A DNA stretch of 60,622 nucleotides from an uncultured Eubacteriaceae bacterium (GTDB lineage: Bacteria > Bacillota > Clostridia > Eubacteriales > Eubacteriaceae): the NCBI GenBank assembly GCA_937872065.1, contig CALMRA010000064.1, positions 1 to 60,622 on the forward strand, given 5' to 3'. The position numbers were made by a program, and so were the translations under genes. Of the stretch, positions 1 to 60,622 are shown one piece after another (positions within the stretch are counted from its first letter, which is position 1; the number at the start of each line of letters is the position of its first letter). The notes under the pieces are model-generated. The model saw nothing but the letters and a program-made list of their open reading frames with translations. It did no database searches and had not been told where the DNA came from.

Positions 1-866
1 TCCGCGATATGCACGCCGAGACGATAGACATCGTCGCTGATCTTTTCAATAGATACGGCGTCGTCGAAGTCCTTCGAGCTGTCGCCGTCAATCGTGAAGA
101 TGGTCTGATCGCGCAGATCGAGGCGGCCTTCCAGATCGTCGTCCGTGATTTCTTCTACGATCGCATCCGCTTCGTCGGTCACTTCGGCGGGGAAGGCGAT
201 CGGAACGTCGTTTTCCTTAAATACTGAAATAATGTCGACGCCCGGATCGTCAGGCTTGCCCAGTACTTCGACAATTTTACCTTCGGGGTTGCGTCCGTCT
301 TCCGGCCATTTGGTCACTTCGACGACCACCTTGTCGCCGTTTGACGCGTTCATAAAATTGCCGGAGCCGACGAAGATATCCTTGTTAAGCTTGTCGTTGT
401 CCGCGACGACAAAGCCGTAGTCCTTGCTGCGCTGGAACTGTCCGACAACGTTATTTCGTCCTCGTTCGATGACGTCTACGATACGTCCTTCAGGCCTGTC
501 GTCTTCAGGGTTCGTAAAGACATCCACCTTGACGATATCCGAGTCGAAGGCGCCGCCGAGATTTTTCGGCGCGATAAAAATGTCCTTCTGGAACAGATCG
601 TCGTCGGGAATCACAAAGCCGAAGCCCCGGGTATTGCCCTGCAGCTTACCGGTAATGGTCTTGTATGCCGGATGTTCGAATTTCTTCTCGTAATTCTTGA
701 TCAGAACGTCCTTTTCGACGAGCCGGTCCAGGATTTCTCCGAGAATTTTCTTGTCTTTCTTTTTCTTAAGTCCTAATTCGTTGGCAAAATCCTGAAATTT
801 ATGCGGCGAGTAGGAAGGTTCGTCGATAATGGAGTTAATTTCATCCTTAATATCTTTTCTGCGCAT
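1..866 (-). CDS. rnr: Ribonuclease R, N-terminal part (runs off the window)
   Basis: A 3'-to-5' exoribonuclease that degrades structured RNA; the reading frame is open to the window edge, so only about 288 residues are visible. Reading the complement, a basic winged-helix-like N-terminus of about 65 residues is followed by two cold-shock-like domains (GFGFVIPDDD and DYGFVVADND), then the start of the RNB catalytic domain with the acidic motif DGDSSKDFDDAVS. That order is RNase R rather than RNase II. The start ATG at 866 has GGAGG five bases upstream; an in-frame ATG at 878 lies before the ribosome site and is less likely. The C-terminal part of RNB and the S1 domain lie outside. Confidence 0.93.
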   Translation of the reverse strand, partial: MRRKDIKDEINSIIDEPSYSPHKFQDFANELGLKKKKDKKILGEILDRLVEKDVLIKNYEKKFEHPAYKTITGKLQGNTRGFGFVIPDDDLFQKDIFIAPKNLGGAFDSDIVKVDVFTNPEDDRPEGRIVDVIERGRNNVVGQFQRSKDYGFVVADNDKLNKDIFVGSGNFMNASNGDKVVVEVTKWPEDGRNPEGKIVEVLGKPDDPGVDIISVFKENDVPIAFPAEVTDEADAIVEEITDDDLEGRLDLRDQTIFTIDGDSSKDFDDAVSIEKISDDVYRLGVHIA

Positions 867-1181
867 AGCATCCTCCATGATTATTTTCAATACGGTCTTT
901 TAGCTTTATATACCACATTGTTTAATATTATCACCTTCAGTTTATTCAAATGACGCGTACTTTTCTGAAACCGGAGAGCAGGTTGAAAAATATGCTTAAT
1001 TAAAACTTAATTTAATCTTTTGCGGGAATTAAATCAGCGGCAAATTCTTAAGCGATAGTGATGTAAAAACGAATAAAACTTGTGTTTTTGGGTCAAATAG
1101 CTTAATATGGTAATACAAATACAGAAACGACAGCCAGGTTTAAGAACTAATTAAGCGAATCTGGCCACAAGGAGGAAATGT
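867..1181. other. Divergent intergenic region between rnr and the surface-protein gene
   Basis: 315 bases, AT-rich, with no credible gene. It holds the plus-strand promoter given separately (1088-1116). Just before the ribosome site of the surface-protein gene, an imperfect hairpin can form between 1134-1140 and 1158-1164. No clear minus-strand promoter for rnr was found. Confidence 0.6.
1088..1116 (+). promoter_or_regulatory. Sigma-A type promoter for the surface protein
   Basis: TTGGGT (1088-1093), a 17-base spacer and TAATAC (1111-1116), with TG one base before the -10 (extended -10). Predicted start near 1123, leaving an untranslated leader of about 59 bases. Confidence 0.6.
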
Positions 1182-3218
1182 ATGAGTAAAACGGTCAAGG
1201 TAGTCCTGATCGCAGTTCTCGCAGCCGCATTATTCTTTCTGCCGGTCGCATTTGCGGAAAATCCGGTCACGTTAAGCGTGAAAGATGCGGAAACATCCGG
1301 TGATTCTCTGACTGTAGGCAGCAAAGCGGTGATTACCGCTGTTTTCACGCCTGATCAGAAAACAGACGAGACAGCGACGGACACAGCAGATTCAGAGTCG
1401 GATAAAACCGACGAAAGTACGGATACATCAGAACAGAGCGACAGCAGCGACACAACAGCCGATACGACGTCTTCCGACACGACTGAAAGTAGTGCGACGG
1501 ATACAACGTCAGAAGATACGACGTCTGCAGCCGATACGATCACAGTCACGTTCTCATCAACCGACAGCGCATCCGATTTTGACGGCGCGGATACCGTAAC
1601 AGTGGACGCAGTCAAGAATGACGACGGCAGCTACACGGCGACAACGGAATTCACGATCAACTCGACCAAGGGTATTGTTTACGCGAAAACAAGCGATAAC
1701 AAGGAAAGCAGCGTCAGTTTTGTAGCGAGCGTTCCGGATACCAGTGAAGACGAAACGGTCGATGAAACGCCGGCAGTCGATAATTCAGTTCTGACGATTC
1801 ACCAGCAGGACGCGAACACAGCATACGTTAAGGATAACAATATCGGCTTCTCCGCCGTTCTGACAAAGACGGATGCGGATACCGGTAAGGAAACGTCCGT
1901 CGATATGACAGACGGTACGTTCACATGGAGCGCGAAACTCGGCAGCGACTCACTCGATATAGTCAGCCAGAATGATACGGACGGAACGATCGTCGTCAAG
2001 CCTGCCGGCGCAGGAACGCTTACGTTAAGCTGCGTCCTTGAACTCAACGGCAAGACCTACAACGCTTCTCCGATTTCTGTGAAGATCACCGATGAAGCTG
2101 TCGCTCTGACCGGACTGAAGATTACTGCGGACAAGACCGAAGGAATCCTTCCCGGAGATACCGTAACGGTAAGCTATAAGACGACACCTGCCGAAGTTTC
2201 AAATCTGAAGGGGGCGGCGGTTGTCTGGACTGCGACTCAGAACGGCGAAAAGATCGCCGAAAGCTCAAATCTCTCAGATTTCGTATTCTCGCCCGACAAG
2301 GTCGGTGATATCACAGTCGACCTGAGTGTTACACCTGAAGGCGCGGATGCAGTCACGAGCAAGAGCATCACGCTTACGATGGACGCTCCGACTATTGAAA
2401 GTGTCACGATCAATCCGGTAACGGATATTGATAACGGCGTTGATGCCGGCACAGATGTTACCTTTAATGCGGAATTCTCGCCGGCAGGCGCGGATCAGAC
2501 AGACGGACTTGTTTACAAGTGGACAGCCACAGACAGCAAGGGCAACACGATCGCGACCTCAGATCAGGCGGAATTTACATTTGCACCTGCCGTCAAGGGC
2601 ATCGTGAACGTTGCGCTTCAGGTAGAGTATCCTGAAATCGTACAGGACAGCGAAGCTGAAGATACGATCTCAACGCTTTCACTTGATGAAACTGATGAAA
2701 CAGCCGCTGATGAAACCACAGCTGCAGAAGAAACACAGACCGTTACTCTCGGCGCGAAGAACGTCAGCTTCAATGTTCTGACAGCTGCGGCAGCAGGGAC
2801 AACGGACTCGGATACAACCGATACCGGTTCTGTCGATACGACGACCAGCACATTATCAGACACGACGGCTGTGACTGATAACACAACGAGCACGACCGAC
2901 AAGACTACGGATACGACTGTTCAGACCACAGGTACCGCTGATCAGAATAAGACTGCCGATACGACCGGAACGAGCACAGACAAAGCTTCGGACAGCACTT
3001 CGACAGGAACGACCGGCACAGGTACCACAAAGACCGCGGCTCTCGATTCTTCGAACAGCGCGAACAGCGCGTCGGCCGTTACGAATCCTGTAACCGGCCA
3101 GAAGTTCACGAACAGGGAACTCGGAATCGTCATCCTTGCTTTCGGCGGAATCATCATTGCCGGAACCATCCTGATTGTCAGGAAGCGTAAGGAAAAGAAA
3201 TCGGATTACTTCGTTTAA
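1182..3218 (+). CDS. Secreted Thr/Ser/Asp-rich cell-surface protein with NPVTG sorting signal
   Basis: Product of 678 residues, family not recognised. Residues 1-25 form a signal peptide (basic start, hydrophobic core, cleavage likely after AFA). Residues about 65-115 and 530-634 are low-complexity Thr/Asp/Ser stretches typical of stalk or wall-spanning segments. Between them lie several beta-rich, Ig-like segments of about 90 residues (for example LKITADKTEGILPGDTVTVS). The C-terminus has the layout of a sortase substrate: NPVTG at 635-639, a hydrophobic segment at about 648-666 and a basic tail RKRKEKK. NPVTG is not the standard LPxTG; it resembles the [S/N/P]PxTG signals known from clostridial class B sortases. 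The start has a strong site, AAGGAGG. It is a single-gene unit with its own promoter and terminator. Confidence 0.8.
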   Translation: MSKTVKVVLIAVLAAALFFLPVAFAENPVTLSVKDAETSGDSLTVGSKAVITAVFTPDQKTDETATDTADSESDKTDESTDTSEQSDSSDTTADTTSSDTTESSATDTTSEDTTSAADTITVTFSSTDSASDFDGADTVTVDAVKNDDGSYTATTEFTINSTKGIVYAKTSDNKESSVSFVASVPDTSEDETVDETPAVDNSVLTIHQQDANTAYVKDNNIGFSAVLTKTDADTGKETSVDMTDGTFTWSAKLGSDSLDIVSQNDTDGTIVVKPAGAGTLTLSCVLELNGKTYNASPISVKITDEAVALTGLKITADKTEGILPGDTVTVSYKTTPAEVSNLKGAAVVWTATQNGEKIAESSNLSDFVFSPDKVGDITVDLSVTPEGADAVTSKSITLTMDAPTIESVTINPVTDIDNGVDAGTDVTFNAEFSPAGADQTDGLVYKWTATDSKGNTIATSDQAEFTFAPAVKGIVNVALQVEYPEIVQDSEAEDTISTLSLDETDETAADETTAAEETQTVTLGAKNVSFNVLTAAAAGTTDSDTTDTGSVDTTTSTLSDTTAVTDNTTSTTDKTTDTTVQTTGTADQNKTADTTGTSTDKASDSTSTGTTGTGTTKTAALDSSNSANSASAVTNPVTGQKFTNRELGIVILAFGGIIIAGTILIVRKRKEKKSDYFV

Positions 3219-3257
3219 ACGAAATCTGATGACTAATTTAATTAAATAAGACTGCAG

Positions 3258-3292
3258 AAAAGCCCCGGGACAGTTCGTCTCAGGGCTTTTTT
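3258..3292 (+). terminator. Intrinsic terminator after the surface-protein gene
   Basis: Stem AAAAGCCC / GGGCTTTT with a partly paired inner arm (GGGA/TCTC) and a run of six T. Confidence 0.85.
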
Positions 3293-3342
3293 CCGTATGC
3301 TGCAGGTTTTCTGGTCAGCGGCGGAAGCTTCATGCTGCCGCG

Positions 3343-4572
3343 TTAAAATACGAAGTTGCCGTCTTTAAATACGAGTTCTTCGGTACCGTCGGGAAGAATT
3401 CCGGTAATTTCAAGATCGTCTGTTCCCACCATAAAGTCGACGTGGGTCCGGCTCTGGTTTAAGCCGGCTTTCGAAAGCTCTTCCTCGCTCATCTGTTCGC
3501 CGCCCTTGACGCAGCCGGGATAGGCTGCTCCGAATGCGAAGTGGCACGATGCGTTTTCGTCGAACAGCGTGTTGTAAAACAGCAGATCCATTTTAGAAAT
3601 CGGGGAGTCATTCGGAACGAGGGCGATTTCGCCGAGCTGTTCGGCTCCGTCATCAGAGGTGATCAGTTCCTCAAGGACATCCTGTCCGGTTTTCGCAGAA
3701 TAACCGACGACCTTGCCCTTCCTGAAATCCAGATGGAAGTGGTCGATCATGCGCCCCTGGTAAATCAGGGGATAGGAGCTGACGAGGTGGCCGTCCACGC
3801 GCTCTTTATCAGGCGCCGAGAAGATTTCTTCCGTCGGCAGATTCGGGAAGAAGACAACGCCGTCCTGGGCGACCTCGCTGCCTCCGCTCCAGTTATGGTT
3901 TTTCGGAAGCCCGACAGTCAGATCTGTTCCCAGCGAATTTTTATAATGCAGTCTGTCGTACTGCTTCTCATTGAGGATCGCAGAACGCCGTTTGAACGTA
4001 TTATCCTGGCGGCGCCAGTAGGCGACAGCGTCGTGTTCGGAGCTGTGAGTCGCACGGATAATCGCGCTCCACAGAAGCTCGAGCGCCTGATCGCGGGTCC
4101 TGGCCTGAGGGAAGACCTTTACCGCCCATGCTGCGGACGGAACGGAGATCACGCACCATCGGTTCTTATTGGCCATTATTGCGGAATTGTAGGCTGCCGC
4201 CGCTGCCTGTTTTGCTTTAGAGACTGCCTTGAGCTTTTCACCGTTGATACCGGCAAACAGGCCCGGCTCTGCGGCGGAAATTGAGATAACCGCGCCGCCG
4301 TCCTTAAGGATCTCGTTGTATTTTGTGATTACCCATTCGGGTATATGGCACAGGACGTCTTTTTCCGCTTTTTCATAACGGATTTTTGTCAGATTCTCGT
4401 CCGTATAATGAACGAAAACGTCTCCGGCTCCGGCCTCGAAAGCCGCTCCGGCAAGTGTTCTCGCAAATTCCGCAGTTTCAATCGGACTGTTGATAAAAAG
4501 CTTCTGTCCCGGCTGAATATTCACACCGATCTCGACGGCAGTACGCGCCAGATTATTCTGATACTTGTTCAT
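3343..4572 (-). CDS. M29 family metallo-aminopeptidase (AmpS/AmpT type)
   Basis: Cytoplasmic leucyl-type aminopeptidase that trims N-terminal residues from peptides with two metal ions. The usual M29 signatures are visible: NLPTEEIF, GEIALVP, HFAFGAAYPGC and THVDFMVG, which carry the Glu, His and Asp metal ligands. The frame extends upstream to a TTG at 4635, but the ATG at 4572 gives 409 residues, the normal family length, and begins with the expected MNKYQNNLARTAVEIGVNIQPGQ-like start. A TATAGT box (4637-4642, minus strand) would start transcription downstream of the TTG, which also supports the ATG. Substrate preference cannot be read from sequence. Confidence 0.88.
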   Translation of the reverse strand: MNKYQNNLARTAVEIGVNIQPGQKLFINSPIETAEFARTLAGAAFEAGAGDVFVHYTDENLTKIRYEKAEKDVLCHIPEWVITKYNEILKDGGAVISISAAEPGLFAGINGEKLKAVSKAKQAAAAAYNSAIMANKNRWCVISVPSAAWAVKVFPQARTRDQALELLWSAIIRATHSSEHDAVAYWRRQDNTFKRRSAILNEKQYDRLHYKNSLGTDLTVGLPKNHNWSGGSEVAQDGVVFFPNLPTEEIFSAPDKERVDGHLVSSYPLIYQGRMIDHFHLDFRKGKVVGYSAKTGQDVLEELITSDDGAEQLGEIALVPNDSPISKMDLLFYNTLFDENASCHFAFGAAYPGCVKGGEQMSEEELSKAGLNQSRTHVDFMVGTDDLEITGILPDGTEELVFKDGNFVF

Positions 4573-4722
4573 GATTCTGCTTTCCGCAGTTCCTGATTTC
4601 AGGGGAACCGCTTTATCTGTTTGCTGTGTAGTCAATACTATACCGATTCAAAATATAGCCGTTAAAAACGGTTTATTCGAATTCTGAGGCGATAACAGGT
4701 TACATACCCGCTGGTTCGATTC

Positions 4723-6003
4723 TTATCCGGGACACCCGTCTCCTGGGAAATACAGCGGAACACTGCGGTTCATACTGCCCGGTCCGAAGTCGTTCGGATA
4801 AAGCTGCTCCCGGGGAGCTTTATAGAAAAGGCCCTGAAGATCGCATGCCCGCGATTCGAGAGCCCAGCATTTCTGCTGAGTTTCGTTCAGAAGCTTCAGA
4901 TCCGTACTCGGCGTGCCGATCACGGGGATTTCCCGTTCTTTAAGATCGCGGAGGATCTTCCGTCCGGTATCATTGAAGGCGAGTGCTCTCAGATAAGGTA
5001 CGTAATCCTCCTTGACAAAGGGCGCAAGCATATCCCGTTCCGCATCCATCAGCAGCGCCGTCAGGCTTCGTTCGATCGCGGTCCATGTCAGACCGCGGGA
5101 TTTGACCGCCCGGATCAGCTCGCTCAGACTTTCTCCGCTGACAGCGATACGACCGGCTTCCCTGATAAGCCGTTCCGGAAGGCCGCCCGTCATACCGGGA
5201 TAAGCGGCGAGACTCTCCGGAGTCGAAGCGAGAAGTCTGGATAAGACCGCCGCCTCTGCAGCTCCGTGCTTCGGAGCGAGATATTCACTCCTCAGAAGTT
5301 TTCCTGTATCCGTCCCGCCGGACAGCGCATCAAGCGGAATAAATTCTGAAATCGGTCCTGAATCTCCGGAGGCAATCATTTTCCGGATTGCGCTGGCGCT
5401 GGCGAAGGAGCGCTGGGTGTCGAGATCGTGATAGCCTGCGCCGGCACGCCGGACTGTGACGGCATCGACAGAGAAGCCTCCGCGCAGGACTGCTTTCAGG
5501 TACTCGACACCGAGAATATTGTTCGGTGAGGAAAGCAGAGCCGATGCGTCGGGATCCACCTCGTAAAGCGCCGCTTCACGCGCTGCCGGAAACGACAGAC
5601 CGTTTTTCAGGCCGGATGCCAGTGCCTGTCTGAAGGAGGCCGGCTCGTCGGTTAGAATCTTCGCAGCTTCTGATAATCCCGCGATGTCGCCGGATTCAGA
5701 GCCGAAGGATATCGCATCGACGCCGGCGCGGACAAGCGTGCGGACCGCACCGTCCGCAAATGTTTCCGCGCTCTGTCCCGAATAGGGATAGGGGAGCTCG
5801 AGCACGAGATCCGCCCCTGCCGTGACCGCGGAGGCTGCCCGGAAACGTTTTCCGAAGGAGGCCCAGCCGCCCCGCTGAACACAGGCGCCGCTCATGACGA
5901 CGACAGCTCCGTCAGCTCCGGCAAGGCGCTTCGATTCTTCGATATGGTAGCGATGTCCTGTATGAAGCGGATTATATTCCGCCGTAATTCCGACTGTTCT
6001 CAT
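4723..6003 (-). CDS. tmcAL: tRNA(Met) cytidine acetate ligase
   Basis: Makes N4-acetylcytidine at the wobble position of elongator tRNA-Met using acetate and ATP (family formerly YlbM). At 426 residues it has family length. The N-terminus is a nucleotidyltransferase fold: GITAEYNPLHTGHRYH contains the HxGH motif at 14-17, followed by VVVMSGACVQRGGWA and LVLELPYPYSGQSAE. It is divergent from ackA, with about 200 bases between the two starts; both enzymes use acetate, and this neighbourhood (tmcAL, yceD, rpmF) is common in Bacillota. The ribosome site before the ATG is weak (GGAAAG). Confidence 0.9.
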   Translation of the reverse strand: MRTVGITAEYNPLHTGHRYHIEESKRLAGADGAVVVMSGACVQRGGWASFGKRFRAASAVTAGADLVLELPYPYSGQSAETFADGAVRTLVRAGVDAISFGSESGDIAGLSEAAKILTDEPASFRQALASGLKNGLSFPAAREAALYEVDPDASALLSSPNNILGVEYLKAVLRGGFSVDAVTVRRAGAGYHDLDTQRSFASASAIRKMIASGDSGPISEFIPLDALSGGTDTGKLLRSEYLAPKHGAAEAAVLSRLLASTPESLAAYPGMTGGLPERLIREAGRIAVSGESLSELIRAVKSRGLTWTAIERSLTALLMDAERDMLAPFVKEDYVPYLRALAFNDTGRKILRDLKEREIPVIGTPSTDLKLLNETQQKCWALESRACDLQGLFYKAPREQLYPNDFGPGSMNRSVPLYFPGDGCPG

Positions 6004-6138
6004 AGCTTTCCGTCATCGGAGCCGCGGACTGCAAGAAGGGAACTGCCCCGAAAAGCTTCCGTTTGTCCTGAATACTGAAAAAAACAATAATTCTCCACTT
6101 AAATAAGTAAAAAACACACAGCCTGCTTACTGTTTAAC

Positions 6139-6147
6139 TGCTATTAT
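6139..6147 (+). promoter_or_regulatory. Extended -10 promoter for ackA
   Basis: TGCTATTAT: TG at 6139-6140 and TATTAT at 6142-6147. No good -35 is visible. Start near 6154 would give a leader of about 48 bases. Confidence 0.45.
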
Positions 6148-6201
6148 ATAAAAGAATAGTAAGAAAATCATAACGACTCGTGCAGATTCAAAGGAGATCA
6201 G

Positions 6202-7398
6202 ATGAAAGTACTCGTTATTAACGCCGGCAGCTCTTCGCTTAAATACCAGCTTCTGGATATGGACACCGAAAAGGTTCTCGCAAAAGGTCTTGCGGAACGT
6301 ATCGGAATTGACGGTTCGAACGTAACCTATCAGCCGGCAGACGGCGATAAGATCACGATCACGGAACCGCTGAAGGATCATAAGGATGCCCTGGATATCA
6401 TCATCAAGGAAATCGCGGACCCGAAGGTAGGCGTTATCGATTCGATCAAGGATATCGATGCAGTCGGACACAGGACGGTACACGGCGGAGAAACGTTTAC
6501 GAAATCTGTCGTCGTTGACGACAACGTCGTCAAAAAGATGGAAGACGTTTCCGACCTGGCGCCGCTTCACAATCCGGCCAATCTTACCGGTATCCGTGCC
6601 ATGCAGGAGCTTCTGCCGGGTGTTCCGGAGGTTGCGGTCTTTGATACGGCGTTCCATCAGACGATGCCTGACTACGCGTATGTTTATGCGCTGCCGTACG
6701 AACTGTATACGGACAAGCATATCCGCAAGTACGGCTTCCACGGTACTTCCCATCATTTCGTCGCGATCGAAGCCGCAAAGATCCTCGGCAAGCCGCTTGA
6801 CGAGCTCAAGCTCATCACCTGCCATCTCGGCAACGGTTCGAGCATCGACGCCATCCAGTACGGCAAGTCCGTCGATACGTCCATGGGCTTCACACCGCTG
6901 GCCGGTCTTGAAATGGGCACCCGCAGCGGCGACGTCGACCCGTCCATTCTGATCTATCTCGAAAATAACGGCTACACAGTCGAAGAAGTCGGCGATATGA
7001 TCAACAATAAGTCCGGCGCTCTCGGCGTATCCGGCGTAAGCTCCGACTTCCGCGATATCGAAGAAGAAGCCAACAAGGGCAACAAGCGCGCGATCCTCGC
7101 GCTCGACATCTTCTGCTACCGGATCCGTACAACCATCGGCGCCTACGTAGCGGCGATGGACGGCGTGGATGCGATTATCTTTACCGGCGGCATCGGCGAA
7201 AATTCCGTAACCGACCGTGCGAAGATCTGCTCGAACATGAAATATCTGGGTATTACGCTCGATAAGGATAAGAACCGCGAACGCGGCAAGGCGCAGATCA
7301 TCACGACGCCCGACTCGCGCACGAAGGTTCTGGTTATCCCGACTAACGAAGAACTGATGATCGCGCGCGATACCGTCGAACTGACTGAAAAGAAATAA
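6202..7398 (+). CDS. ackA: Acetate kinase
   Basis: Interconverts acetyl phosphate plus ADP with acetate plus ATP, the substrate-level ATP step of acetate fermentation. 398 residues, the usual length. Family signatures are clear: MKVLVINAGSSSLKYQ at the N-terminus, the GHRTVHGG segment, FDTAFHQTMP, YGFHGTSHHF, HLGNGSSIDAIQ and FTGGIGENS (ASKHA fold). AAAGGAG lies just before the ATG. The usual partner, phosphotransacetylase (pta), is not next to it and not in the window. Confidence 0.97.
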   Translation: MKVLVINAGSSSLKYQLLDMDTEKVLAKGLAERIGIDGSNVTYQPADGDKITITEPLKDHKDALDIIIKEIADPKVGVIDSIKDIDAVGHRTVHGGETFTKSVVVDDNVVKKMEDVSDLAPLHNPANLTGIRAMQELLPGVPEVAVFDTAFHQTMPDYAYVYALPYELYTDKHIRKYGFHGTSHHFVAIEAAKILGKPLDELKLITCHLGNGSSIDAIQYGKSVDTSMGFTPLAGLEMGTRSGDVDPSILIYLENNGYTVEEVGDMINNKSGALGVSGVSSDFRDIEEEANKGNKRAILALDIFCYRIRTTIGAYVAAMDGVDAIIFTGGIGENSVTDRAKICSNMKYLGITLDKDKNRERGKAQIITTPDSRTKVLVIPTNEELMIARDTVELTEKK

Positions 7399-7432
7399 CA
7401 GACGCGGCGGAAAACTGTTTCCGCAGTTCGTC

Positions 7433-7468
7433 AGAGAAGCCGGAATTTCCGTTCCGGCTTCTCTTCAG
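7433..7468 (+). terminator. Hairpin after ackA
   Basis: Perfect 13-bp stem (7433-7445 with 7452-7464, loop TTTCCG). The tail is only modestly T-rich, so termination may be partial. Confidence 0.65.
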
Positions 7469-7490
7469 TTAAGTCCTGTAGTGAAAACTC

Positions 7491-7520
7491 TTGACAGCGG
7501 CTCTGTTATTTCTTTATAAT
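7491..7520 (+). promoter_or_regulatory. Consensus promoter for yceD-rpmF
   Basis: TTGACA (7491-7496), 18-base spacer, TATAAT (7515-7520): both hexamers match the sigma-A consensus exactly. Transcription would start near 7527, about 19 bases before the ATG. Confidence 0.92.
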
Positions 7521-7545
7521 TAAGGTTGCCCTTTTGGAGTTAAAA

Positions 7546-8007
7546 ATGAAAATAGACATTTCAGATCAGACTAAGAAAAGATTTGAATTCGATACGAAGC
7601 TCGGTGACGACGATCTGCCGGTTTCCGGGGAGCTTTCGGGCACGCCGGGGCCTGACGGACTGACCATCGCCGGAACGCTCAGGCGTCTTCCGGAACAGAA
7701 GTACGAGCTTGTGTTCCACTTAGGCGGAACGCTTATTTATCCGTGTTCCAGATGTCTCGATCCTGTCGAGACTCAGGCAGAGTACGATTTCGAAGATATC
7801 GTGGAAAGCGGAGCCGAAACAGAGTTTGATCTGCTTCCGTTCATCGAAGACTGTCTGTTCATAAACGAACCGAGCAAGATCCTCTGTCGTGAGGACTGCA
7901 GAGGTTTGTGTCAGCACTGCGGGGCAAATCTAAATTATGAAACATGCAGCTGTGACGCCGAAGCGGAGATCGATCCGCGTATGGAGGCGCTGAAATCACT
8001 GCTGTAA
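7546..8007 (+). CDS. yceD: YceD family (DUF177) protein
   Basis: 153 residues. The YceD family almost always precedes rpmF, and homologues are linked to 23S rRNA accumulation; exact biochemistry is not settled. Cysteine motifs that could bind a metal are visible: PCSRCLDP in the middle and CREDCRGLCQHCGANL...CSC near the C-terminus. The frame begins at a TTG (7534), but GGAG lies correctly spaced before ATG 7546, so the ATG is chosen. The gene ends 23 bases before rpmF and is co-transcribed with it. Confidence 0.87.
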   Translation: MKIDISDQTKKRFEFDTKLGDDDLPVSGELSGTPGPDGLTIAGTLRRLPEQKYELVFHLGGTLIYPCSRCLDPVETQAEYDFEDIVESGAETEFDLLPFIEDCLFINEPSKILCREDCRGLCQHCGANLNYETCSCDAEAEIDPRMEALKSLL

Positions 8008-8030
8008 ATCCACTCAGGGAGGTGTAAAGA

Positions 8031-8207
8031 ATGGCAGTACCGAAAAGAAAAACGTCTAAAGCAAGACGTGATAAAAGAAGAACACATTACAAACTCAGCG
8101 TTCCGGGAATGAGCGTTTGCCCGAAATGCGGAGAAGTTAAGCTTCCGCATCGTGTATGCAGATCCTGCGGAACATATAAAGACGCAGAAGTGATCAAACA
8201 GGACTAA
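8031..8207 (+). CDS. rpmF: 50S ribosomal protein L32
   Basis: A 58-residue ribosomal protein: [17 protein letters not shown] start, then a zinc ribbon with two Cys pairs (CPKC at 30-33 and CRSC at 52-55, counted approximately). It keeps the four-Cys form, so it is the zinc-binding paralogue type. GGGAGG precedes the ATG. Always adjacent to yceD in this arrangement. Confidence 0.96.
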
Positions 8208-8231
8208 ACAGAGTTTCGACTCTGTTTTTTT
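8206..8231 (+). terminator. Intrinsic terminator after rpmF
   Basis: 9-bp stem AAACAGAGT / ACTCTGTTT with a TTCG tetraloop and a T tract; it begins within the rpmF stop codon. Confidence 0.93.
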
Positions 8232-8286
8232 CCTTATTCAGGGGAATTTCAGCCGGCAGCGCCGGCAGAGCGGAGTTTCAGCGATT

Positions 8287-9294
8287 ATGAAGATTTATAT
8301 CGACGCCATGGGCGGAGACAACGCGCCCGCGGAGATCGTCAAAGGGGCGGTCGAAGCGGCGCGCGAATATTCTGTCCCGATCGTTCTGGTCGGACAGGAA
8401 AAAGCGGTCCGAGACGCGCTCGACCGTTATGATACCCAGGGCCTTCCGATCGAGATCCTTCACGCGGAATCGGTGATCGGCTTCGACGAAGAACCTGTAA
8501 AAGCGGTCCGTCACAAGAAGGATTCTTCGATTGTCGTCGGCCTTCAGGCCGTCAAAGAAAATCCGGAAGATGTCTTTATTTCGGCGGGAAGCACCGGAGC
8601 GCTGCTGGTCGGCGCACAGTTTATACTCGGACGTATCCGGGGAATTAAACGTCCGGGTCTCGGGGTCTCGATCCCGCAGGGAGAACATTCGCTCTTTGCG
8701 ATCGATGTCGGAGCGACATCGGATGCAAAGGCCGAATACCTGCTGCAGTACGGACAGCTTGGTGCGGTTTACTGCGAAGCGGTCATGGGAATTCCCAATC
8801 CGTCGGTGGGCCTTCTCAATATCGGCAGCGAGGAAGAGAAGGGCAGCATGGTCGTCAAGGACGCCCATCAGATGCTCAAGGCAAGCGGACTCAATTTTTA
8901 CGGCAATATCGAAGCGAAGGATATTCCGACCGCCAGGGCGGATGTTCTTGTCTGCGACGGTTTTACCGGCAATATCGTTCTAAAGCTTACCGAAGGTCTG
9001 ATGAGCTTTATCATGAGCGAACTGAAAAAGTCGATGATGAGCTCGTTCAAGGGCAAAATCGGCGGACTTATGATCAAAGACGATCTGAAGGAATTCAAAA
9101 AGCAGTTCGATGCCGAAGAGTACGGCGGCAGTCCATTCCTCGGCGTTAAGGGCGGCGTGATCAAGATCCACGGAAGCAGCAAGTCCGGTGCGGTCCGGTG
9201 CGCGGTCCGTCAGGCGATTCTGTTCTCGGAAAACGACGTGGTCGGCAAGATCACGGCGCGGCTCGAGAAAATGCGTGATAGCGGAGAAGAATAA
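8287..9294 (+). CDS. plsX: Phosphate acyltransferase PlsX
   Basis: Converts acyl-ACP plus phosphate to acyl phosphate, the first acyl donor step in phospholipid synthesis, peripheral to the membrane. 335 residues. Recognisable segments are MKIYIDAMGGDNAP at the start, the VGLLNIGSEEEKG stretch, DVLVCDGFTGNIVLKL and YGGSPFLGVKGG. The stop codon overlaps the ATG of acpP by one base (TAATG), so the two are translationally coupled; the enzyme acts on the product of the next gene. The ribosome site is weak. Confidence 0.95.
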   Translation: MKIYIDAMGGDNAPAEIVKGAVEAAREYSVPIVLVGQEKAVRDALDRYDTQGLPIEILHAESVIGFDEEPVKAVRHKKDSSIVVGLQAVKENPEDVFISAGSTGALLVGAQFILGRIRGIKRPGLGVSIPQGEHSLFAIDVGATSDAKAEYLLQYGQLGAVYCEAVMGIPNPSVGLLNIGSEEEKGSMVVKDAHQMLKASGLNFYGNIEAKDIPTARADVLVCDGFTGNIVLKLTEGLMSFIMSELKKSMMSSFKGKIGGLMIKDDLKEFKKQFDAEEYGGSPFLGVKGGVIKIHGSSKSGAVRCAVRQAILFSENDVVGKITARLEKMRDSGEE

Positions 9295-9521
9295 TGGATA
9301 AATTTCAGAAAATTCAGCAGATCATTGCGGACGAACTCGATGCGTCTCCGGAAAAGATCGTCCGGGAAGCGCGTCTGGTGGAAGATCTTGGAGCGGATTC
9401 ACTGAGCGTGATCGAACTGGTCATGTCTTTTGAAGATGAATTCGGCATTCAGATTCCCGACGAAGAGCTTGAAAAGATCAAGACGGTCGGCGATATTGTC
9501 GACGCTCTCGAGAAGCTGTAA
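9294..9521 (+). CDS. acpP: Acyl carrier protein
   Basis: 75-residue acidic four-helix carrier for fatty-acid chains. The phosphopantetheine attachment site is Ser36 in LGADSLSVIELVM. Overlaps plsX by one base. The following terminator closes this unit. Confidence 0.96.
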   Translation: MDKFQKIQQIIADELDASPEKIVREARLVEDLGADSLSVIELVMSFEDEFGIQIPDEELEKIKTVGDIVDALEKL

Positions 9522-9546
9522 AAAAAGTCCCTTGCGGACTTTTTTT
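9521..9546 (+). terminator. Intrinsic terminator after acpP
   Basis: Stem AAAAAAGTCC / GGACTTTTTT with loop CTTGC and a T run. Confidence 0.9.
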
Positions 9547-9637
9547 CATTTATACTGAAAACAGCTTCTATATTGAAAACAGGCGGTTTTCAAAAGGGGG
9601 CTGAACAGTCCGGACAAGCCGGACAGGCGGAAAACAA

Positions 9638-10312
9638 ATGAACGATACAGAAGAACGGATCAGATACTGTTTTAAAAACCGCGGTCTGCTTACGACCGCG
9701 CTGACACACAGCTCATACTCGCAGCACGGGGAGAACAACGAGCGTCTCGAATTTCTCGGGGACGCGGTTCTAGAACTTGTCATCAGCGAATACCTGTATA
9801 AAAACCTGAATCTGGCGGAAGGCAAGATGACCAAGCTTCGGGCGAACATCGTCTGTTCAGAATCGCTGTCTTCAGCGGCCCAGGGCCTCGGACTCGGCGA
9901 TCAGCTCAGACTGGGCAAGGGAGAACGCATCACGGGCGGCAGCAGACGCCGCTCGAATCTGGCCAACGTGTTCGAAGCCGTAATCGGAGCGGTTTTCCTC
10001 GATTCCGACTACGAAACGGCACGGGAAGTGATCCTGCGACTGCTCAGTGAAAACATCGAGCTCGCGCTGGCAGGAAAGCTGGTGAAGGATTATAAGACCG
10101 AGCTTCAGGAACAGATCCAGAAGCATCCGGGGCGTACCATCGAGTACAGAGATCTTGAAGCGACAGGCCCCGATCACAACCGCGTCTTCCATACGGAGCT
10201 GCTCATCGACGGAGAGAAGGTCACTCAGGGCAGCGGAAAGACGAAGAAGGAAGCGGAGCAGGAAGCTGCGAAATCCTGGCTCAGACAGGATCAGACTGAA
10301 AAACGGCAGTAA
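9638..10312 (+). CDS. rnc: Ribonuclease III
   Basis: Double-strand-specific endonuclease for rRNA precursor and mRNA processing. 224 residues: the RNase III domain carries the signature NERLEFLGDAVLE (34-46) and the second acidic site FEAVIGAVFLD; a dsRNA-binding domain follows (YKTELQEQIQKHPG ... GSGKTKKEAEQEAAKSWL). It sits directly upstream of smc, the usual Bacillota order. Confidence 0.96.
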   Translation: MNDTEERIRYCFKNRGLLTTALTHSSYSQHGENNERLEFLGDAVLELVISEYLYKNLNLAEGKMTKLRANIVCSESLSSAAQGLGLGDQLRLGKGERITGGSRRRSNLANVFEAVIGAVFLDSDYETAREVILRLLSENIELALAGKLVKDYKTELQEQIQKHPGRTIEYRDLEATGPDHNRVFHTELLIDGEKVTQGSGKTKKEAEQEAAKSWLRQDQTEKRQ

Positions 10313-10375
10313 CTGCATCCGTGCAGAGGGCAGACGTCTCTGCCGCAGTCTGCTTAGTGTAAAGAAAGATTTTCC

Positions 10376-13300
10376 ATGTATCTGAAAAAGCTTGGAATAA
10401 ACGGGTTCAAATCCTTTGCATCTCCCGTACAGCTCGAGTTTACGCCCGGCATCTCTGCGATTGTCGGGCCTAACGGCAGCGGGAAGAGCAACATAACAGA
10501 CGCGATCCGCTTCGTTCTGGGCGAACAGAGCACAAAATCCATGCGAAGTCACCGCATGGACGACATCATCTTCTCCGGAACGGACAAAGTGCGCCAGAAG
10601 GGCGCCTGCGAGGTAACGCTTGTCCTTTCGGGAGAGGACGGTGAGAGCGAACGGGTCATTTCCCGCAAGCTGTTCCGCACCGGAGAATCCCAGTACCGGA
10701 TAAACGGGCGGACAGTCAGGCTTCGCGATATCCAGGAGAGCTTCCGCGATACGGGGCTCGGGAAGAACGGATATTCGATGGTCTCCCAGGGGGGGATCGA
10801 AAGCATTGTCAGCGCGGGTCCGGCAGAGCTTCGCGCAATCGTTGAAGAAGCTGCCGGTATCGCCGGCTACAAGGCGAAAAAGGCGGAGACTGAAAAGAAG
10901 CTCGCGAACACCCGCGAGAATATCGAAAGACTGCGTGATATCCTCGGAGAGATTGAGAAGCAGCTGAAGCCGCTGAAGGTTCAGGCGGACAAGGCGAAGG
11001 TCTATCTTGAGCTGTACGAACGTCTGAGAACGGTGGATCTGCTGATATTCGCGCAGGAACAGTCGGTATCGGCGGATGCGGAGAAGGATCTCGAAGAGAA
11101 GCTCAAGCAGGCACGGTTTTCCATGCTCGACGCTCAGAAACGTGCGGAAGAGCAGGACCGCCATTATGTGAAGCTGCGCGACGAGATCGCGGCTTTGAGA
11201 AGCGGCTCCGGTGAAACGGAGACGAAGATCGCCGAGCTTACGGAAGCCGTATCTGCGCTCGAACAGAAAAAAGTCCGCTACGCAGCGGACGGGGAACACG
11301 CGGAGGACGACAGGAAGCGCATCTGTGAAGAGATCGAATCCGGAAAAGCGGCGCTGGCCGGACTCCGTAAGCAGAAGGATGCGGATCTGCAGAAAGCAGA
11401 AGGACTCCGTACACAGGCGGCACAGACGGCGGAAGCCGAAGGTAAAGTGGCTGCAGAGCTTGACCGCCTTCAGGGACAGCTGGAAGAGCTTCTTGCACGG
11501 CGGGAGGAACGAGTCAGCGGCAGACGCAGCGGCCGGGCCAGAAAGGACAGGCTTACGGCACAGCTTGTCGAGCTGAAGAGCGATGAGTCGGCCCTTACGG
11601 TCAGACTCGACGCACTGCAGGCGGACAGAGATGAAACTCAGGCGGCTCTGGCTGACGAGACCCGGGCGGCGGAGCTCGAGCAGGCTGCAGAGAAGGCGCA
11701 GAGCGCCTATGCCGCAGCCAAAGAGGCGGACGAGTCGAGAGAAGGCAGAGCGGCTCCGCTCAGGAGCCGTGCGGCCGAGGTCTACGAATCCTATCAGCAG
11801 TGCAGAGCGGAAGCGAAGCTTGCGGAATCGAAGATCGAATACGAAGAGAATCTGAAACGCAGCTACAGTCCGTATAATCAGTCTGTCAAATTTGTCATGA
11901 AACAGGCGGCGGAGGGGGTTTACGGCCCCGTCGCACGGCTTATCGAGATACCGGCCCGATATGAGCTTGCCGTTCAGACGGCCCTCGGCGGAAAGGTTCA
12001 GAATATCGTCGTCGATACGGAACGTACGGCCGGACGCATGATCGAAATGCTCAAGCGCGCCAAAGCCGGACGGGCTGCATTTCTGCCGCTGGACGTGCTG
12101 CGTGTCAGGAGACTGGCAGCGGGAGAGCTTGACAGGCTCAGACGCGAGCCCGGATTCGAGGGGGTTGCGTCTGATCTTGTAAAGTCCGACGCACGGATAC
12201 GTCCGGCTGTTGAAAACCTGCTGGCGAGAACCCTCGTTGTCAGCGACTTTGAAGCGGGACGCCGTTTCCGGCGAATTTCCCCCGGACTTACGGTGGTTAC
12301 CCTCGGCGGAGAAATCTTCTATCCGGGCGGAGCGGTCGTCGGCGGCTCCCAGGGCGGTTCCCGTCAGAATGTCTTTTTCAGCGGGGAAAAGCTGCGCGGG
12401 TATGAAGCGGAGCTTGAAAAACAGAAGAAGAAAGCGGCGGGTCTGGCCGCGGAATATAAAAAGCTGCAGACGGAGATCGCGTCCTGCCAGAAAGAGTCGG
12501 AGAATGTCCGCGAGGATGGAAGCCGGCTGCGCAAGGCCGCCTGGCAGGCACGGAACGATCTCGAGCAGTTCAGAAAACAGCGTGAGGACGCCAGGAAGGC
12601 ACTGGACGGGATTCTTCAGGAATGCAGTCTGACAGAAGCGGAGCTTGCGGAAAAGCGTTCGGCTGTCACGCAGATATCTGAAGAGATCGACGTACTGGCC
12701 AGAGCGGTGCTGCCGCAGGATTCTGAAGAGTCGGCCCGGGAAGAGGAACAGCTCAGGAGCAGGATAAGCGCACTCGGTGAAGAACGCACGCGTCTTAAAA
12801 TCGAACAGGCGAGGTTCGAACAGGAGCTGGCGGCTCTTGACAGCCAGTCCCGTACGCTGACCCAGCGCGCAGAAGCGCTGGAATCGAAAAACGAAACCCT
12901 TGCCGGTCAGCTCTCCCAGGCAGAGCTGCTGATCCGGACATCCTCACAGGCGGCCGGGGATGCGGAGCTTGAGACGAAGCGTCTTGCCGAAGAGCTGGCC
13001 GCCCGCAGACAGGAAACGGCCCTGGCTGCTCAGACGATCCGCGATCTCGAGAAACGTCTCGAGTCGGCGGAAGCGGAGATGAAGCGCTACAACCAGAATT
13101 ACATGCTCGAATCCGAAGCTGCAAACAAGCTCGAGCAGGAGCTTGAACGGCTTAAATTCAAAAGCCAGAACCGCGAAGAACGGATTTACGAACAGTACGA
13201 AATGAATTACCCGATGGTCCTCCGGGAGCTTGAATCGCTGAGAAGCAGAGGCGAAGAGATCACGAAGGAGAATCAGCGGGAGCTGAGTCTGAAAATCCGG

Positions 13301-13936
13301 GCACTCGGAAGCGTCAACGCGTCTGCGATCCAGGATTACGAAGAGACCTCAGCCAGGCGTACGGAGCTTAAAGACCGTCTCGACGATCTGACCGAAGCGG
13401 AATCGGAGATCCTGGAAGTGATCGCCGATCTGTCAGCATCCATGGAGGAACGTTTCAGCGAACGCTTCGCGCTGCTTCAGAGCGCGTTTTCCAGGATCTT
13501 TACGAGACTGTTCGAAGGCGGAACCGCGAGACTTGCGTACACGAACCCGGAGGATATTCTGGGCAGCGGCATCGAGCTTACGGCTCAGCCGCCGGGGAAA
13601 AATCTGCGGCACATTTCGCTGCTGTCAGGCGGTGAAAAGGCGATGACGGCGATTTCGCTGCTGCTTGCCTTTATTCAGATCAACCCGGCGCCGTTCTGTA
13701 TTATCGACGAAATCGACGCGGCGCTTGACGACAGCAATATCATGCGCTTCACGAATTATCTTGACGAGATCCGTGAAGAGAATCAGTTTATCATCATCAC
13801 ACACAGAAAAACGACACTTCGGATCTGCGAACGGATCTACGGCGTTTCGATGAACCGCGACGGAATTTCCCGTCTCGTGGCGGTGGAAGTATCCGACTAT
13901 ACGGAAGAGAGTGAAAGCGGTCAGACGACTGCATAA
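10376..13936 (+). CDS. smc: Chromosome segregation/condensation protein SMC
   Basis: ATPase that organises the nucleoid with ScpAB. 1186 residues, normal length. Walker A GPNGSGKSN at 31-39; long coiled coil from about 170 to 490; a globular hinge at about 510-660 (GVYGPVARLIEI ... GEIFYPGGAVVGG); second coiled coil to about 1010; signature LSGGEKA at 1083-1089 and Walker B CIIDEIDAALDD near 1107. Followed after nine bases by ftsY, so the two form one unit. Confidence 0.97.
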   Translation: MYLKKLGINGFKSFASPVQLEFTPGISAIVGPNGSGKSNITDAIRFVLGEQSTKSMRSHRMDDIIFSGTDKVRQKGACEVTLVLSGEDGESERVISRKLFRTGESQYRINGRTVRLRDIQESFRDTGLGKNGYSMVSQGGIESIVSAGPAELRAIVEEAAGIAGYKAKKAETEKKLANTRENIERLRDILGEIEKQLKPLKVQADKAKVYLELYERLRTVDLLIFAQEQSVSADAEKDLEEKLKQARFSMLDAQKRAEEQDRHYVKLRDEIAALRSGSGETETKIAELTEAVSALEQKKVRYAADGEHAEDDRKRICEEIESGKAALAGLRKQKDADLQKAEGLRTQAAQTAEAEGKVAAELDRLQGQLEELLARREERVSGRRSGRARKDRLTAQLVELKSDESALTVRLDALQADRDETQAALADETRAAELEQAAEKAQSAYAAAKEADESREGRAAPLRSRAAEVYESYQQCRAEAKLAESKIEYEENLKRSYSPYNQSVKFVMKQAAEGVYGPVARLIEIPARYELAVQTALGGKVQNIVVDTERTAGRMIEMLKRAKAGRAAFLPLDVLRVRRLAAGELDRLRREPGFEGVASDLVKSDARIRPAVENLLARTLVVSDFEAGRRFRRISPGLTVVTLGGEIFYPGGAVVGGSQGGSRQNVFFSGEKLRGYEAELEKQKKKAAGLAAEYKKLQTEIASCQKESENVREDGSRLRKAAWQARNDLEQFRKQREDARKALDGILQECSLTEAELAEKRSAVTQISEEIDVLARAVLPQDSEESAREEEQLRSRISALGEERTRLKIEQARFEQELAALDSQSRTLTQRAEALESKNETLAGQLSQAELLIRTSSQAAGDAELETKRLAEELAARRQETALAAQTIRDLEKRLESAEAEMKRYNQNYMLESEAANKLEQELERLKFKSQNREERIYEQYEMNYPMVLRELESLRSRGEEITKENQRELSLKIRALGSVNASAIQDYEETSARRTELKDRLDDLTEAESEILEVIADLSASMEERFSERFALLQSAFSRIFTRLFEGGTARLAYTNPEDILGSGIELTAQPPGKNLRHISLLSGGEKAMTAISLLLAFIQINPAPFCIIDEIDAALDDSNIMRFTNYLDEIREENQFIIITHRKTTLRICERIYGVSMNRDGISRLVAVEVSDYTEESESGQTTA

Positions 13937-13945
13937 GGAGAAAAA

Positions 13946-14872
13946 ATGGCAGAAGGCTCGTTATTTCAGCGTATGAAGCAGGGGCTCGCAAAGACCGCGG
14001 GCAGCTTCAACGAAAAGATTGACAATCTGATCTACTACAGCGATCTCGACGATGATTTCTTCGAAGAACTCGAGGAAAATCTGATCCTTGCGGATCTCGG
14101 CGTCGATACGGCGGTACGCATCACGGAGGCTCTGAGAAAGCAGATCGTCGACTACGCGATCACCGACAAGGACCGCGTTATGGCCGAGCTCAGAGAGATC
14201 CTGTACAAGGCCTCCGACGTTCCGAATTCACTGCTTCATATTCCGTCGGTGATGATCGTCGTCGGTGTCAACGGCGTCGGAAAGACGACGACCATCGCGA
14301 AGCTCGCGCAGAAGTACCATGAATCCGGACTCAACGTCATGGTCGCCGCCGCCGATACGTTCAGAGCCGCGGCAACCGAACAGCTCGAAACCTGGGCGGA
14401 CCGCGTCGACGTCCCGATCATCAAGGGGAAAAACGGAGCCGATCCGTCGTCGGTTGTCTACGACGCGATCAACGCGGCGAAGGCGCGGGGGACCGAGGTC
14501 CTGATCGTCGATACGGCGGGACGACTTCACAATAAAGTGAACCTGATGAAGGAGCTGGACAAAATCAACCGCGTCGTCGAACGCGAAGGAGAAGGCTTCT
14601 CGAAGCACAATCTTCTTATCGTAGACGCGACGACGGGACAGAACGCGCTCAATCAGGCGCGCATCTTCAGCCAGGCGCTGCCGCTCCAGGGCATCGTCAT
14701 GACGAAGATGGACGGAACGTCCAAGGGCGGCGTCGCGCTGTCCATACTCGAAGAGCTTCAGATTCCGATCGAATACATCGGCATCGGCGAAAAAGCGGAC
14801 GATTTGATCGATTTCAGTCCCCGGGACTTCGTCGATATTCTGACGGGTGGAGAAGAACAAGAAAATTCTTGA
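13946..14872 (+). CDS. ftsY: Signal recognition particle receptor FtsY
   Basis: SRP GTPase that docks ribosome-SRP complexes at the membrane. 308 residues: a short N domain (about 1-95) then the G domain with P-loop GVNGVGKTTT (107-116), DTFRAAATEQL, DTAGRLHN and TKMDGTSKGG. The acidic A domain of proteobacterial FtsY is absent, as usual in Bacillota. AAGGAG precedes the ATG. The stop codon overlaps the -35 box of the ylxM promoter. Confidence 0.96.
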   Translation: MAEGSLFQRMKQGLAKTAGSFNEKIDNLIYYSDLDDDFFEELEENLILADLGVDTAVRITEALRKQIVDYAITDKDRVMAELREILYKASDVPNSLLHIPSVMIVVGVNGVGKTTTIAKLAQKYHESGLNVMVAAADTFRAAATEQLETWADRVDVPIIKGKNGADPSSVVYDAINAAKARGTEVLIVDTAGRLHNKVNLMKELDKINRVVEREGEGFSKHNLLIVDATTGQNALNQARIFSQALPLQGIVMTKMDGTSKGGVALSILEELQIPIEYIGIGEKADDLIDFSPRDFVDILTGGEEQENS

Positions 14873-14897
14873 CAAATCTCCCCGGACTTCGTAAAAT
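14869..14897 (+). promoter_or_regulatory. Promoter for ylxM-ffh
   Basis: TTGACA (14869-14874), 17-base spacer, TAAAAT (14892-14897). The -35 overlaps the ftsY stop codon, so this is an internal promoter in the cluster. Confidence 0.87.
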
Positions 14898-14954
14898 AGG
14901 ACAAGTACGTAAAGCTTAACGCCTTTACAAGTTTGCAGTCAGGAACGGACACGT

Positions 14955-15320
14955 ATGGAAAAGAAGGTAGAAGAACAGCTGCTCTTCGATTTTTACGGAG
15001 ATCTGCTCACGGAAAATCAGCGTGAGATCCTGCACAGCTATTACGAGGACGACCTGGGACTGGCGGAAATCGCTTCGGTCACCGGCAGAAGCCGGCAGAG
15101 TGTGTACGATACTGTCAAGCGGGGACGAAAGATCATGAACGAGTACGAATCGCGTCTCGGTCTGCTCAGACGCTTCCTGGAGAACAGAAAAAAAGTCGGC
15201 GAGGTCCGGACGGAGCTTACCGGGCTGATCCGCGAATGCGATCGGACAGAGCCGGAAGCGATGCGTGCGGAACTGACCCGTATCCTCGAGCAGCTCACGG
15301 AAATCGAAGAAAACAGTTAG
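14955..15320 (+). CDS. ylxM: YlxM/p13 family helix-turn-helix protein
   Basis: 121 residues; a small sigma-70 region 4-like HTH protein (LTENQREILHSYYEDDLGLAEIASVTGRSRQSVYDTVKRG). The family is nearly always next to ffh and has been linked to the SRP; in streptococci it stimulates SRP GTPase turnover. Ends 16 bases before ffh. Confidence 0.92.
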   Translation: MEKKVEEQLLFDFYGDLLTENQREILHSYYEDDLGLAEIASVTGRSRQSVYDTVKRGRKIMNEYESRLGLLRRFLENRKKVGEVRTELTGLIRECDRTEPEAMRAELTRILEQLTEIEENS

Positions 15321-15336
15321 CCTGAATGGAGAAATT

Positions 15337-16686
15337 ATGGTTTTCGAAGGCCTTAACGAAAAATTCCAGGATATATTTTCCGGAATCAGGAAAAAAGGAA
15401 AACTGACCGAAGCGGACATCAAAGCCGCAAACCGTCAGATTAAGCTCGCACTTCTCGAGGCTGACGTCAACTTTAAAGTTGTCAAATCCTTTACGAAGAC
15501 TATTTCGGAGCGGGCAAACGGCGAAGAAGTCATGAAGTCTCTGACTCCCGGACAGCAGTACGTTAAAATCGTCAACGACGAACTGACACGTCTGCTGGGG
15601 GGCGAAATTTCAAAGATGGAATTCGCAAAAAACGGAGAGCCGAACATCTTTATGATGGTGGGTCTTCAGGGCGCCGGCAAAACGACGACGGCCGGAAAGC
15701 TTGCGAACCTGCTTCGCAAGGAAAAGAAATTCAAGCCGCTGCTGGTGGCCTGCGACGTTTACCGTCCGGCCGCTGTCAAGCAGCTGCAGGTGCTGGGCGA
15801 ACAGCTGGATATTCCCGTATACGCGGTTGACGGAAACATCAATCCGAGAATCATCGCGAAACAGGGAATCGCCTACGCGAAATCAAACGGCAACGATCTG
15901 GTCATCTTCGATACGGCGGGACGTCTTCATGTCGATGACGCGCTGATGAAAGAACTCGAGGATATCAGAGGAATCGTGAAGCCCACGGAGATCCTGCTTA
16001 CAGTGGACGGCATGACCGGTCAGGAATCCGTCAGAGTCGCGGAAGAATTTGACAAACGGCTCGGCATCAGCGGGGTCATTTTAACAAAGCTTGACGGGGA
16101 TACCCGAGGCGGGGCTGCATTGTCCATCGCCTATACGACGGGTAAGCCTATCAAATATATCGGTACCGGTGAAAAGCTCAGCGATATCGAACCGTTTTAT
16201 CCGGATCGTATGGCGAACCGGATACTCGGAATGGGCGATGTCCTTACGCTTATCGACAAAGCCCAGAATATGATGGATGAAGAGAAGGCCAGGGAGCTCG
16301 AAAAGCGTCTGAGAAACGCGGAGTTCGACCTGAACGACTTCCTCGAACAGCTTAATCAGCTTAAGAACATGGGAAGTCTTGGCGGACTCCTCGAAATGAT
16401 TCCGGGCGCCAATAAAAAAGCGCTGAAGAATTTCGACGACGACGCCGCGGATCTTCAGACCAGACGCACGGAGGCGATCGTTCTCTCGATGACGCCGGAA
16501 GAACGCGCGCGCCCGTCAATCCTCGACGGATCCCGCAAACGCAGGATCGCGAAAGGCTGCGGACTTCAGGTCCAGGATGTTAACAGGCTCCTCAAGGGCT
16601 ACGAACAGACCAGGAAAATGATGAAGCAGATGGGCGGAGCGGCTAAGAAAGGCAGAAAAGGGAAAATGAGATTTCCCTTTATGTAG
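15337..16686 (+). CDS. ffh: Signal recognition particle protein Ffh
   Basis: SRP54 GTPase that binds 4.5S/scRNA and signal sequences. 449 residues: N domain; G domain with P-loop [10 protein letters not shown] (109-118), [20 protein letters not shown] and [11 protein letters not shown]-terminal Met-rich M domain with LLEMIPG and basic tail. Works with FtsY encoded just upstream. Confidence 0.97.
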
Positions 16687-16706
16687 TTTTTGAAAGGAGA
16701 CAGATA

Positions 16707-16952
16707 ATGGCAGTAAAGATCAGACTGAAGAGAATGGGCAGAAAGAAGAAGCCTTTTTATAGAGTAGTTGTCGCAGACGAACGTTCGCCGCGCGATGGCA
16801 AGAGCATTGAAGAAGTCGGGATTTACAATCCGCTGGTTGAACCTCCGGTTATCGAACTGAATGAAGAAGCTGTTAAGAAATGGCTTGCCAACGGTGCGAA
16901 ACCTACCGGAACAGTGACTACCTTACTCAAAAAGACAAATATCGTCGAATAG
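16707..16952 (+). CDS. rpsP: 30S ribosomal protein S16
   Basis: 81 residues, complete, with the family start [32 protein letters not shown] precedes the ATG. Ten bases before khpA. Confidence 0.97.
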
Positions 16953-16961
16953 GAGAACGCT

Positions 16962-17192
16962 ATGACTCGTTTAGTAGAGGTCATTGCAAAAGCGCTGGTC
17001 GAAGATCCGGATGCCGTACAGGTAACGGAAACTGAAAAAGACGGCCAGACCGTAATCGAACTTCGCGTGGCCGACAAGGACATGGGCAAGGTCATCGGCA
17101 AGCAGGGAAGAATTGCGAAAGCGATCCGAACGCTCGTCAAGGCTGACGCCACGAAGCACGATAAGCACGTTGTCCTGGAGATCGTAGATTAG
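16962..17192 (+). CDS. khpA: KH-domain RNA-binding protein KhpA
   Basis: 76 residues with a single KH domain; GKVIGKQGRIAKAIR is the GxxG nucleic-acid binding loop. The family (formerly YlqC) sits between rpsP and rimM in Bacillota and pairs with KhpB/Jag in cell-division control in streptococci. Confidence 0.93.
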   Translation: MTRLVEVIAKALVEDPDAVQVTETEKDGQTVIELRVADKDMGKVIGKQGRIAKAIRTLVKADATKHDKHVVLEIVD

Positions 17193-17217
17193 GACCCGCT
17201 CAGGCGGGTCCTTTCTT
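17191..17217 (+). terminator. Intrinsic terminator after khpA
   Basis: 9-bp stem AGGACCCGC / GCGGGTCCT, loop TCAG, T-rich tail; it overlaps the khpA stop codon. Confidence 0.9.
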
Positions 17218-17248
17218 TTTCGTCCGCAGCTGCGGACCGGAGGATCAG

Positions 17249-17794
17249 ATGGAACGAGAAAAAATGCAGGTGGGCAGGGTAACGGGCGCCCACGGGATCG
17301 CGGGAGAGGTCAGGGTTACGCCCCTGACGGATGCCCCGGACCGTTTTGCGGAGTTTGAGACTGTCTTTATCGGACCGAAGGAATACGAAGTGACAGGCGC
17401 CCGCCTCCATCAGGGAAAGGTTCTGCTCCGGCTGACGGGCATCGCGGACCGTACCGCCGCTGAAAAACTGCGCGGTCAGACGGTGGAGATCCCGCGGGAC
17501 GAAGCTCAGCCCCTTGACGAAGACGAATTCTATATTGCCGATCTGATCGGCGCATCGGTTTTCGGTTCGGACGGAGAGCGCATCGGACGGCTCAGGGACG
17601 TTCTGCAGACGACCGGAGGGAACGATACGGCGGAGATTACAGTTGAAAGCGCGCAGTTCAGACCGGATGCGAAGGAAGAAAAGCAGGCCATGCGGCCGCT
17701 GTTCCTGCCCTTCAGGAGCGAATTCTTCGTTGAGATCGACGCTGCGGGCGGACGTATCACCGTCGATGTGCCCGGGGAGTACTGGGAGCTGTGA
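17249..17794 (+). CDS. rimM: Ribosome maturation factor RimM
   Basis: 16S rRNA processing factor for the 30S head that binds S19. 181 residues: N-terminal beta-barrel (MQVGRVTGAHGIAGEVRVTPLTD) and C-terminal PRC barrel (DEFYIADLIGASVF ... LFLPFRSEFFVEID). GGAGG precedes the ATG. Its stop overlaps the GTG start of trmD (GTGA). Confidence 0.95.
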   Translation: MEREKMQVGRVTGAHGIAGEVRVTPLTDAPDRFAEFETVFIGPKEYEVTGARLHQGKVLLRLTGIADRTAAEKLRGQTVEIPRDEAQPLDEDEFYIADLIGASVFGSDGERIGRLRDVLQTTGGNDTAEITVESAQFRPDAKEEKQAMRPLFLPFRSEFFVEIDAAGGRITVDVPGEYWEL

Positions 17795-18483
17795 CCTATC
17801 ATTTTCTGACGCTGTTTCCGAATATCATCAGCGCTTATTTCGAGGAGTCGATGATGAAACGGGCTGTCGAGGCAGGACTGATCGCAGTCGATGTCCGCGA
17901 TATCCGCGATTATACGAAGGACAGACACCGCCGCACGGACGATTATCCCTATGGAGGCGGCGCGGGTCTCGTCATGACGCCCCAGCCGCTGGCAGACGCG
18001 ATTCGCAGCATTCCGGACTGGGAAAACTGCGAGATTATCCACCTGACACCGGGCGGAACGCCGTTTTCTCAGCCTGAGGGAAAACAGCTGGCACAGGCCG
18101 GACGCGATATCATCTTTATCTGCGGCCACTACGAAGGCATCGATCAGCGGATCCTGGACAGGTTCGTGACGAAGGAATATTCCGCCGGCGACTATGTTCT
18201 GACTGGCGGGGAGCTGCCTGCGCTGATCATCGCCGATGCTGCAGCCCGCCATATTCCGGGGGTACTGGGCAACGCGGACAGTCTCGATGAAGAAAGCTTT
18301 TCAGGGGATCTCCTGGAGTATCCCCAGTATACCCGCCCCGAGGAATTCGAGGGAGACCGGGTTCCGGACGTTCTGCTGTCGGGCCATCATAAAAACATCG
18401 CGGAGTGGCGGACAGCACAGGCAGAGGCGCGGACGCGGGAACGACGTCCCGATCTGTGGGCAGAGTACGAAAAACAAAAATAA
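17791..18483 (+). CDS. trmD: tRNA (guanine37-N1)-methyltransferase
   Basis: Adds m1G next to the anticodon using S-adenosylmethionine; a knotted SPOUT enzyme. 230 residues. Signatures: YPYGGGAGLVM, GHYEGIDQR and SAGDYVLTGGELPAL with the trefoil-knot loop. The start is GTG, overlapping the rimM stop by four bases, so it depends on rimM translation. Confidence 0.96.
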   Translation: MTYHFLTLFPNIISAYFEESMMKRAVEAGLIAVDVRDIRDYTKDRHRRTDDYPYGGGAGLVMTPQPLADAIRSIPDWENCEIIHLTPGGTPFSQPEGKQLAQAGRDIIFICGHYEGIDQRILDRFVTKEYSAGDYVLTGGELPALIIADAAARHIPGVLGNADSLDEESFSGDLLEYPQYTRPEEFEGDRVPDVLLSGHHKNIAEWRTAQAEARTRERRPDLWAEYEKQK

Positions 18484-18486
18484 CAC

Positions 18487-18515
18487 TTGTACCGGGCGTC
18501 CGGTTAAGGTAAAAT
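18487..18515 (+). promoter_or_regulatory. Promoter for rplS
   Basis: TTGTAC (18487-18492), 17-base spacer, TAAAAT (18510-18515). Start near 18522 leaves a leader of about 100 bases. Confidence 0.82.
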
Positions 18516-18521
18516 AATTTA

Positions 18522-18621
18522 GTGCGAATTTTCGCGAGAGAATTCGCGAACGGATGTTCCTCTGAGCGGGCGAGAGCCGAGATTCATGAATGTCTGAACG
18601 CAAATATACGAGGAGACAAAC
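18522..18621 (+). promoter_or_regulatory. Structured rplS leader, candidate L19 autoregulatory leader
   Basis: The leader starts with a hairpin GCGAATT / AATTCGC (18524-18530 with 18541-18547), followed by GA-rich unpaired sequence and the ribosome site GAGGAG. A conserved L19 leader RNA precedes rplS in Bacillota; placing this sequence in that family is inference. Confidence 0.45.
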
Positions 18622-18972
18622 ATGAACGAAGCAATTAAAAAAATCGAGCAGAAGAACATGAAAGCTCAGATCCCGGAATTTCACGTCGGGGATACAGTCA
18701 AAGTAGACGTACGCGTAATCGAAGGAAAGCGCGAACGTATCCAGGTTTTCGAAGGTACCGTTCTTAAGGAACAGGGCGCGGGAAACAGAAAGACCTTCAC
18801 TGTCAGAAAGATCTCGTCCGGCGTCGGCGTCGAACGTACATTCCCGATCCATTCACCCAAGATCGAAAACATCACAGTAGTCCGCAGGGGTAAGGTTCGC
18901 CGCGCGAAGCTCAACTACCTCAGAGACAGAGTCGGCAAGGCTGCAAAGGTTAAGGAAAAGAGAAAGGCATAA
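18622..18972 (+). CDS. rplS: 50S ribosomal protein L19
   Basis: 116 residues with [16 protein letters not shown] and [18 protein letters not shown], typical of L19 at the subunit interface. Own promoter and terminator, although it follows trmD. Confidence 0.97.
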
Positions 18973-18992
18973 GTCTTTCCCATCGATAAATT

Positions 18993-19016
18993 GAGGATCG
19001 CAGGATCCTCTTTTTT
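18993..19016 (+). terminator. Intrinsic terminator after rplS
   Basis: Stem GAGGATC / GATCCTC, loop GCAG, followed by six T. Confidence 0.9.
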
Positions 19017-19081
19017 ATTGTCCGCGGGAGGGTATCCTTTACATTGTGCCTGATTAACAGGCATGTTTTGTCAGAACGCGG

Positions 19082-19087
19082 TATAAT
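19082..19087 (+). promoter_or_regulatory. -10 box upstream of lepB
   Basis: Perfect TATAAT at 19082-19087; no convincing -35 at 16-18 bases. Confidence 0.4.
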
Positions 19088-19175
19088 AAAATTTAATGAT
19101 TGTCCGCAGCAGGCTTCTGAGCAGTCCGGGAACGGCCCGGCTGGGAGCGGACAGCGGCAGAACAAATAAAAGTAT

Positions 19176-19748
19176 ATGAAAGAAGATAACAGCAATACCT
19201 TCGAACATTCAGCGAGAGGTCGGATGAAAGAAAAAAACAGCGATACCATGGAAGCGAAAGAATGGGTACAGTCGATTATCATCGCGGTGATTATCGCACT
19301 GGTTCTCAAATTCTTCATCGTGGATTTTGTCCGGGTGGACGGCTCTTCGATGTACCCGACGCTTCAGAACGGCAATCGGGTGGTGGTCAATAAAATAGGC
19401 TATACATTCGGAGATCCGGATTACGGAGACATCGTAATTCTGGCCTACGATCAGAATACGGAATACGTCAAGCGCGTGATCGGCAAGGGCGGAGATACGA
19501 TCTCCATCAGCAACAATGTCGTGTACCGCAACGGGGTCGCTCTTACGGAGAGCTATATATCCGATGAGAGTTATCCTGATTTCGCCGAGGTAACGGTTCC
19601 GGACGGAGAGTACTTCGTCATGGGGGACAACCGGGCTCACAGCTCCGACAGCCGCTTCGCGGATCTCGGATTTGTTGACAGGGATCAGATTGACGGCAAG
19701 GTCGTCTTCCGGTTCTGGCCGTTTTCCGAATTCGGATCGGTTTCCTGA
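19176..19748 (+). CDS. lepB: Signal peptidase I
   Basis: Membrane serine protease that removes signal peptides. One N-terminal membrane segment (SIIIAVIIALVLKFFIV) precedes box B with the catalytic Ser (VDGSSMYPTLQNG), box D with the general-base Lys (YVKRVIGKGGD) and box E (VMGDNRAHSSDSR). 190 residues from the first ATG; ATG codons at 19224 and 19248 are also possible starts, and neither 19176 nor 19248 has a good ribosome site. Placed between rplS and rbgA as in many Clostridia. Confidence 0.94.
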   Translation: MKEDNSNTFEHSARGRMKEKNSDTMEAKEWVQSIIIAVIIALVLKFFIVDFVRVDGSSMYPTLQNGNRVVVNKIGYTFGDPDYGDIVILAYDQNTEYVKRVIGKGGDTISISNNVVYRNGVALTESYISDESYPDFAEVTVPDGEYFVMGDNRAHSSDSRFADLGFVDRDQIDGKVVFRFWPFSEFGSVS

Positions 19749-19765
19749 CCGGCAGGAGGGATAAA

Positions 19766-20617
19766 ATGCAGGAACAGCTTATACAGTGGTATCCGGGTCA
19801 TATGAAGAAGGCCGACAGACAGATACGCGAAAAGCTCAAGCTTATCGATGTCGTTGTCGAGGTCCTCGATGCGCGCGTACCCTATGCCGGCAGAAATCCG
19901 GAAATCGCGGATTACTGCAGAGGAAAGCAGCATGTGGTCGTGCTGAACAAGTCGGATCTGGCGGATCCTGAACAGACCCGGGCCTGGACGGAGCGCTTTC
20001 TGAAGGAAGGCGCCGACGCAGTCGTGGCCTATACGGCGGTCGATGCCGGACAGCGGAAGAAGCTTACGGAAACGATCCGCTCCTGCAATCCGAAGGGAAA
20101 GAACGAGCTCAGATGCCTGATCGTCGGGATTCCGAACGCAGGCAAGAGCACGATCATCAATTCCCTCGTCGGAAAGAAAAAGACGCAGATCGGCAACAAG
20201 CCGGGCGTTACCAAGGGACAGCAGTGGCTTCAGGCGCCGGATCAGCTGGCTCTGCTCGACACGCCGGGGATTTTATGGCCGAAGTTCGAGGATCAGGAAG
20301 CGGCGATACATCTGGCATGGATCGGCTCGATCAAGGATACGCTGTTCGAGAAGGAAAATATCGCGGGCGACCTGATGAATTTCCTGATCGAAAACTATCC
20401 CGGCAGGCTCGAAGAGCTGTACGGTATTACCGTCGATCCGGACCAGCCGGCCTGGACGGTCTTCGACGCCGTCGCCGAAAAACGGGGTCTTCTCCGAAAG
20501 GGCGGCGAGTTCGACTACCTGAGAACCTCTGAAATGCTGCTTAACGATTTTAAGAACGGCCGTATCGGCCGTATTACGATAGACCGGGCGGATGACAAGA
20601 CCGGAGAAACCGAATGA
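19766..20617 (+). CDS. rbgA: Ribosome biogenesis GTPase RbgA
   Basis: Circularly permuted GTPase needed late in 50S assembly. 283 residues starting IQWYPGHMKKA. The G motifs appear in permuted order: G4 (LNKSD) first, then G1 (GIPNAGKST) and G3 (DTPG). The stop overlaps the rnhB start (ATGA). Confidence 0.96.
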   Translation: MQEQLIQWYPGHMKKADRQIREKLKLIDVVVEVLDARVPYAGRNPEIADYCRGKQHVVVLNKSDLADPEQTRAWTERFLKEGADAVVAYTAVDAGQRKKLTETIRSCNPKGKNELRCLIVGIPNAGKSTIINSLVGKKKTQIGNKPGVTKGQQWLQAPDQLALLDTPGILWPKFEDQEAAIHLAWIGSIKDTLFEKENIAGDLMNFLIENYPGRLEELYGITVDPDQPAWTVFDAVAEKRGLLRKGGEFDYLRTSEMLLNDFKNGRIGRITIDRADDKTGETE

Positions 20618-21414
20618 TCACAGCCGAAGAACTGTCCGCGCTTACCGTCGGTCAGATCAGAAAGCTGGCGCTTCCGGAAGATTCGGACATGGAAGCTTTT
20701 CTGGAGCTTCTGGAACAGGACAGCCGAAGAGGCGTCCGGGACCAGGCGGCTGCGGTTCGCAGGAAACTCGTGGCAGAAGCGCGGGAACAGGACCGTCTCG
20801 CCGATATGAAGGCCTTTGAGAACGAGCTCAGAAATCAGGGTTTCGAGCGGATTTGCGGGATCGACGAGGTCGGACGGGGGCCGCTGGCCGGCCCGGTCGT
20901 CACGTGCGCGGCGGTGCTGCCGGCGCAGTCGAATATTCCCGGCATCGACGATTCGAAAAAGCTGTCTCATAAGAAGCGCGCTATGCTGGCGGAGCTGCTT
21001 AAGAACGAGACGGACTACGCCTTCGGCGTGATGAGTCCCGAACATATCGACGAGATGAATATTCTGAACGCGACGAAGCACGCGATGGTATCCGCGGCGG
21101 GGCGGCTCGACCCGAGACCGGATCTGCTGCTCGTCGACGCGGTGAGCCTGAAGACGGAAATTCCGGTACGGGCGGTGATCCACGGGGACGCGCTGTGCTA
21201 CAGCATCGCCGCTGCCAGCATCCTCGCGAAGGAATATCGTGACGACTATATGCGGAAAATGGCGGTAAAGTACCCTCAGTACGGTTTTGACCGGAATATG
21301 GGCTACGGAACCGAAGAGCATATCGAAGCTATTCGGACCTACGGTCTGACTCCGATTCACAGGAAGACGTTCTGTACGAAGTTTGTCACACCGGAATGGG
21401 ATCCCTGTGAATAA
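20614..21414 (+). CDS. rnhB: Ribonuclease HII
   Basis: Removes ribonucleotides and RNA from RNA-DNA hybrids. 266 residues: an N-terminal extension of about 75 residues seen in Bacillota, then the catalytic domain with GIDEVGRGPLAGPVVTCA, carrying the first Asp-Glu pair, DDSKKLSHKKR and LLVDAV. ATGA overlap with rbgA. Confidence 0.96.
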   Translation: MITAEELSALTVGQIRKLALPEDSDMEAFLELLEQDSRRGVRDQAAAVRRKLVAEAREQDRLADMKAFENELRNQGFERICGIDEVGRGPLAGPVVTCAAVLPAQSNIPGIDDSKKLSHKKRAMLAELLKNETDYAFGVMSPEHIDEMNILNATKHAMVSAAGRLDPRPDLLLVDAVSLKTEIPVRAVIHGDALCYSIAAASILAKEYRDDYMRKMAVKYPQYGFDRNMGYGTEEHIEAIRTYGLTPIHRKTFCTKFVTPEWDPCE

Positions 21415-21772
21415 CGTCGAGCTCGGCCGGCTTGCGGAGGACTTCGCGGTCTCGTGCCTCGAGAAAGGCGGAATCCGGGTTCTCGAGCGCAATTACCGTC
21501 TGCGCGGCGCGGAGATCGATATCGTATCGGAAGAAGGGCAGACGCTCGTTTTTACCGAAGTCAAGTACCGCTCGTCCGCAGTTCGCGGTACGCCCGCAGC
21601 GGCGGTAGACGGAAGAAAGCAGAAGAAGATCTGCTCTGCGGCCCTCCATTATGTCGGAACCAGGGGACTGACCCATCGTCCTGTCCGCTTCGACGTCATC
21701 GAGGTGACCGGCGGCCCCGGCGCTCTGAAGGCGAGACGGATCAGAAACGCCTTTGACTACTGCGGATACTGA
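21407..21772 (+). CDS. YraN/UPF0102 family nuclease-like protein
   Basis: About 121 residues. The Endonuclease-like core is visible: LGRLAEDFAVSCLEKGG, GAEIDIVSEEG and FTEVKYR, which is the E...D...ExK pattern of the restriction-endonuclease fold. Function is uncertain. Start chosen as GTG 21407, overlapping the rnhB stop by eight bases; the frame is open to a TTG at 21383, which would give an atypical extension. Confidence 0.83.
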   Translation: MNNVELGRLAEDFAVSCLEKGGIRVLERNYRLRGAEIDIVSEEGQTLVFTEVKYRSSAVRGTPAAAVDGRKQKKICSAALHYVGTRGLTHRPVRFDVIEVTGGPGALKARRIRNAFDYCGY

Positions 21773-21827
21773 CGATATTCGATATCCGGCATTTTGAGAT
21801 AACCACAGCAGAGATAACAGCAGAAAC

Positions 21828-21868
21828 AAAAAGACGAAAGAGCCGAACAGCTCTTTCGTCTTTTTGTT
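21828..21868. terminator. Bidirectional terminator between yraN and the convergent gene
   Basis: 16-bp perfect stem (21828-21843 with 21850-21865), A-rich on one side and T-rich on the other, so it can act on both strands. Confidence 0.9.
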
Positions 21869-21923
21869 TTCCTGACTGTACATTTCAGACAGGCTTAATT
21901 TTTTAATCAGCGGCAGCTCCGCA

Positions 21924-22253
21924 TTATTTCGCTTCAGTGTCGTCTTCAATATAGACAAGATACGTATTGCCGTCGTAGCCGCCCTTTTCTTCCCGGTTCT
22001 TCAGTTTCAGATAATCGATATGCATCTGTTCATATCCGAATTTACTGATGATCGCGTCGAGGAGCTCGAAAATATCACTGACTTCCTCTTCGCTCGGGCG
22101 CTTCGAGAACTTGTCGGCTTTTTCGATAAGCTTATCCTGCAGCGCAAGGATCACCTCTGATTCGGACAGGATGCGGTATTCGCATCTGCGTCCGCTGTGC
22201 GTGATGATATCGGGGACCTTGTCCCTGACCAGTCGGTTATATTCCCGTCTCAT
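21924..22253 (-). CDS. MazG-like nucleoside triphosphate pyrophosphohydrolase
   Basis: 109 residues beginning MRREYNRLVRDKVPDII, the start of a family often labelled phosphoribosyl-ATP pyrophosphohydrolase-like. The helical core has the metal-binding acidic pattern EEEVSDIFELLDAI. Probably a house-cleaning enzyme for non-standard nucleotides; the substrate is unknown, and it is not a histidine gene in this context. AGAGGTG precedes the ATG. Confidence 0.75.
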   Translation of the reverse strand: MRREYNRLVRDKVPDIITHSGRRCEYRILSESEVILALQDKLIEKADKFSKRPSEEEVSDIFELLDAIISKFGYEQMHIDYLKLKNREEKGGYDGNTYLVYIEDDTEAK

Positions 22254-22327
22254 ACTTTCACCTCTCTGTCAATCAGCCCTTTAAATTACATAAGCCTTTA
22301 AATATACGTATACCCAAAAATAATGTG

Positions 22328-23545
22328 TTATTGACTGCCGCTGAAAAGTCCGCTCAACTGATTGAGAGCGTCCGAGGCGGCAGTGCCGACGCTTGTGGCG
22401 ATATCCTCCCCGAGGCTCTGCAGTCCCGAGAGGTCGACGCCCGACGAAGAGGAGCCGGACGTATCGGTCGTAGTATCTGTACTGGTCGTCGTGTCCGTAC
22501 TGGTCGTATCGGCGGTGGTGGTCGTATCGCTGCGTTCTGTCGGCGATACGGTGGTCGTGCTCTCGTCGGTCTTGCCGCCCTTAAACGTGCGGGTGATGCT
22601 GTACTGGACGTCGTTGTACCACTGCTGGATGGTCGTCTTGTTCAGTCCCGTATCGACACCGAAAAACGAGATCCAGACCAGGAGCATGTACAGAAAGATC
22701 AGGATGCTCGTGATGATCCTCGTGACCAGCTTCTGTCTCTTGAAGTACCACAGCATAAACAGTCCCAGAGGCGGGAATACGAACAGCAGGACCCAGATGA
22801 GCCACATCTGATTCCCGTATTTGTTGAATTTCGAAACAAAGGAGTCGGTGACCTCGTCGGAGGACTGGCCGCTCTTTTCGATTCTGCTCACATCCGCCTG
22901 CGGAATATACTGCGTCTGTTCGATAAAATCGTATTCGTCAGGCGTATAGGCCTGCGTAAAGCTCATCGTATCATCGCCTGCGGCAGCCGTGCCGTCATTA
23001 TACTCCGGATTAGGATCAGAAGTGTAATCCGAATCAGAAGTGTAATCAGTATCGGAATCGAGCTTCGCTTCGTAATCGGAATTCATGTCCGCGTACTGCT
23101 GCGCCTGTCCGTTAAGACGGGCGACTTCTTCCTGCCTGGTGCGTTCGATTTCCTCTTCCTGACGGGCGCGGGCCGCAAGGGCTTCCTGTGCCTCGAGCTT
23201 CGTCTGCTGGGCCAGCTGACGGTCTCTGGCGGCCTGCTGAGCCGGTGTTCTGGCGTTGGGCGCCGAGCTTTTCGCCGTCTTGAGCGACTGTCTGTATACG
23301 GCTGCGGCCGCGGACTTGAAGGTTCCGATCAGATCAGACCCCGTCGCGTCGAATTCGAGCAGCAGCCTTCCGTTATCTCTTCGCCGCATATTCAGGATCA
23401 CACGCGAGCCGTCCGGCATCCGTGCCGCTATCCTAGCGTATTTCGGGTCCTGTACGATCTCTGACGCTCCGATATTCCGGAACGCTTCCTGTGAGATTCG
23501 CAGCCACTGCGGTATGGTTCCCTGAACGGAAAAATTTTCTCTCAA
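22328..23545 (-). CDS. Unknown membrane protein with Thr/Asp-rich C-terminus
   Basis: 405 residues, not recognised. In order: a compact N-terminal domain of about 75 residues (WLRISQEAFRNIGASEIV ... MPDGSRVILNMRRR), an Ala/Gln/Arg-rich probable coiled coil (about 95-160), an acidic Tyr-Asp segment with short repeats (DTDYTSDSDYTSD), two hydrophobic segments near 265-310 (MWLIWVLLFVFPPLGLFML and IITSILIFLYMLLVWISFF), and a Thr/Ser/Asp-rich tail. The start is taken as TTG 23545 because AGGAGG lies six bases upstream. The frame extends to 23638, but that would read through the terminator at 23596-23626. The tail composition resembles the surface protein at 1182-3218. Confidence 0.65.
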   Translation of the reverse strand: MRENFSVQGTIPQWLRISQEAFRNIGASEIVQDPKYARIAARMPDGSRVILNMRRRDNGRLLLEFDATGSDLIGTFKSAAAAVYRQSLKTAKSSAPNARTPAQQAARDRQLAQQTKLEAQEALAARARQEEEIERTRQEEVARLNGQAQQYADMNSDYEAKLDSDTDYTSDSDYTSDPNPEYNDGTAAAGDDTMSFTQAYTPDEYDFIEQTQYIPQADVSRIEKSGQSSDEVTDSFVSKFNKYGNQMWLIWVLLFVFPPLGLFMLWYFKRQKLVTRIITSILIFLYMLLVWISFFGVDTGLNKTTIQQWYNDVQYSITRTFKGGKTDESTTTVSPTERSDTTTTADTTSTDTTTSTDTTTDTSGSSSSGVDLSGLQSLGEDIATSVGTAASDALNQLSGLFSGSQ

Positions 23546-23595
23546 ATAAAACCTCCTGACATTTGTGAAGAAAACCAAAGTGTTAGGAATGACAC

Positions 23596-23626
23596 AATAA
23601 AAAAAGATAAGCATTCGCTTATCTTT
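23596..23626 (-). terminator. Terminator of the lysine operon
   Basis: On the minus strand, AAAGATAAGC / GCTTATCTTT with loop GAAT, followed by a T run. Confidence 0.88.
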
Positions 23627-23679
23627 ATATTTTACCATATCAGGGTAAGATTACGCTTTAAAACGCTGTCCTGCCGTAT

Positions 23680-24174
23680 TTACAGATCAAATGCCGCTTT
23701 AACGGCCCTGACTGCCTGGGGTACGTATTCGTCGGCGATGACGACGGCGATGCGGATTTCCGAGGTCGTGATCATTCTGACCGGGACTTCTGCGTCCGCG
23801 AGAACCTGAAAGAACTTCGCCGCGACACCGGACTGGGTACGCATTCCGATTCCCGTGAGGGACAGACGCGTGATATTTTTATCGGCCTTCGCGATATAGT
23901 GAGGGTCGCTGGCGGTTACGCGTTCCGCGATGCGCTGCGCGACCTCGTAGTCGGAACCGTCGATAATAAACGCGTAGTCGGAGCGCTGCCCGTCAGGCGC
24001 AGTCTGGGTCAGCACGTCGACGTTGACATCTTCCTCGTCGAAATAGGTAAGGATTCGTTCGAGCAGGTCCGTTTCGTAAAGGACGTTCTGGATTGACAGC
24101 AGGATCGAATCCGGGTCGATCTGGAGCAGATCGATGCTGTGGCCTTCCATATAGTTTTCGGGCGATACATTCAT
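23680..24174 (-). CDS. Stand-alone double ACT-domain protein, aspartokinase regulatory-like
   Basis: 164 residues made almost wholly of two ACT domains, with no kinase domain. The second half is plainly homologous to the C-terminus of the LysC encoded 18 bases upstream: LTGIGMRTQSGVAAKFFQ and MITTSEIRI here, VVGSGMRNQSGVALQFFR and MITTSDIRI in LysC. In Bacillus-type enzymes a beta subunit with these domains arises from an internal start within lysC; here a full LysC is present as well as a separate gene. Likely role, by inference: binding lysine or threonine and modulating aspartokinase by forming mixed oligomers. Last gene of the operon. Confidence 0.82.
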   Translation of the reverse strand: MNVSPENYMEGHSIDLLQIDPDSILLSIQNVLYETDLLERILTYFDEEDVNVDVLTQTAPDGQRSDYAFIIDGSDYEVAQRIAERVTASDPHYIAKADKNITRLSLTGIGMRTQSGVAAKFFQVLADAEVPVRMITTSEIRIAVVIADEYVPQAVRAVKAAFDL

Positions 24175-24191
24175 CTTGAACTCCTTTCCGC

Positions 24192-25394
24192 TTACAGACC
24201 GAATGAACGGGAAACCAGCTCCACCGCTTTGTCCGCGTCTTCCTTCGGGATAACGCAGGATATCCGGATATCGGAGGTGGTGATCATCAGGACAGGAATC
24301 TTCGCCTCGCGGAAGTTCCTGAAGAACTGGAGAGCGACCCCGGACTGATTGCGCATACCGGAGCCTACGACGGACAGCTTGACGATGTTCTCGTCGATGT
24401 GTGAATTCTTATAGGGGAATTCTTCGCGGTAGCGGCTCAGGACCTCTCTGAGATCGGGGATTTCGGCGGTCGGAGCGGAGAACGACAGGTTTACCGTTCC
24501 TTCGCGCTGGGGCGTCTGGGAGATCATGTCGATATTGATCCCTTCGGCTGCGACTGCCGAGAACAGACGGGCAGTCGTCTGGGTCGTATACGGCACGCCG
24601 TTCAGCGTGACAATCGATTCGTCTTCGTCGACGGCAAGTCCCGTCACCGGACGTTCCGAATCCGGCATGTCCTTTTTGATCGCGGTTCCGGGGATCTCGT
24701 CCATCGATGAGGCGACGCGGATTTCGATCCCGTATTTGCTTCCGAGCTCGATCGCGCGGGCGTGCATGACGCCGGCGCCGAGAGAGGCCATTTCAAGCAT
24801 CTCGTCGCAGCTGACGGAGCTGAGCTTTCTCGCGTCCGGATAGCGTCTCGGGTCGATTCCGTAAATCCCGTCGACGTCCGTATAGATCTCGCATGGGCAG
24901 CCGAGCGCCGCCGCCAGCGCGACGGCGCTGGTATCAGAGCCGCCGCGTCCGAGAGTCGTGATATCGTCGTTTTCGTTCACGCCCTGGAAGCCCGCGACGA
25001 TAACGACCTTGCCTTCGTCCAGCGCGCTTTGAATGCGCTTTGTGTCGATATCGAGGATGCGGGATTTTCCGTGTTTGCCGATGGTCCGCATGCCGATCTG
25101 GGCTCCGGTAAAGGAAATCGCGTCACAGCCCTTGCTCTGCAGCGCCATCGACAGCATCGAGATCGATACCTGTTCTCCGGTAGCCAGAAGCATATCGAGC
25201 TCTCTGACCTTGGGGGTATCGGTGATGCTGTGGGCCATCTGCATGAGCTCGTCGGTGGATTTGCCCATCGCCGAGACGACGACGACGAGTTCGTTTCCCG
25301 CTTCTTTTCTGCGGATGATACGGTTGGCGACGTTTTTGATGCGTTCGACATCACCGACGGAGGTTCCGCCGTATTTCTGTACAACTACGGACAT
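24192..25394 (-). CDS. lysC: Aspartate kinase
   Basis: Phosphorylates aspartate, the entry step to lysine, threonine and methionine. 400 residues: kinase domain starting VVQKYGGTSVGDVERI with GRGGSDTSAVALAAALGC and CEIYTDVDGIYGIDPR; two ACT domains from about residue 262 (VTLNGVPYTTQTTARLF and VKLSVVGSGMRNQSG). Ends 18 bases before the separate ACT gene. Confidence 0.96.
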   Translation of the reverse strand: MSVVVQKYGGTSVGDVERIKNVANRIIRRKEAGNELVVVVSAMGKSTDELMQMAHSITDTPKVRELDMLLATGEQVSISMLSMALQSKGCDAISFTGAQIGMRTIGKHGKSRILDIDTKRIQSALDEGKVVIVAGFQGVNENDDITTLGRGGSDTSAVALAAALGCPCEIYTDVDGIYGIDPRRYPDARKLSSVSCDEMLEMASLGAGVMHARAIELGSKYGIEIRVASSMDEIPGTAIKKDMPDSERPVTGLAVDEDESIVTLNGVPYTTQTTARLFSAVAAEGINIDMISQTPQREGTVNLSFSAPTAEIPDLREVLSRYREEFPYKNSHIDENIVKLSVVGSGMRNQSGVALQFFRNFREAKIPVLMITTSDIRISCVIPKEDADKAVELVSRSFGL

Positions 25395-25395
25395 A

Positions 25396-26124
25396 TCAGC
25401 CTCTGAGATCGCCGAGGATCTCCGTCTTGCTTTCGGTCTTTTCGTCCTTCTGCTTGACGATGCGGGCAGGGGAGCCTGCTGCGACTGCGCCGGACGGTAC
25501 GTCGGCGGTGACGACGGAACCTGCCGCGATCACGGCGCCGGCTCCGATCCGAACGCCTTCGAGAACCACAACGTTCCCGCCGATCACGACGTCGTCTTCG
25601 ATGATTACCGGAGCAGCCGACGGCGGTTCGAGAACGCCGGCAAGCACGGTCCCCGCGCCGATATGGCAGTTTCTGCCGACATGGGCTCTCGCCCCGAGAA
25701 CCGCGTTCATGTCGATCATCGAGCCTTCGCCGATATCGGAACCGATATTGATGACAGCGCCCATCATGATCACTGCGTTTTTTCCGATCGCGACGCCTTC
25801 GCGGATCATCGCGCCCGGTTCGATACGCGCGTCGATGCCGGTCAGATCCATCATCGGGATCGCCGAATTGCGGCGGTCGTTTTCGATACGGACGGTTTCA
25901 GCTTTCGAACCGAGACGTTCGACCAGAGCCGCGATTTCCGGAGCTTCTCCGAGAACGATGCACGCTTCCGGATTTCCGTAATATTCACAGCCTTCAAGAT
26001 CCGCTGCGGTGATCTGACCGCGCAGATAAGCCTTGACCGGGGTGGATTTTTCAACTTCTTTGATATATTTCGCGATCTGATACGGATCGGTCAGATCGTA
26101 TTTCGCTTTTAGTTCTTCGTTCAT
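25396..26124 (-). CDS. dapH: Tetrahydrodipicolinate N-acetyltransferase
   Basis: Acetylates tetrahydrodipicolinate, marking the acetylase branch of the diaminopimelate pathway. 242 residues: helical N-terminal domain ([24 protein letters not shown]), then left-handed beta-helix hexapeptide repeats ([26 protein letters not shown] and following). ATGA overlap with dapB; only one base between its stop and the lysC start. Confidence 0.95.
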
Positions 26125-26894
26125 TCGTCTCCTGTCTGCGAATCCAGCAGATCCTGCATGTCATAAAGTCCCGGCTCTCTGCCGGAAAGCCATCTGGCGG
26201 CCTTAAGCGCGCCTGTCGAGAATATCTTTTTAGAAAGCGCCGTGTGCTTGAACTCGATCAGTTCGTCTTCTCCCGCGAAGAGCACCGTATGTTCCCCGGC
26301 GATGGTGCCGCCGCGCATTGCGGTAATGCCGATCTCGTTGTCCTGGCGCGGGACGTTGCGCCCCTCGCGCGCGCAGTTGTAGACCTTTTTGTTCTGAAGG
26401 CTGTCGTTGACCGCATCCGCCAGCAGCAGAGCGGTTCCGGACGGCGCGTCCTTTTTCAGGCGGTGGTGGCGTTCGGAAATTTCGATGTCAAAGCCGTCTT
26501 CGAGGGCCGGAGCCGCAGCCTGGAGGGCGCGGATCAGCACGTTGATGCCCAGAGACATGTTTGCGGACTTGAAGACCGGAATCTTTTCAGATCCGGCTTC
26601 AATCTGTGCCTGATCGTCTTCCGAAAGTCCCGTCGTCGCGACGACAATCGGAGTCTGTGTTTTAAGCGCGTATCCGAAAACCTTCGGGAAAGCGGAGAAA
26701 TGCGAAAAATCGATGATCACATCCGCTTTTTCCGTAATATTGGACGGATCTTCGTAAACCGGGAAGGGACCGTCCATGCGGTCCTCCCGGTCGATTCCTG
26801 CGATTACGTCAAAGTCCGGATCCGCAGCCGCGGCGTCCGCAATGACCTTTCCCATCGCGCCCAGCGCGCCGGAGATTATCAGTTTCAGGCTCAT
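26121..26894 (-). CDS. dapB: 4-Hydroxy-tetrahydrodipicolinate reductase
   Basis: NAD(P)H-dependent second step of the lysine branch. 257 residues with the Rossmann start [18 protein letters not shown], the [17 protein letters not shown] catalytic segment (His pair and Lys) and ATTGLS. Overlaps dapA upstream and dapH downstream by four bases each. Confidence 0.96.
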
Positions 26895-27775
26895 AAAATA
26901 CCGTAGTCCTTCATCGCCTGTTCGAGCAGGGCGGCTTTTTCTTCGCTCATTTCGATAAGCGGCAGACGCATTTCTCCGGTATCCATACCCAGCAGCTCCA
27001 TCGCCTTTTTGACGGGGATCGGGTTGGTTTCGTAAAACAGCGGGCCGTTCAGCGCGTTCTGGCGCAGCTGCAGCTCGCGGGCCTTATTATAATCGCCGTC
27101 GAGAGCTGCCTGAGCCATATCGTGGACGTCGGTCGGAATGATGTTTGCGGATACGGAGATCACGCCCTTTCCGCCCAGCGCCATGATGGGCAGCGCCTGG
27201 TCGTCGTTTCCGCTGTAGACGGTGATGTCGTCGCCGGCCAGACGGATAATTTCCGCGACCTGCGAGATATTGCCGCTGGCTTCCTTGACTCCGGATACGT
27301 TCGGGATCTTAGAGAGCTCGACAAGGGTATCGACTGTAATATTCGCGCCGGTACGGCTCGGAACGTTATAGACGATGACCGGAATATCGATAGATTCCGC
27401 GATCGCTTTGACATGGGCGATAATGCCCTTCTGGGTCGACTTGTTGTAATACGGATTGATGATCAGGACGGCGTCCGCGCCGTGCTTTTCCGCATACTGG
27501 GAGAGCATGATCGAATAGGCGGTGTCGTTGGAGCCGGTACCCGCGATAAACGGGACGCGGCGGTCGATGTACATGCCGGCCGTTCTGAGCAGTTCGAGAT
27601 GCTCGCTGTCCGTCAGGGTAGAGGTTTCGCCGGTCGTTCCTGCGATCAGCAGAGCGTCCGTTCCTTTTTCGATATGCCAGTCGATCAGTTCACGGAACTT
27701 ATCCCAGTCCACATGGCCGTTTCTGAACGGCGTGACGAGAGCTACGCAGCTTCCTTCAAATACAGGTGTACTCAT
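26891..27775 (-). CDS. dapA: 4-Hydroxy-tetrahydrodipicolinate synthase
   Basis: Condenses pyruvate with aspartate semialdehyde. 294 residues, TIM barrel: GTTGETSTLTDSEH, the Tyr in VIVYNVPSRTG and the Schiff-base Lys in VSGVKEASGN. Starts 25 bases after asd. Confidence 0.97.
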   Translation of the reverse strand: MSTPVFEGSCVALVTPFRNGHVDWDKFRELIDWHIEKGTDALLIAGTTGETSTLTDSEHLELLRTAGMYIDRRVPFIAGTGSNDTAYSIMLSQYAEKHGADAVLIINPYYNKSTQKGIIAHVKAIAESIDIPVIVYNVPSRTGANITVDTLVELSKIPNVSGVKEASGNISQVAEIIRLAGDDITVYSGNDDQALPIMALGGKGVISVSANIIPTDVHDMAQAALDGDYNKARELQLRQNALNGPLFYETNPIPVKKAMELLGMDTGEMRLPLIEMSEEKAALLEQAMKDYGIL

Positions 27776-27799
27776 TGTTGTTCTCCGTTTTGAATACGA

Positions 27800-28798
27800 T
27801 CAGAGAATTCCCTGGTCGATGAGCGAGAAGGCGATCTGGACGGCGTTTGCAGCCGCGCCTTTACGGATATTGTCCGCGACGCACCACAGATTGAGCGCGT
27901 TTTCCGCGGAATCGTCCCGGCGGATCCGGCCGACATAGACGTCGTTGGTTCCTTCCGCGTCCCGGGCGAGGGGATAGACGTTGTTTTTCGGATCGTCGCG
28001 CAGCACGCAGCCCGGCGTATGATTGAACAGGTCCTTGACGTCTTCAATTTCGAAGGGCTTTTTCGTTTCGACGTTGATCGATTCTGAATGACCGTAGTAG
28101 ACGGGTACGCGAACGGTGGTCGCGGTAATCCCGATACTGTCGTCATGAAGGATCTTGCGCGTTTCGTTCACCATTTTCATTTCTTCTTTGGTGTAGCCGG
28201 AATCCAGGAAATCGTCGATATGGGGCAGACAGTTGTAAGCGATCTGATGGGGGTAGAAGTGATTGTCTTCGCCCTTCGAGCCTTCTTCGAGATCCTTGTA
28301 GCCCTTGACGCCGGAGCCGGAAACCGCCTGATACGTCGAATAGATGATTCTGCCGATCCCGTAATTGTCGTAAATAGGCTTTAATGCCGCGACAGCCTGA
28401 ATGGTCGAGCAGTTCGGGTTCGCGATAATGTTTTTGTGATCTTTCAGATCCTCCGGATTGACCTCCGGAACCACCAGCGGGACGTTTTCGTCCATTCTCC
28501 AGCACGAGCTGTTGTCGATGACGATGACGCCGTGTTCGGCTGCGATCGGAGCAAATTTTTTACTCGTGCCTGCGCCGGCTGAGAACAGCGCGATATCGAT
28601 GGGCTTGTCAAAGGAATGTTCGGTCAGCTCTTCAACGGTATAATCTCTGCCGTCAAATTTGACCGTTTTTCCTGCAGACCGGGCGGAAGCCATCGGATAT
28701 AGGTTATCCACCGGGAACTTCATTTCTTCGAGAACCTGCAGCATTTTCTGACCGACCATACCGGTCGCACCGACGACGGCGACGTTGTAGCGTTTCAT
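27800..28798 (-). CDS. asd: Aspartate-semialdehyde dehydrogenase
   Basis: Reduces aspartyl phosphate to the semialdehyde. 332 residues: NADP fold VAVVGATGMVGQKML and the active-site Cys130 in IANPNCSTIQ. The frame is open upstream to 28960, but the ATG at 28798 has AGGAGG four bases before it and the conserved family start; the upstream part is riboswitch sequence. First gene of the operon. Confidence 0.96.
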   Translation of the reverse strand: MKRYNVAVVGATGMVGQKMLQVLEEMKFPVDNLYPMASARSAGKTVKFDGRDYTVEELTEHSFDKPIDIALFSAGAGTSKKFAPIAAEHGVIVIDNSSCWRMDENVPLVVPEVNPEDLKDHKNIIANPNCSTIQAVAALKPIYDNYGIGRIIYSTYQAVSGSGVKGYKDLEEGSKGEDNHFYPHQIAYNCLPHIDDFLDSGYTKEEMKMVNETRKILHDDSIGITATTVRVPVYYGHSESINVETKKPFEIEDVKDLFNHTPGCVLRDDPKNNVYPLARDAEGTNDVYVGRIRRDDSAENALNLWCVADNIRKGAAANAVQIAFSLIDQGIL

Positions 28799-28852
28799 TT
28801 TTCCTCCTGTCCGTGATTTAAGCACGGGGTTCATTCGAGTCTGGTTTTCAAT

Positions 28853-28880
28853 AAAAAAAACCGGCAGGCGCCGGCATTTT
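28853..28880 (-). terminator. Riboswitch-controlled terminator upstream of asd
   Basis: On the minus strand, CCGGC / GCCGG with loop GCCT followed by eight T, directly after the lysine aptamer. It is the expected expression platform for lysine-dependent attenuation. Confidence 0.85.
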
Positions 28881-28881
28881 A

Positions 28882-29048
28882 CCGATAGCCCTCCGCCTTT
28901 CGGCGACAGTACTGACGCTGTTTGCGGCAGTCCCAGCAGTCCGCAGGTACGGCGGCTCACTTCGGCGTCCGATCCTTTTTCCTGTCTTCATCCCCGTGTA
29001 CCCGGGTCTGACAGGCTACTCATAAGAGACGCGCCTCTATCTCGTTCT
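28882..29048 (-). promoter_or_regulatory. Lysine riboswitch (L box)
   Basis: On the minus strand the leader shows the conserved L-box elements in order: AACGAGATAGAGGCGC at the 5' side of P1, GAGTA, GGGGATGAAGACAGG, GACGCCGAAGTGAG, CTGCTGGGACTGCCG, and GGAGGGCTATC closing P1 at the 3' side (GATAG pairs with CTATC). A terminator follows, so lysine binding should stop transcription of asd-dapABH-lysC-ACT. Confidence 0.92.
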
Positions 29049-29051
29049 TAT

Positions 29052-29080
29052 ATTATATACATAGAAGAAATAGCCTGCAA
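29052..29080 (-). promoter_or_regulatory. Promoter of the lysine operon
   Basis: Minus strand: TTGCAG (29075-29080), 17-base spacer, TATAAT (29052-29057). Transcription would start a few bases before the aptamer. Confidence 0.88.
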
Positions 29081-29123
29081 GGACGAGTTGGATGCAAATA
29101 ATCTTAAATGATGCTTAAACTAT

Positions 29124-29189
29124 GCTCGAAACGGTATAAATTATTATGCAGTTTCTATTTAAAGTTTTACACACAGTCTCGTTTCGAGC
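29124..29189. repeat. 10-bp inverted repeat between the divergent lysine and glucose units
   Basis: GCTCGAAACG (29124-29133) and its exact complement CGTTTCGAGC (29180-29189), separated by 46 AT-rich bases. It lies upstream of both divergent promoters and could be an operator pair; no known family motif was recognised. Confidence 0.6.
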
Positions 29190-29314
29190 ACATCCGCAGA
29201 TTCGTAAATTGGTCCTACATAATAAATAATTTTTAAATTTTAAGAAAGTTTTGCCAAACGCCGTTTAATGCGAAATACGTCAGCTGAGCTTGGGAATTTC
29301 TTAAAATATTACCC

Positions 29315-29342
29315 TTGTCGTATGACCAATTTAACGTATAAT
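29315..29342 (+). promoter_or_regulatory. Promoter of ptsG
   Basis: TTGTCG (29315-29320), 16-base spacer, TATAAT (29337-29342). Start near 29349 gives a leader of about 178 bases. Confidence 0.75.
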
Positions 29343-29348
29343 TAAGTC

Positions 29349-29526
29349 GTATTCATTATTGGAGCCGCGGCGAGATGCCGGCGGAGAACCTCACAGATAG
29401 CCTGATTCGCGTGATTCCGAGACGCGTTTAAACGTTATCTTATTCATACATACAAGCATTACGAGTTTCTCTCCGCGCTTTCTGTCCGGCTGAAATCTAT
29501 TTCATATTAAGAAGGGGGAAATCTTA
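29349..29526 (+). promoter_or_regulatory. Long structured leader of ptsG
   Basis: Contains a GC-rich hairpin near its 5' end (29365-29371 with 29377-29384, one bulged G) and a weaker hairpin CGCGT / ACGCG (29408-29412 with 29422-29426). Glucose PTS leaders in Bacillota often carry an antiterminator target; no clear terminator or target sequence was identified here. The ribosome site is AAGGGGG. Confidence 0.4.
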
Positions 29527-31752
29527 ATGAGAGACAAGATTTTCGGTGTACTCCAGAAGATCGGTCGTTCCTTTATGCTTCCGATCGCCATTCTTCCTAT
29601 TGCAGGTCTGTTCCTTGGTATAGGGGGCTCGTTCACTAACGCAACGATGCTCGCTTCCTACGGGCTGACGTCTGTCATGGGCGAAGGCACGATGGCGTAC
29701 AATTTTCTATCTATCCTGAATGCCTCGGGCAGTGTTGTATTCAGCAACTTATCACTGCTGTTCGCGGTAGCGGTAGCGATCGGGATGTCCGACCGTGAAA
29801 AAGCGACAGGCGCGATCGCAGCCGTTCTCGGCTTCCTGATCATGAACGCCGTTATCTCACAGCTTATCGCGATCACAGGCACCTACGATCCGTCCACGCT
29901 GGCTGTCGCCAACGACGCGAGACAGCTTGAAGCAGTCCAGAACGGCACGACCTATACGCCTCTGCTGGAGGAAAATGTCAGAATGCTGCCTTCCGGAGCT
30001 ATCACGACGCTGCTGGGCTTTACGACGCTGGCAACCGGTGTATTCGGCGGGATCATCATGGGGCTTATTGCGGCACACTGCAATAACAAGTTCCACGATC
30101 AGCAGCTTCCGGCTGTCCTTTCATTCTTCGCAGGCACACGTTTCGTACCGATCATTACGGCTCTCGAATCCATCCTGGCAGGCTTTATCCTGTTCTGGCT
30201 GTGGCCGTATGTTCAGATCGGCATGAATGCCCTCGGCAATCTGGTTATCTCTTCCGGTTATATCGGAACATTCGTTTACGGGTACATCGAACGTGCGCTC
30301 ATTCCGTTCGGCCTGCACCACGTGTTCTATCTCCCGTTCTGGCAGACTCAGGTCGGCGGCGAAATGATGATTCAGGGCAAGATGATTTACGGCGCCCAGA
30401 ATATCTTCTTCGCACAGCTCGCAGACCCGTCCTGCACAGAGTTCAACGTTGAAGCGACACGCTTCATGGCAGGAAAATTCCCGTTCATGATCTTCGGTCT
30501 TCCGGGCGCAGCGCTCGCGATGTATCAGACGGCTTATCCGGAAAAGAAGGAAGTTGCCGGTGGTCTTCTTCTGTCGGCTGCGATTACCGCGATGCTCACA
30601 GGGATCACGGAACCTATCGAATTCACATTTATCTTCGTTGCACCGGGCCTCTACTACGGCGTACACTGCGTACTCGCAGGTCTGTCGTTCATGCTCATGC
30701 ATATCTTTAACGTCGGCGTAGGGATGACCTTCTCCGGCGGCCTCATCGACCTTACCCTGTTCGGTATCATGCAGGGCAACGACAAGACTCACTGGATCTG
30801 GGTTGTCGTCGTCGGTGTTGTATACTTCTTTATCTACTGGATTCTGTTCAAGTGGATTATCGTCAAATGGGATCTCCAGACACCCGGACGTGAAAGAGAA
30901 GGACAGGAAACCAAGCTTTACACGAAAGCTGACTACAAGGCCAAGAAGGCCGGTGAAGCAGGCGAAGTCGACATGCGTTCGGCTGCGATCACAAAGGGCC
31001 TGGGCGGCAAGCACAATATCGACGGCGACGTCGACTGCTGCATCACCCGTCTGCGTCTGAATGTTATCGATCCTGAAAAGGTAGACGAAGCGCTGCTCAA
31101 GCAGACAGGCGCCGTAGGCGTTGTCTCCAAGGGCAAAGGTCTCCAGGTTATCTACGGTCCGACTGTTCCGAACATCAAGAACGCTCTTGAACTGTTCCTT
31201 GAAACGCCGGAATCTGAAAAAGTGGACGAACTGCTTGCGGGCGGAAACATCCAGGCTAACGAAGAAGTCAAAGAAGCAGCGGCTGCCGCAGTCGGTACCG
31301 AATACTTCCAGACTCCGATCGAAGGACGCTGCGCGGGCATCGAAGAAACACCTGACGACGCGTTCAGCCAGAAGATGCTCGGCGACGGTATCGTAATCTT
31401 CCCGACAGGGAACAAAGTTTACGCTCCGTGCGACGGCTCCATCGAAGTACTCTTCCCGACGAATCATGCGATCGGCATGAAGTCTGCGGAGGGCACCGAA
31501 CTGCTTATCCACATCGGTGTCGATACAGTCAATCTCGAAGGCAAGGGCTTCACGCCTAAAATCAAACAGGGCGACACTGTCAAGCAGGGCGATCTGCTCC
31601 TCGAACTGGATCTTCCGTTCCTCGAAGCCAACGCTCCGTCGACAGCCGTACCGATGATCTTCACCGCACTTCCGGATTCGAAGAAAGTCGTAATCCTGAA
31701 GAAGGGCGATGTCAAGCCGGACGAAGACATTGTCGAAGTCACCGACAAATAA
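29527..31752 (+). CDS. ptsG: PTS glucose-type permease EIICBA
   Basis: Imports and phosphorylates glucose. 741 residues in the order IIC-IIB-IIA: membrane domain 1 to about 455 (start IFGVLQKIGRSFMLPIAILPIAGL; the ITEPIEF loop is typical of the glucose/N-acetylglucosamine family), IIB with phospho-Cys505 in DCCITRLRL, and IIA with phospho-His662 in LLIHIGVDTVNL. Glucose rather than N-acetylglucosamine or maltose is the best guess from overall resemblance. Single-gene unit with a strong terminator. Confidence 0.9.
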   Translation: MRDKIFGVLQKIGRSFMLPIAILPIAGLFLGIGGSFTNATMLASYGLTSVMGEGTMAYNFLSILNASGSVVFSNLSLLFAVAVAIGMSDREKATGAIAAVLGFLIMNAVISQLIAITGTYDPSTLAVANDARQLEAVQNGTTYTPLLEENVRMLPSGAITTLLGFTTLATGVFGGIIMGLIAAHCNNKFHDQQLPAVLSFFAGTRFVPIITALESILAGFILFWLWPYVQIGMNALGNLVISSGYIGTFVYGYIERALIPFGLHHVFYLPFWQTQVGGEMMIQGKMIYGAQNIFFAQLADPSCTEFNVEATRFMAGKFPFMIFGLPGAALAMYQTAYPEKKEVAGGLLLSAAITAMLTGITEPIEFTFIFVAPGLYYGVHCVLAGLSFMLMHIFNVGVGMTFSGGLIDLTLFGIMQGNDKTHWIWVVVVGVVYFFIYWILFKWIIVKWDLQTPGREREGQETKLYTKADYKAKKAGEAGEVDMRSAAITKGLGGKHNIDGDVDCCITRLRLNVIDPEKVDEALLKQTGAVGVVSKGKGLQVIYGPTVPNIKNALELFLETPESEKVDELLAGGNIQANEEVKEAAAAAVGTEYFQTPIEGRCAGIEETPDDAFSQKMLGDGIVIFPTGNKVYAPCDGSIEVLFPTNHAIGMKSAEGTELLIHIGVDTVNLEGKGFTPKIKQGDTVKQGDLLLELDLPFLEANAPSTAVPMIFTALPDSKKVVILKKGDVKPDEDIVEVTDK

Positions 31753-31784
31753 ACCGGTATTTACCGGCAGTTTCTGATATTCTT

Positions 31785-31817
31785 GAAGGAAGGCGAAAGC
31801 CTTCCTTCTTTTTTTAT
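31785..31817 (+). terminator. Intrinsic terminator after ptsG
   Basis: 10-bp stem GAAGGAAGGC / GCCTTCCTTC, GAAA tetraloop, T tract. Confidence 0.95.
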
Positions 31818-31851
31818 CTGGAAGTTAAGAGAATCAGTCAAATACTATTTT

Positions 31852-31883
31852 ACAGGCGTGCCTGACGTGTCAGAATCGCCTGT
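31852..31883 (+). other. Hairpin in the leader of the M20 gene
   Basis: ACAGGCG (31852-31858) pairs with CGCCTGT (31877-31883), and an inner CTGA / TCAG arm can also pair. It ends right at the ribosome site (CAGGAG), so it could affect translation start. Confidence 0.5.
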
Positions 31884-31900
31884 CAGGAGAAAACGATACG

Positions 31901-33097
31901 ATGACAGCGGATTATTATCAGAAGCTCCCCGAGGGCTTAAAAGCCTATATGGACGAGACCGTCCGGCTTCGGCGGGAGCTTCACAAAATACCGGAAACGG
32001 GATTTAACGAGACGCGGACACAGGCGTTTATTCAGGATTACCTGAAGAAACTCGGATATGAGCCGGAAACGATTGTCGATACCGGCGTCGCCCTGTTTAT
32101 TCCCGGGAACGACGGCGGGAAGCTTCCGCCCCGTGCGATACGCGGAGACATGGACGGACTGGGCGTAACCGAAGCGTCGGAGGCGGACTGGGCGTCGGAG
32201 CATCCCGGCATGATGCATGCCTGCGGTCACGACGGTCATATGACGATGCTCCTGATCACGATCCGCTATATAGCCGAGCATCCCGAATACGTCCACGGTC
32301 CCGTCCTGTTCATCTTTCAGCCTGCGGAGGAAGGACCGGGCGGCGCCGGTCCTGTCTCGGAAAGCGGTATTTTCAAGCGCTGCGGGATACAATCCATATA
32401 CGCGTACCATCTGTTTCCGTTCCTTGACGAAGGGACCGTCAGTACGACGCCGGGGCCGATGATGGCGATGACGTCGGAGTTTTACATCACGATTCGCGGC
32501 AAGAGCAGCCACGCGGGAGATCCCGAAAAGGGGATAGACGCGATTGTCGCGGGCGCGTCCTTCGTTCAGGCGATCCAGACGGTACTGACGCGAAATATCG
32601 CCCGTGACGAGACGACGCTCATCAATATCGGTACGTTTAACGGCGGCGAGCGGATGAACATTGTACCGGGGGAAGTGAAGATCTCAGGTACGATGCGTTC
32701 CTACAATCAGGATGTGCAGGAAACGATGCGAAGCAGAATGCGGGAGGTTCTCGCCGGAACGGATCTGGCGTTCGGGACCCGGAGCGAGCTGAATATCGTC
32801 GATATGTATCCCCCCGTCACCAACGACGAGGCCCTGTACGACGCCGTATGGCCCCTTGTTATAGGTCCGAGGCGGCGGTTTAAGAAGGTGATGCTGGCGG
32901 AGGATTTCGCGATGTATCAGCAGCATCTGCCGGGACTGTTTATCGGACTCGGATGCCGGAACGACGAGAAGGGATTTACCGAGAACCTGCATACCTGCGG
33001 CTTTAATTTCGACGAGAAGGTGCTCCTCAGAGGAGTCGATCTGTATCTGAAGATCCTCGCATCGGCAGGACCCGGAACAGAGGAAGAGAATAACTGA
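31901..33097 (+). CDS. M20D family amidohydrolase
   Basis: Dinuclear-metal hydrolase of N-acyl amino acids. 398 residues: RRELHKIPETGFNETRT start, metal-site motif MMHACGHDGHM, catalytic FQPAEEGPGGAGP, then the dimerisation domain (GKSSHAGDPEKGID) and a C-terminal metal-ligand region. The family includes hippurate hydrolases and N-acetyldiaminopimelate deacetylase. The latter is needed after DapH in the pathway encoded nearby and is otherwise missing from the window, so it is a candidate, but family-level sequence does not decide this. Confidence 0.85.
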   Translation: MTADYYQKLPEGLKAYMDETVRLRRELHKIPETGFNETRTQAFIQDYLKKLGYEPETIVDTGVALFIPGNDGGKLPPRAIRGDMDGLGVTEASEADWASEHPGMMHACGHDGHMTMLLITIRYIAEHPEYVHGPVLFIFQPAEEGPGGAGPVSESGIFKRCGIQSIYAYHLFPFLDEGTVSTTPGPMMAMTSEFYITIRGKSSHAGDPEKGIDAIVAGASFVQAIQTVLTRNIARDETTLINIGTFNGGERMNIVPGEVKISGTMRSYNQDVQETMRSRMREVLAGTDLAFGTRSELNIVDMYPPVTNDEALYDAVWPLVIGPRRRFKKVMLAEDFAMYQQHLPGLFIGLGCRNDEKGFTENLHTCGFNFDEKVLLRGVDLYLKILASAGPGTEEENN

Positions 33098-33115
33098 CAG
33101 CAGACAGGAGAAATT

Positions 33116-33856
33116 ATGTACGACGAATTTGCTAAGATCTATGACAGCCTGATGACGGAAGTTGATTACGACCAGTGGGCGGATTACCTGTTCCGTCATC
33201 TGCTCAACGGAAAACGGGATACGAAGAAGATCCTCGAGTTCGGCTGCGGCACCGGCAGTATCACGACCCGGCTGGCTAAAAAAGGCTACGCGATGACAGG
33301 GGTCGATCTGTCGGAGGAAATGCTGACGGAGGCTGATGAAAAAGCTTCGAAAGACAATCTGCCCGTCCGTTTCTATATCGGCGATATGTCCGATTTTACC
33401 ATCGGAGAAAAGTACGACGCGGTGATCGCCGCCTGTGACAGCGTGAACTATCTGCCGTCGCTTGAAGCCGTCAGGGGATTTATCGAAGGCGCCTTCGATA
33501 CGCTGGAACCGGAAGGACTGCTGCTCTTCGATATCAATACGACGGAAAAGTTTAAACAGACCATTTCGGACAAGACGTTTATTTATGATCTCGACGATGT
33601 GTACTGCGTCTGGGAAAGCGAACCGGATTTCGACAACGGCAGAATGAATTACGAACTGACGTTTTTCGTACCGGACGAAGACGGCCTTTATGTGCGCTCC
33701 GAAGAGCAGCAGACCCAGTATCTCTACACAGTGGAAAGTATCTATCATATCCTGAAAGACTGCGGATTTAAGGATATCAAGGCTTATACCTTCGGAACGT
33801 TTCTTGCAGGGAGCAACGAATCGGACAGGGTACAGTTTTCTGCAGTCAGGCCTTAG
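33116..33856 (+). CDS. Class I SAM-dependent methyltransferase
   Basis: 246 residues. Motif I ILEFGCGTGSITTRLAKKG binds S-adenosylmethionine, followed by MTGVDLSEEMLTEA, FYIGDMSDF and CDSVNYLPSLEAV. The C-terminal part resembles small-molecule methyltransferases; the substrate is unknown. Starts 18 bases after the M20 gene with CAGGAG, so probably co-transcribed. Confidence 0.85.
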   Translation: MYDEFAKIYDSLMTEVDYDQWADYLFRHLLNGKRDTKKILEFGCGTGSITTRLAKKGYAMTGVDLSEEMLTEADEKASKDNLPVRFYIGDMSDFTIGEKYDAVIAACDSVNYLPSLEAVRGFIEGAFDTLEPEGLLLFDINTTEKFKQTISDKTFIYDLDDVYCVWESEPDFDNGRMNYELTFFVPDEDGLYVRSEEQQTQYLYTVESIYHILKDCGFKDIKAYTFGTFLAGSNESDRVQFSAVRP

Positions 33857-33889
33857 AAAAAAGACGGTTTCATCTGTGAAATTTTTATG

Positions 33890-33919
33890 TTGACACGGTC
33901 CGCCCGTGTCCGTTATAAT
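33890..33919 (+). promoter_or_regulatory. Promoter of the first tRNA unit
   Basis: TTGACA (33890-33895), 18-base spacer, TATAAT (33914-33919); consensus hexamers, 29 bases before tRNA-Asp. Confidence 0.93.
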
Positions 33920-33948
33920 AAGTTTCGTGCTCAGCGATGAGCACATGC

Positions 33949-34025
33949 GGCCTGGTAGTTCAGTTGGTTAGAATGCCAGCCTGTCACGCTGGAGGTCACG
34001 AGTTCGAGTCTCGTTCAGGTCGCCA
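33949..34025 (+). tRNA. tRNA-Asp (GTC)
   Basis: 77 bases with encoded CCA. Acceptor GGCCTGG pairs with TCAGGTC; anticodon loop CTGTCAC gives GTC; T loop TTCGAGT. Confidence 0.97.
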
Positions 34026-34028
34026 TTT

Positions 34029-34104
<76 letters not shown>

Positions 34105-34112
34105 TTTATACC

Positions 34113-34187
34113 GCGGAAGTGGCTCAGTGGTAGAGCATCGCCTTGCCAAGGCGAGGGTCGCGAGTTCAAATCTCGTCTTCCGCTCCA
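34113..34187 (+). tRNA. tRNA-Gly (GCC)
   Basis: 75 bases with encoded CCA. Acceptor GCGGAAG pairs with CTTCCGC; anticodon GCC. Identical to the copy at 34485-34559. Confidence 0.97.
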
Positions 34188-34194
34188 TTTATAA

Positions 34195-34269
34195 GGTGAC
34201 ATAGCCAAGTGGTAAGGCGTAGGTCTGCAACACCTTGATTCGCCGGTTCAAATCCGGCTGTCACCTCCA
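34195..34269 (+). tRNA. tRNA-Cys (GCA)
   Basis: 75 bases with encoded CCA. Acceptor GGTGACA pairs with TGTCACC; anticodon GCA. Single copy in the window, lying between the two halves of the duplication. Confidence 0.97.
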
Positions 34270-34281
34270 ATCAAACACCAC

Positions 34282-34307
34282 GAGACCGGTGTACGGTCTC
34301 TTTTTTT
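34282..34307 (+). terminator. Terminator of the first tRNA unit
   Basis: Stem GAGACC / GGTCTC and seven T. Confidence 0.88.
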
Positions 34308-34344
34308 CTGTCTGAAACGACTGCAGATTCTTTTGAAAAAGTAC

Positions 34345-34373
34345 TTGCGTTCGCTTCGACAATACCGTATAAT
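34345..34373 (+). promoter_or_regulatory. Promoter of the second tRNA unit
   Basis: TTGCGT (34345-34350), 17-base spacer, TATAAT (34368-34373). It is unrelated to the first unit's promoter, so only the tRNA part was copied. Confidence 0.88.
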
Positions 34374-34400
34374 AACATTCGTGTCCGGCTCAAAGGACAT

Positions 34401-34476
<76 letters not shown>

Positions 34477-34484
34477 TTTATACC

Positions 34485-34559
34485 GCGGAAGTGGCTCAGT
34501 GGTAGAGCATCGCCTTGCCAAGGCGAGGGTCGCGAGTTCAAATCTCGTCTTCCGCTCCA
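34485..34559 (+). tRNA. tRNA-Gly (GCC), second copy
   Basis: 75 bases, identical to 34113-34187. Confidence 0.97.
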
Positions 34560-34569
34560 TTTGAATTTT

Positions 34570-34597
34570 AACCGGCGGTTTAACCGCCGGTTTTTTT
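34570..34597 (+). terminator. Terminator of the second tRNA unit
   Basis: Stem AACCGGCGG / CCGCCGGTT, loop TTTAA, T tract. Confidence 0.93.
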
Positions 34598-34640
34598 ATG
34601 CCCCTTTTTTCGATTGGTATTCATTCGAATACGATTCAAA

Positions 34641-34670
34641 GAAAAAAAGACACCGGAAGCCGCCGGTGTC
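34641..34670 (-). terminator. Terminator of the HAD hydrolase gene
   Basis: Minus strand: GACACCGG / CCGGTGTC followed by seven T. Confidence 0.85.
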
Positions 34671-34699
34671 CGATTAAAGCATGATCGATCATTTACTTT

Positions 34700-35386
34700 C
34701 TATTGCGCCTGCGTAAACAGAGGCAGAGCGGCCAGTTCCAGATGACTGGAGACAACGTAGTCGGCAGCCGAGGTGTCCTGTCCGGTGTCGGAAGCTCCGT
34801 GAAAGCCCACTGTTCGCATTCCGGCATTCCGGGCCGCGAGAATCCCGTTGGCAGAGTCCTCGACGACGACGCAGTCTTCAGGCGCGACACCGAGAAGCGC
34901 CGCGGCATGGAGAAAGACATCCGGAGCGGGCTTTCCGTTTTCGACGATCTCGTCCTCCGCGCTGATCCAGGCGTCGACGATTCCGTCGGGGTCCGCCAGA
35001 CGCAGCACCTTGCCGATTGAATTTTTAGCGGAACCGGAAGCCACTCCGATTTTTATATTCCGATCTGACAGCTTCCTTACGGTTTCCGGAAAATCCGGGA
35101 TAAGGGGCTTGATCCGCTCGGGATCGTCGAGAAAGTCCTGGTATGCCTGATTTTCACGGTCTGTCAGTTCCTGCGGATCAATATCGAGAGCGAATTCCTC
35201 CCCGATCTCCGTCCACCACTCGAGGGCCGAGCGTCCGATGGATCCGATCAGACGCTCCTGAGTCAGAGTGATGCCGAGTTCGTTATAGAAGCCCATTTCG
35301 ATGGCTTTATAGACAGGCTCCGAATCGATGATCACACCGTCCATATCGTAGATTACCGCCCGTACGGGCCTTGTTTCATTTTCCAT
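34700..35386 (-). CDS. HAD superfamily hydrolase, beta-phosphoglucomutase-like
   Basis: 228 residues. Motif I AVIYDMDGVIIDSEPVY with the nucleophilic Asp, helical cap, motif II GVASGSAKNS, Lys in GKPAPDVFL, and motif IV VVEDSANGILAA. Belongs to the phosphatase/phosphomutase subfamily that includes beta-phosphoglucomutase; the substrate is not determinable. Single gene between the tRNAs and the parvulin gene. Confidence 0.85.
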   Translation of the reverse strand: MENETRPVRAVIYDMDGVIIDSEPVYKAIEMGFYNELGITLTQERLIGSIGRSALEWWTEIGEEFALDIDPQELTDRENQAYQDFLDDPERIKPLIPDFPETVRKLSDRNIKIGVASGSAKNSIGKVLRLADPDGIVDAWISAEDEIVENGKPAPDVFLHAAALLGVAPEDCVVVEDSANGILAARNAGMRTVGFHGASDTGQDTSAADYVVSSHLELAALPLFTQAQ

Positions 35387-35466
35387 GTCGTCTCCTTACA
35401 GAAGATGTCCGGCTGCGCCGGCAGCTTCATTTTCTCATATCCGTCACTGAGGCAAAAGAAGACGGC

Positions 35467-35495
35467 TTTCAGTTCGCGTCTCTTTTTGTTATACT
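35467..35495 (+). promoter_or_regulatory. Promoter of the parvulin gene
   Basis: TTTCAG (35467-35472), 17-base spacer, TATACT (35490-35495) with TG one base upstream (extended -10). Confidence 0.65.
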
Positions 35496-35561
35496 CGAGT
35501 CATATTTGTATTCGGCCACGGGTACATAGCAGGTAAGGCTAACTGCCGGAAGGAGAAATAT

Positions 35562-36323
35562 ATGGAACAAAAACCACTTGCCACGGTTAACGGCAAAAAT
35601 ATCTACGCGTCGAATCTGGACAATCTGATCAATTCGCTGCCGCCGGAACAGCAGCAGCAGTTCAAGACCCGGGAAGGCAGACGTACGCTGCTGGACGAAC
35701 TCATCGCCCAGGATCTGTTCTATTTCGAAGCCAAGGAAGCGAAATACGACGAAACGCAGGAATTCAAGGATCTGATGAAGGATACCGAAGAAAAGATGCT
35801 CAAGACTTCGGCCATCGCGAACTTCATGAAGGATGTCGCGGTAACCGACGCGGAATGCGAAGCGTATTTCAACGAACATCCGGAACTCTTTATCGTCCCG
35901 GAATCCGTACGCGCAAGCCATATCCTGCTTCCGGCAGAACAGCAGGCGAAGGATATCATCAAGGAAATCAAGGACGGCAAGAAGAGCTTCGAACAGGCGG
36001 CACACGACTATTCGGTCTGCCCGTCAAAGGACAACGGCGGAGATCTGAACTATTTCCAGAAGGGCCGTATGGTCCCGGCGTTTGAAGACGCTGCGTTCGC
36101 AATGCAGCCGGGCGAAATGTCCGACGAACCTGTCAAGAGCGATTTCGGCTACCATATTATCAAGGTTACCGACCGTCAGCCGGAACAGCCGATGCCCTAC
36201 GACGTTGCGAAGGAAGAAATCCGCAATCATCTGCTGGGACAGAAGCAGAACAAGGAATTCCTGAAGCATGTGGACGAGCTCAAGGAAAAATATCCTGTCG
36301 AAATGAATCTCGGACTGTTCTAA
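35562..36323 (+). CDS. Parvulin-type peptidyl-prolyl isomerase without signal peptide
   Basis: 253 residues: N-terminal SurA/PrsA-like helical region (about 1-105) and a rotamase domain with ASHILLPAEQQ, CPSKDNGGDLNYFQKGRMVPAFEDAAF and SDFGYHIIKVTDRQP. It starts MEQKPLATVNGKNIY, with no signal peptide or lipobox, so it should act in the cytoplasm, unlike the lipoprotein foldase PrsA. Good ribosome site (GGAGAAATAT before ATG) and its own terminator. Confidence 0.9.
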   Translation: MEQKPLATVNGKNIYASNLDNLINSLPPEQQQQFKTREGRRTLLDELIAQDLFYFEAKEAKYDETQEFKDLMKDTEEKMLKTSAIANFMKDVAVTDAECEAYFNEHPELFIVPESVRASHILLPAEQQAKDIIKEIKDGKKSFEQAAHDYSVCPSKDNGGDLNYFQKGRMVPAFEDAAFAMQPGEMSDEPVKSDFGYHIIKVTDRQPEQPMPYDVAKEEIRNHLLGQKQNKEFLKHVDELKEKYPVEMNLGLF

Positions 36324-36423
36324 ATCCTGCAGTTAAACAGGACTCGTCTTCAGCTGTGGCCGGGTTTTCCCCGTCACCGACACAAAATCATAGAATAATC
36401 GAAGCCTCAGGGCTTCAGGCAGA

Positions 36424-36454
36424 GACGCCGCGGACACCCGCGGCGTCTTTTTTT
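36424..36454 (+). terminator. Terminator after the parvulin gene
   Basis: 10-bp stem GACGCCGCGG / CCGCGGCGTC, loop ACAC, seven T. Confidence 0.95.
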
Positions 36455-36523
36455 AACGCAGATACACTTAAAATCCGACGAAGAATCGTGTTTTTGAGGG
36501 TATTAAAAAGAACAGAGAAATAA

Positions 36524-36552
36524 TTGACAAAATTTTTATATCCATGTATAAT
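36524..36552 (+). promoter_or_regulatory. Consensus promoter of the marR-lon unit
   Basis: TTGACA (36524-36529), 17-base spacer, TATAAT (36547-36552): an exact consensus promoter. Confidence 0.95.
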
Positions 36553-36560
36553 ATTGACGC

Positions 36561-36581
36561 TAGTTAGGTAAATACTAACTA
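36561..36581. promoter_or_regulatory. Palindromic operator over the marR-lon start site
   Basis: TAGTTAG (36561-36567) and CTAACTA (36575-36581), seven bases apart, beginning nine bases after the -10 box and therefore at the transcription start. The size and symmetry fit a MarR dimer site; assigning it to the adjacent MarR is inference. Confidence 0.75.
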
Positions 36582-36617
36582 AATAGACAGCCTTCAGGCC
36601 TGCTTGCGAGGAGAACG

Positions 36618-37037
36618 ATGAAAGATTATGAACAGCAGCTGTTCAGACTGTACAGCGGACTCGTCGATATGGATCAGAAAACGAGAGAAACACGCAGCCG
36701 CGAGGACAACGGGGACTGCTTCACACCGTGTCAGATACGGTATCTGAAGCTCATCGACAGTCACGAACGGCTCACGTCATCTCAGTTTGCGAATATCATG
36801 CAGGTATCGAAACCCACGGTATCGCAGCTTATCGCGCGCTTCGTCGATTCCGACTGTATCTACAAAGAACCGTCGAACAGAGACAGACGCATCTGCTATA
36901 TCATGCTCACGCCGAAAGGCAGACGCATTGCGAGAGCGGACAGCGACGCCAGGCACGACGTCGTCCAGTATATCAGCACAAAGCTGACGCCGGACGAAAT
37001 AGACCTGCTGATCGCCCTGCTTGACAAGCTTGTCTAG
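36618..37037 (+). CDS. MarR family transcriptional regulator
   Basis: 139 residues with a winged helix: LTSSQFANIMQVSKPTVSQLIARFVDSDCIYKEPSNRDRRICYIMLTPKGRRIA contains the recognition helix and the wing (NRDRR). The N-terminal helix and C-terminal helices (DEIDLLIALLDKL) form the dimer domain. Probably represses its own promoter through the palindrome. GAGGAG precedes the ATG. lon follows after 34 bases with no terminator. Confidence 0.9.
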   Translation: MKDYEQQLFRLYSGLVDMDQKTRETRSREDNGDCFTPCQIRYLKLIDSHERLTSSQFANIMQVSKPTVSQLIARFVDSDCIYKEPSNRDRRICYIMLTPKGRRIARADSDARHDVVQYISTKLTPDEIDLLIALLDKLV

Positions 37038-37071
37038 CATCATTTGTCACGCATCATTTAAGGAGGAAAGA

Positions 37072-39456
37072 ATGAGTACCGAAATGAATAAAGCACCAGT
37101 CGTTCCGATCACAGAAACAGTCATCTTTCCGGGCACAACCAACCGGATATTTGTCAATGAAGTTATCGGACAGAATATCAGAAAGCTGATCGCCCAGAAC
37201 CAGACGCTGGCAGTCGGACTGACTACCAAAGTGTACCATGCATACGACCTCCTGACAGAAGAAGACTTTTATAGAACTGGCGTACTGCTCAAGTTAGATA
37301 ATATTCAGAAGTCAGATAACGGTTTTATCATCGACATTTTCACCGTCGGACGCGCAGTCGTCACGTCGGTTTCAAACGGACCCGACGGTCTGGTCTGCGA
37401 ATATGAACAGGCGGACCTGAAGGACGATCTTACCGCGACGGAAGAAGCGGAAATGATCGACTATATCAAGGGCATGATCCGCGATATCGGAAAGAATTTC
37501 AGAAGCATCGACCAGTTCCTGAAGGTTCTCGACAACATGACGTCACTGGACGAACTCATCGGCTACACGGTTCCGATGATGGGCGCTACCCTCGAAGAAA
37601 AACAGGCGCTGCTCGACATGGATTCGAAGCGCGAACGCGCTCTCGCTTTCATGGACGCGGTGATCAAACAGAAGGATTCCGTTCATCTGCAGCTTGAAAT
37701 TTCGAAGAAATACGGGCAGGAACGGGAAAAGCAGTATAAAGAAGCGATGCTTCGCGAACAGATGAAAAACATCCAGAGCGAGCTGAACGAACTTGACGAA
37801 GAAGGCGAAGAAAAGAGCTATCTCGAACGCGTCAGGGAATCCGACATGCCGGACGATGTCAAGAAGATCGGGATCCGCGAAGCGAAGAAGCTGGAACAGA
37901 CCAATCCCCAGAGCAGCGAATACAACGTAATGGTCAATTACCTGGACCTGCTGCTGGAACTGCCGTGGAAATCTGAAATCAAGGACATCGACATCGCGAA
38001 AGCAAGAGAAATCCTCGATTCCGATCACTACGGTATCACGGACGTCAAGAAGCGCATTATCGAACATCTCGCGGTCATGAAGCTCAAACAGAGCCGTCAG
38101 GGCTCTATCCTGATCCTCGCAGGCCCTCCCGGAACCGGGAAGACAAGCCTCGGGAAGAGCATCGCGAGAGCGCTCAACCGTGAATACGTCCGCGTAAGCC
38201 TGGGCGGCGTTCACGACGAATCCGAAATCCGCGGTCATCGCAGAACCTACGTCGGCGCGATGCCGGGACGCATCATCAAGGGCATCAAGAGCGCGGGAAC
38301 GAAGAATCCTGTGTTTATCCTCGACGAAGTGGACAAGCTGGGCGCATCGGCCAACGGAGACCCGTCGGCGGCGCTGCTCGAAGTCCTCGACCCCGAACAG
38401 AACAATACCTTCGCGGACCACTATCTCGAAGTACCCTACGATCTGTCGGACGTCTTCTTTATCGGAACAGCCAACGACCTGAGCACGATCCCGGGTCCGC
38501 TGCTGGACAGAGCGGAAATTATCGAACTGTCTTCCTATACGGAAAACGAAAAGATGCATATCGCGAAGGAACATCTGATCCGCAGAGTGCTCGACGACCA
38601 CGGCCTGACGCCGGAACAGTTCAGCATTACGGATGAAGCTCTCCAGAAGATCATCACGGACTATACTGCGGAAGCAGGTGTCCGAGGACTGACCAAGGCG
38701 CTTTCAAAGGCGGCGCGCGCAGCGACTGCCCAGATCGTGTCCGGCGAAAAGGAATCGGTCCAGATCAATATGGAAGATATCGCGGATTACCTCGGAAACA
38801 AGACGCGAACCCACGAAAAGGCGGGCGACCGCAACGAACCGGGCGTCGTCACAGGCATGGCCTGGACGCCGGTCGGAGGCGAAATCCTGTTTACCGAAGC
38901 GGTGTTCATGCCCGGAAACGGCAAGATCACGACCACAGGCCAGCTCGGCGATGTGATGAAGGAATCTGCGGAAATCGCGGCCAGCCTCGTCCGCTCGAGA
39001 CTCGGCGCGGCTCAGACGGGCTTCGATTTCTTCAAGCATGACATCCATATCCACGTTCCTGCAGGAGCGACGCCGAAGGACGGTCCGTCGGCAGGCGTAA
39101 CGCTTACGACGGCGCTGGCAAGCCTGATTCTCGGAATTCCGGTCGACGCGAAGCTGTCGATGACCGGTGAAATCTCCCTGTCCGGCAAGGTTCTTCCGGT
39201 AGGCGGGATCAAGGAAAAGGTCATGGCGGCGCAGCGCGCGGGCATTAAGACCATCCTGCTTCCGAAGGAAAACGAAAAGGACATCGAGGATATCCCGGAA
39301 GAAGTCCGCAGCCAGCTTACCTTCAAGCTGATGTCCACCATCGACGAAGTTCTCGAAGCGGCCCTCGGTGTAAAAGTTCCCCAGCAGCGTGAAAGCTTCC
39401 ACCTGCTGCTTAACCAGCCGAAGAAGGATGTGGAAATCCCGTCGATGATCCTCTGA
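37072..39456 (+). CDS. lon: ATP-dependent protease Lon
   Basis: Cytoplasmic quality-control protease. 794 residues: N-terminal substrate-binding domain (VVPITETVIFPGTTNRIFV start), AAA+ domain with Walker A GPPGTGKT at 351-358, VFILDEVDKL, and a protease domain with the Ser673/Lys716 dyad (KDGPSAGVTL and GGIKEKVMAA). The frame is open to a TTG at 37021, but AAGGAGG before ATG 37072 decides the start. Lies in one unit with the MarR gene. Confidence 0.96.
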   Translation: MSTEMNKAPVVPITETVIFPGTTNRIFVNEVIGQNIRKLIAQNQTLAVGLTTKVYHAYDLLTEEDFYRTGVLLKLDNIQKSDNGFIIDIFTVGRAVVTSVSNGPDGLVCEYEQADLKDDLTATEEAEMIDYIKGMIRDIGKNFRSIDQFLKVLDNMTSLDELIGYTVPMMGATLEEKQALLDMDSKRERALAFMDAVIKQKDSVHLQLEISKKYGQEREKQYKEAMLREQMKNIQSELNELDEEGEEKSYLERVRESDMPDDVKKIGIREAKKLEQTNPQSSEYNVMVNYLDLLLELPWKSEIKDIDIAKAREILDSDHYGITDVKKRIIEHLAVMKLKQSRQGSILILAGPPGTGKTSLGKSIARALNREYVRVSLGGVHDESEIRGHRRTYVGAMPGRIIKGIKSAGTKNPVFILDEVDKLGASANGDPSAALLEVLDPEQNNTFADHYLEVPYDLSDVFFIGTANDLSTIPGPLLDRAEIIELSSYTENEKMHIAKEHLIRRVLDDHGLTPEQFSITDEALQKIITDYTAEAGVRGLTKALSKAARAATAQIVSGEKESVQINMEDIADYLGNKTRTHEKAGDRNEPGVVTGMAWTPVGGEILFTEAVFMPGNGKITTTGQLGDVMKESAEIAASLVRSRLGAAQTGFDFFKHDIHIHVPAGATPKDGPSAGVTLTTALASLILGIPVDAKLSMTGEISLSGKVLPVGGIKEKVMAAQRAGIKTILLPKENEKDIEDIPEEVRSQLTFKLMSTIDEVLEAALGVKVPQQRESFHLLLNQPKKDVEIPSMIL

Positions 39457-39500
39457 TTATCAGACAGTACAGACAGCACAGTTAACCGCTGACGCTTACG

Positions 39501-39543
39501 GGCGCCGGAGAAACCGAAAGGTTTTTCCGGCGCCTTTTTATTT
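39501..39543 (+). terminator. Terminator after lon
   Basis: 15-bp stem (39501-39515 with 39520-39534), GAAA loop, T tract. Confidence 0.95.
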
Positions 39544-39556
39544 GGTTTTGAAACAA

Positions 39557-39586
39557 TTGTACGAAGCGGGGACAGATGGGTATAAC
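39557..39586 (+). promoter_or_regulatory. Promoter of the ABC transporter-amylase/TadA unit
   Basis: TTGTAC (39557-39562), 18-base spacer, TATAAC (39581-39586). The leader of about 55 bases contains a small hairpin AGCAAT / ATTGCT. No thiamine riboswitch elements are visible. Confidence 0.7.
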
Positions 39587-39648
39587 TGTGGTAAACTTTA
39601 AAAAGCAATACGTTTTCATTGCTCAATTCAAATGATGGAGGAGCCTCT

Positions 39649-40638
39649 ATGAAGAAAAAGCTGACCATTCTGCTCGCACTGATACTCGGGCTGATGTGTA
39701 TTCTGACAGGATGCGGAGAAGAGAAGATCGAACCCCAGACTGTGAAGATCGCCGCACTGGCCGGTCCGACCGGAATGGGGATGGCACCGATGATCGTGGA
39801 CAAGCCCACGCTTGCAGACGGAGTCGAACTCGATTTTACGGTTGCGACGTCCGCCGACCAGATCACCGCCGACATTATTAACGGAACGTATCAGATCGCC
39901 GCGGTACCGACGAATCTGGCCGCGACGCTGTACAACAAAACGGACGGGAAAGTAATTCTCGGAGCGGTCAATACCCTCGGAACCCTTTCGATCGTCTCTG
40001 ACTCCGGCGCGAATATCAATTCGATATCCGATCTGAAGGGACAGACCATCGGGGCGACGGGACAGGGATCTGTTCCGGAATACGTGCTCAAATCGCTGCT
40101 CAAGTCCAACGGGATCGATCCGGACACCGACGTGACCATCCAGTGGTATTCGGAACACGCACAGGCGGCGGCCGCTCTTGCAGCCGGAGAAATCACAATC
40201 GCAATGCTTCCGGAACCCTTCGCGACCACGACGCTCGCACAGAATTCGAATCTGACCAAATCGATCGATCTGAATACTGCCTGGAGCGACGCGAACGACG
40301 GACAGCAGATGGAAATGGGCTGCATCATCGTGAACAAGGAATGGGCGGACAACAACCCGGCTCTCGTCAAGAAATTTATGGCAGAGTACAAGGCTTCCGT
40401 CGAAACGATCAACAGCGACACCGACGAGGCGGCGCAGTATGTCGTCGACGCCGGCATCATCAAGAGCGCGGAGCTCGCGAAGAAAGCGATTCCGAACTGC
40501 GCGATCACCTTTATCAGCGCCCAGGATGCGAAGAAGGATCTGAACGGCTTCCTGACCACGCTGTACGATTATAATCCTGATTCGGTCGGAGGAAGCGTTC
40601 CGGCTGAAGACAGCAGCTTCTTCTCGCTGTCTTATTAA
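39649..40638 (+). CDS. ABC transporter substrate-binding lipoprotein (SsuA/NMT1-like)
   Basis: 329 residues. Lipoprotein signal peptide with lipobox LTGC and modified Cys22. The mature part resembles periplasmic binding proteins for sulfonates, taurine or thiamine precursors: LAGPTGMGMAPMI, AVPTNLAATLYNK, LKGQTIGATGQGSVPEYVLKSLL. The ligand cannot be assigned. ATG 39649 follows GGAGGAG and gives a proper signal peptide; the frame opens upstream at 39619. The permease starts one base after the stop. Confidence 0.88.
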   Translation: MKKKLTILLALILGLMCILTGCGEEKIEPQTVKIAALAGPTGMGMAPMIVDKPTLADGVELDFTVATSADQITADIINGTYQIAAVPTNLAATLYNKTDGKVILGAVNTLGTLSIVSDSGANINSISDLKGQTIGATGQGSVPEYVLKSLLKSNGIDPDTDVTIQWYSEHAQAAAALAAGEITIAMLPEPFATTTLAQNSNLTKSIDLNTAWSDANDGQQMEMGCIIVNKEWADNNPALVKKFMAEYKASVETINSDTDEAAQYVVDAGIIKSAELAKKAIPNCAITFISAQDAKKDLNGFLTTLYDYNPDSVGGSVPAEDSSFFSLSY

Positions 40639-40639
40639 T

Positions 40640-41389
40640 ATGAAAAAAGCTCACGGAAGAGCCGCAGTGGTCATCTCTGCGGCTCTTTTCTGGCTCATTC
40701 TCTGGGAATGCGTATCGCTGTCCGTCGGAAGCGAGCTCATCTTTCCCGGACCTGTCCGGACGCTTGCTGCGCTGATCGGTCTGCTCGGGACATCGGAGTT
40801 TTATACGTCGGTGGGCTGGACGATGCTGCGGGTGTTCGGAGGCGTTTTTCTGTCGGTGGGACTCGGGATCGTCTTCGGGATCCTGTCGGGCTTCTATGAG
40901 CCCGTACGGACGATTCTCGCGCCTGCAGTTTCGACCGTTCGAAGTCTGCCTGTGGTATCGGTGATTATCCTGCTCAATCTGTGGCTCAAGTCCGGTGTCG
41001 TTCCGCTGGCGGTGACGTTCTTCGTCTGCTTTCCGATTACGTGGACCAACGTGACCGAGGGAATCCTGAGCACCGATCCGCTGCTCGTCGAGATGGCGGA
41101 TCTGTACAGGGTGCCGGCAGGACGAAGACTCAGAGATCTGTATTTTCCGGCGCTGCGCCCGTATCTGAACGCGTCCCTGATGAATGCGGTCGGGATGGGA
41201 TGGAAATCGACGGTAACCGCGGAGGTGCTTGCGGCCGCGAGACCTTCTGCAGGTATGAATCTGTATTATGCGAAGCTGTATCTGAACACACCGGAGCTGT
41301 TCGCATGGACCGTCGCACTCATTCTGTGCAGCATGATCGTCGAGAAGATCCTCAGGCTGATTATCGGAAAGGAACGTCCCGCCATATGA
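40640..41389 (+). CDS. ABC transporter permease (SsuC/TauC-like)
   Basis: 249 residues with about six membrane segments and the cytoplasmic coupling motif (EMADLYRVPAGRRLRDLYFPALRPYL, an EAA loop). Belongs to the nitrate/sulfonate/taurine permease group. Overlaps the ATPase gene by four bases (ATGA). Confidence 0.9.
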   Translation: MKKAHGRAAVVISAALFWLILWECVSLSVGSELIFPGPVRTLAALIGLLGTSEFYTSVGWTMLRVFGGVFLSVGLGIVFGILSGFYEPVRTILAPAVSTVRSLPVVSVIILLNLWLKSGVVPLAVTFFVCFPITWTNVTEGILSTDPLLVEMADLYRVPAGRRLRDLYFPALRPYLNASLMNAVGMGWKSTVTAEVLAAARPSAGMNLYYAKLYLNTPELFAWTVALILCSMIVEKILRLIIGKERPAI

Positions 41390-41994
41390 AAGCCCGGCAT
41401 ATTTACAAGAATTATCAGACGGCTGCCGGAAACTGCAGGGTTCTCAGCGATCTGTCGTTTGACGCGGGTCCCGGGATCACGGGACTTACGGGACCCTCCG
41501 GAACGGGAAAGACGACGCTGCTTCGAATTCTGGCGGGGCTTGAGAAACCCGATTCAGGCACTGCGGATACCGACGGAAAGAAAATCGGCTATGTTTTTCA
41601 GGAGGACCGTCTGCTTCCGGCCGTGAGCGTGCGCAGAAATCTCGAATTCGTGCAGGAGAAGCCCGACCGGGGGCGCATCGACGAGGTCCTGAGAATGACG
41701 GGACTGACGGAAAAGGCGGACAGCCTTCCGGACGAACTCTCCGGGGGCATGAAGCGCCGCGTCGCGCTGGCACGGGCGCTGGTCTCGAAGCCTGAAATAC
41801 TGCTTATGGACGAGCCCTTCACGGGTCTCGATCCGGAACTGACCGCGGCTCTGATCGCGGATATCAAAACTATCGTAAAGGAAAACGGAATCACCGCCGT
41901 CGTCGTCAGCCACCAGCAGGGTGAGCTCGAGGCGTTATGCTCGAGGATCGTCCCGCTGTCGCAGATTAACGGATCCGGTGAATATTCGGATTAA
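41386..41994 (+). CDS. ABC transporter ATP-binding protein
   Basis: 202 residues, short for the family. Walker A GPSGTGKTTLL, Q-loop YVFQEDRLLPAVSV, signature LSGGMKRRVALARAL, Walker B ILLMDEPFTGLD and H-loop VVVSHQQGE. The frame extends upstream, but ATG 41386 overlaps the permease stop. Ends four bases before the amylase-TadA gene. Confidence 0.92.
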   Translation: MKARHIYKNYQTAAGNCRVLSDLSFDAGPGITGLTGPSGTGKTTLLRILAGLEKPDSGTADTDGKKIGYVFQEDRLLPAVSVRRNLEFVQEKPDRGRIDEVLRMTGLTEKADSLPDELSGGMKRRVALARALVSKPEILLMDEPFTGLDPELTAALIADIKTIVKENGITAVVVSHQQGELEALCSRIVPLSQINGSGEYSD

Positions 41995-41998
41995 TGAC

Positions 41999-43987
41999 AT
42001 GAAAACACAGGACAGAAATATCTACCACATCTTTACCATGGGCTTCTGCGGAGCGGAAGCGGAACAGGCGCAGTGCAGACAGATTCAGCACAGACTGGAC
42101 AAGGCTGCAGCGCTCATCCCGTATCTGACGGAACTGGGTACGAATACCGTGCTGTTCGGGCCGCTGTTCAGCTCTGTTTCACACGGATACGATACGATCG
42201 ATTACGAAACGGTGGATCCCCGTCTCGGTACGAACGAGGATCTTGCCGAACTTACGGCGGCGTTTCATGAAGCCGGAATCGAAGTCGTTCTCGACTGTGT
42301 TTTCAACCACGTGGGCCGCGGCCATTTCGCCGTCCTGGATCTTCTGAAAAACCGCGAAAACAGCCGGTATAAGGACTGGTTCGTCAATGTCAATTTTCAG
42401 GGGAACAACGCCTACAACGACGGACTCTGGTACGCGGACTGGGCGGGATGCGCGAATCTCGTCAAGCTCAACCTGTGGAATCCGGAGGTCAGAGACTATC
42501 TGAAACAGACGCTCGCCTCATGGATCACAGATTACGGCATAGACGGCGTGCGGCTCGATGCGGCCAACGTTATGGATCCGGGATTCCTTGCGGAGCTTTC
42601 GGATTACGCGCGCAGCATCAAGCCGGGCTTTTTCCTGTTCGGGGAAATCGTCGGAGGCGATTACGGCCGTTTTGTCAGGGACGGTCATCTTGATTCATGT
42701 ACCAATTACGAATGCTATAAGGGCATGTACTCTGCGCTCAATGATAAAAACTATTTCGAGATCGCCCATTCGATTCGCCGGCTGATGGCGCCGGGCGGAA
42801 TCTGCGACGGTTTTCCGCCGGCAAATTTCGTCGACAACCATGACGTAAACAGGGTCGCTTCGACGCTGCGGGACGAAAATCTGCTCACGCCGCTGTACAC
42901 GCTGCTGTACACGATGCCCGGTTTCCCGACCATTTATTACGGAAGCGAACAGGGTACTAAAGGAAAGAAAGCGAACGGAACGGACGCTCCGCTGCGCCCG
43001 CCTGCAGAAGCGATGCATTTCGACGACAAGTGCGCGCTGTACCGGACTATCGCGAAGCTTGCGAAGGTACGCGCCGCGTCGGACGCGCTTCGTTCGGGAG
43101 CCTACGCGGAGGGTTTTATCCGTCCCGAACAATACGGTTTCTATCGGGAAGCCGGCGGAGAAAAGGTCTTTGTCGCTCTGAACATGAGCGGAGAGTCCTG
43201 CTCGGCGCCGGCAGGACTGCATGGTTCTTATACCGACGTCCTGACCGGAGAGGTCCTGAAACTGGACGGGGACCTTCCGCTGGAAGCTTTTTCCGGACGG
43301 ATCCTGTATGAAACCGGAAAGGAGCCGCAGGAGCTGATGGACGACAAGAAGGGAACATGCCCGAACCCGGGCCCGCAGGAAGTCGTGACCGTTGAAAATC
43401 CCGGAAAACCGCCGCTGGAAGTGATCGAAAATATTCCGACACAGGCTCAGAGCCGGGATGAAATCGGCGACGATTCGGACGAAGACGGAGAGCCGGAGGG
43501 CGGAGACGGAGATTCTGAAGAGTCTTCCGGCTTCGCCCCTAAAATGAACGAGTACATGAGCGCCGCCATCGCCGAAGCGAAGCTTGCGGAAGCGGACGGA
43601 GAGGTTCCTGTCGGCGCGGTGATCGTTCGGGACGGGCAGATTATCGCGCGCGGTCATAACGAAAAGGAAGGCCGGCAGGATCCGACGGCTCACGCGGAAA
43701 TGCTCGCGATCCGCAGGGCGGCTGAAAAGCTGGGACGCTACCGTCTCGGCGACTGCGAGCTGTATGTGACGGCGGAGCCGTGCCCGATGTGTCTCGGGGC
43801 GGTCATGCAGGCGAGAATCGGAAAGATCGTCTACGGGACGAATGAACCGCGCTACGGCGCGGTCGAAACCACCGCGGAGCTCGGCGCCCATCCGATGATG
43901 CCGGAGAAGGCGGAAATTTACTCGGGTGTCCGGGAAGAGGAGTGCCGCAGTCTGCTCAGACGCTTTTTTGACCGGAATCGCAAGTGA
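41999..43987 (+). CDS. GH13 alpha-amylase fused to TadA-type deaminase
   Basis: 662 residues in one uninterrupted frame. Residues 1-440 are a GH13 glycosidase with region I DCVFNHV (99-105), nucleophile Asp187 (VRLDAA), acid/base Glu216 (LFGEI) and Asp282 (FVDNHD), so the catalytic triad is complete; there is no signal peptide, so it is cytoplasmic. Residues 441-515 form a linker ending in an acidic stretch (490-510). Residues 516-662 are a cytidine-deaminase-fold domain of the TadA family: HAE at 565-567 and PCPMC at 594-598 bind zinc, with VPVGAVIV ahead. The C-terminal part lacks the usual FNH-like loop of tRNA deaminases. Start ATG 41999 is preceded by only a weak site, and the gene follows the ABC ATPase by four bases. 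No ribosome site is seen before Met516. Confidence 0.88.
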   Translation: MKTQDRNIYHIFTMGFCGAEAEQAQCRQIQHRLDKAAALIPYLTELGTNTVLFGPLFSSVSHGYDTIDYETVDPRLGTNEDLAELTAAFHEAGIEVVLDCVFNHVGRGHFAVLDLLKNRENSRYKDWFVNVNFQGNNAYNDGLWYADWAGCANLVKLNLWNPEVRDYLKQTLASWITDYGIDGVRLDAANVMDPGFLAELSDYARSIKPGFFLFGEIVGGDYGRFVRDGHLDSCTNYECYKGMYSALNDKNYFEIAHSIRRLMAPGGICDGFPPANFVDNHDVNRVASTLRDENLLTPLYTLLYTMPGFPTIYYGSEQGTKGKKANGTDAPLRPPAEAMHFDDKCALYRTIAKLAKVRAASDALRSGAYAEGFIRPEQYGFYREAGGEKVFVALNMSGESCSAPAGLHGSYTDVLTGEVLKLDGDLPLEAFSGRILYETGKEPQELMDDKKGTCPNPGPQEVVTVENPGKPPLEVIENIPTQAQSRDEIGDDSDEDGEPEGGDGDSEESSGFAPKMNEYMSAAIAEAKLAEADGEVPVGAVIVRDGQIIARGHNEKEGRQDPTAHAEMLAIRRAAEKLGRYRLGDCELYVTAEPCPMCLGAVMQARIGKIVYGTNEPRYGAVETTAELGAHPMMPEKAEIYSGVREEECRSLLRRFFDRNRK

Positions 43988-44029
43988 TTTTTTCAAAAAG
44001 AATATTGTATACAATTCGCGCCTTCCGTC

Positions 44030-44058
44030 TTGACAAAGCCGAATCCCAAGTCTATACT
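44030..44058 (+). promoter_or_regulatory. Promoter of the branched-chain amino acid operon
   Basis: TTGACA (44030-44035), 17-base spacer, TATACT (44053-44058). Confidence 0.92.
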
Positions 44059-44064
44059 CTTGTT

Positions 44065-44330
44065 AAGCATTATAAATAACAGTCATGATCAAGAGCAAAG
44101 ATATCCGACAACTGTTTCAGAGAGCCGGCGAGGGTGTGATTCCGGCAGCAGCGGGATATGTAATATATCACTTGTGAACTGCTGCCCGAACTATCAGTAG
44201 GGTCAGCCGGAGCTGCCGACGTTATACGGCTTAGGGTTAATAGACCTGAACAGAGGGACCGGAATCGGTCTGAATGAGAGTGGTACCGCGTAAATGACGC
44301 CTCTCACGCTTTGCGTGAGAGGCTTTTTTT
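44065..44330 (+). promoter_or_regulatory. T-box leader, probably isoleucine-specific
   Basis: Stem I carries CAGAGAGC and the GGGTGTGA distal loop. CAAG/CTTG and GATATCC/GGGATAT helices border an internal loop whose 3' side contains ATC (44167-44169) followed by A, the specifier position, so it reads Ile. The T-box core TGGTACCGCG is at 44281-44290. The terminator GCCTCTCACGC / GCGTGAGAGGC (44299-44309 with 44313-44323) plus T tract follows. Uncharged tRNA-Ile should favour read-through into ilvC and onward. Confidence 0.93.
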
Positions 44331-44361
44331 ATATCGATGCCCTTGATCTGGCTGTTGATAA

Positions 44362-45378
<1,017 letters not shown>

Positions 45379-45392
45379 TCGCATTCATTTCA

Positions 45393-45422
45393 GAAAGGCG
45401 GCTTATAACCGCCTTTCTTTTT
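45393..45422 (+). terminator. Intra-operon terminator between ilvC and cimA
   Basis: 9-bp stem GAAAGGCGG / CCGCCTTTC, loop CTTATAA, five T. It lies inside the operon, so it would reduce expression of downstream genes relative to ilvC. Confidence 0.75.
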
Positions 45423-45447
45423 AAATCAGAGAGTTCAGGAGAAGCAC

Positions 45448-47049
45448 ATGGCGCAGAAAGTCCTTATATTTGATTCGACGCTCAGAGACGGCGCACAGGC
45501 GGAAGGCATTTCGTTTTCTGTTGAAGACAAGCTGCGTGTCCTAAAGTCCCTGGATCAGGCGGGCATCGATATTATCGAAGCCGGCAATCCCGGGAGCAAT
45601 CCGAAGGATATCGAGTTTTTTGACAGACTGCAGTCGGTTCCGCTTACGCACGCGAGACTCTGTGCGTTCGGTTCTACACGCAGGCCGGGGATTATCCCGG
45701 AAAACGACGCGAATCTCGAGCGAATTATTCAGGCCAGGACACCGGTTGCGGCGATCTTCGGCAAAAGCTCTAAATTCCACGTTGAAAAGATTCTCCGGAC
45801 TACGCCGGAAGAAAATCTTGCGATGATCGAGGATTCGGTCGCCTATCTGACAAATCAGGGGATCGAAGTGATCTTCGACGCCGAACATTTTTTCGACGGA
45901 TACAAGGAAGATCCGGAATACGCCCTGAGTTCGCTGGAAGCGGCAAAACGCGGCGGCGCATCCTGTCTTGCTCTCTGTGATACGAACGGCGGCTCGATGC
46001 CGGACGAAGTGTACGACGCGACGAAGGCCGCGATCGAACGCTGCGGTATTCCGGTGGGGATTCACGCGCACAATGACAGCGGACTCGGAACGGCCAATTC
46101 GCTGGCCGCAGTTCAGGCCGGAGCCAGGCAGGTCCAGGGGACGTTCCTGGGCTACGGCGAACGATGCGGAAACGCGAATCTCTCGGCGATTGTCCCGAAT
46201 CTTCAGCTGCGGATGGGCTATGACTGCGTGCCGGAGGAATCACTCTCACGGCTCACAGAATCGGCGATCCGTATTGCTGAGATCTCTAATTTCGTCCTTT
46301 CGGGACGGGAACCCTTCGTCGGGAAATCGGCGTTTGCGCACAAAGGCGGCATGCATATCGATGCTGTCATGAAAAATCCGCGCTCATTCGAGCACATGGA
46401 TCCGGAGCTGGTCGGAAATTCACGGCGCATCCTGATGAGCGAGGTCTCCGGACGGGGAACGATTATCCGGATGATCAACGAAATCGACCCGACACTCACA
46501 AAGAAATCCGCGGAAACATCCAAGGTGATGGACAAGATCAAGGAGCTCGAATACGAAGGCTATCAGTTCGAGGGTGCGGAAAGCTCCGTACGTCTTCTGA
46601 TCCGGAAGGAGCTGGGCTACTACAAGCCGTTCTTCCGTGTCGAAGATTTCAAAGTGATCGGAGAGAAGCCGAAGGGAGACGAAACGCTTTCGGCTTCCGC
46701 GATTGTCAAGGTAAGCGTCAACGGCGAATCCATCGTATCGGCCGCCGAAGGCGACGGTCCGGTCAACGCGCTGGACAAGGCGATGAGACGGGCGCTGACG
46801 GCTTTCTATCCGCAGATCGCGGAGGTCAGGCTTACGGACTTCAAGGTACGTGTCATCGACAAGGGTGCCACCGCATCGAAGGTCAGAGTCCTGATGGAAT
46901 CGACAGACGGAAACGAACTGTGGAGCAATGTCGGCGTCAGCTGCGACGTCGTCGAAGCGAGTCTGATCGCCCTGATCGACTCGATCGAATACAAGCTGCT
47001 GCTCGACATGGAGCGCCAGCTCAGGGAATACCGGATATTCCGCAGTTAA
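45448..47049 (+). CDS. cimA: (R)-citramalate synthase
   Basis: Condenses pyruvate and acetyl-CoA to citramalate, the threonine-independent route to 2-oxobutyrate and isoleucine. 533 residues. The catalytic barrel starts with the DSTLRDGAQAEG motif; GIHAHNDSGLGTANSLAA and GYGERCGNANLSA are typical; the C-terminal regulatory domain runs from about 400. The long form, with EVIFDAEHFFDGY, is that of CimA/homocitrate-like enzymes rather than LeuA. Confidence 0.93.
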   Translation: MAQKVLIFDSTLRDGAQAEGISFSVEDKLRVLKSLDQAGIDIIEAGNPGSNPKDIEFFDRLQSVPLTHARLCAFGSTRRPGIIPENDANLERIIQARTPVAAIFGKSSKFHVEKILRTTPEENLAMIEDSVAYLTNQGIEVIFDAEHFFDGYKEDPEYALSSLEAAKRGGASCLALCDTNGGSMPDEVYDATKAAIERCGIPVGIHAHNDSGLGTANSLAAVQAGARQVQGTFLGYGERCGNANLSAIVPNLQLRMGYDCVPEESLSRLTESAIRIAEISNFVLSGREPFVGKSAFAHKGGMHIDAVMKNPRSFEHMDPELVGNSRRILMSEVSGRGTIIRMINEIDPTLTKKSAETSKVMDKIKELEYEGYQFEGAESSVRLLIRKELGYYKPFFRVEDFKVIGEKPKGDETLSASAIVKVSVNGESIVSAAEGDGPVNALDKAMRRALTAFYPQIAEVRLTDFKVRVIDKGATASKVRVLMESTDGNELWSNVGVSCDVVEASLIALIDSIEYKLLLDMERQLREYRIFRS

Positions 47050-47087
47050 ACGACATAAAGCATTACAGATAAATACAGGAGAAAATT

Positions 47088-48353
47088 ATGGGAATGACGA
47101 TGACGCAGAAGATCCTCGCGGCTCACGCGGGACTTCCCGAGGTAAAAGCGGGCGACCTGATCATGGCGAACCTCGATCTGGTACTCGGCAATGACATCAC
47201 GGCGCCGGTCGCTATCAACGTGTTCAAGGGCATCGACGCGGACAAGGTGTTCGACAAGTCGAAGGTTGCTCTGGTACCCGACCATTTCGCGCCGAACAAG
47301 GACATCAAGGCGGCCGAACAGTGCAAGCAGGTACGCTGCTTCGCATGCGACCAGGAAATCGAAAACTATTTTGAAATCGGGGAAATGGGCGTCGAACACG
47401 CTCTGCTGCCCGAAAAAGGCCTTGTGACGGCCGGAGACGTCGTAATCGGAGCTGACAGCCACACCTGCACCTACGGCGCGCTGGGCGCGTTTTCGACCGG
47501 TGTCGGCTCAACCGATATGGCGGTGGGCATGGCCACAGGCAAAGCATGGTTCAAGGTTCCGGCAGCGGTCCGCTTTAACCTGACAGGGGAATTTCCGGAA
47601 CACGTTTCCGGCAAGGATCTGATCCTTCATATCATCGGGCTCATCGGAGTCGACGGCGCCCTGTACGAATCGATGGAATTCGCAGGCCCCGGCGTCGCAT
47701 CGCTGACGATGGACGACCGCTTTACGGTCGCGAACATGGCTATCGAAGCCGGCGGCAAGAACGGGATCTTCCCGGTGGACGATCAGACGATCGCGTACAT
47801 GGAAGAACACGCTCCGGGGAAAGAATATACGATTTACGAAGCGGATCCGGATGCCCAGTATGTTCAGACGATCGATATCGATCTGTCTCAGCTCAAACCG
47901 ACTGTCGCGTTCCCGCATCTGCCTGAAAACACGAAGACCGTTGACGAAATCGAAGAACCTGTCGTCATCGATCAGGTCGTTATCGGAAGCTGCACCAACG
48001 GCCGTTTCTCGGACTTCAAAAAAGCCGCGGATATCATGCGCGGAAAGCACGTGAAGAAGGGACTGCGCGTCCTGATTATCCCGGCGACTCAGCAGATCTA
48101 CCTGGACTGCATGGAAGCGGGACTCTTAAAGGACTTCATCGACGCCGGCGCCGCCGTTTCGACACCGACCTGCGGTCCGTGTCTCGGCGGACATATGGGA
48201 ATTCTCGCGGCGGGTGAACGCTGCGTATCGACGACCAACCGGAACTTCGTAGGCCGCATGGGCCACGTGGATTCGGAGGTCTATCTGGCGAGCCCGGAAA
48301 CTGCGGCCGCTTCGGCGATCCTGGGACGCATCGCTTCCCCGGACGAACTCTAG
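47088..48353 (+). CDS. leuC: 3-Isopropylmalate/(R)-2-methylmalate dehydratase large subunit
   Basis: Aconitase-family isomerase subunit, 421 residues (the shorter archaeal/HacA-like type). Fe-S ligands are in GSCTNGR and in [24 protein letters not shown] is the substrate region. AGGAG precedes the ATG. Pairs with LeuD encoded next. In this operon it probably isomerises citramalate, and may also serve leucine synthesis if leuA lies elsewhere. Confidence 0.94.
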
Positions 48354-48372
48354 GACTGAATAAGGAGAAAAG

Positions 48373-48882
48373 ATGAACGCAAAAGGAACAGTATTTCGTT
48401 ATGGAGACGACGTCGATACGGACGTCATCATTCCCGCGCGCTACCTGAACACTTCAGATCCGAAGGAGCTCGCGTCGCACTGCATGGAAGATATCGACAA
48501 GGATTTCGTTAAAAACGTCAGGGACGGCGATATTATCGTCGCGGACGACAATTTCGGCTGCGGCTCCTCAAGAGAACACGCGCCGATCGCCATCAAGGAA
48601 TCCGGCGTATCCTGCGTTATCGCCAACAGCTTCGCGCGGATCTTCTACCGCAATTCGATCAATATCGGACTGCCCATCCTCGAATGCCCCGAAGCCGTCA
48701 GCGCCATCAAGGCGGGCGACACCGTCGAGGTCGATTTCGACTCGGGTAAAATCACGGATGTTACGACCGGTGAAAGTTTCCAGGCTGGCGCTTTCCCGGA
48801 ATTCATGCAGGAACTGATCGCCGCGGGCGGTCTGGTCAACTATATCAACAGAGACATCGAAAACGCGGGAAAACAGGACTGA
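48373..48882 (+). CDS. leuD: 3-Isopropylmalate/(R)-2-methylmalate dehydratase small subunit
   Basis: 169 residues, swivel domain of the isomerase. [18 protein letters not shown] and [18 protein letters not shown] are diagnostic. The stop overlaps the leuB start by one base (TGATG). Confidence 0.95.
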
Positions 48883-49952
48883 TGAAAACATATAAAATAG
48901 CGGTAATCAAGGGAGACGGGATCGGCCCGGAAATCGTCAATGCGGCGATCGGGGTCATGGATGCGGCCGGCGAAAAATTCGGCATGAAGTTCGACTACAC
49001 GGACGTCCTCGCGGGCGGCTGTGCCATCGACGCGGAAGGCGTTCCGCTGCCTCAGAAGACCGTCGATATCTGCAAGGATTCCGACGCCGTACTTCTCGGC
49101 GCGATGGGCGGCCCGAAATGGGACAATCTTCCCGGTGATCAGCGTCCGGAAGCGGGCCTTCTCGGCATCCGCAAGGCGCTGGGGCTGTACGCGAACCTGC
49201 GTCCTGCAATGCTCTTTGACGAGCTGCGCGACGCGAGCCCGCTCAAGAGCGAAATTATCGGAGACGGTCTCGACGTTCTCGTCGTCAGAGAACTGACAGG
49301 CGACGTCTACTTCGGCGCGAAGCACCGCGAAGGCGACGACGCTGTCTGGGACGAAATGAAGTACACCCGTCCGGAAATCGAACGGATCGCCCGCACCGCC
49401 TTCGAAGCGGCGAGAAAGCGCTCCGGCAAGGTTACCTCGGTGGACAAGGCCAACGTACTGGAAGTATCACGCTTCTGGAGAAGCATCGTTCACAAGGTTG
49501 CGGAAGAATATCCGGATGTGGAGCTCAACGATCTGTACGTCGACAACGCCGCGATGCAGCTGGTTATCAACCCGCAGCAGTTCGACACGATCCTGACAGG
49601 CAATCTGTTCGGCGATATCCTGTCGGACGAAGCCTCGATGATCACTGGTTCCATCGGAATGCTGCCGTCCGCTTCGCTCGGCGAAGGCACGCTGGGGATG
49701 TACGAACCGATCCACGGCTCGGCGCCTGATATCGCGGGCACCGACAAGGCGAACCCGCTTGCGACGATCCTGTCTACGGCAATGCTGATGCGCTATTCGC
49801 TCGGCGAAGAAGAAGCGGCGAACGCAGTCGAAGCGGCTGTTCAGCAGGTCCTGAAGGACGGCTGGAGAACGGCGGATATCGCGAGTCCCGGAAAGACCGT
49901 GATCGGCTGTGTTGAAATGGGAGAAAAGACGGCGGCGGCTCTGAAGGCCTGA
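48882..49952 (+). CDS. leuB: 3-Isopropylmalate dehydrogenase
   Basis: NAD-dependent oxidative decarboxylase, 356 residues. [18 protein letters not shown] at the start, [18 protein letters not shown], the metal-binding [27 protein letters not shown] and [18 protein letters not shown]. Could act on both 3-isopropylmalate and methylmalate. Confidence 0.96.
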
Positions 49953-49975
49953 CGCCTGAATATACGGAGAAGAAG

Positions 49976-51649
49976 ATGAGAGACCCGAAACTGAAATCAA
50001 ACTGCGTGACGCAGGGGACGCAGGCTGCGCCTGCCCGTTCCCTGTTCCGCGCGCTGGGCATGACGGACGAAGAAATGGAACGACCCCTTATCGGCGTCGT
50101 CAGTTCCTACAACGAAATCGTACCGGGGCATATGAACCTGGACAAGATCACCGACGCAGTTAAGGCGGGGATCCGGGAAGCAGGCGGCACGCCGTTTATG
50201 TTCCCGGCGATCGCAGTCTGCGACGGAATCGCGATGGGGCACAACGGAATGAAATATTCCCTCGTCACACGCGATCTGATCGCCGATTCGACGGAAGCGA
50301 TGGCCATCGCCCACGCGTTCGACGGACTCGTCATGATCCCCAACTGCGACAAGAATGTTCCGGGTCTTCTGATGGCGGCTGCGCGCGTAAACGTACCGAC
50401 GGTGGTCGTCTCCGGCGGCCCGATGCTCGCGGGACGTGTCGAAGGAAAAAAGACAAGCCTGTCCTCAATGTTCGAAGCTGTCGGCGCATATAACGCCGGG
50501 CGCATCTCCGAAGACAAGCTGTACGAATATGAATGCATGACCTGTCCCACCTGCGGCTCCTGCTCGGGCATGTACACTGCCAACAGCATGAACTGCCTGA
50601 CGGAAGTGCTGGGCATGGGACTTCGCGGAAACGGCACGGTTCCTGCGGTCTATTCGGAACGAATCCGGCTTGCCAAGCATGCGGGGATGGCCGTCATGGA
50701 TCTCATCGAAAAGGACATCCGTCCCCGCGACATCATGACTGAAAAGGCGTTCCGCAACGCGATGACAATGGATATGGCGCTGGGCTGCTCGACGAACAGC
50801 ATGCTTCATCTCCCGGCTATCGCCCACGAATGCGACGTCGTCCTCGATACGAGCATCGCCAACGAAATCTCCGCAAAGACACCGAATCTGTGTCATCTCG
50901 CGCCGGCAGGCCCCACCTACATGGAAGACCTGAACGCCGCGGGCGGCATCTATGCGGTTATGAAGGAAATTGACAAGCTGGGTCTGCTGGACACCGATCT
51001 GATCACCGTGACGGGAAGGACGGTCGCTGAAAACATCGCGGACGCCGAAAACACGAACCCGGAAGTTATCAGAACGGTCGACAATCCCTACAGCGCCACA
51101 GGCGGGATCGCGGTTCTGCGCGGAACGCTGGCGCCCGATACCGGGATCGTCAAGCAGTCCGCCGTATCTGAAAAGATGCGCGTTCACGAAGGACCTGCGA
51201 AGGTGTTCGATTCTGAAGAAGAAGCTCAGGCCGCCATCAACGACGGCAGGATCGAACCGGGCGACGTCGTCGTCATCCGCTACGTCGGACCGAAGGGCGG
51301 ACCGGGCATGCCCGAAATGCTTCATCCGACGTCGGCGATCATGGGCATGGGGCTCGGAGATTCGGTTGCGCTGATCACAGACGGCCGTTTCTCGGGCGCC
51401 ACCCGCGGCGCGTGCGTCGGCCATGTCTGCCCTGAAGCGGCGGCCGGCGGACCTATCGGCCTCGTCGAAGACGGAGACAGAATCCTCGTCGACATTCCGA
51501 ATCTGAAGCTCGATCTGCTCGTTCCGGAGGAAGTGCTTGAAGAACGCAGAAAGAACTTTGTTCCGAAGGAACCCGCGATCAACACCGGTTATCTGAGACG
51601 CTATGCGAAGCAGGTCGCGCCTTCCTGCAGAGGAGCAGTTCTCGAATAG
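49976..51649 (+). CDS. ilvD: Dihydroxy-acid dehydratase
   Basis: Fe-S dehydratase common to valine and isoleucine synthesis. 557 residues. Cluster cysteines are in NCDKNVPG and [37 protein letters not shown] lies in the C-terminal domain. Confidence 0.96.
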
Positions 51650-51686
51650 GAGACATACAGTACTTCAGGAAGGAAGGAAGAGGAAT

Positions 51687-53363
51687 ATGGTTAACGAAGA
51701 AGAATCCATCAGAATGACCGGTTCTGAAATGACGGTCCGTCTGCTGGAGGAGCAGGGCGTTAAACACGTCTTCTCCTATCCGGGGGGCGTCGTCATACCG
51801 CTGTTCGACGCTTTTTACCGGCTCGATCACGACATCACCCAAATCGAACCCTGTCATGAACAGGGCGGCGTACATGCCGCCGACGGTTATGCCAGAGCGT
51901 CCGGCAAGGTGGGCGTCGCGATCACAACGTCCGGTCCCGGCGCGACAAACGCCGTTACAGGCATTGCCAACGCATATCTGGACTCCGTTCCGCTGGTCGT
52001 CATCACAGGACAGGTCGTACGCTCGCTGCTTGGGAAGGACTCGTTTCAGGAAGTTGACGTGACCAGCGTCACGTCCCAGATCTCCAAGCATAATTTTCTC
52101 GTCACCGATCCGTCGATGCTGTCCGCGACGATCCGCGAAGCGTTCCGCATCGCGAGATCCGGACGGCCGGGTCCGGTGGTCGTCGATATTCCGAAGGATA
52201 TATTCGCGTCGGAAATCGTCTATCATCCGAAGGATATGAGCAATAACTTCGATCACAAGCCGAAGGCACGCAGAGACGCGCTGGTCCGCGCCGCGGAATT
52301 TATCAACAACGCGAAGAAGCCCGTGATCTATGCGGGCGGCGGCGTGATCAAGTCCGACGCCGCGAAGGAGCTTACGGAATTCGCGAAGAAAACCGGAATT
52401 CCGGTGGCGAATTCGCTGATGGGTCTCGGATCCATCGACAGGGACGATCCGCTCTCTCTCGGTCTCGTTGGCATGCACGGCAGCCAGGAATGCAATCTGG
52501 CGGTGATAAACTCGGATACCCTTATCGCAGTGGGTACGCGCTTTTCCGACCGCGTGACGGGCAATATCAACGAATTTATGCGGGATAAGAAGATTATCCA
52601 TATCGATATCGACCCGACGGAATTTGAAAAGAACGTCGCAACCAACGTCCATCTGATGGCGGACGCGAAGGACGTGCTCACGCAGCTGACGAATCTCGTC
52701 GATGAAGCGGATCACTCGGACTGGCTCAGGCAGATCCGGGAATGGCCGCTGCCGGAACGCAGTTCTGACGAATACTGTCCGAAGAATATCATCGAACATA
52801 TCAATAAACGGTATGAGGACGCGAGAGTCGTGACGGAAGTCGGCCAGCACCAGATGTGGATCGGCCAGTCCTGGCGTTTTCACTATCCGGGACAGTTCAT
52901 CACTTCCGGCGGCCTGGGCACGATGGGCTTCGGCATGGGCGCCTCAATCGGCGCGCAGCTGGCGGATCCGGACCGCGATGTCCTGCTGTTCGCAGGGGAC
53001 GGCAGCTTCCGGATGAACTGCAACGAGCTCATCACGGTACGCCGCTACGATCTCCCGATCAGGATCTTCCTGTTTGACAACGGGGCTCTGGGCATGGTCA
53101 GACAATGGCAGAAGCTGTTCCAGGACAAGCGCTACGCTCAGACGGATCTGAACAAAAAGCACGAAGTGAACTACGAGAAGCTGGCGGAAGCCTGTGGAAT
53201 CAGCGCGTATACGGTCACAAGTCTCGAGGAACTGGACGATGTTCTCGACAAGACGGCCGGGGTACGCGAACCGATGCTCGTGCGCTGCGTCATCGATCAC
53301 GACGAAGGCGTCTATCCGATGGTTCCTGCGGGAAATCCGATCGACGAGCTTTATTACGAATAA
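51687..53363 (+). CDS. ilvB: Acetolactate synthase large subunit
   Basis: Thiamine-diphosphate enzyme making acetolactate and acetohydroxybutyrate. 558 residues: MTGSEMTVRLLEEQGVKHVFSYPGG start, catalytic Glu in CHEQGGVHAADGYARASG, central FAD-region GLGSIDRDDPLSLGLVGMHG, and the cofactor motif FAGDGSFRMNCNELITVRRYDLPIRIFLFDN. The frame opens at 51603, but ATG 51687 follows GGAAGAGG and matches the family start. No ilvN regulatory subunit follows. Confidence 0.95.
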   Translation: MVNEEESIRMTGSEMTVRLLEEQGVKHVFSYPGGVVIPLFDAFYRLDHDITQIEPCHEQGGVHAADGYARASGKVGVAITTSGPGATNAVTGIANAYLDSVPLVVITGQVVRSLLGKDSFQEVDVTSVTSQISKHNFLVTDPSMLSATIREAFRIARSGRPGPVVVDIPKDIFASEIVYHPKDMSNNFDHKPKARRDALVRAAEFINNAKKPVIYAGGGVIKSDAAKELTEFAKKTGIPVANSLMGLGSIDRDDPLSLGLVGMHGSQECNLAVINSDTLIAVGTRFSDRVTGNINEFMRDKKIIHIDIDPTEFEKNVATNVHLMADAKDVLTQLTNLVDEADHSDWLRQIREWPLPERSSDEYCPKNIIEHINKRYEDARVVTEVGQHQMWIGQSWRFHYPGQFITSGGLGTMGFGMGASIGAQLADPDRDVLLFAGDGSFRMNCNELITVRRYDLPIRIFLFDNGALGMVRQWQKLFQDKRYAQTDLNKKHEVNYEKLAEACGISAYTVTSLEELDDVLDKTAGVREPMLVRCVIDHDEGVYPMVPAGNPIDELYYE

Positions 53364-53386
53364 AATTTATTAATCAGATCATACAG

Positions 53387-53424
53387 AACGGGCGGAGGCT
53401 TATCCTCCGCCCGTTTTCTTTTTT
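53387..53424 (+). terminator. Terminator of the branched-chain operon
   Basis: 12-bp stem AACGGGCGGAGG / CCTCCGCCCGTT, loop CTTAT, T-rich tail. Confidence 0.95.
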
Positions 53425-53684
53425 GCTGCCGCAGCTCTTTCCTCTTCCCATGCGAAACCGGAGTTAACGATAATCGGGATACTCCCGATGATACCGCTTC
53501 GGCAGTTCCGGTATACGATTTGAGAACTATATCGCCGATAAGGGTAAATCATTATGGTATGCTGTTATTACAGAACCTTAACCTTGAAGGGCAGGGTTGT
53601 ATCAGCTTTGTAAAATAATGACGCCTTTCTGCAGAGCAGTTGAAAAACTGCTAAAATAAAGTTAAATCAAACAGGAGAAGAGAC
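53425..53684 (+). other. Intergenic region with several hairpins upstream of the rubredoxin gene
   Basis: About 260 bases without a credible gene. Perfect small hairpins lie at 53473-53489 (ATCGGGA / TCCCGAT), 53491-53514 (ATACCG / CGGTAT) and 53635-53652 (AGCAGTT / AACTGCT with GAAA loop). No confident promoter or known riboswitch was found. The ribosome site CAGGAGAAGAG ends the region. Confidence 0.5.
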
Positions 53685-54476
53685 ATGCAGGATAATAAGA
53701 CAGAATTTGTTCCGGATCATCCGGTTGAAGTGAAAAAGTGGCGCTGCACGGTCTGCGGATATATCTATGAAGGTGAAAATCCGCCTGAAACCTGTCCGAT
53801 CTGCGGTGTTCCCGCGGATATGTTCGAACTGGTAGAGGAAGAAGTCGTCGAAGCGCCGATGACGAAAAAATGGCGCTGCACGGTCTGCGGATAGATTTAC
53901 GAAGGCGACGAACCGCCGGAAGTATGCCCGATCTGCGGCGTTCCCGCGGATATGTTCGAGCTGGTCGAAGAAGCTCCCGCCGCGGCGATGGATCCGGAAG
54001 AAAAAGACCGTCTCCAGTCGCTGATGTTCGACTGCAGCTACGGTCTGTACGTCGTGACGGCCCGCGAAGACGAATTTGTAAACGGTATGGTCTGCAATAC
54101 GTTCATGCAGGTTACAGATTCTCCGCTGCGCGCGAGCCTGTGCCTGAACAAGGGCGGAAAGACCTGCCAGATGATCAAGGCGACGAAGGCCTGCTGCGTC
54201 AATATTCTCGGACAGGACAACCACGACCTGGTTACTCATTTCGGCGGTTTCTCGGGTCACGTCGTAAACAAATTTGAGACCCTGGATTATGTTCCGGCTC
54301 CGGTAAACGGATGCCCCGAACTCGACAACACGCTGGCGACGGTCGCGCTTGAAATCGAAAAGGAAATTGATCTCGGAACCCACACGATGTTTATCGGAAG
54401 GATCGTCGGCGGTACGAAGCACAGCGACGGAACTCCGATGACCTACGCGTATTACCGGGCTACACGGAAAAAATGA
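53685..54476 (+). pseudogene. Double rubredoxin/flavin reductase gene with in-frame TAG at codon 70
   Basis: The frame from ATG 53685 to the stop at 54474-54476 is intact except for a TAG at 53892-53894. First rubredoxin unit: residues 19-52 with CTVCG and CPICG pairs. The second unit starts WRCTVCG, then TAG where the first copy has Tyr (TAT), then continues IYEGDEPPEVCPICGVPADMFELVEE. From about residue 105 follows a flavin reductase-like FMN-binding domain (FDCSYGLYVVTAREDEFVNGMVCNTF). Such fusions act in anaerobic electron transfer and oxygen detoxification. The codons after the TAG show normal protein sequence with synonymous differences from repeat 1, so loss is recent or the TAG is sometimes read through. 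Without read-through only a 69-residue product, or an internal restart (Met at 53952, no clear ribosome site), is possible. The downstream gene overlaps by four bases. Confidence 0.8.
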
Positions 54477-55156
54477 CACTTTTACCTGCGATCACCATCG
54501 AAAGAGAATACGGAAGCGGAGGGGGAGCGGTCGGAAGGCGGCTCGCCAGAACGCTGGATATCCCGTGCTATGGTGTCGATCTGCTCGAGGAGGCCGCGGT
54601 GATGGCCGGAATCACGCCCAGAGAGGCGTACCGGCTTGAGGAACAGTCGGCGGCGCCGCTCTCACGTTTTATTTCGGGAGCTTTCCAGGTTATACCCGGA
54701 ATCGATCCTGAGGCGGATTATCTGTACGAGATTCAGGCGGAGCTCATCCGAAGCCGGGCTCAGGCCAGACCGGCCGTTTTTATCGGGCGTCTCGCTCAGG
54801 ATGCGCTGAAGGATTCGGATCTCGATTATATCCGGATTTTTATCACCCGGCCTTTTGACAACCGGGTTAATCAGATTGAGAAGCTGAATAACCTGTCACC
54901 CGAACGGGCCAGAGCGGAGATTAAACGGATAGACGGAATGCGGGAGGCCCGCGTCAAATATCATTCCGGCCGCCGCTGGGGGGATTCCCGCGAATACGAT
55001 CTGACGCTAAACAGCGACGATCTCGGCGAGGACGGCTGTATTCAGGTAATCAAAACCTATCTGCTGCTGCGCGGAAAACGGCGAAAGGCCAGGGGGATCA
55101 GGACGGTTCGTCCGTCCTCGGCACGAACCGGAACGAAAAAAAACGAAGAGAAATAA
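54473..55156 (+). CDS. Cytidylate kinase-like family protein
   Basis: 227 residues. The P-loop-like start AITIEREYGSGGGAVGRRLARTLDIPCYG is typical of the cytidylate-kinase-like family common in Clostridia; FIGRLAQDAL and IFITRPFDNRVNQI follow. It is not the housekeeping Cmk (different lid). The C-terminal 30 residues are basic and low complexity. The phosphate acceptor is unknown. ATGA overlap with the upstream flavin reductase frame implies coupled translation. Confidence 0.82.
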   Translation: MTLLPAITIEREYGSGGGAVGRRLARTLDIPCYGVDLLEEAAVMAGITPREAYRLEEQSAAPLSRFISGAFQVIPGIDPEADYLYEIQAELIRSRAQARPAVFIGRLAQDALKDSDLDYIRIFITRPFDNRVNQIEKLNNLSPERARAEIKRIDGMREARVKYHSGRRWGDSREYDLTLNSDDLGEDGCIQVIKTYLLLRGKRRKARGIRTVRPSSARTGTKKNEEK

Positions 55157-55206
55157 AAGCCGGGGCAGTTCCACTTCTTAGAAGCGGTTCTGTCCCGGCT
55201 TTTATT
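55152..55206. terminator. Bidirectional terminator between convergent genes
   Basis: AATAAAAGCCGGG (55152-55164) pairs with CCCGGCTTTTATT (55194-55206); an inner arm also pairs. It serves the kinase-like gene and the convergent cyclase gene. Confidence 0.9.
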
Positions 55207-55228
55207 ATCTAATTATGAAATTTATAAC

Positions 55229-55987
55229 TTATTCCTGCGGTACCAGCGCCCAGACTCTCGCCGGAAGTCCGTTGGCTTCCGAGAAGCGGGGAGCGGCGAT
55301 AAAGATCAGCGATCCCGCAGGCGGCAGCTTGTCAAGATTGGTCATGACCTCCACCTGGAAGGCGTCGCGTCCGAGGACGTAGCGTTCCGCGATCAGATCT
55401 CCGGCCTTCGCGCATCCGACAGCCGAATCGGTATCCAGCGTTTCATGACCGGTTCCTGCTACGCCCCGTTCCTCGTACAGGAATTTCAGGACGGGAACAG
55501 TCCAGCCCGGAAAATGCTCGTTTCCATCCTCGTCCGCGTTGGCGAGCAGGACCGGATCCGGCCAGCGCAGGCTCCAGTCGGTACGCATCGCGACGAAAGA
55601 GCCTTCCGGGATGCGTCCGTACTTTTCTTCGAATTCGAGGATATCGTCCTTCGTAATCTCGTAATCCGGATTCTGTGCGACCTTTTCCGATACGTCGATG
55701 ACACACAGCGGAAGCATCGTCGTTTCGTCGATCGAAAAGCCGCCGGCCAGACGCGCGTCGCGGATAAAGTGGGCCGGATAATCGATATGGGTCCCGAACT
55801 GTCCGGGGAATTTAAAGGTCTGGATCCTCAGATCCATTTCATCGTAGTCGATGAGCGTTTCGGCCAGCTCGACGACGCCTTTAGGCATTCCGTCCCAGTA
55901 CGGGCTCGTATTGTCGAGAGGATGGGACAGTTCGACTGTGCGGCAGCTGTTCAGCTTTTCCGCGGTATCCCATAATTCGTAGCGCAT
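55229..55987 (-). CDS. Cyclase/kynurenine formamidase-like metal hydrolase
   Basis: 252 residues. Metal-binding motif GTHIDYPAHF (HxDxxxH) plus AGTGHETLDTD define the cyclase family (PF04199). Members hydrolyse amides or lactones; the substrate here is unknown and there is no tryptophan-degradation gene nearby. Two bases separate it from the hydrogenase stop, so it is the last gene of the hydrogenase unit. Confidence 0.85.
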   Translation of the reverse strand: MRYELWDTAEKLNSCRTVELSHPLDNTSPYWDGMPKGVVELAETLIDYDEMDLRIQTFKFPGQFGTHIDYPAHFIRDARLAGGFSIDETTMLPLCVIDVSEKVAQNPDYEITKDDILEFEEKYGRIPEGSFVAMRTDWSLRWPDPVLLANADEDGNEHFPGWTVPVLKFLYEERGVAGTGHETLDTDSAVGCAKAGDLIAERYVLGRDAFQVEVMTNLDKLPPAGSLIFIAAPRFSEANGLPARVWALVPQE

Positions 55988-55989
55988 GA

Positions 55990-57516
55990 TTATTTGATAT
56001 CCTTCATCAGCGGAAGATCGTCGAGGTACTCGGAATCGAGACCGAGGGGTTCCTTCGCCGCCTTCATGAATTTATTGACAGAGATTTCCGCCTTCTTAAG
56101 CGGCAGGAGCGTACCTGCGCCGCCGATGCAGCCGCCCGGGCAGGCCATGCCTTCGAGCAGGTATCCGTCGCGTTTTCCTGCTTTGGCAAGCATAAGCATC
56201 TTCTTGCATTCCGCAAGACCCATCGCGGAGTCGATCTTGACGTCGATTTCCGGATTTGTCTTCGCGATATTTGCCGCGATCGCCTTTGCGACATTCCCGG
56301 CCACCGGATAGCTGCGTCCGGCTGTCGTCGCCTGTTCGACAGTTCCGTCTGCTTTGAAGTCGGAGAATTCGACGTTTTTAGCAGCGAACATGCCCATCAG
56401 TTCTTCGAAGGTAATGACGAAGTCCACGTCGCTGCGTACGCTTCTGCGCATCGCTTCAAGCTTTTTAGCCGCGCAGGGTCCGATAAAGACGATCTTCGCG
56501 TCGGGGTGTTCTTTTTTGATAATTCTGGCCGTTCCGACCATCGGGGTCAGTTCGCCGGAAATGCATTCCGCAAGGTCCGGGAAATCGCGCTTGGCCATGA
56601 CGGACCATGACGGACAGCAGGAGGTTCCGAGGAACTTGTCGTCTCCGCCGGCTACCTTTTCCACATAGTGATGGGCTTCCTCAACGGAGCCGAGATCCGC
56701 GCCGATGGCGACTTCAAAGACGTCTTTGATGCCCAGACTCTTGATCGCTTCGATGACGACTTCAGGTGAGGCCAGGGGACCGAACTGACCGACAAACGCC
56801 GGTGCGATGGCTCCGTAGACTTCTTCGCCGCCTTTGAGGGCGTGTACAAGCTGGAAGATCTGCGACTTGTCGGTGATGGCGCCGAAGGGACAGTTTACCA
56901 TGCACAGCCCGCAGGAGACGCATTTGGAATAGTCGATCTTTGCGCGTCCTTTTTCGTCAGAGCCGATGGCTTTAACGCCGCAAGCGGATGCGCAGGGACG
57001 GTCATATTCGATGATCGCGTTGTACGGGCAGGCTTCGATGCAGCGGCCGCACTTGATGCATTTGGACTGATCGATATGGGACTTTCCGTCAACGAAGGAA
57101 ATTGCGTTTTTCGGGCAGACTGACCAGCACGGATGGGCGAGACAGCCGCGGCAGTTTGCGGTGACTTCGACGGTTTTCGTCGGACATTTATCGCATGCGA
57201 AGGGAATGACGTTAATCAGCTCCGGTTCGTAATAGATTTCGTCGATCGCCGTCTTTTCGATATCCTTGGATATCGGGGACGGACGGTCCACAGGATACAG
57301 GCTCAGGCCCATCGCCAGACGCAGACGTTCGCCGAGGATCGCCCGTTCCTTGAAAACCGAATCTCTGTAGCGGGCATCCTCGCCCGGGATAATTTCATAC
57401 GGGATCTGTTCCATCCGGGACGCGTATTCGTTCTCTTCGCATTCCCAGGCCATTTTTGCGACTGCGGCGTAGACCTTGCGCCTAAGCTCCGTAACCGGTG
57501 TGTAGATTCCTCTCAC
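55990..57516 (-). CDS. Monomeric [FeFe]-hydrogenase-like protein, probably group B
   Basis: 508 residues. The N-terminal Cys-rich part (CDKCPTK ... CRGCLAHPCWSVCP, then CIKCGRCIEACP and CVSCGLCMVNCP) can hold several 4Fe-4S clusters. The catalytic domain has the H-cluster motifs: TSCCPSW (298-304, Cys300), IGPCAAKK (Cys348) and EGMACPGGCIGGAG (Cys459, Cys463). The middle motif lacks the Met of MPC and the last lacks GGGQP, as in group B enzymes, whose role (H2 production, uptake or sensing) is less certain. ATGA overlap with the small upstream gene. Confidence 0.88.
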   Translation of the reverse strand: MRGIYTPVTELRRKVYAAVAKMAWECEENEYASRMEQIPYEIIPGEDARYRDSVFKERAILGERLRLAMGLSLYPVDRPSPISKDIEKTAIDEIYYEPELINVIPFACDKCPTKTVEVTANCRGCLAHPCWSVCPKNAISFVDGKSHIDQSKCIKCGRCIEACPYNAIIEYDRPCASACGVKAIGSDEKGRAKIDYSKCVSCGLCMVNCPFGAITDKSQIFQLVHALKGGEEVYGAIAPAFVGQFGPLASPEVVIEAIKSLGIKDVFEVAIGADLGSVEEAHHYVEKVAGGDDKFLGTSCCPSWSVMAKRDFPDLAECISGELTPMVGTARIIKKEHPDAKIVFIGPCAAKKLEAMRRSVRSDVDFVITFEELMGMFAAKNVEFSDFKADGTVEQATTAGRSYPVAGNVAKAIAANIAKTNPEIDVKIDSAMGLAECKKMLMLAKAGKRDGYLLEGMACPGGCIGGAGTLLPLKKAEISVNKFMKAAKEPLGLDSEYLDDLPLMKDIK

Positions 57517-57788
57517 TTATAAAGACCTCCTTCAGTCGCGTCAAGAATGACCGACATAACATTCTCCGTAGTCGCCTGTTTCACAACCAGATCTCCGATC
57601 TGGACGACCGGACACATATCCGGGTCCGACGAACCTTCCAGTTCCGGGACCGCTTCGATATTGATTCCGCGCGTAAGATTGAGGTCGCCGACAATGTCGT
57701 TAAGACTTTCGATCTGATCCATAATGTCCATTGCGCCCTTCATCATGCATTGTGTGTTCATACAGATTTTTACTTCCAGTGGTTCCAT
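57513..57788 (-). CDS. Small thioredoxin-fold 2Fe-2S-like protein linked to the hydrogenase
   Basis: 91 residues: VKICMNTQCMMKGAMDIMDQI resembles the start of the NuoE/HydC-type thioredoxin-like ferredoxin. Cysteines at 9, 14 and 59; a typical 2Fe-2S member has a fourth (CxxxC in the second half), absent here (GSSDPDMCPVVQIG). It may still bind a cluster with a non-Cys ligand, or have lost it. Overlaps the hydrogenase start by four bases and begins with a good site (GAGGAG). Confidence 0.65.
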   Translation of the reverse strand: MEPLEVKICMNTQCMMKGAMDIMDQIESLNDIVGDLNLTRGINIEAVPELEGSSDPDMCPVVQIGDLVVKQATTENVMSVILDATEGGLYK

Positions 57789-57905
57789 TGCTGATCTCCT
57801 CGATACCTTAATAATTTGACCTGTCCGCTTCCGGAGCTGCGGACAGAAAGCCTGCCGACCATGCCGCAGAGTATCAGTATTCTTTTACCCTGACAAACTG
57901 ATAAA

Positions 57906-57942
57906 TCGGCGTTTCCGCCGAATTTAAAGTGCTCCGGCACTT
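57906..57942 (-). other. Two tandem hairpins downstream of the UPF0210 gene
   Basis: Minus strand: AAGTGC / GCACTT (57927-57942) and TCGGCG / CGCCGA with GAAA loop (57906-57921). The tails are only short T stretches; possibly a weak terminator for the upstream pair. Confidence 0.45.
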
Positions 57943-57979
57943 ATAAACAAAATAGAACGGTTCTGCAGAATCTGCAGCG

Positions 57980-59338
57980 CTAATTTTTAAAGCTGTGAAT
58001 CGGCGCCGGGATCTGTCCGCCGCGATTGACAAACTGCGAGCAGTCCGACGGATTTACTTTCATCACAGGGGCTGAGCCCAGAAGACCGCCGAATTCGGCG
58101 CGTTCGCCGAGCTCTTTCCCGATAACGGGAATCAGGCGGACCGCGGTTGTTTTATTGTTGACCATACCGATAGCCGCTTCGTCCGCGATGATGCCGGAGA
58201 TCGTCGAAGCCGGCGTGCTGCCGGGAATCGCGATCATGTCGAGGCCCACGGAACAGACGCAGGTCATCGCTTCGAGCTTTTCGAGAGTAAGCGAGCCGAG
58301 TTCGGCCGCTTCGATCATCCCTTCGTCTTCGCTGACCGGTATAAACGCGCCGGACAGGCCCCCGACGGAGGAGCTGGCCATGATGCCGCCCTTTTTGACG
58401 GCGTCGTTGAGCAGCGCGAGTGCACAGGTCGTACCGGCTCCGCCGGTATGCTCGAGTCCCATGGATTCGAGAATCCGGCCTACGGAATCTCCGATCTCCG
58501 GCGTCGGCGCCAGGGACAGGTCGAGAATCCCGAAGGGAACGTTCAGACGCTGAGCGACGGTGGTACCGACGAGCTGGCCTGCGCGGGTAATTTTAAAGGC
58601 AGTTTTTTTAATTACTTCCGCAAGCTCCCCGAAGCTTGCGTCCGGATAGCGGGCGACGGCGTTCTTGACGACGCCGGGTCCGGAAACACCGACATGCAGA
58701 ACGGAATCCGGCTGCGAGATACCGTGGAAGGCGCCCGCCATAAACGGATTGTCTTCGACGGCGTTGCAGAATACGACCAGCTTCGCGCATCCGAGAGAAT
58801 CCTGATCCTTCGTGAGCTGTGCCGTTTCGCGGATCACTTCACCCATGATCTGCACGGCGTCCATATTGATACCGAGCTTCGAGCTGCCGATGTTCACGCT
58901 CGAACAGACGCATTCGGTCTGAGCCAGGGCTTCCGGAATGGAATTGATCAGAGTCAGATCCGCCCGGGTAAAGCCCTTCGGCACGAGCGCTGAGAAGCCG
59001 CCGATGAAATTGACGCCGACTGCAGCCGCCGCCTTGTCCAGCGTCTTCGCAAATTCGACGTAGTCGCTGTCAGAACAGGCGCCTGCGACGAGACTGATGG
59101 GGGTTACCGAGATACGCTTGTTGACGATATCGATCCCGTATTCGGTGGAAACGCGTTCCGCCTGCGGGACGAGCTGATCCGCAAGGTGTGTAATCTTGTC
59201 GTAGATTTTTTTTCTGGCGCGTTCTCCGTCGGAGTCGGCGCAGTCGAGCAGCGAGATGCCCATCGTGACGGTGCGGATATCGAGCTTTTCTTCCTCGATC
59301 ATCCGTACCGTTTCGAGTACGTTTTTCGTATATGCCAT
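57980..59338 (-). CDS. UPF0210 (DUF711/PFL-like) family protein
   Basis: 452 residues, a conserved family of unknown reaction with a pyruvate-formate-lyase-like barrel. Typical segments: [77 protein letters not shown]-like [19 protein letters not shown] and [24 protein letters not shown]. Always paired with a small ACT protein, as here (13 bases upstream). Confidence 0.9.
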
Positions 59339-59351
59339 AATCCGCCTGCCC

Positions 59352-59621
59352 TTAAATCGAATGCATCGCGTTGAAGATGGCTTCCTGCTGGATTCTGACG
59401 GAAAGTCCGAGTCCGGCCCCGACCTTATCGAGTTCTTCCTTCAGTGTCTGGAAATCGCAGGAGATGTCGGAAATGTCCACCATCATGACCATTGTAAATA
59501 GGTCCTGCATAACTGTCTGGGACAGATCCAGGATGTTTGCGTTGTTTTCTGCGAGTATTTTGGAAATATTATAAATGATTCCCGTTTTATCTTTACCGAT
59601 AACCGTTACGACGGCGTTCAT
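59352..59621 (-). CDS. ACT domain protein (UPF0237)
   Basis: 89 residues, one ACT domain: [37 protein letters not shown]. The family is coupled to UPF0210 genes and presumably senses a small ligand for it. AAAGGA sits eight bases before ATG 59621; an in-frame TTG at 59627 is too close to the site. Confidence 0.9.
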
Positions 59622-59749
59622 GCTCAAGTTCCTTTCATGAAGACATAGTATATTTAGTTTAAGTGTATCCGAAAATCAGACTCATTGCACGCTTTCCGGC
59701 GCGCCGCTTCGCGAATAGTGATGCACAGGCAGCAGGTGCGCGGGAATTC

Positions 59750-59778
59750 TTCCTGAGTCCGGCTGCATATGGTAAAAT
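59750..59778 (+). promoter_or_regulatory. Promoter of rsmH
   Basis: TTCCTG (59750-59755), 17-base spacer, TAAAAT (59773-59778) with TG one base upstream (extended -10). Confidence 0.65.
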
Positions 59779-59852
59779 AGAATGAATTTTAATTTTACCG
59801 GGTTTATTATTTATAACGCGCTGTGAATCAGCGCATTCTTGCAGGTACGATA

Positions 59853-60622
59853 ATGGAAATGAAACATATAACTGTCCTCCTTGAAGAAAGTGTGGACGGA
59901 CTCAATATCAGGCCGGACGGCGTCTATGTCGACGCGACGCTCGGCGGAGGCGGTCATTCGGAGCTGATCTGCAGCAGGCTCGGTGCAGACGGAACTCTCA
60001 TCGGGATCGATCAGGATGATTTCGCGCTGAAGTATGCAGGCGAACGTCTCGAAAAATTCGACTGCAGAAAGATACTGGTCAAAAGCAATTTCGAGCGGGT
60101 CGGAGAGGTGCTCGACGAGCTCGAAATTCCCGAAATCGACGGGATCATGTACGATCTCGGTGTCTCGTCGTTCCAGCTGGACGACGACGAGCGCGGTTTT
60201 TCGTATCATCACGACGGACCGCTGGACATGCGCATGGACGAGCAGGCGCCGTTTACGGCCGCCGATCTTGTCAATACCTATTCGAAGGAAGAGCTCGTAC
60301 GGGTCCTGCGGACGTACGGAGAGGAACGTCACGCGGGAAGGATCGCGAACGCGATTATCAGAGAACGTGAAGAATCTCCGATCACAACGACGGCGAGACT
60401 CGCGGAAATCATCAAAAAAGCCTATCCTCCGAAGGATCGCGCCGGAAAGCATCCGGCCAGAAAAAGCTTTCAGGCTATACGGATCGAAGTGAACCGGGAG
60501 CTTATCGTCATCGACAGGAGTTTTGACGGCGCTCTGTCTCATCTCAGAGACGGCGGACGGATCTGTGTGATCACGTTCCACTCGCTGGAGGACCGGATCG
60601 TCAAGAATTATTTCCGGGAAAA
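59853..60622 (+). CDS. rsmH: 16S rRNA (cytosine1402-N4)-methyltransferase (C-terminus outside window)
   Basis: Methylates C1402 in the ribosomal decoding site. About 256 residues are visible: MKHITVLLEESVDGL, the SAM motif VDATLGGGGHSELI, MYDLGVSSFQLDDDERGFSY and the substrate motif ICVITFHSLEDRIVK. Start ATG 59853; the ATG at 59859 (MKHITV) is also possible. A leader hairpin GCGCTG / CAGCGC (about 59819-59836) precedes it. mraZ, which often comes first in the division cluster, is not upstream. Confidence 0.95.
   Translation, partial: MEMKHITVLLEESVDGLNIRPDGVYVDATLGGGGHSELICSRLGADGTLIGIDQDDFALKYAGERLEKFDCRKILVKSNFERVGEVLDELEIPEIDGIMYDLGVSSFQLDDDERGFSYHHDGPLDMRMDEQAPFTAADLVNTYSKEELVRVLRTYGEERHAGRIANAIIREREESPITTTARLAEIIKKAYPPKDRAGKHPARKSFQAIRIEVNRELIVIDRSFDGALSHLRDGGRICVITFHSLEDRIVKNYFRE

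Follow-up and report, generated by a model that had tools for sequence, protein, structure and literature searches.

An amylase of family GH13 and a TadA-type deaminase were found to be joined in one open reading frame in an uncultured Eubacteriaceae bacterium, and the fusion is real and old. We consider it likely that the gene encodes a bifunctional protein, in which the native TadA and an ordinary cytosolic GH13 enzyme are carried on one chain, separated by a disordered linker and expressed jointly. The window, as used below, is the whole stretch of DNA that was analyzed, 60,622 nucleotides in length. The following features of the window were used in the analysis.

37021 to 39456, + strand: lon protease gene, conserved upstream neighbour (synteny cluster c7)
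39619 to 41994, + strand: three-gene ABC importer (SsuA/Sao-like binding protein, permease and ATPase), between lon and the fusion
41999 to 43987, + strand: GH13-TadA fusion gene, open frame, 662 aa
41999 to 43306, + strand: GH13 catalytic domain and C-terminal beta domain, residues 1-436 (PF00128, AlphaFold, Foldseek)
43307 to 43537, + strand: acidic linker, residues 437-513, predicted to be disordered (pLDDT; no Pfam match)
43337 to 43339, + strand: ATG of Met447, candidate internal start, with AAGGAG 12 bases upstream
43538 to 43984, + strand: TadA-type deaminase domain, residues 514-662 (PF14437/PF00383, NF008113)
44389 to 45378, + strand: ilvC, first gene of the downstream ilv/leu block (NF004017, 555 bits; synteny)

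Reading frame, domains and neighbouring genes

The frame runs for 662 codons without a stop, with the GH13 part at the N-terminal end and TadA at the C-terminal end. Pfam placed the alpha-amylase domain PF00128 at residues 40-325 (E 5e-44) and the deaminase domains PF14437/PF00383 at residues 517-660 (E 1e-36/2e-31). The one-frame fusion of a GH13 domain with a deaminase, as claimed in the original prediction, was confirmed, and an intact frame was present in 11 other genomes as well. The catalytic residues Asp187, Glu216 and Asp282 named for the GH13 part do not vary when the protein is aligned with 17 free homologues, and they are kept in 12 of 12 fusions, as is the zinc motif of the deaminase (HAE at 565-567 and PCxxC at 595-598; H(A/V)E in general form). 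Judged by these sequence features, both domains are complete and probably active. Two further details were found as described: Met516 is not preceded by a Shine-Dalgarno-like site, and the ATG of the fusion lies four bases after the end of the ABC ATPase frame at 41994. AlphaFold gave residues 1-440 a pLDDT that mostly exceeded 80, and from residue 451 the value dropped below 50; the alignment behind the model consisted of GH13 relatives only, with no TadA rows, and the TadA part was poorly modelled.

The gene at 37021-39456 is taken to be lon from its sequence; its true start is probably further downstream. The ABC importer adjoins the fusion in genera g1 and g6 only, and a functional tie between the two was rejected because of this narrow conservation. 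In genus g9, the fusion is instead followed by a different set of three genes. Rfam gave no RNA element near the fusion. A defence or toxin function was also rejected, PADLOC giving generic GlgB and partial dCTPase matches only. Elsewhere in the window, a lysine riboswitch was located at 28878-29047 on the - strand (97.6 bits), and a tRNA-Phe/tRNA-Gly pair occurs twice with equal spacing, at 34029-34187 and 34401-34559.

Identity of the amylase and the deaminase

The GH13 model was closest in Foldseek to TVAII, neopullulanase and maltogenic amylase, and the best sequence matches of this part fell in the neopullulanase/cyclomaltodextrinase/TVAII group with E values from 6e-45 to 1e-42. The window protein shares the fold and all catalytic residues with this group (1j0h, 1ea9, 1bvz and 2wc7), but it lacks the N-terminal domain of 1j0h and 1bvz: its barrel starts near residue 1, whereas these two structures align only from about chain residue 178. 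The curated equivalog NF041090 scored 163 bits against a cut-off of 540, and no curated specificity was matched. Free clostridial GH13 proteins of about 435-480 aa, for example from Butyrivibrio, were 45-48% identical over the whole GH13 part and have a cytosolic-type N-terminus, as in the window; unlike the fusion, they had tadA nearby in none of 107 loci. The conserved neighbours of the free Butyrivibrio genes were discarded as functional context and taken as plain synteny within a single genus. Some free clostridial proteins carry C-terminal additions, either DUF1653 (Pfam E 1e-24) or a domain of about 45 aa with the pattern YEEMTVEELQxAI...GPVTxxMK and no significant Pfam match (L160, L155, L162, L164, L165, L166, L173, L176 and L177 for the set). 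This clostridial GH13 type seems to have gained C-terminal partners repeatedly.

Glycogen synthase was present in 39 of 40 family genomes, and in the window genome it shares a contig with other GH13 genes. Since glycogen synthase is so widespread, an internal substrate is likely. The N-terminus of the GH13 part shows no signal-peptide character by eye. The GH13 half is probably a cytosolic, neopullulanase/cyclomaltodextrinase-like enzyme that trims short alpha-glucans from the cell's own glycogen, and we infer that glycogen-derived maltodextrins are hydrolyzed by it.

The deaminase domain resembles the bacterial TadA proteins 7cph, S. aureus 2b3j and E. coli 1z3a in a full-length alignment and in the HAE and PCxxC zinc motif. 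Its best PDB match was the B. subtilis-type TadA 7cph (E 1.6e-38). Likewise, it is present as a single copy alongside tRNA-Arg(ACG): one TadA-grade match was found per genome, and a search of the genomes for a second tadA, as proposed earlier, returned none, the other deaminase match being RibD-like. tRNA-Arg(ACG) was found in the window genome, in five other fused genomes and in the unfused genome G003, and CGC was the commonest Arg codon in the window genes (78 of 212). Unlike the bacterial TadA proteins, the window domain forms the C-terminus of a GH13 protein, and its NxxH/FNH loop is replaced by HPM(L/M)(P/S), here as in the whole family.

The original prediction had taken the missing FNH as a sign that the deaminase might be something other than the usual tRNA enzyme. 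A deaminase that no longer edits tRNA and has a different nucleoside or nucleotide as its substrate would fit this loss, the replacement of Asp108 (E. coli numbering) by Glu, and the score against the NCBIfam TadA model NF008113, which at 147.0 bits (E 4e-43) is slightly under the curated cut-off of 150. Such a change of function is nevertheless very improbable. FNH is absent from the C-terminal loop of every aligned family TadA, the unfused Acetobacterium-type included, and Glu at Asp108 is found in fused and unfused proteins alike, also where the unfused TadA is the only one. Relatives score still lower against NF008113, one fused and two unfused at 136-137 bits and one split at 133. Furthermore, the closest PDB structures are tRNA-specific TadAs, and tRNA-Arg(ACG) occurs in a genome with no other TadA. 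Because the missing FNH is family-wide and extends to unfused TadA, it gives no ground to doubt the tRNA role. The real single frame with two complete, probably active enzymes was kept from the earlier reading and its doubt about the deaminase was dropped. By predicted activity, the C-terminal half is most likely the native TadA of the cell, the enzyme that deaminates the wobble adenosine of tRNA-Arg(ACG). B. subtilis survives the loss of TadA (PMC10454642), so the enzyme is not certain to be essential here.

Distribution and history of the locus

GH13 and TadA share one open frame in 12 of 40 family genomes, the window genome included. These frames are 627-702 aa long from stop to stop and fall in five genera (g1, g5, g6, g8 and g9). 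Two of the genomes are closed, Eubacterium limosum ATCC 8486 (G006, CP019962.1) and E. maltosivorans YI (G022, CP029487.1), with published sizes of 4,422,837 and 4,337,501 bases (PMC10795377). In E. limosum ATCC 8486 the fusion gene lies on the minus strand of CP019962.1, at about 4,303,700-4,305,700. An assembly artefact or frameshift is ruled out by the 12 open frames, two of them in closed genomes. A 13th fused genome, G001, has a TadA broken beside two N bases and was taken as low quality. It had been proposed that the fusion would be in doubt if it were unique to one assembly and relatives had separate adjacent genes. Eleven further genomes share the open frame; separate adjacent genes do occur, but in genus g7 only. 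Outside the family, no open frame longer than 369 aa was seen among the listed TadA matches in 391 class genomes, and no GH13-TadA fusion was recognized among the GH13 matches in class genomes other than G381, which has a frame of 632 aa. No description of such a fusion was found in the open-access papers searched, in agreement with the earlier statement that no established amylase-TadA system was known.

An unfused tadA lies beside lon and/or ilv/leu, with no GH13 gene, in G002, G021, G004, G025 and G003. lon-tadA-ilv/leu is the ancestral tadA locus, and it is here that the fusion sits. The family GH13 sequences form one clade (support 99) with branching that follows the RpoB tree, while the TadA sequences are too short to resolve branches firmly. 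G025, G021 and g4 have no GH13, and all of them are nested among the fused lineages in the tree. In the simplest history, a GH13 gene was inserted once before the native tadA and was then lost several times.

In the three genomes of genus g7 (G007, G014 and G019), GH13 and TadA are encoded by separate adjacent genes, which overlap in G014 and G019. The separate TadA carries an acidic N-terminal extension homologous to the window linker, the score being reached by 0, 0 and 1 of 2000 shuffles. The state of g7 would represent one fission after fusion, with its polarity given by parsimony: GH13 and TadA are fused in all other GH13-bearing genera, so a fission needs fewer changes than several fusions. 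The extension is conserved within g7 as EVVT..KPP..I.EGPTQPEERVQ (L141, L142 and L143) and is shared in part with the window linker; its conservation is unlike the free linkers of the other genera.

Both domains gave dN/dS values of 0.02-0.09 with no gaps over seven species pairs, the closest pair having too few changes to judge the TadA value. The linker gave 0.2-0.8 where computable, and its length varies from 21 to 77 aa among the fusions with no stop or frameshift. The GH13 and TadA domains are under strong purifying selection; the sequence and length of the linker are almost free, yet the frame is kept. Conserved domains joined by frame-keeping linkers are the pattern to be expected of a chain that is translated in full.

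Expression and possible coupling of the two halves

In the likely course of events, an ancestor shared by some of the family's lineages would have received a GH13 gene directly upstream of tadA; fusion to tadA at that place is the most economical reading. The disordered linker would keep the GH13 and TadA domains independent of each other. The frame, its conservation, the sole TadA, the locus history and the intact active sites were computed; for the protein itself we infer two independent activities and, as the chief effect of the fusion, joint expression rather than catalytic cross-talk. No cross-talk is indicated, because the linker varies, one genus has the two genes apart, and GH13 has been lost while tadA stays. 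The loss of GH13 from lineages that kept tadA also speaks against GH13 being indispensable there.

Start codons near the junction bear on whether TadA is made from the fused chain. In the window, Met447 (43337), with its upstream AAGGAG, was not mentioned in the original prediction; it corresponds to the codon at which the separate TadA of g7 starts, and in G019 this start is accompanied by GGAGG and an overlapping ATGA. Met447 could thus permit a separate TadA in the window species. If this were general, TadA would come largely from an internal start and the full-length chain would be incidental, but such a two-product arrangement appears unlikely. G009 and G015 have no in-frame ATG, GTG or TTG within the linker or where TadA begins, the only one being inside the last GH13 strand with a Shine-Dalgarno match of at most 3 bases. 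With no start codon in the linker, TadA is very likely produced in these two genomes solely within the fused chain. E. limosum, a species for which ribosome profiling has been published (PMC6260860), has ATGs at the TadA start only, again with a match of at most 3 bases, and there would be no need for linker indels to keep the frame if fused translation were irrelevant.

Functional coupling, in which GH13 binds or senses cytosolic alpha-glucans and alters the activity, location or amount of TadA, is about equally unlikely. Wobble or mRNA A-to-I editing would then be tied to carbon storage. That several genera have long kept the fusion, and both active sites with it, is consistent with coupling, as are the two genomes in which TadA lacks a likely separate start; in E. 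coli, TadA editing has been linked to nutrient-rich growth (PMC13170351). Against it stand the almost free linker, the separate genes of g7, the genera that lost GH13 and kept tadA, and the free GH13 relatives, which are common and do not lie near tadA (0 of 107 loci). That tRNA-Arg wobble editing, and with it CGC/CGA translation or mRNA editing, would respond to the alpha-glucan (glycogen) state via the amylase domain is slightly more doubtful still.

The likely bifunctional protein with independent halves is a natural and long-lived fusion of a tRNA-modifying and a sugar-digesting enzyme, found in the culturable and genetically tractable acetogens E. limosum and E. maltosivorans. Its locus occurs in fused, split and amylase-less form within a single family, which makes it a clean case for separating neutral from regulatory fusion. 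The sole recognizable TadA of these bacteria forms the tail of an amylase. In genomes where TadA lacks a likely separate start, deletion of "an amylase gene" would abolish wobble editing as well, a trap for annotation and strain engineering.
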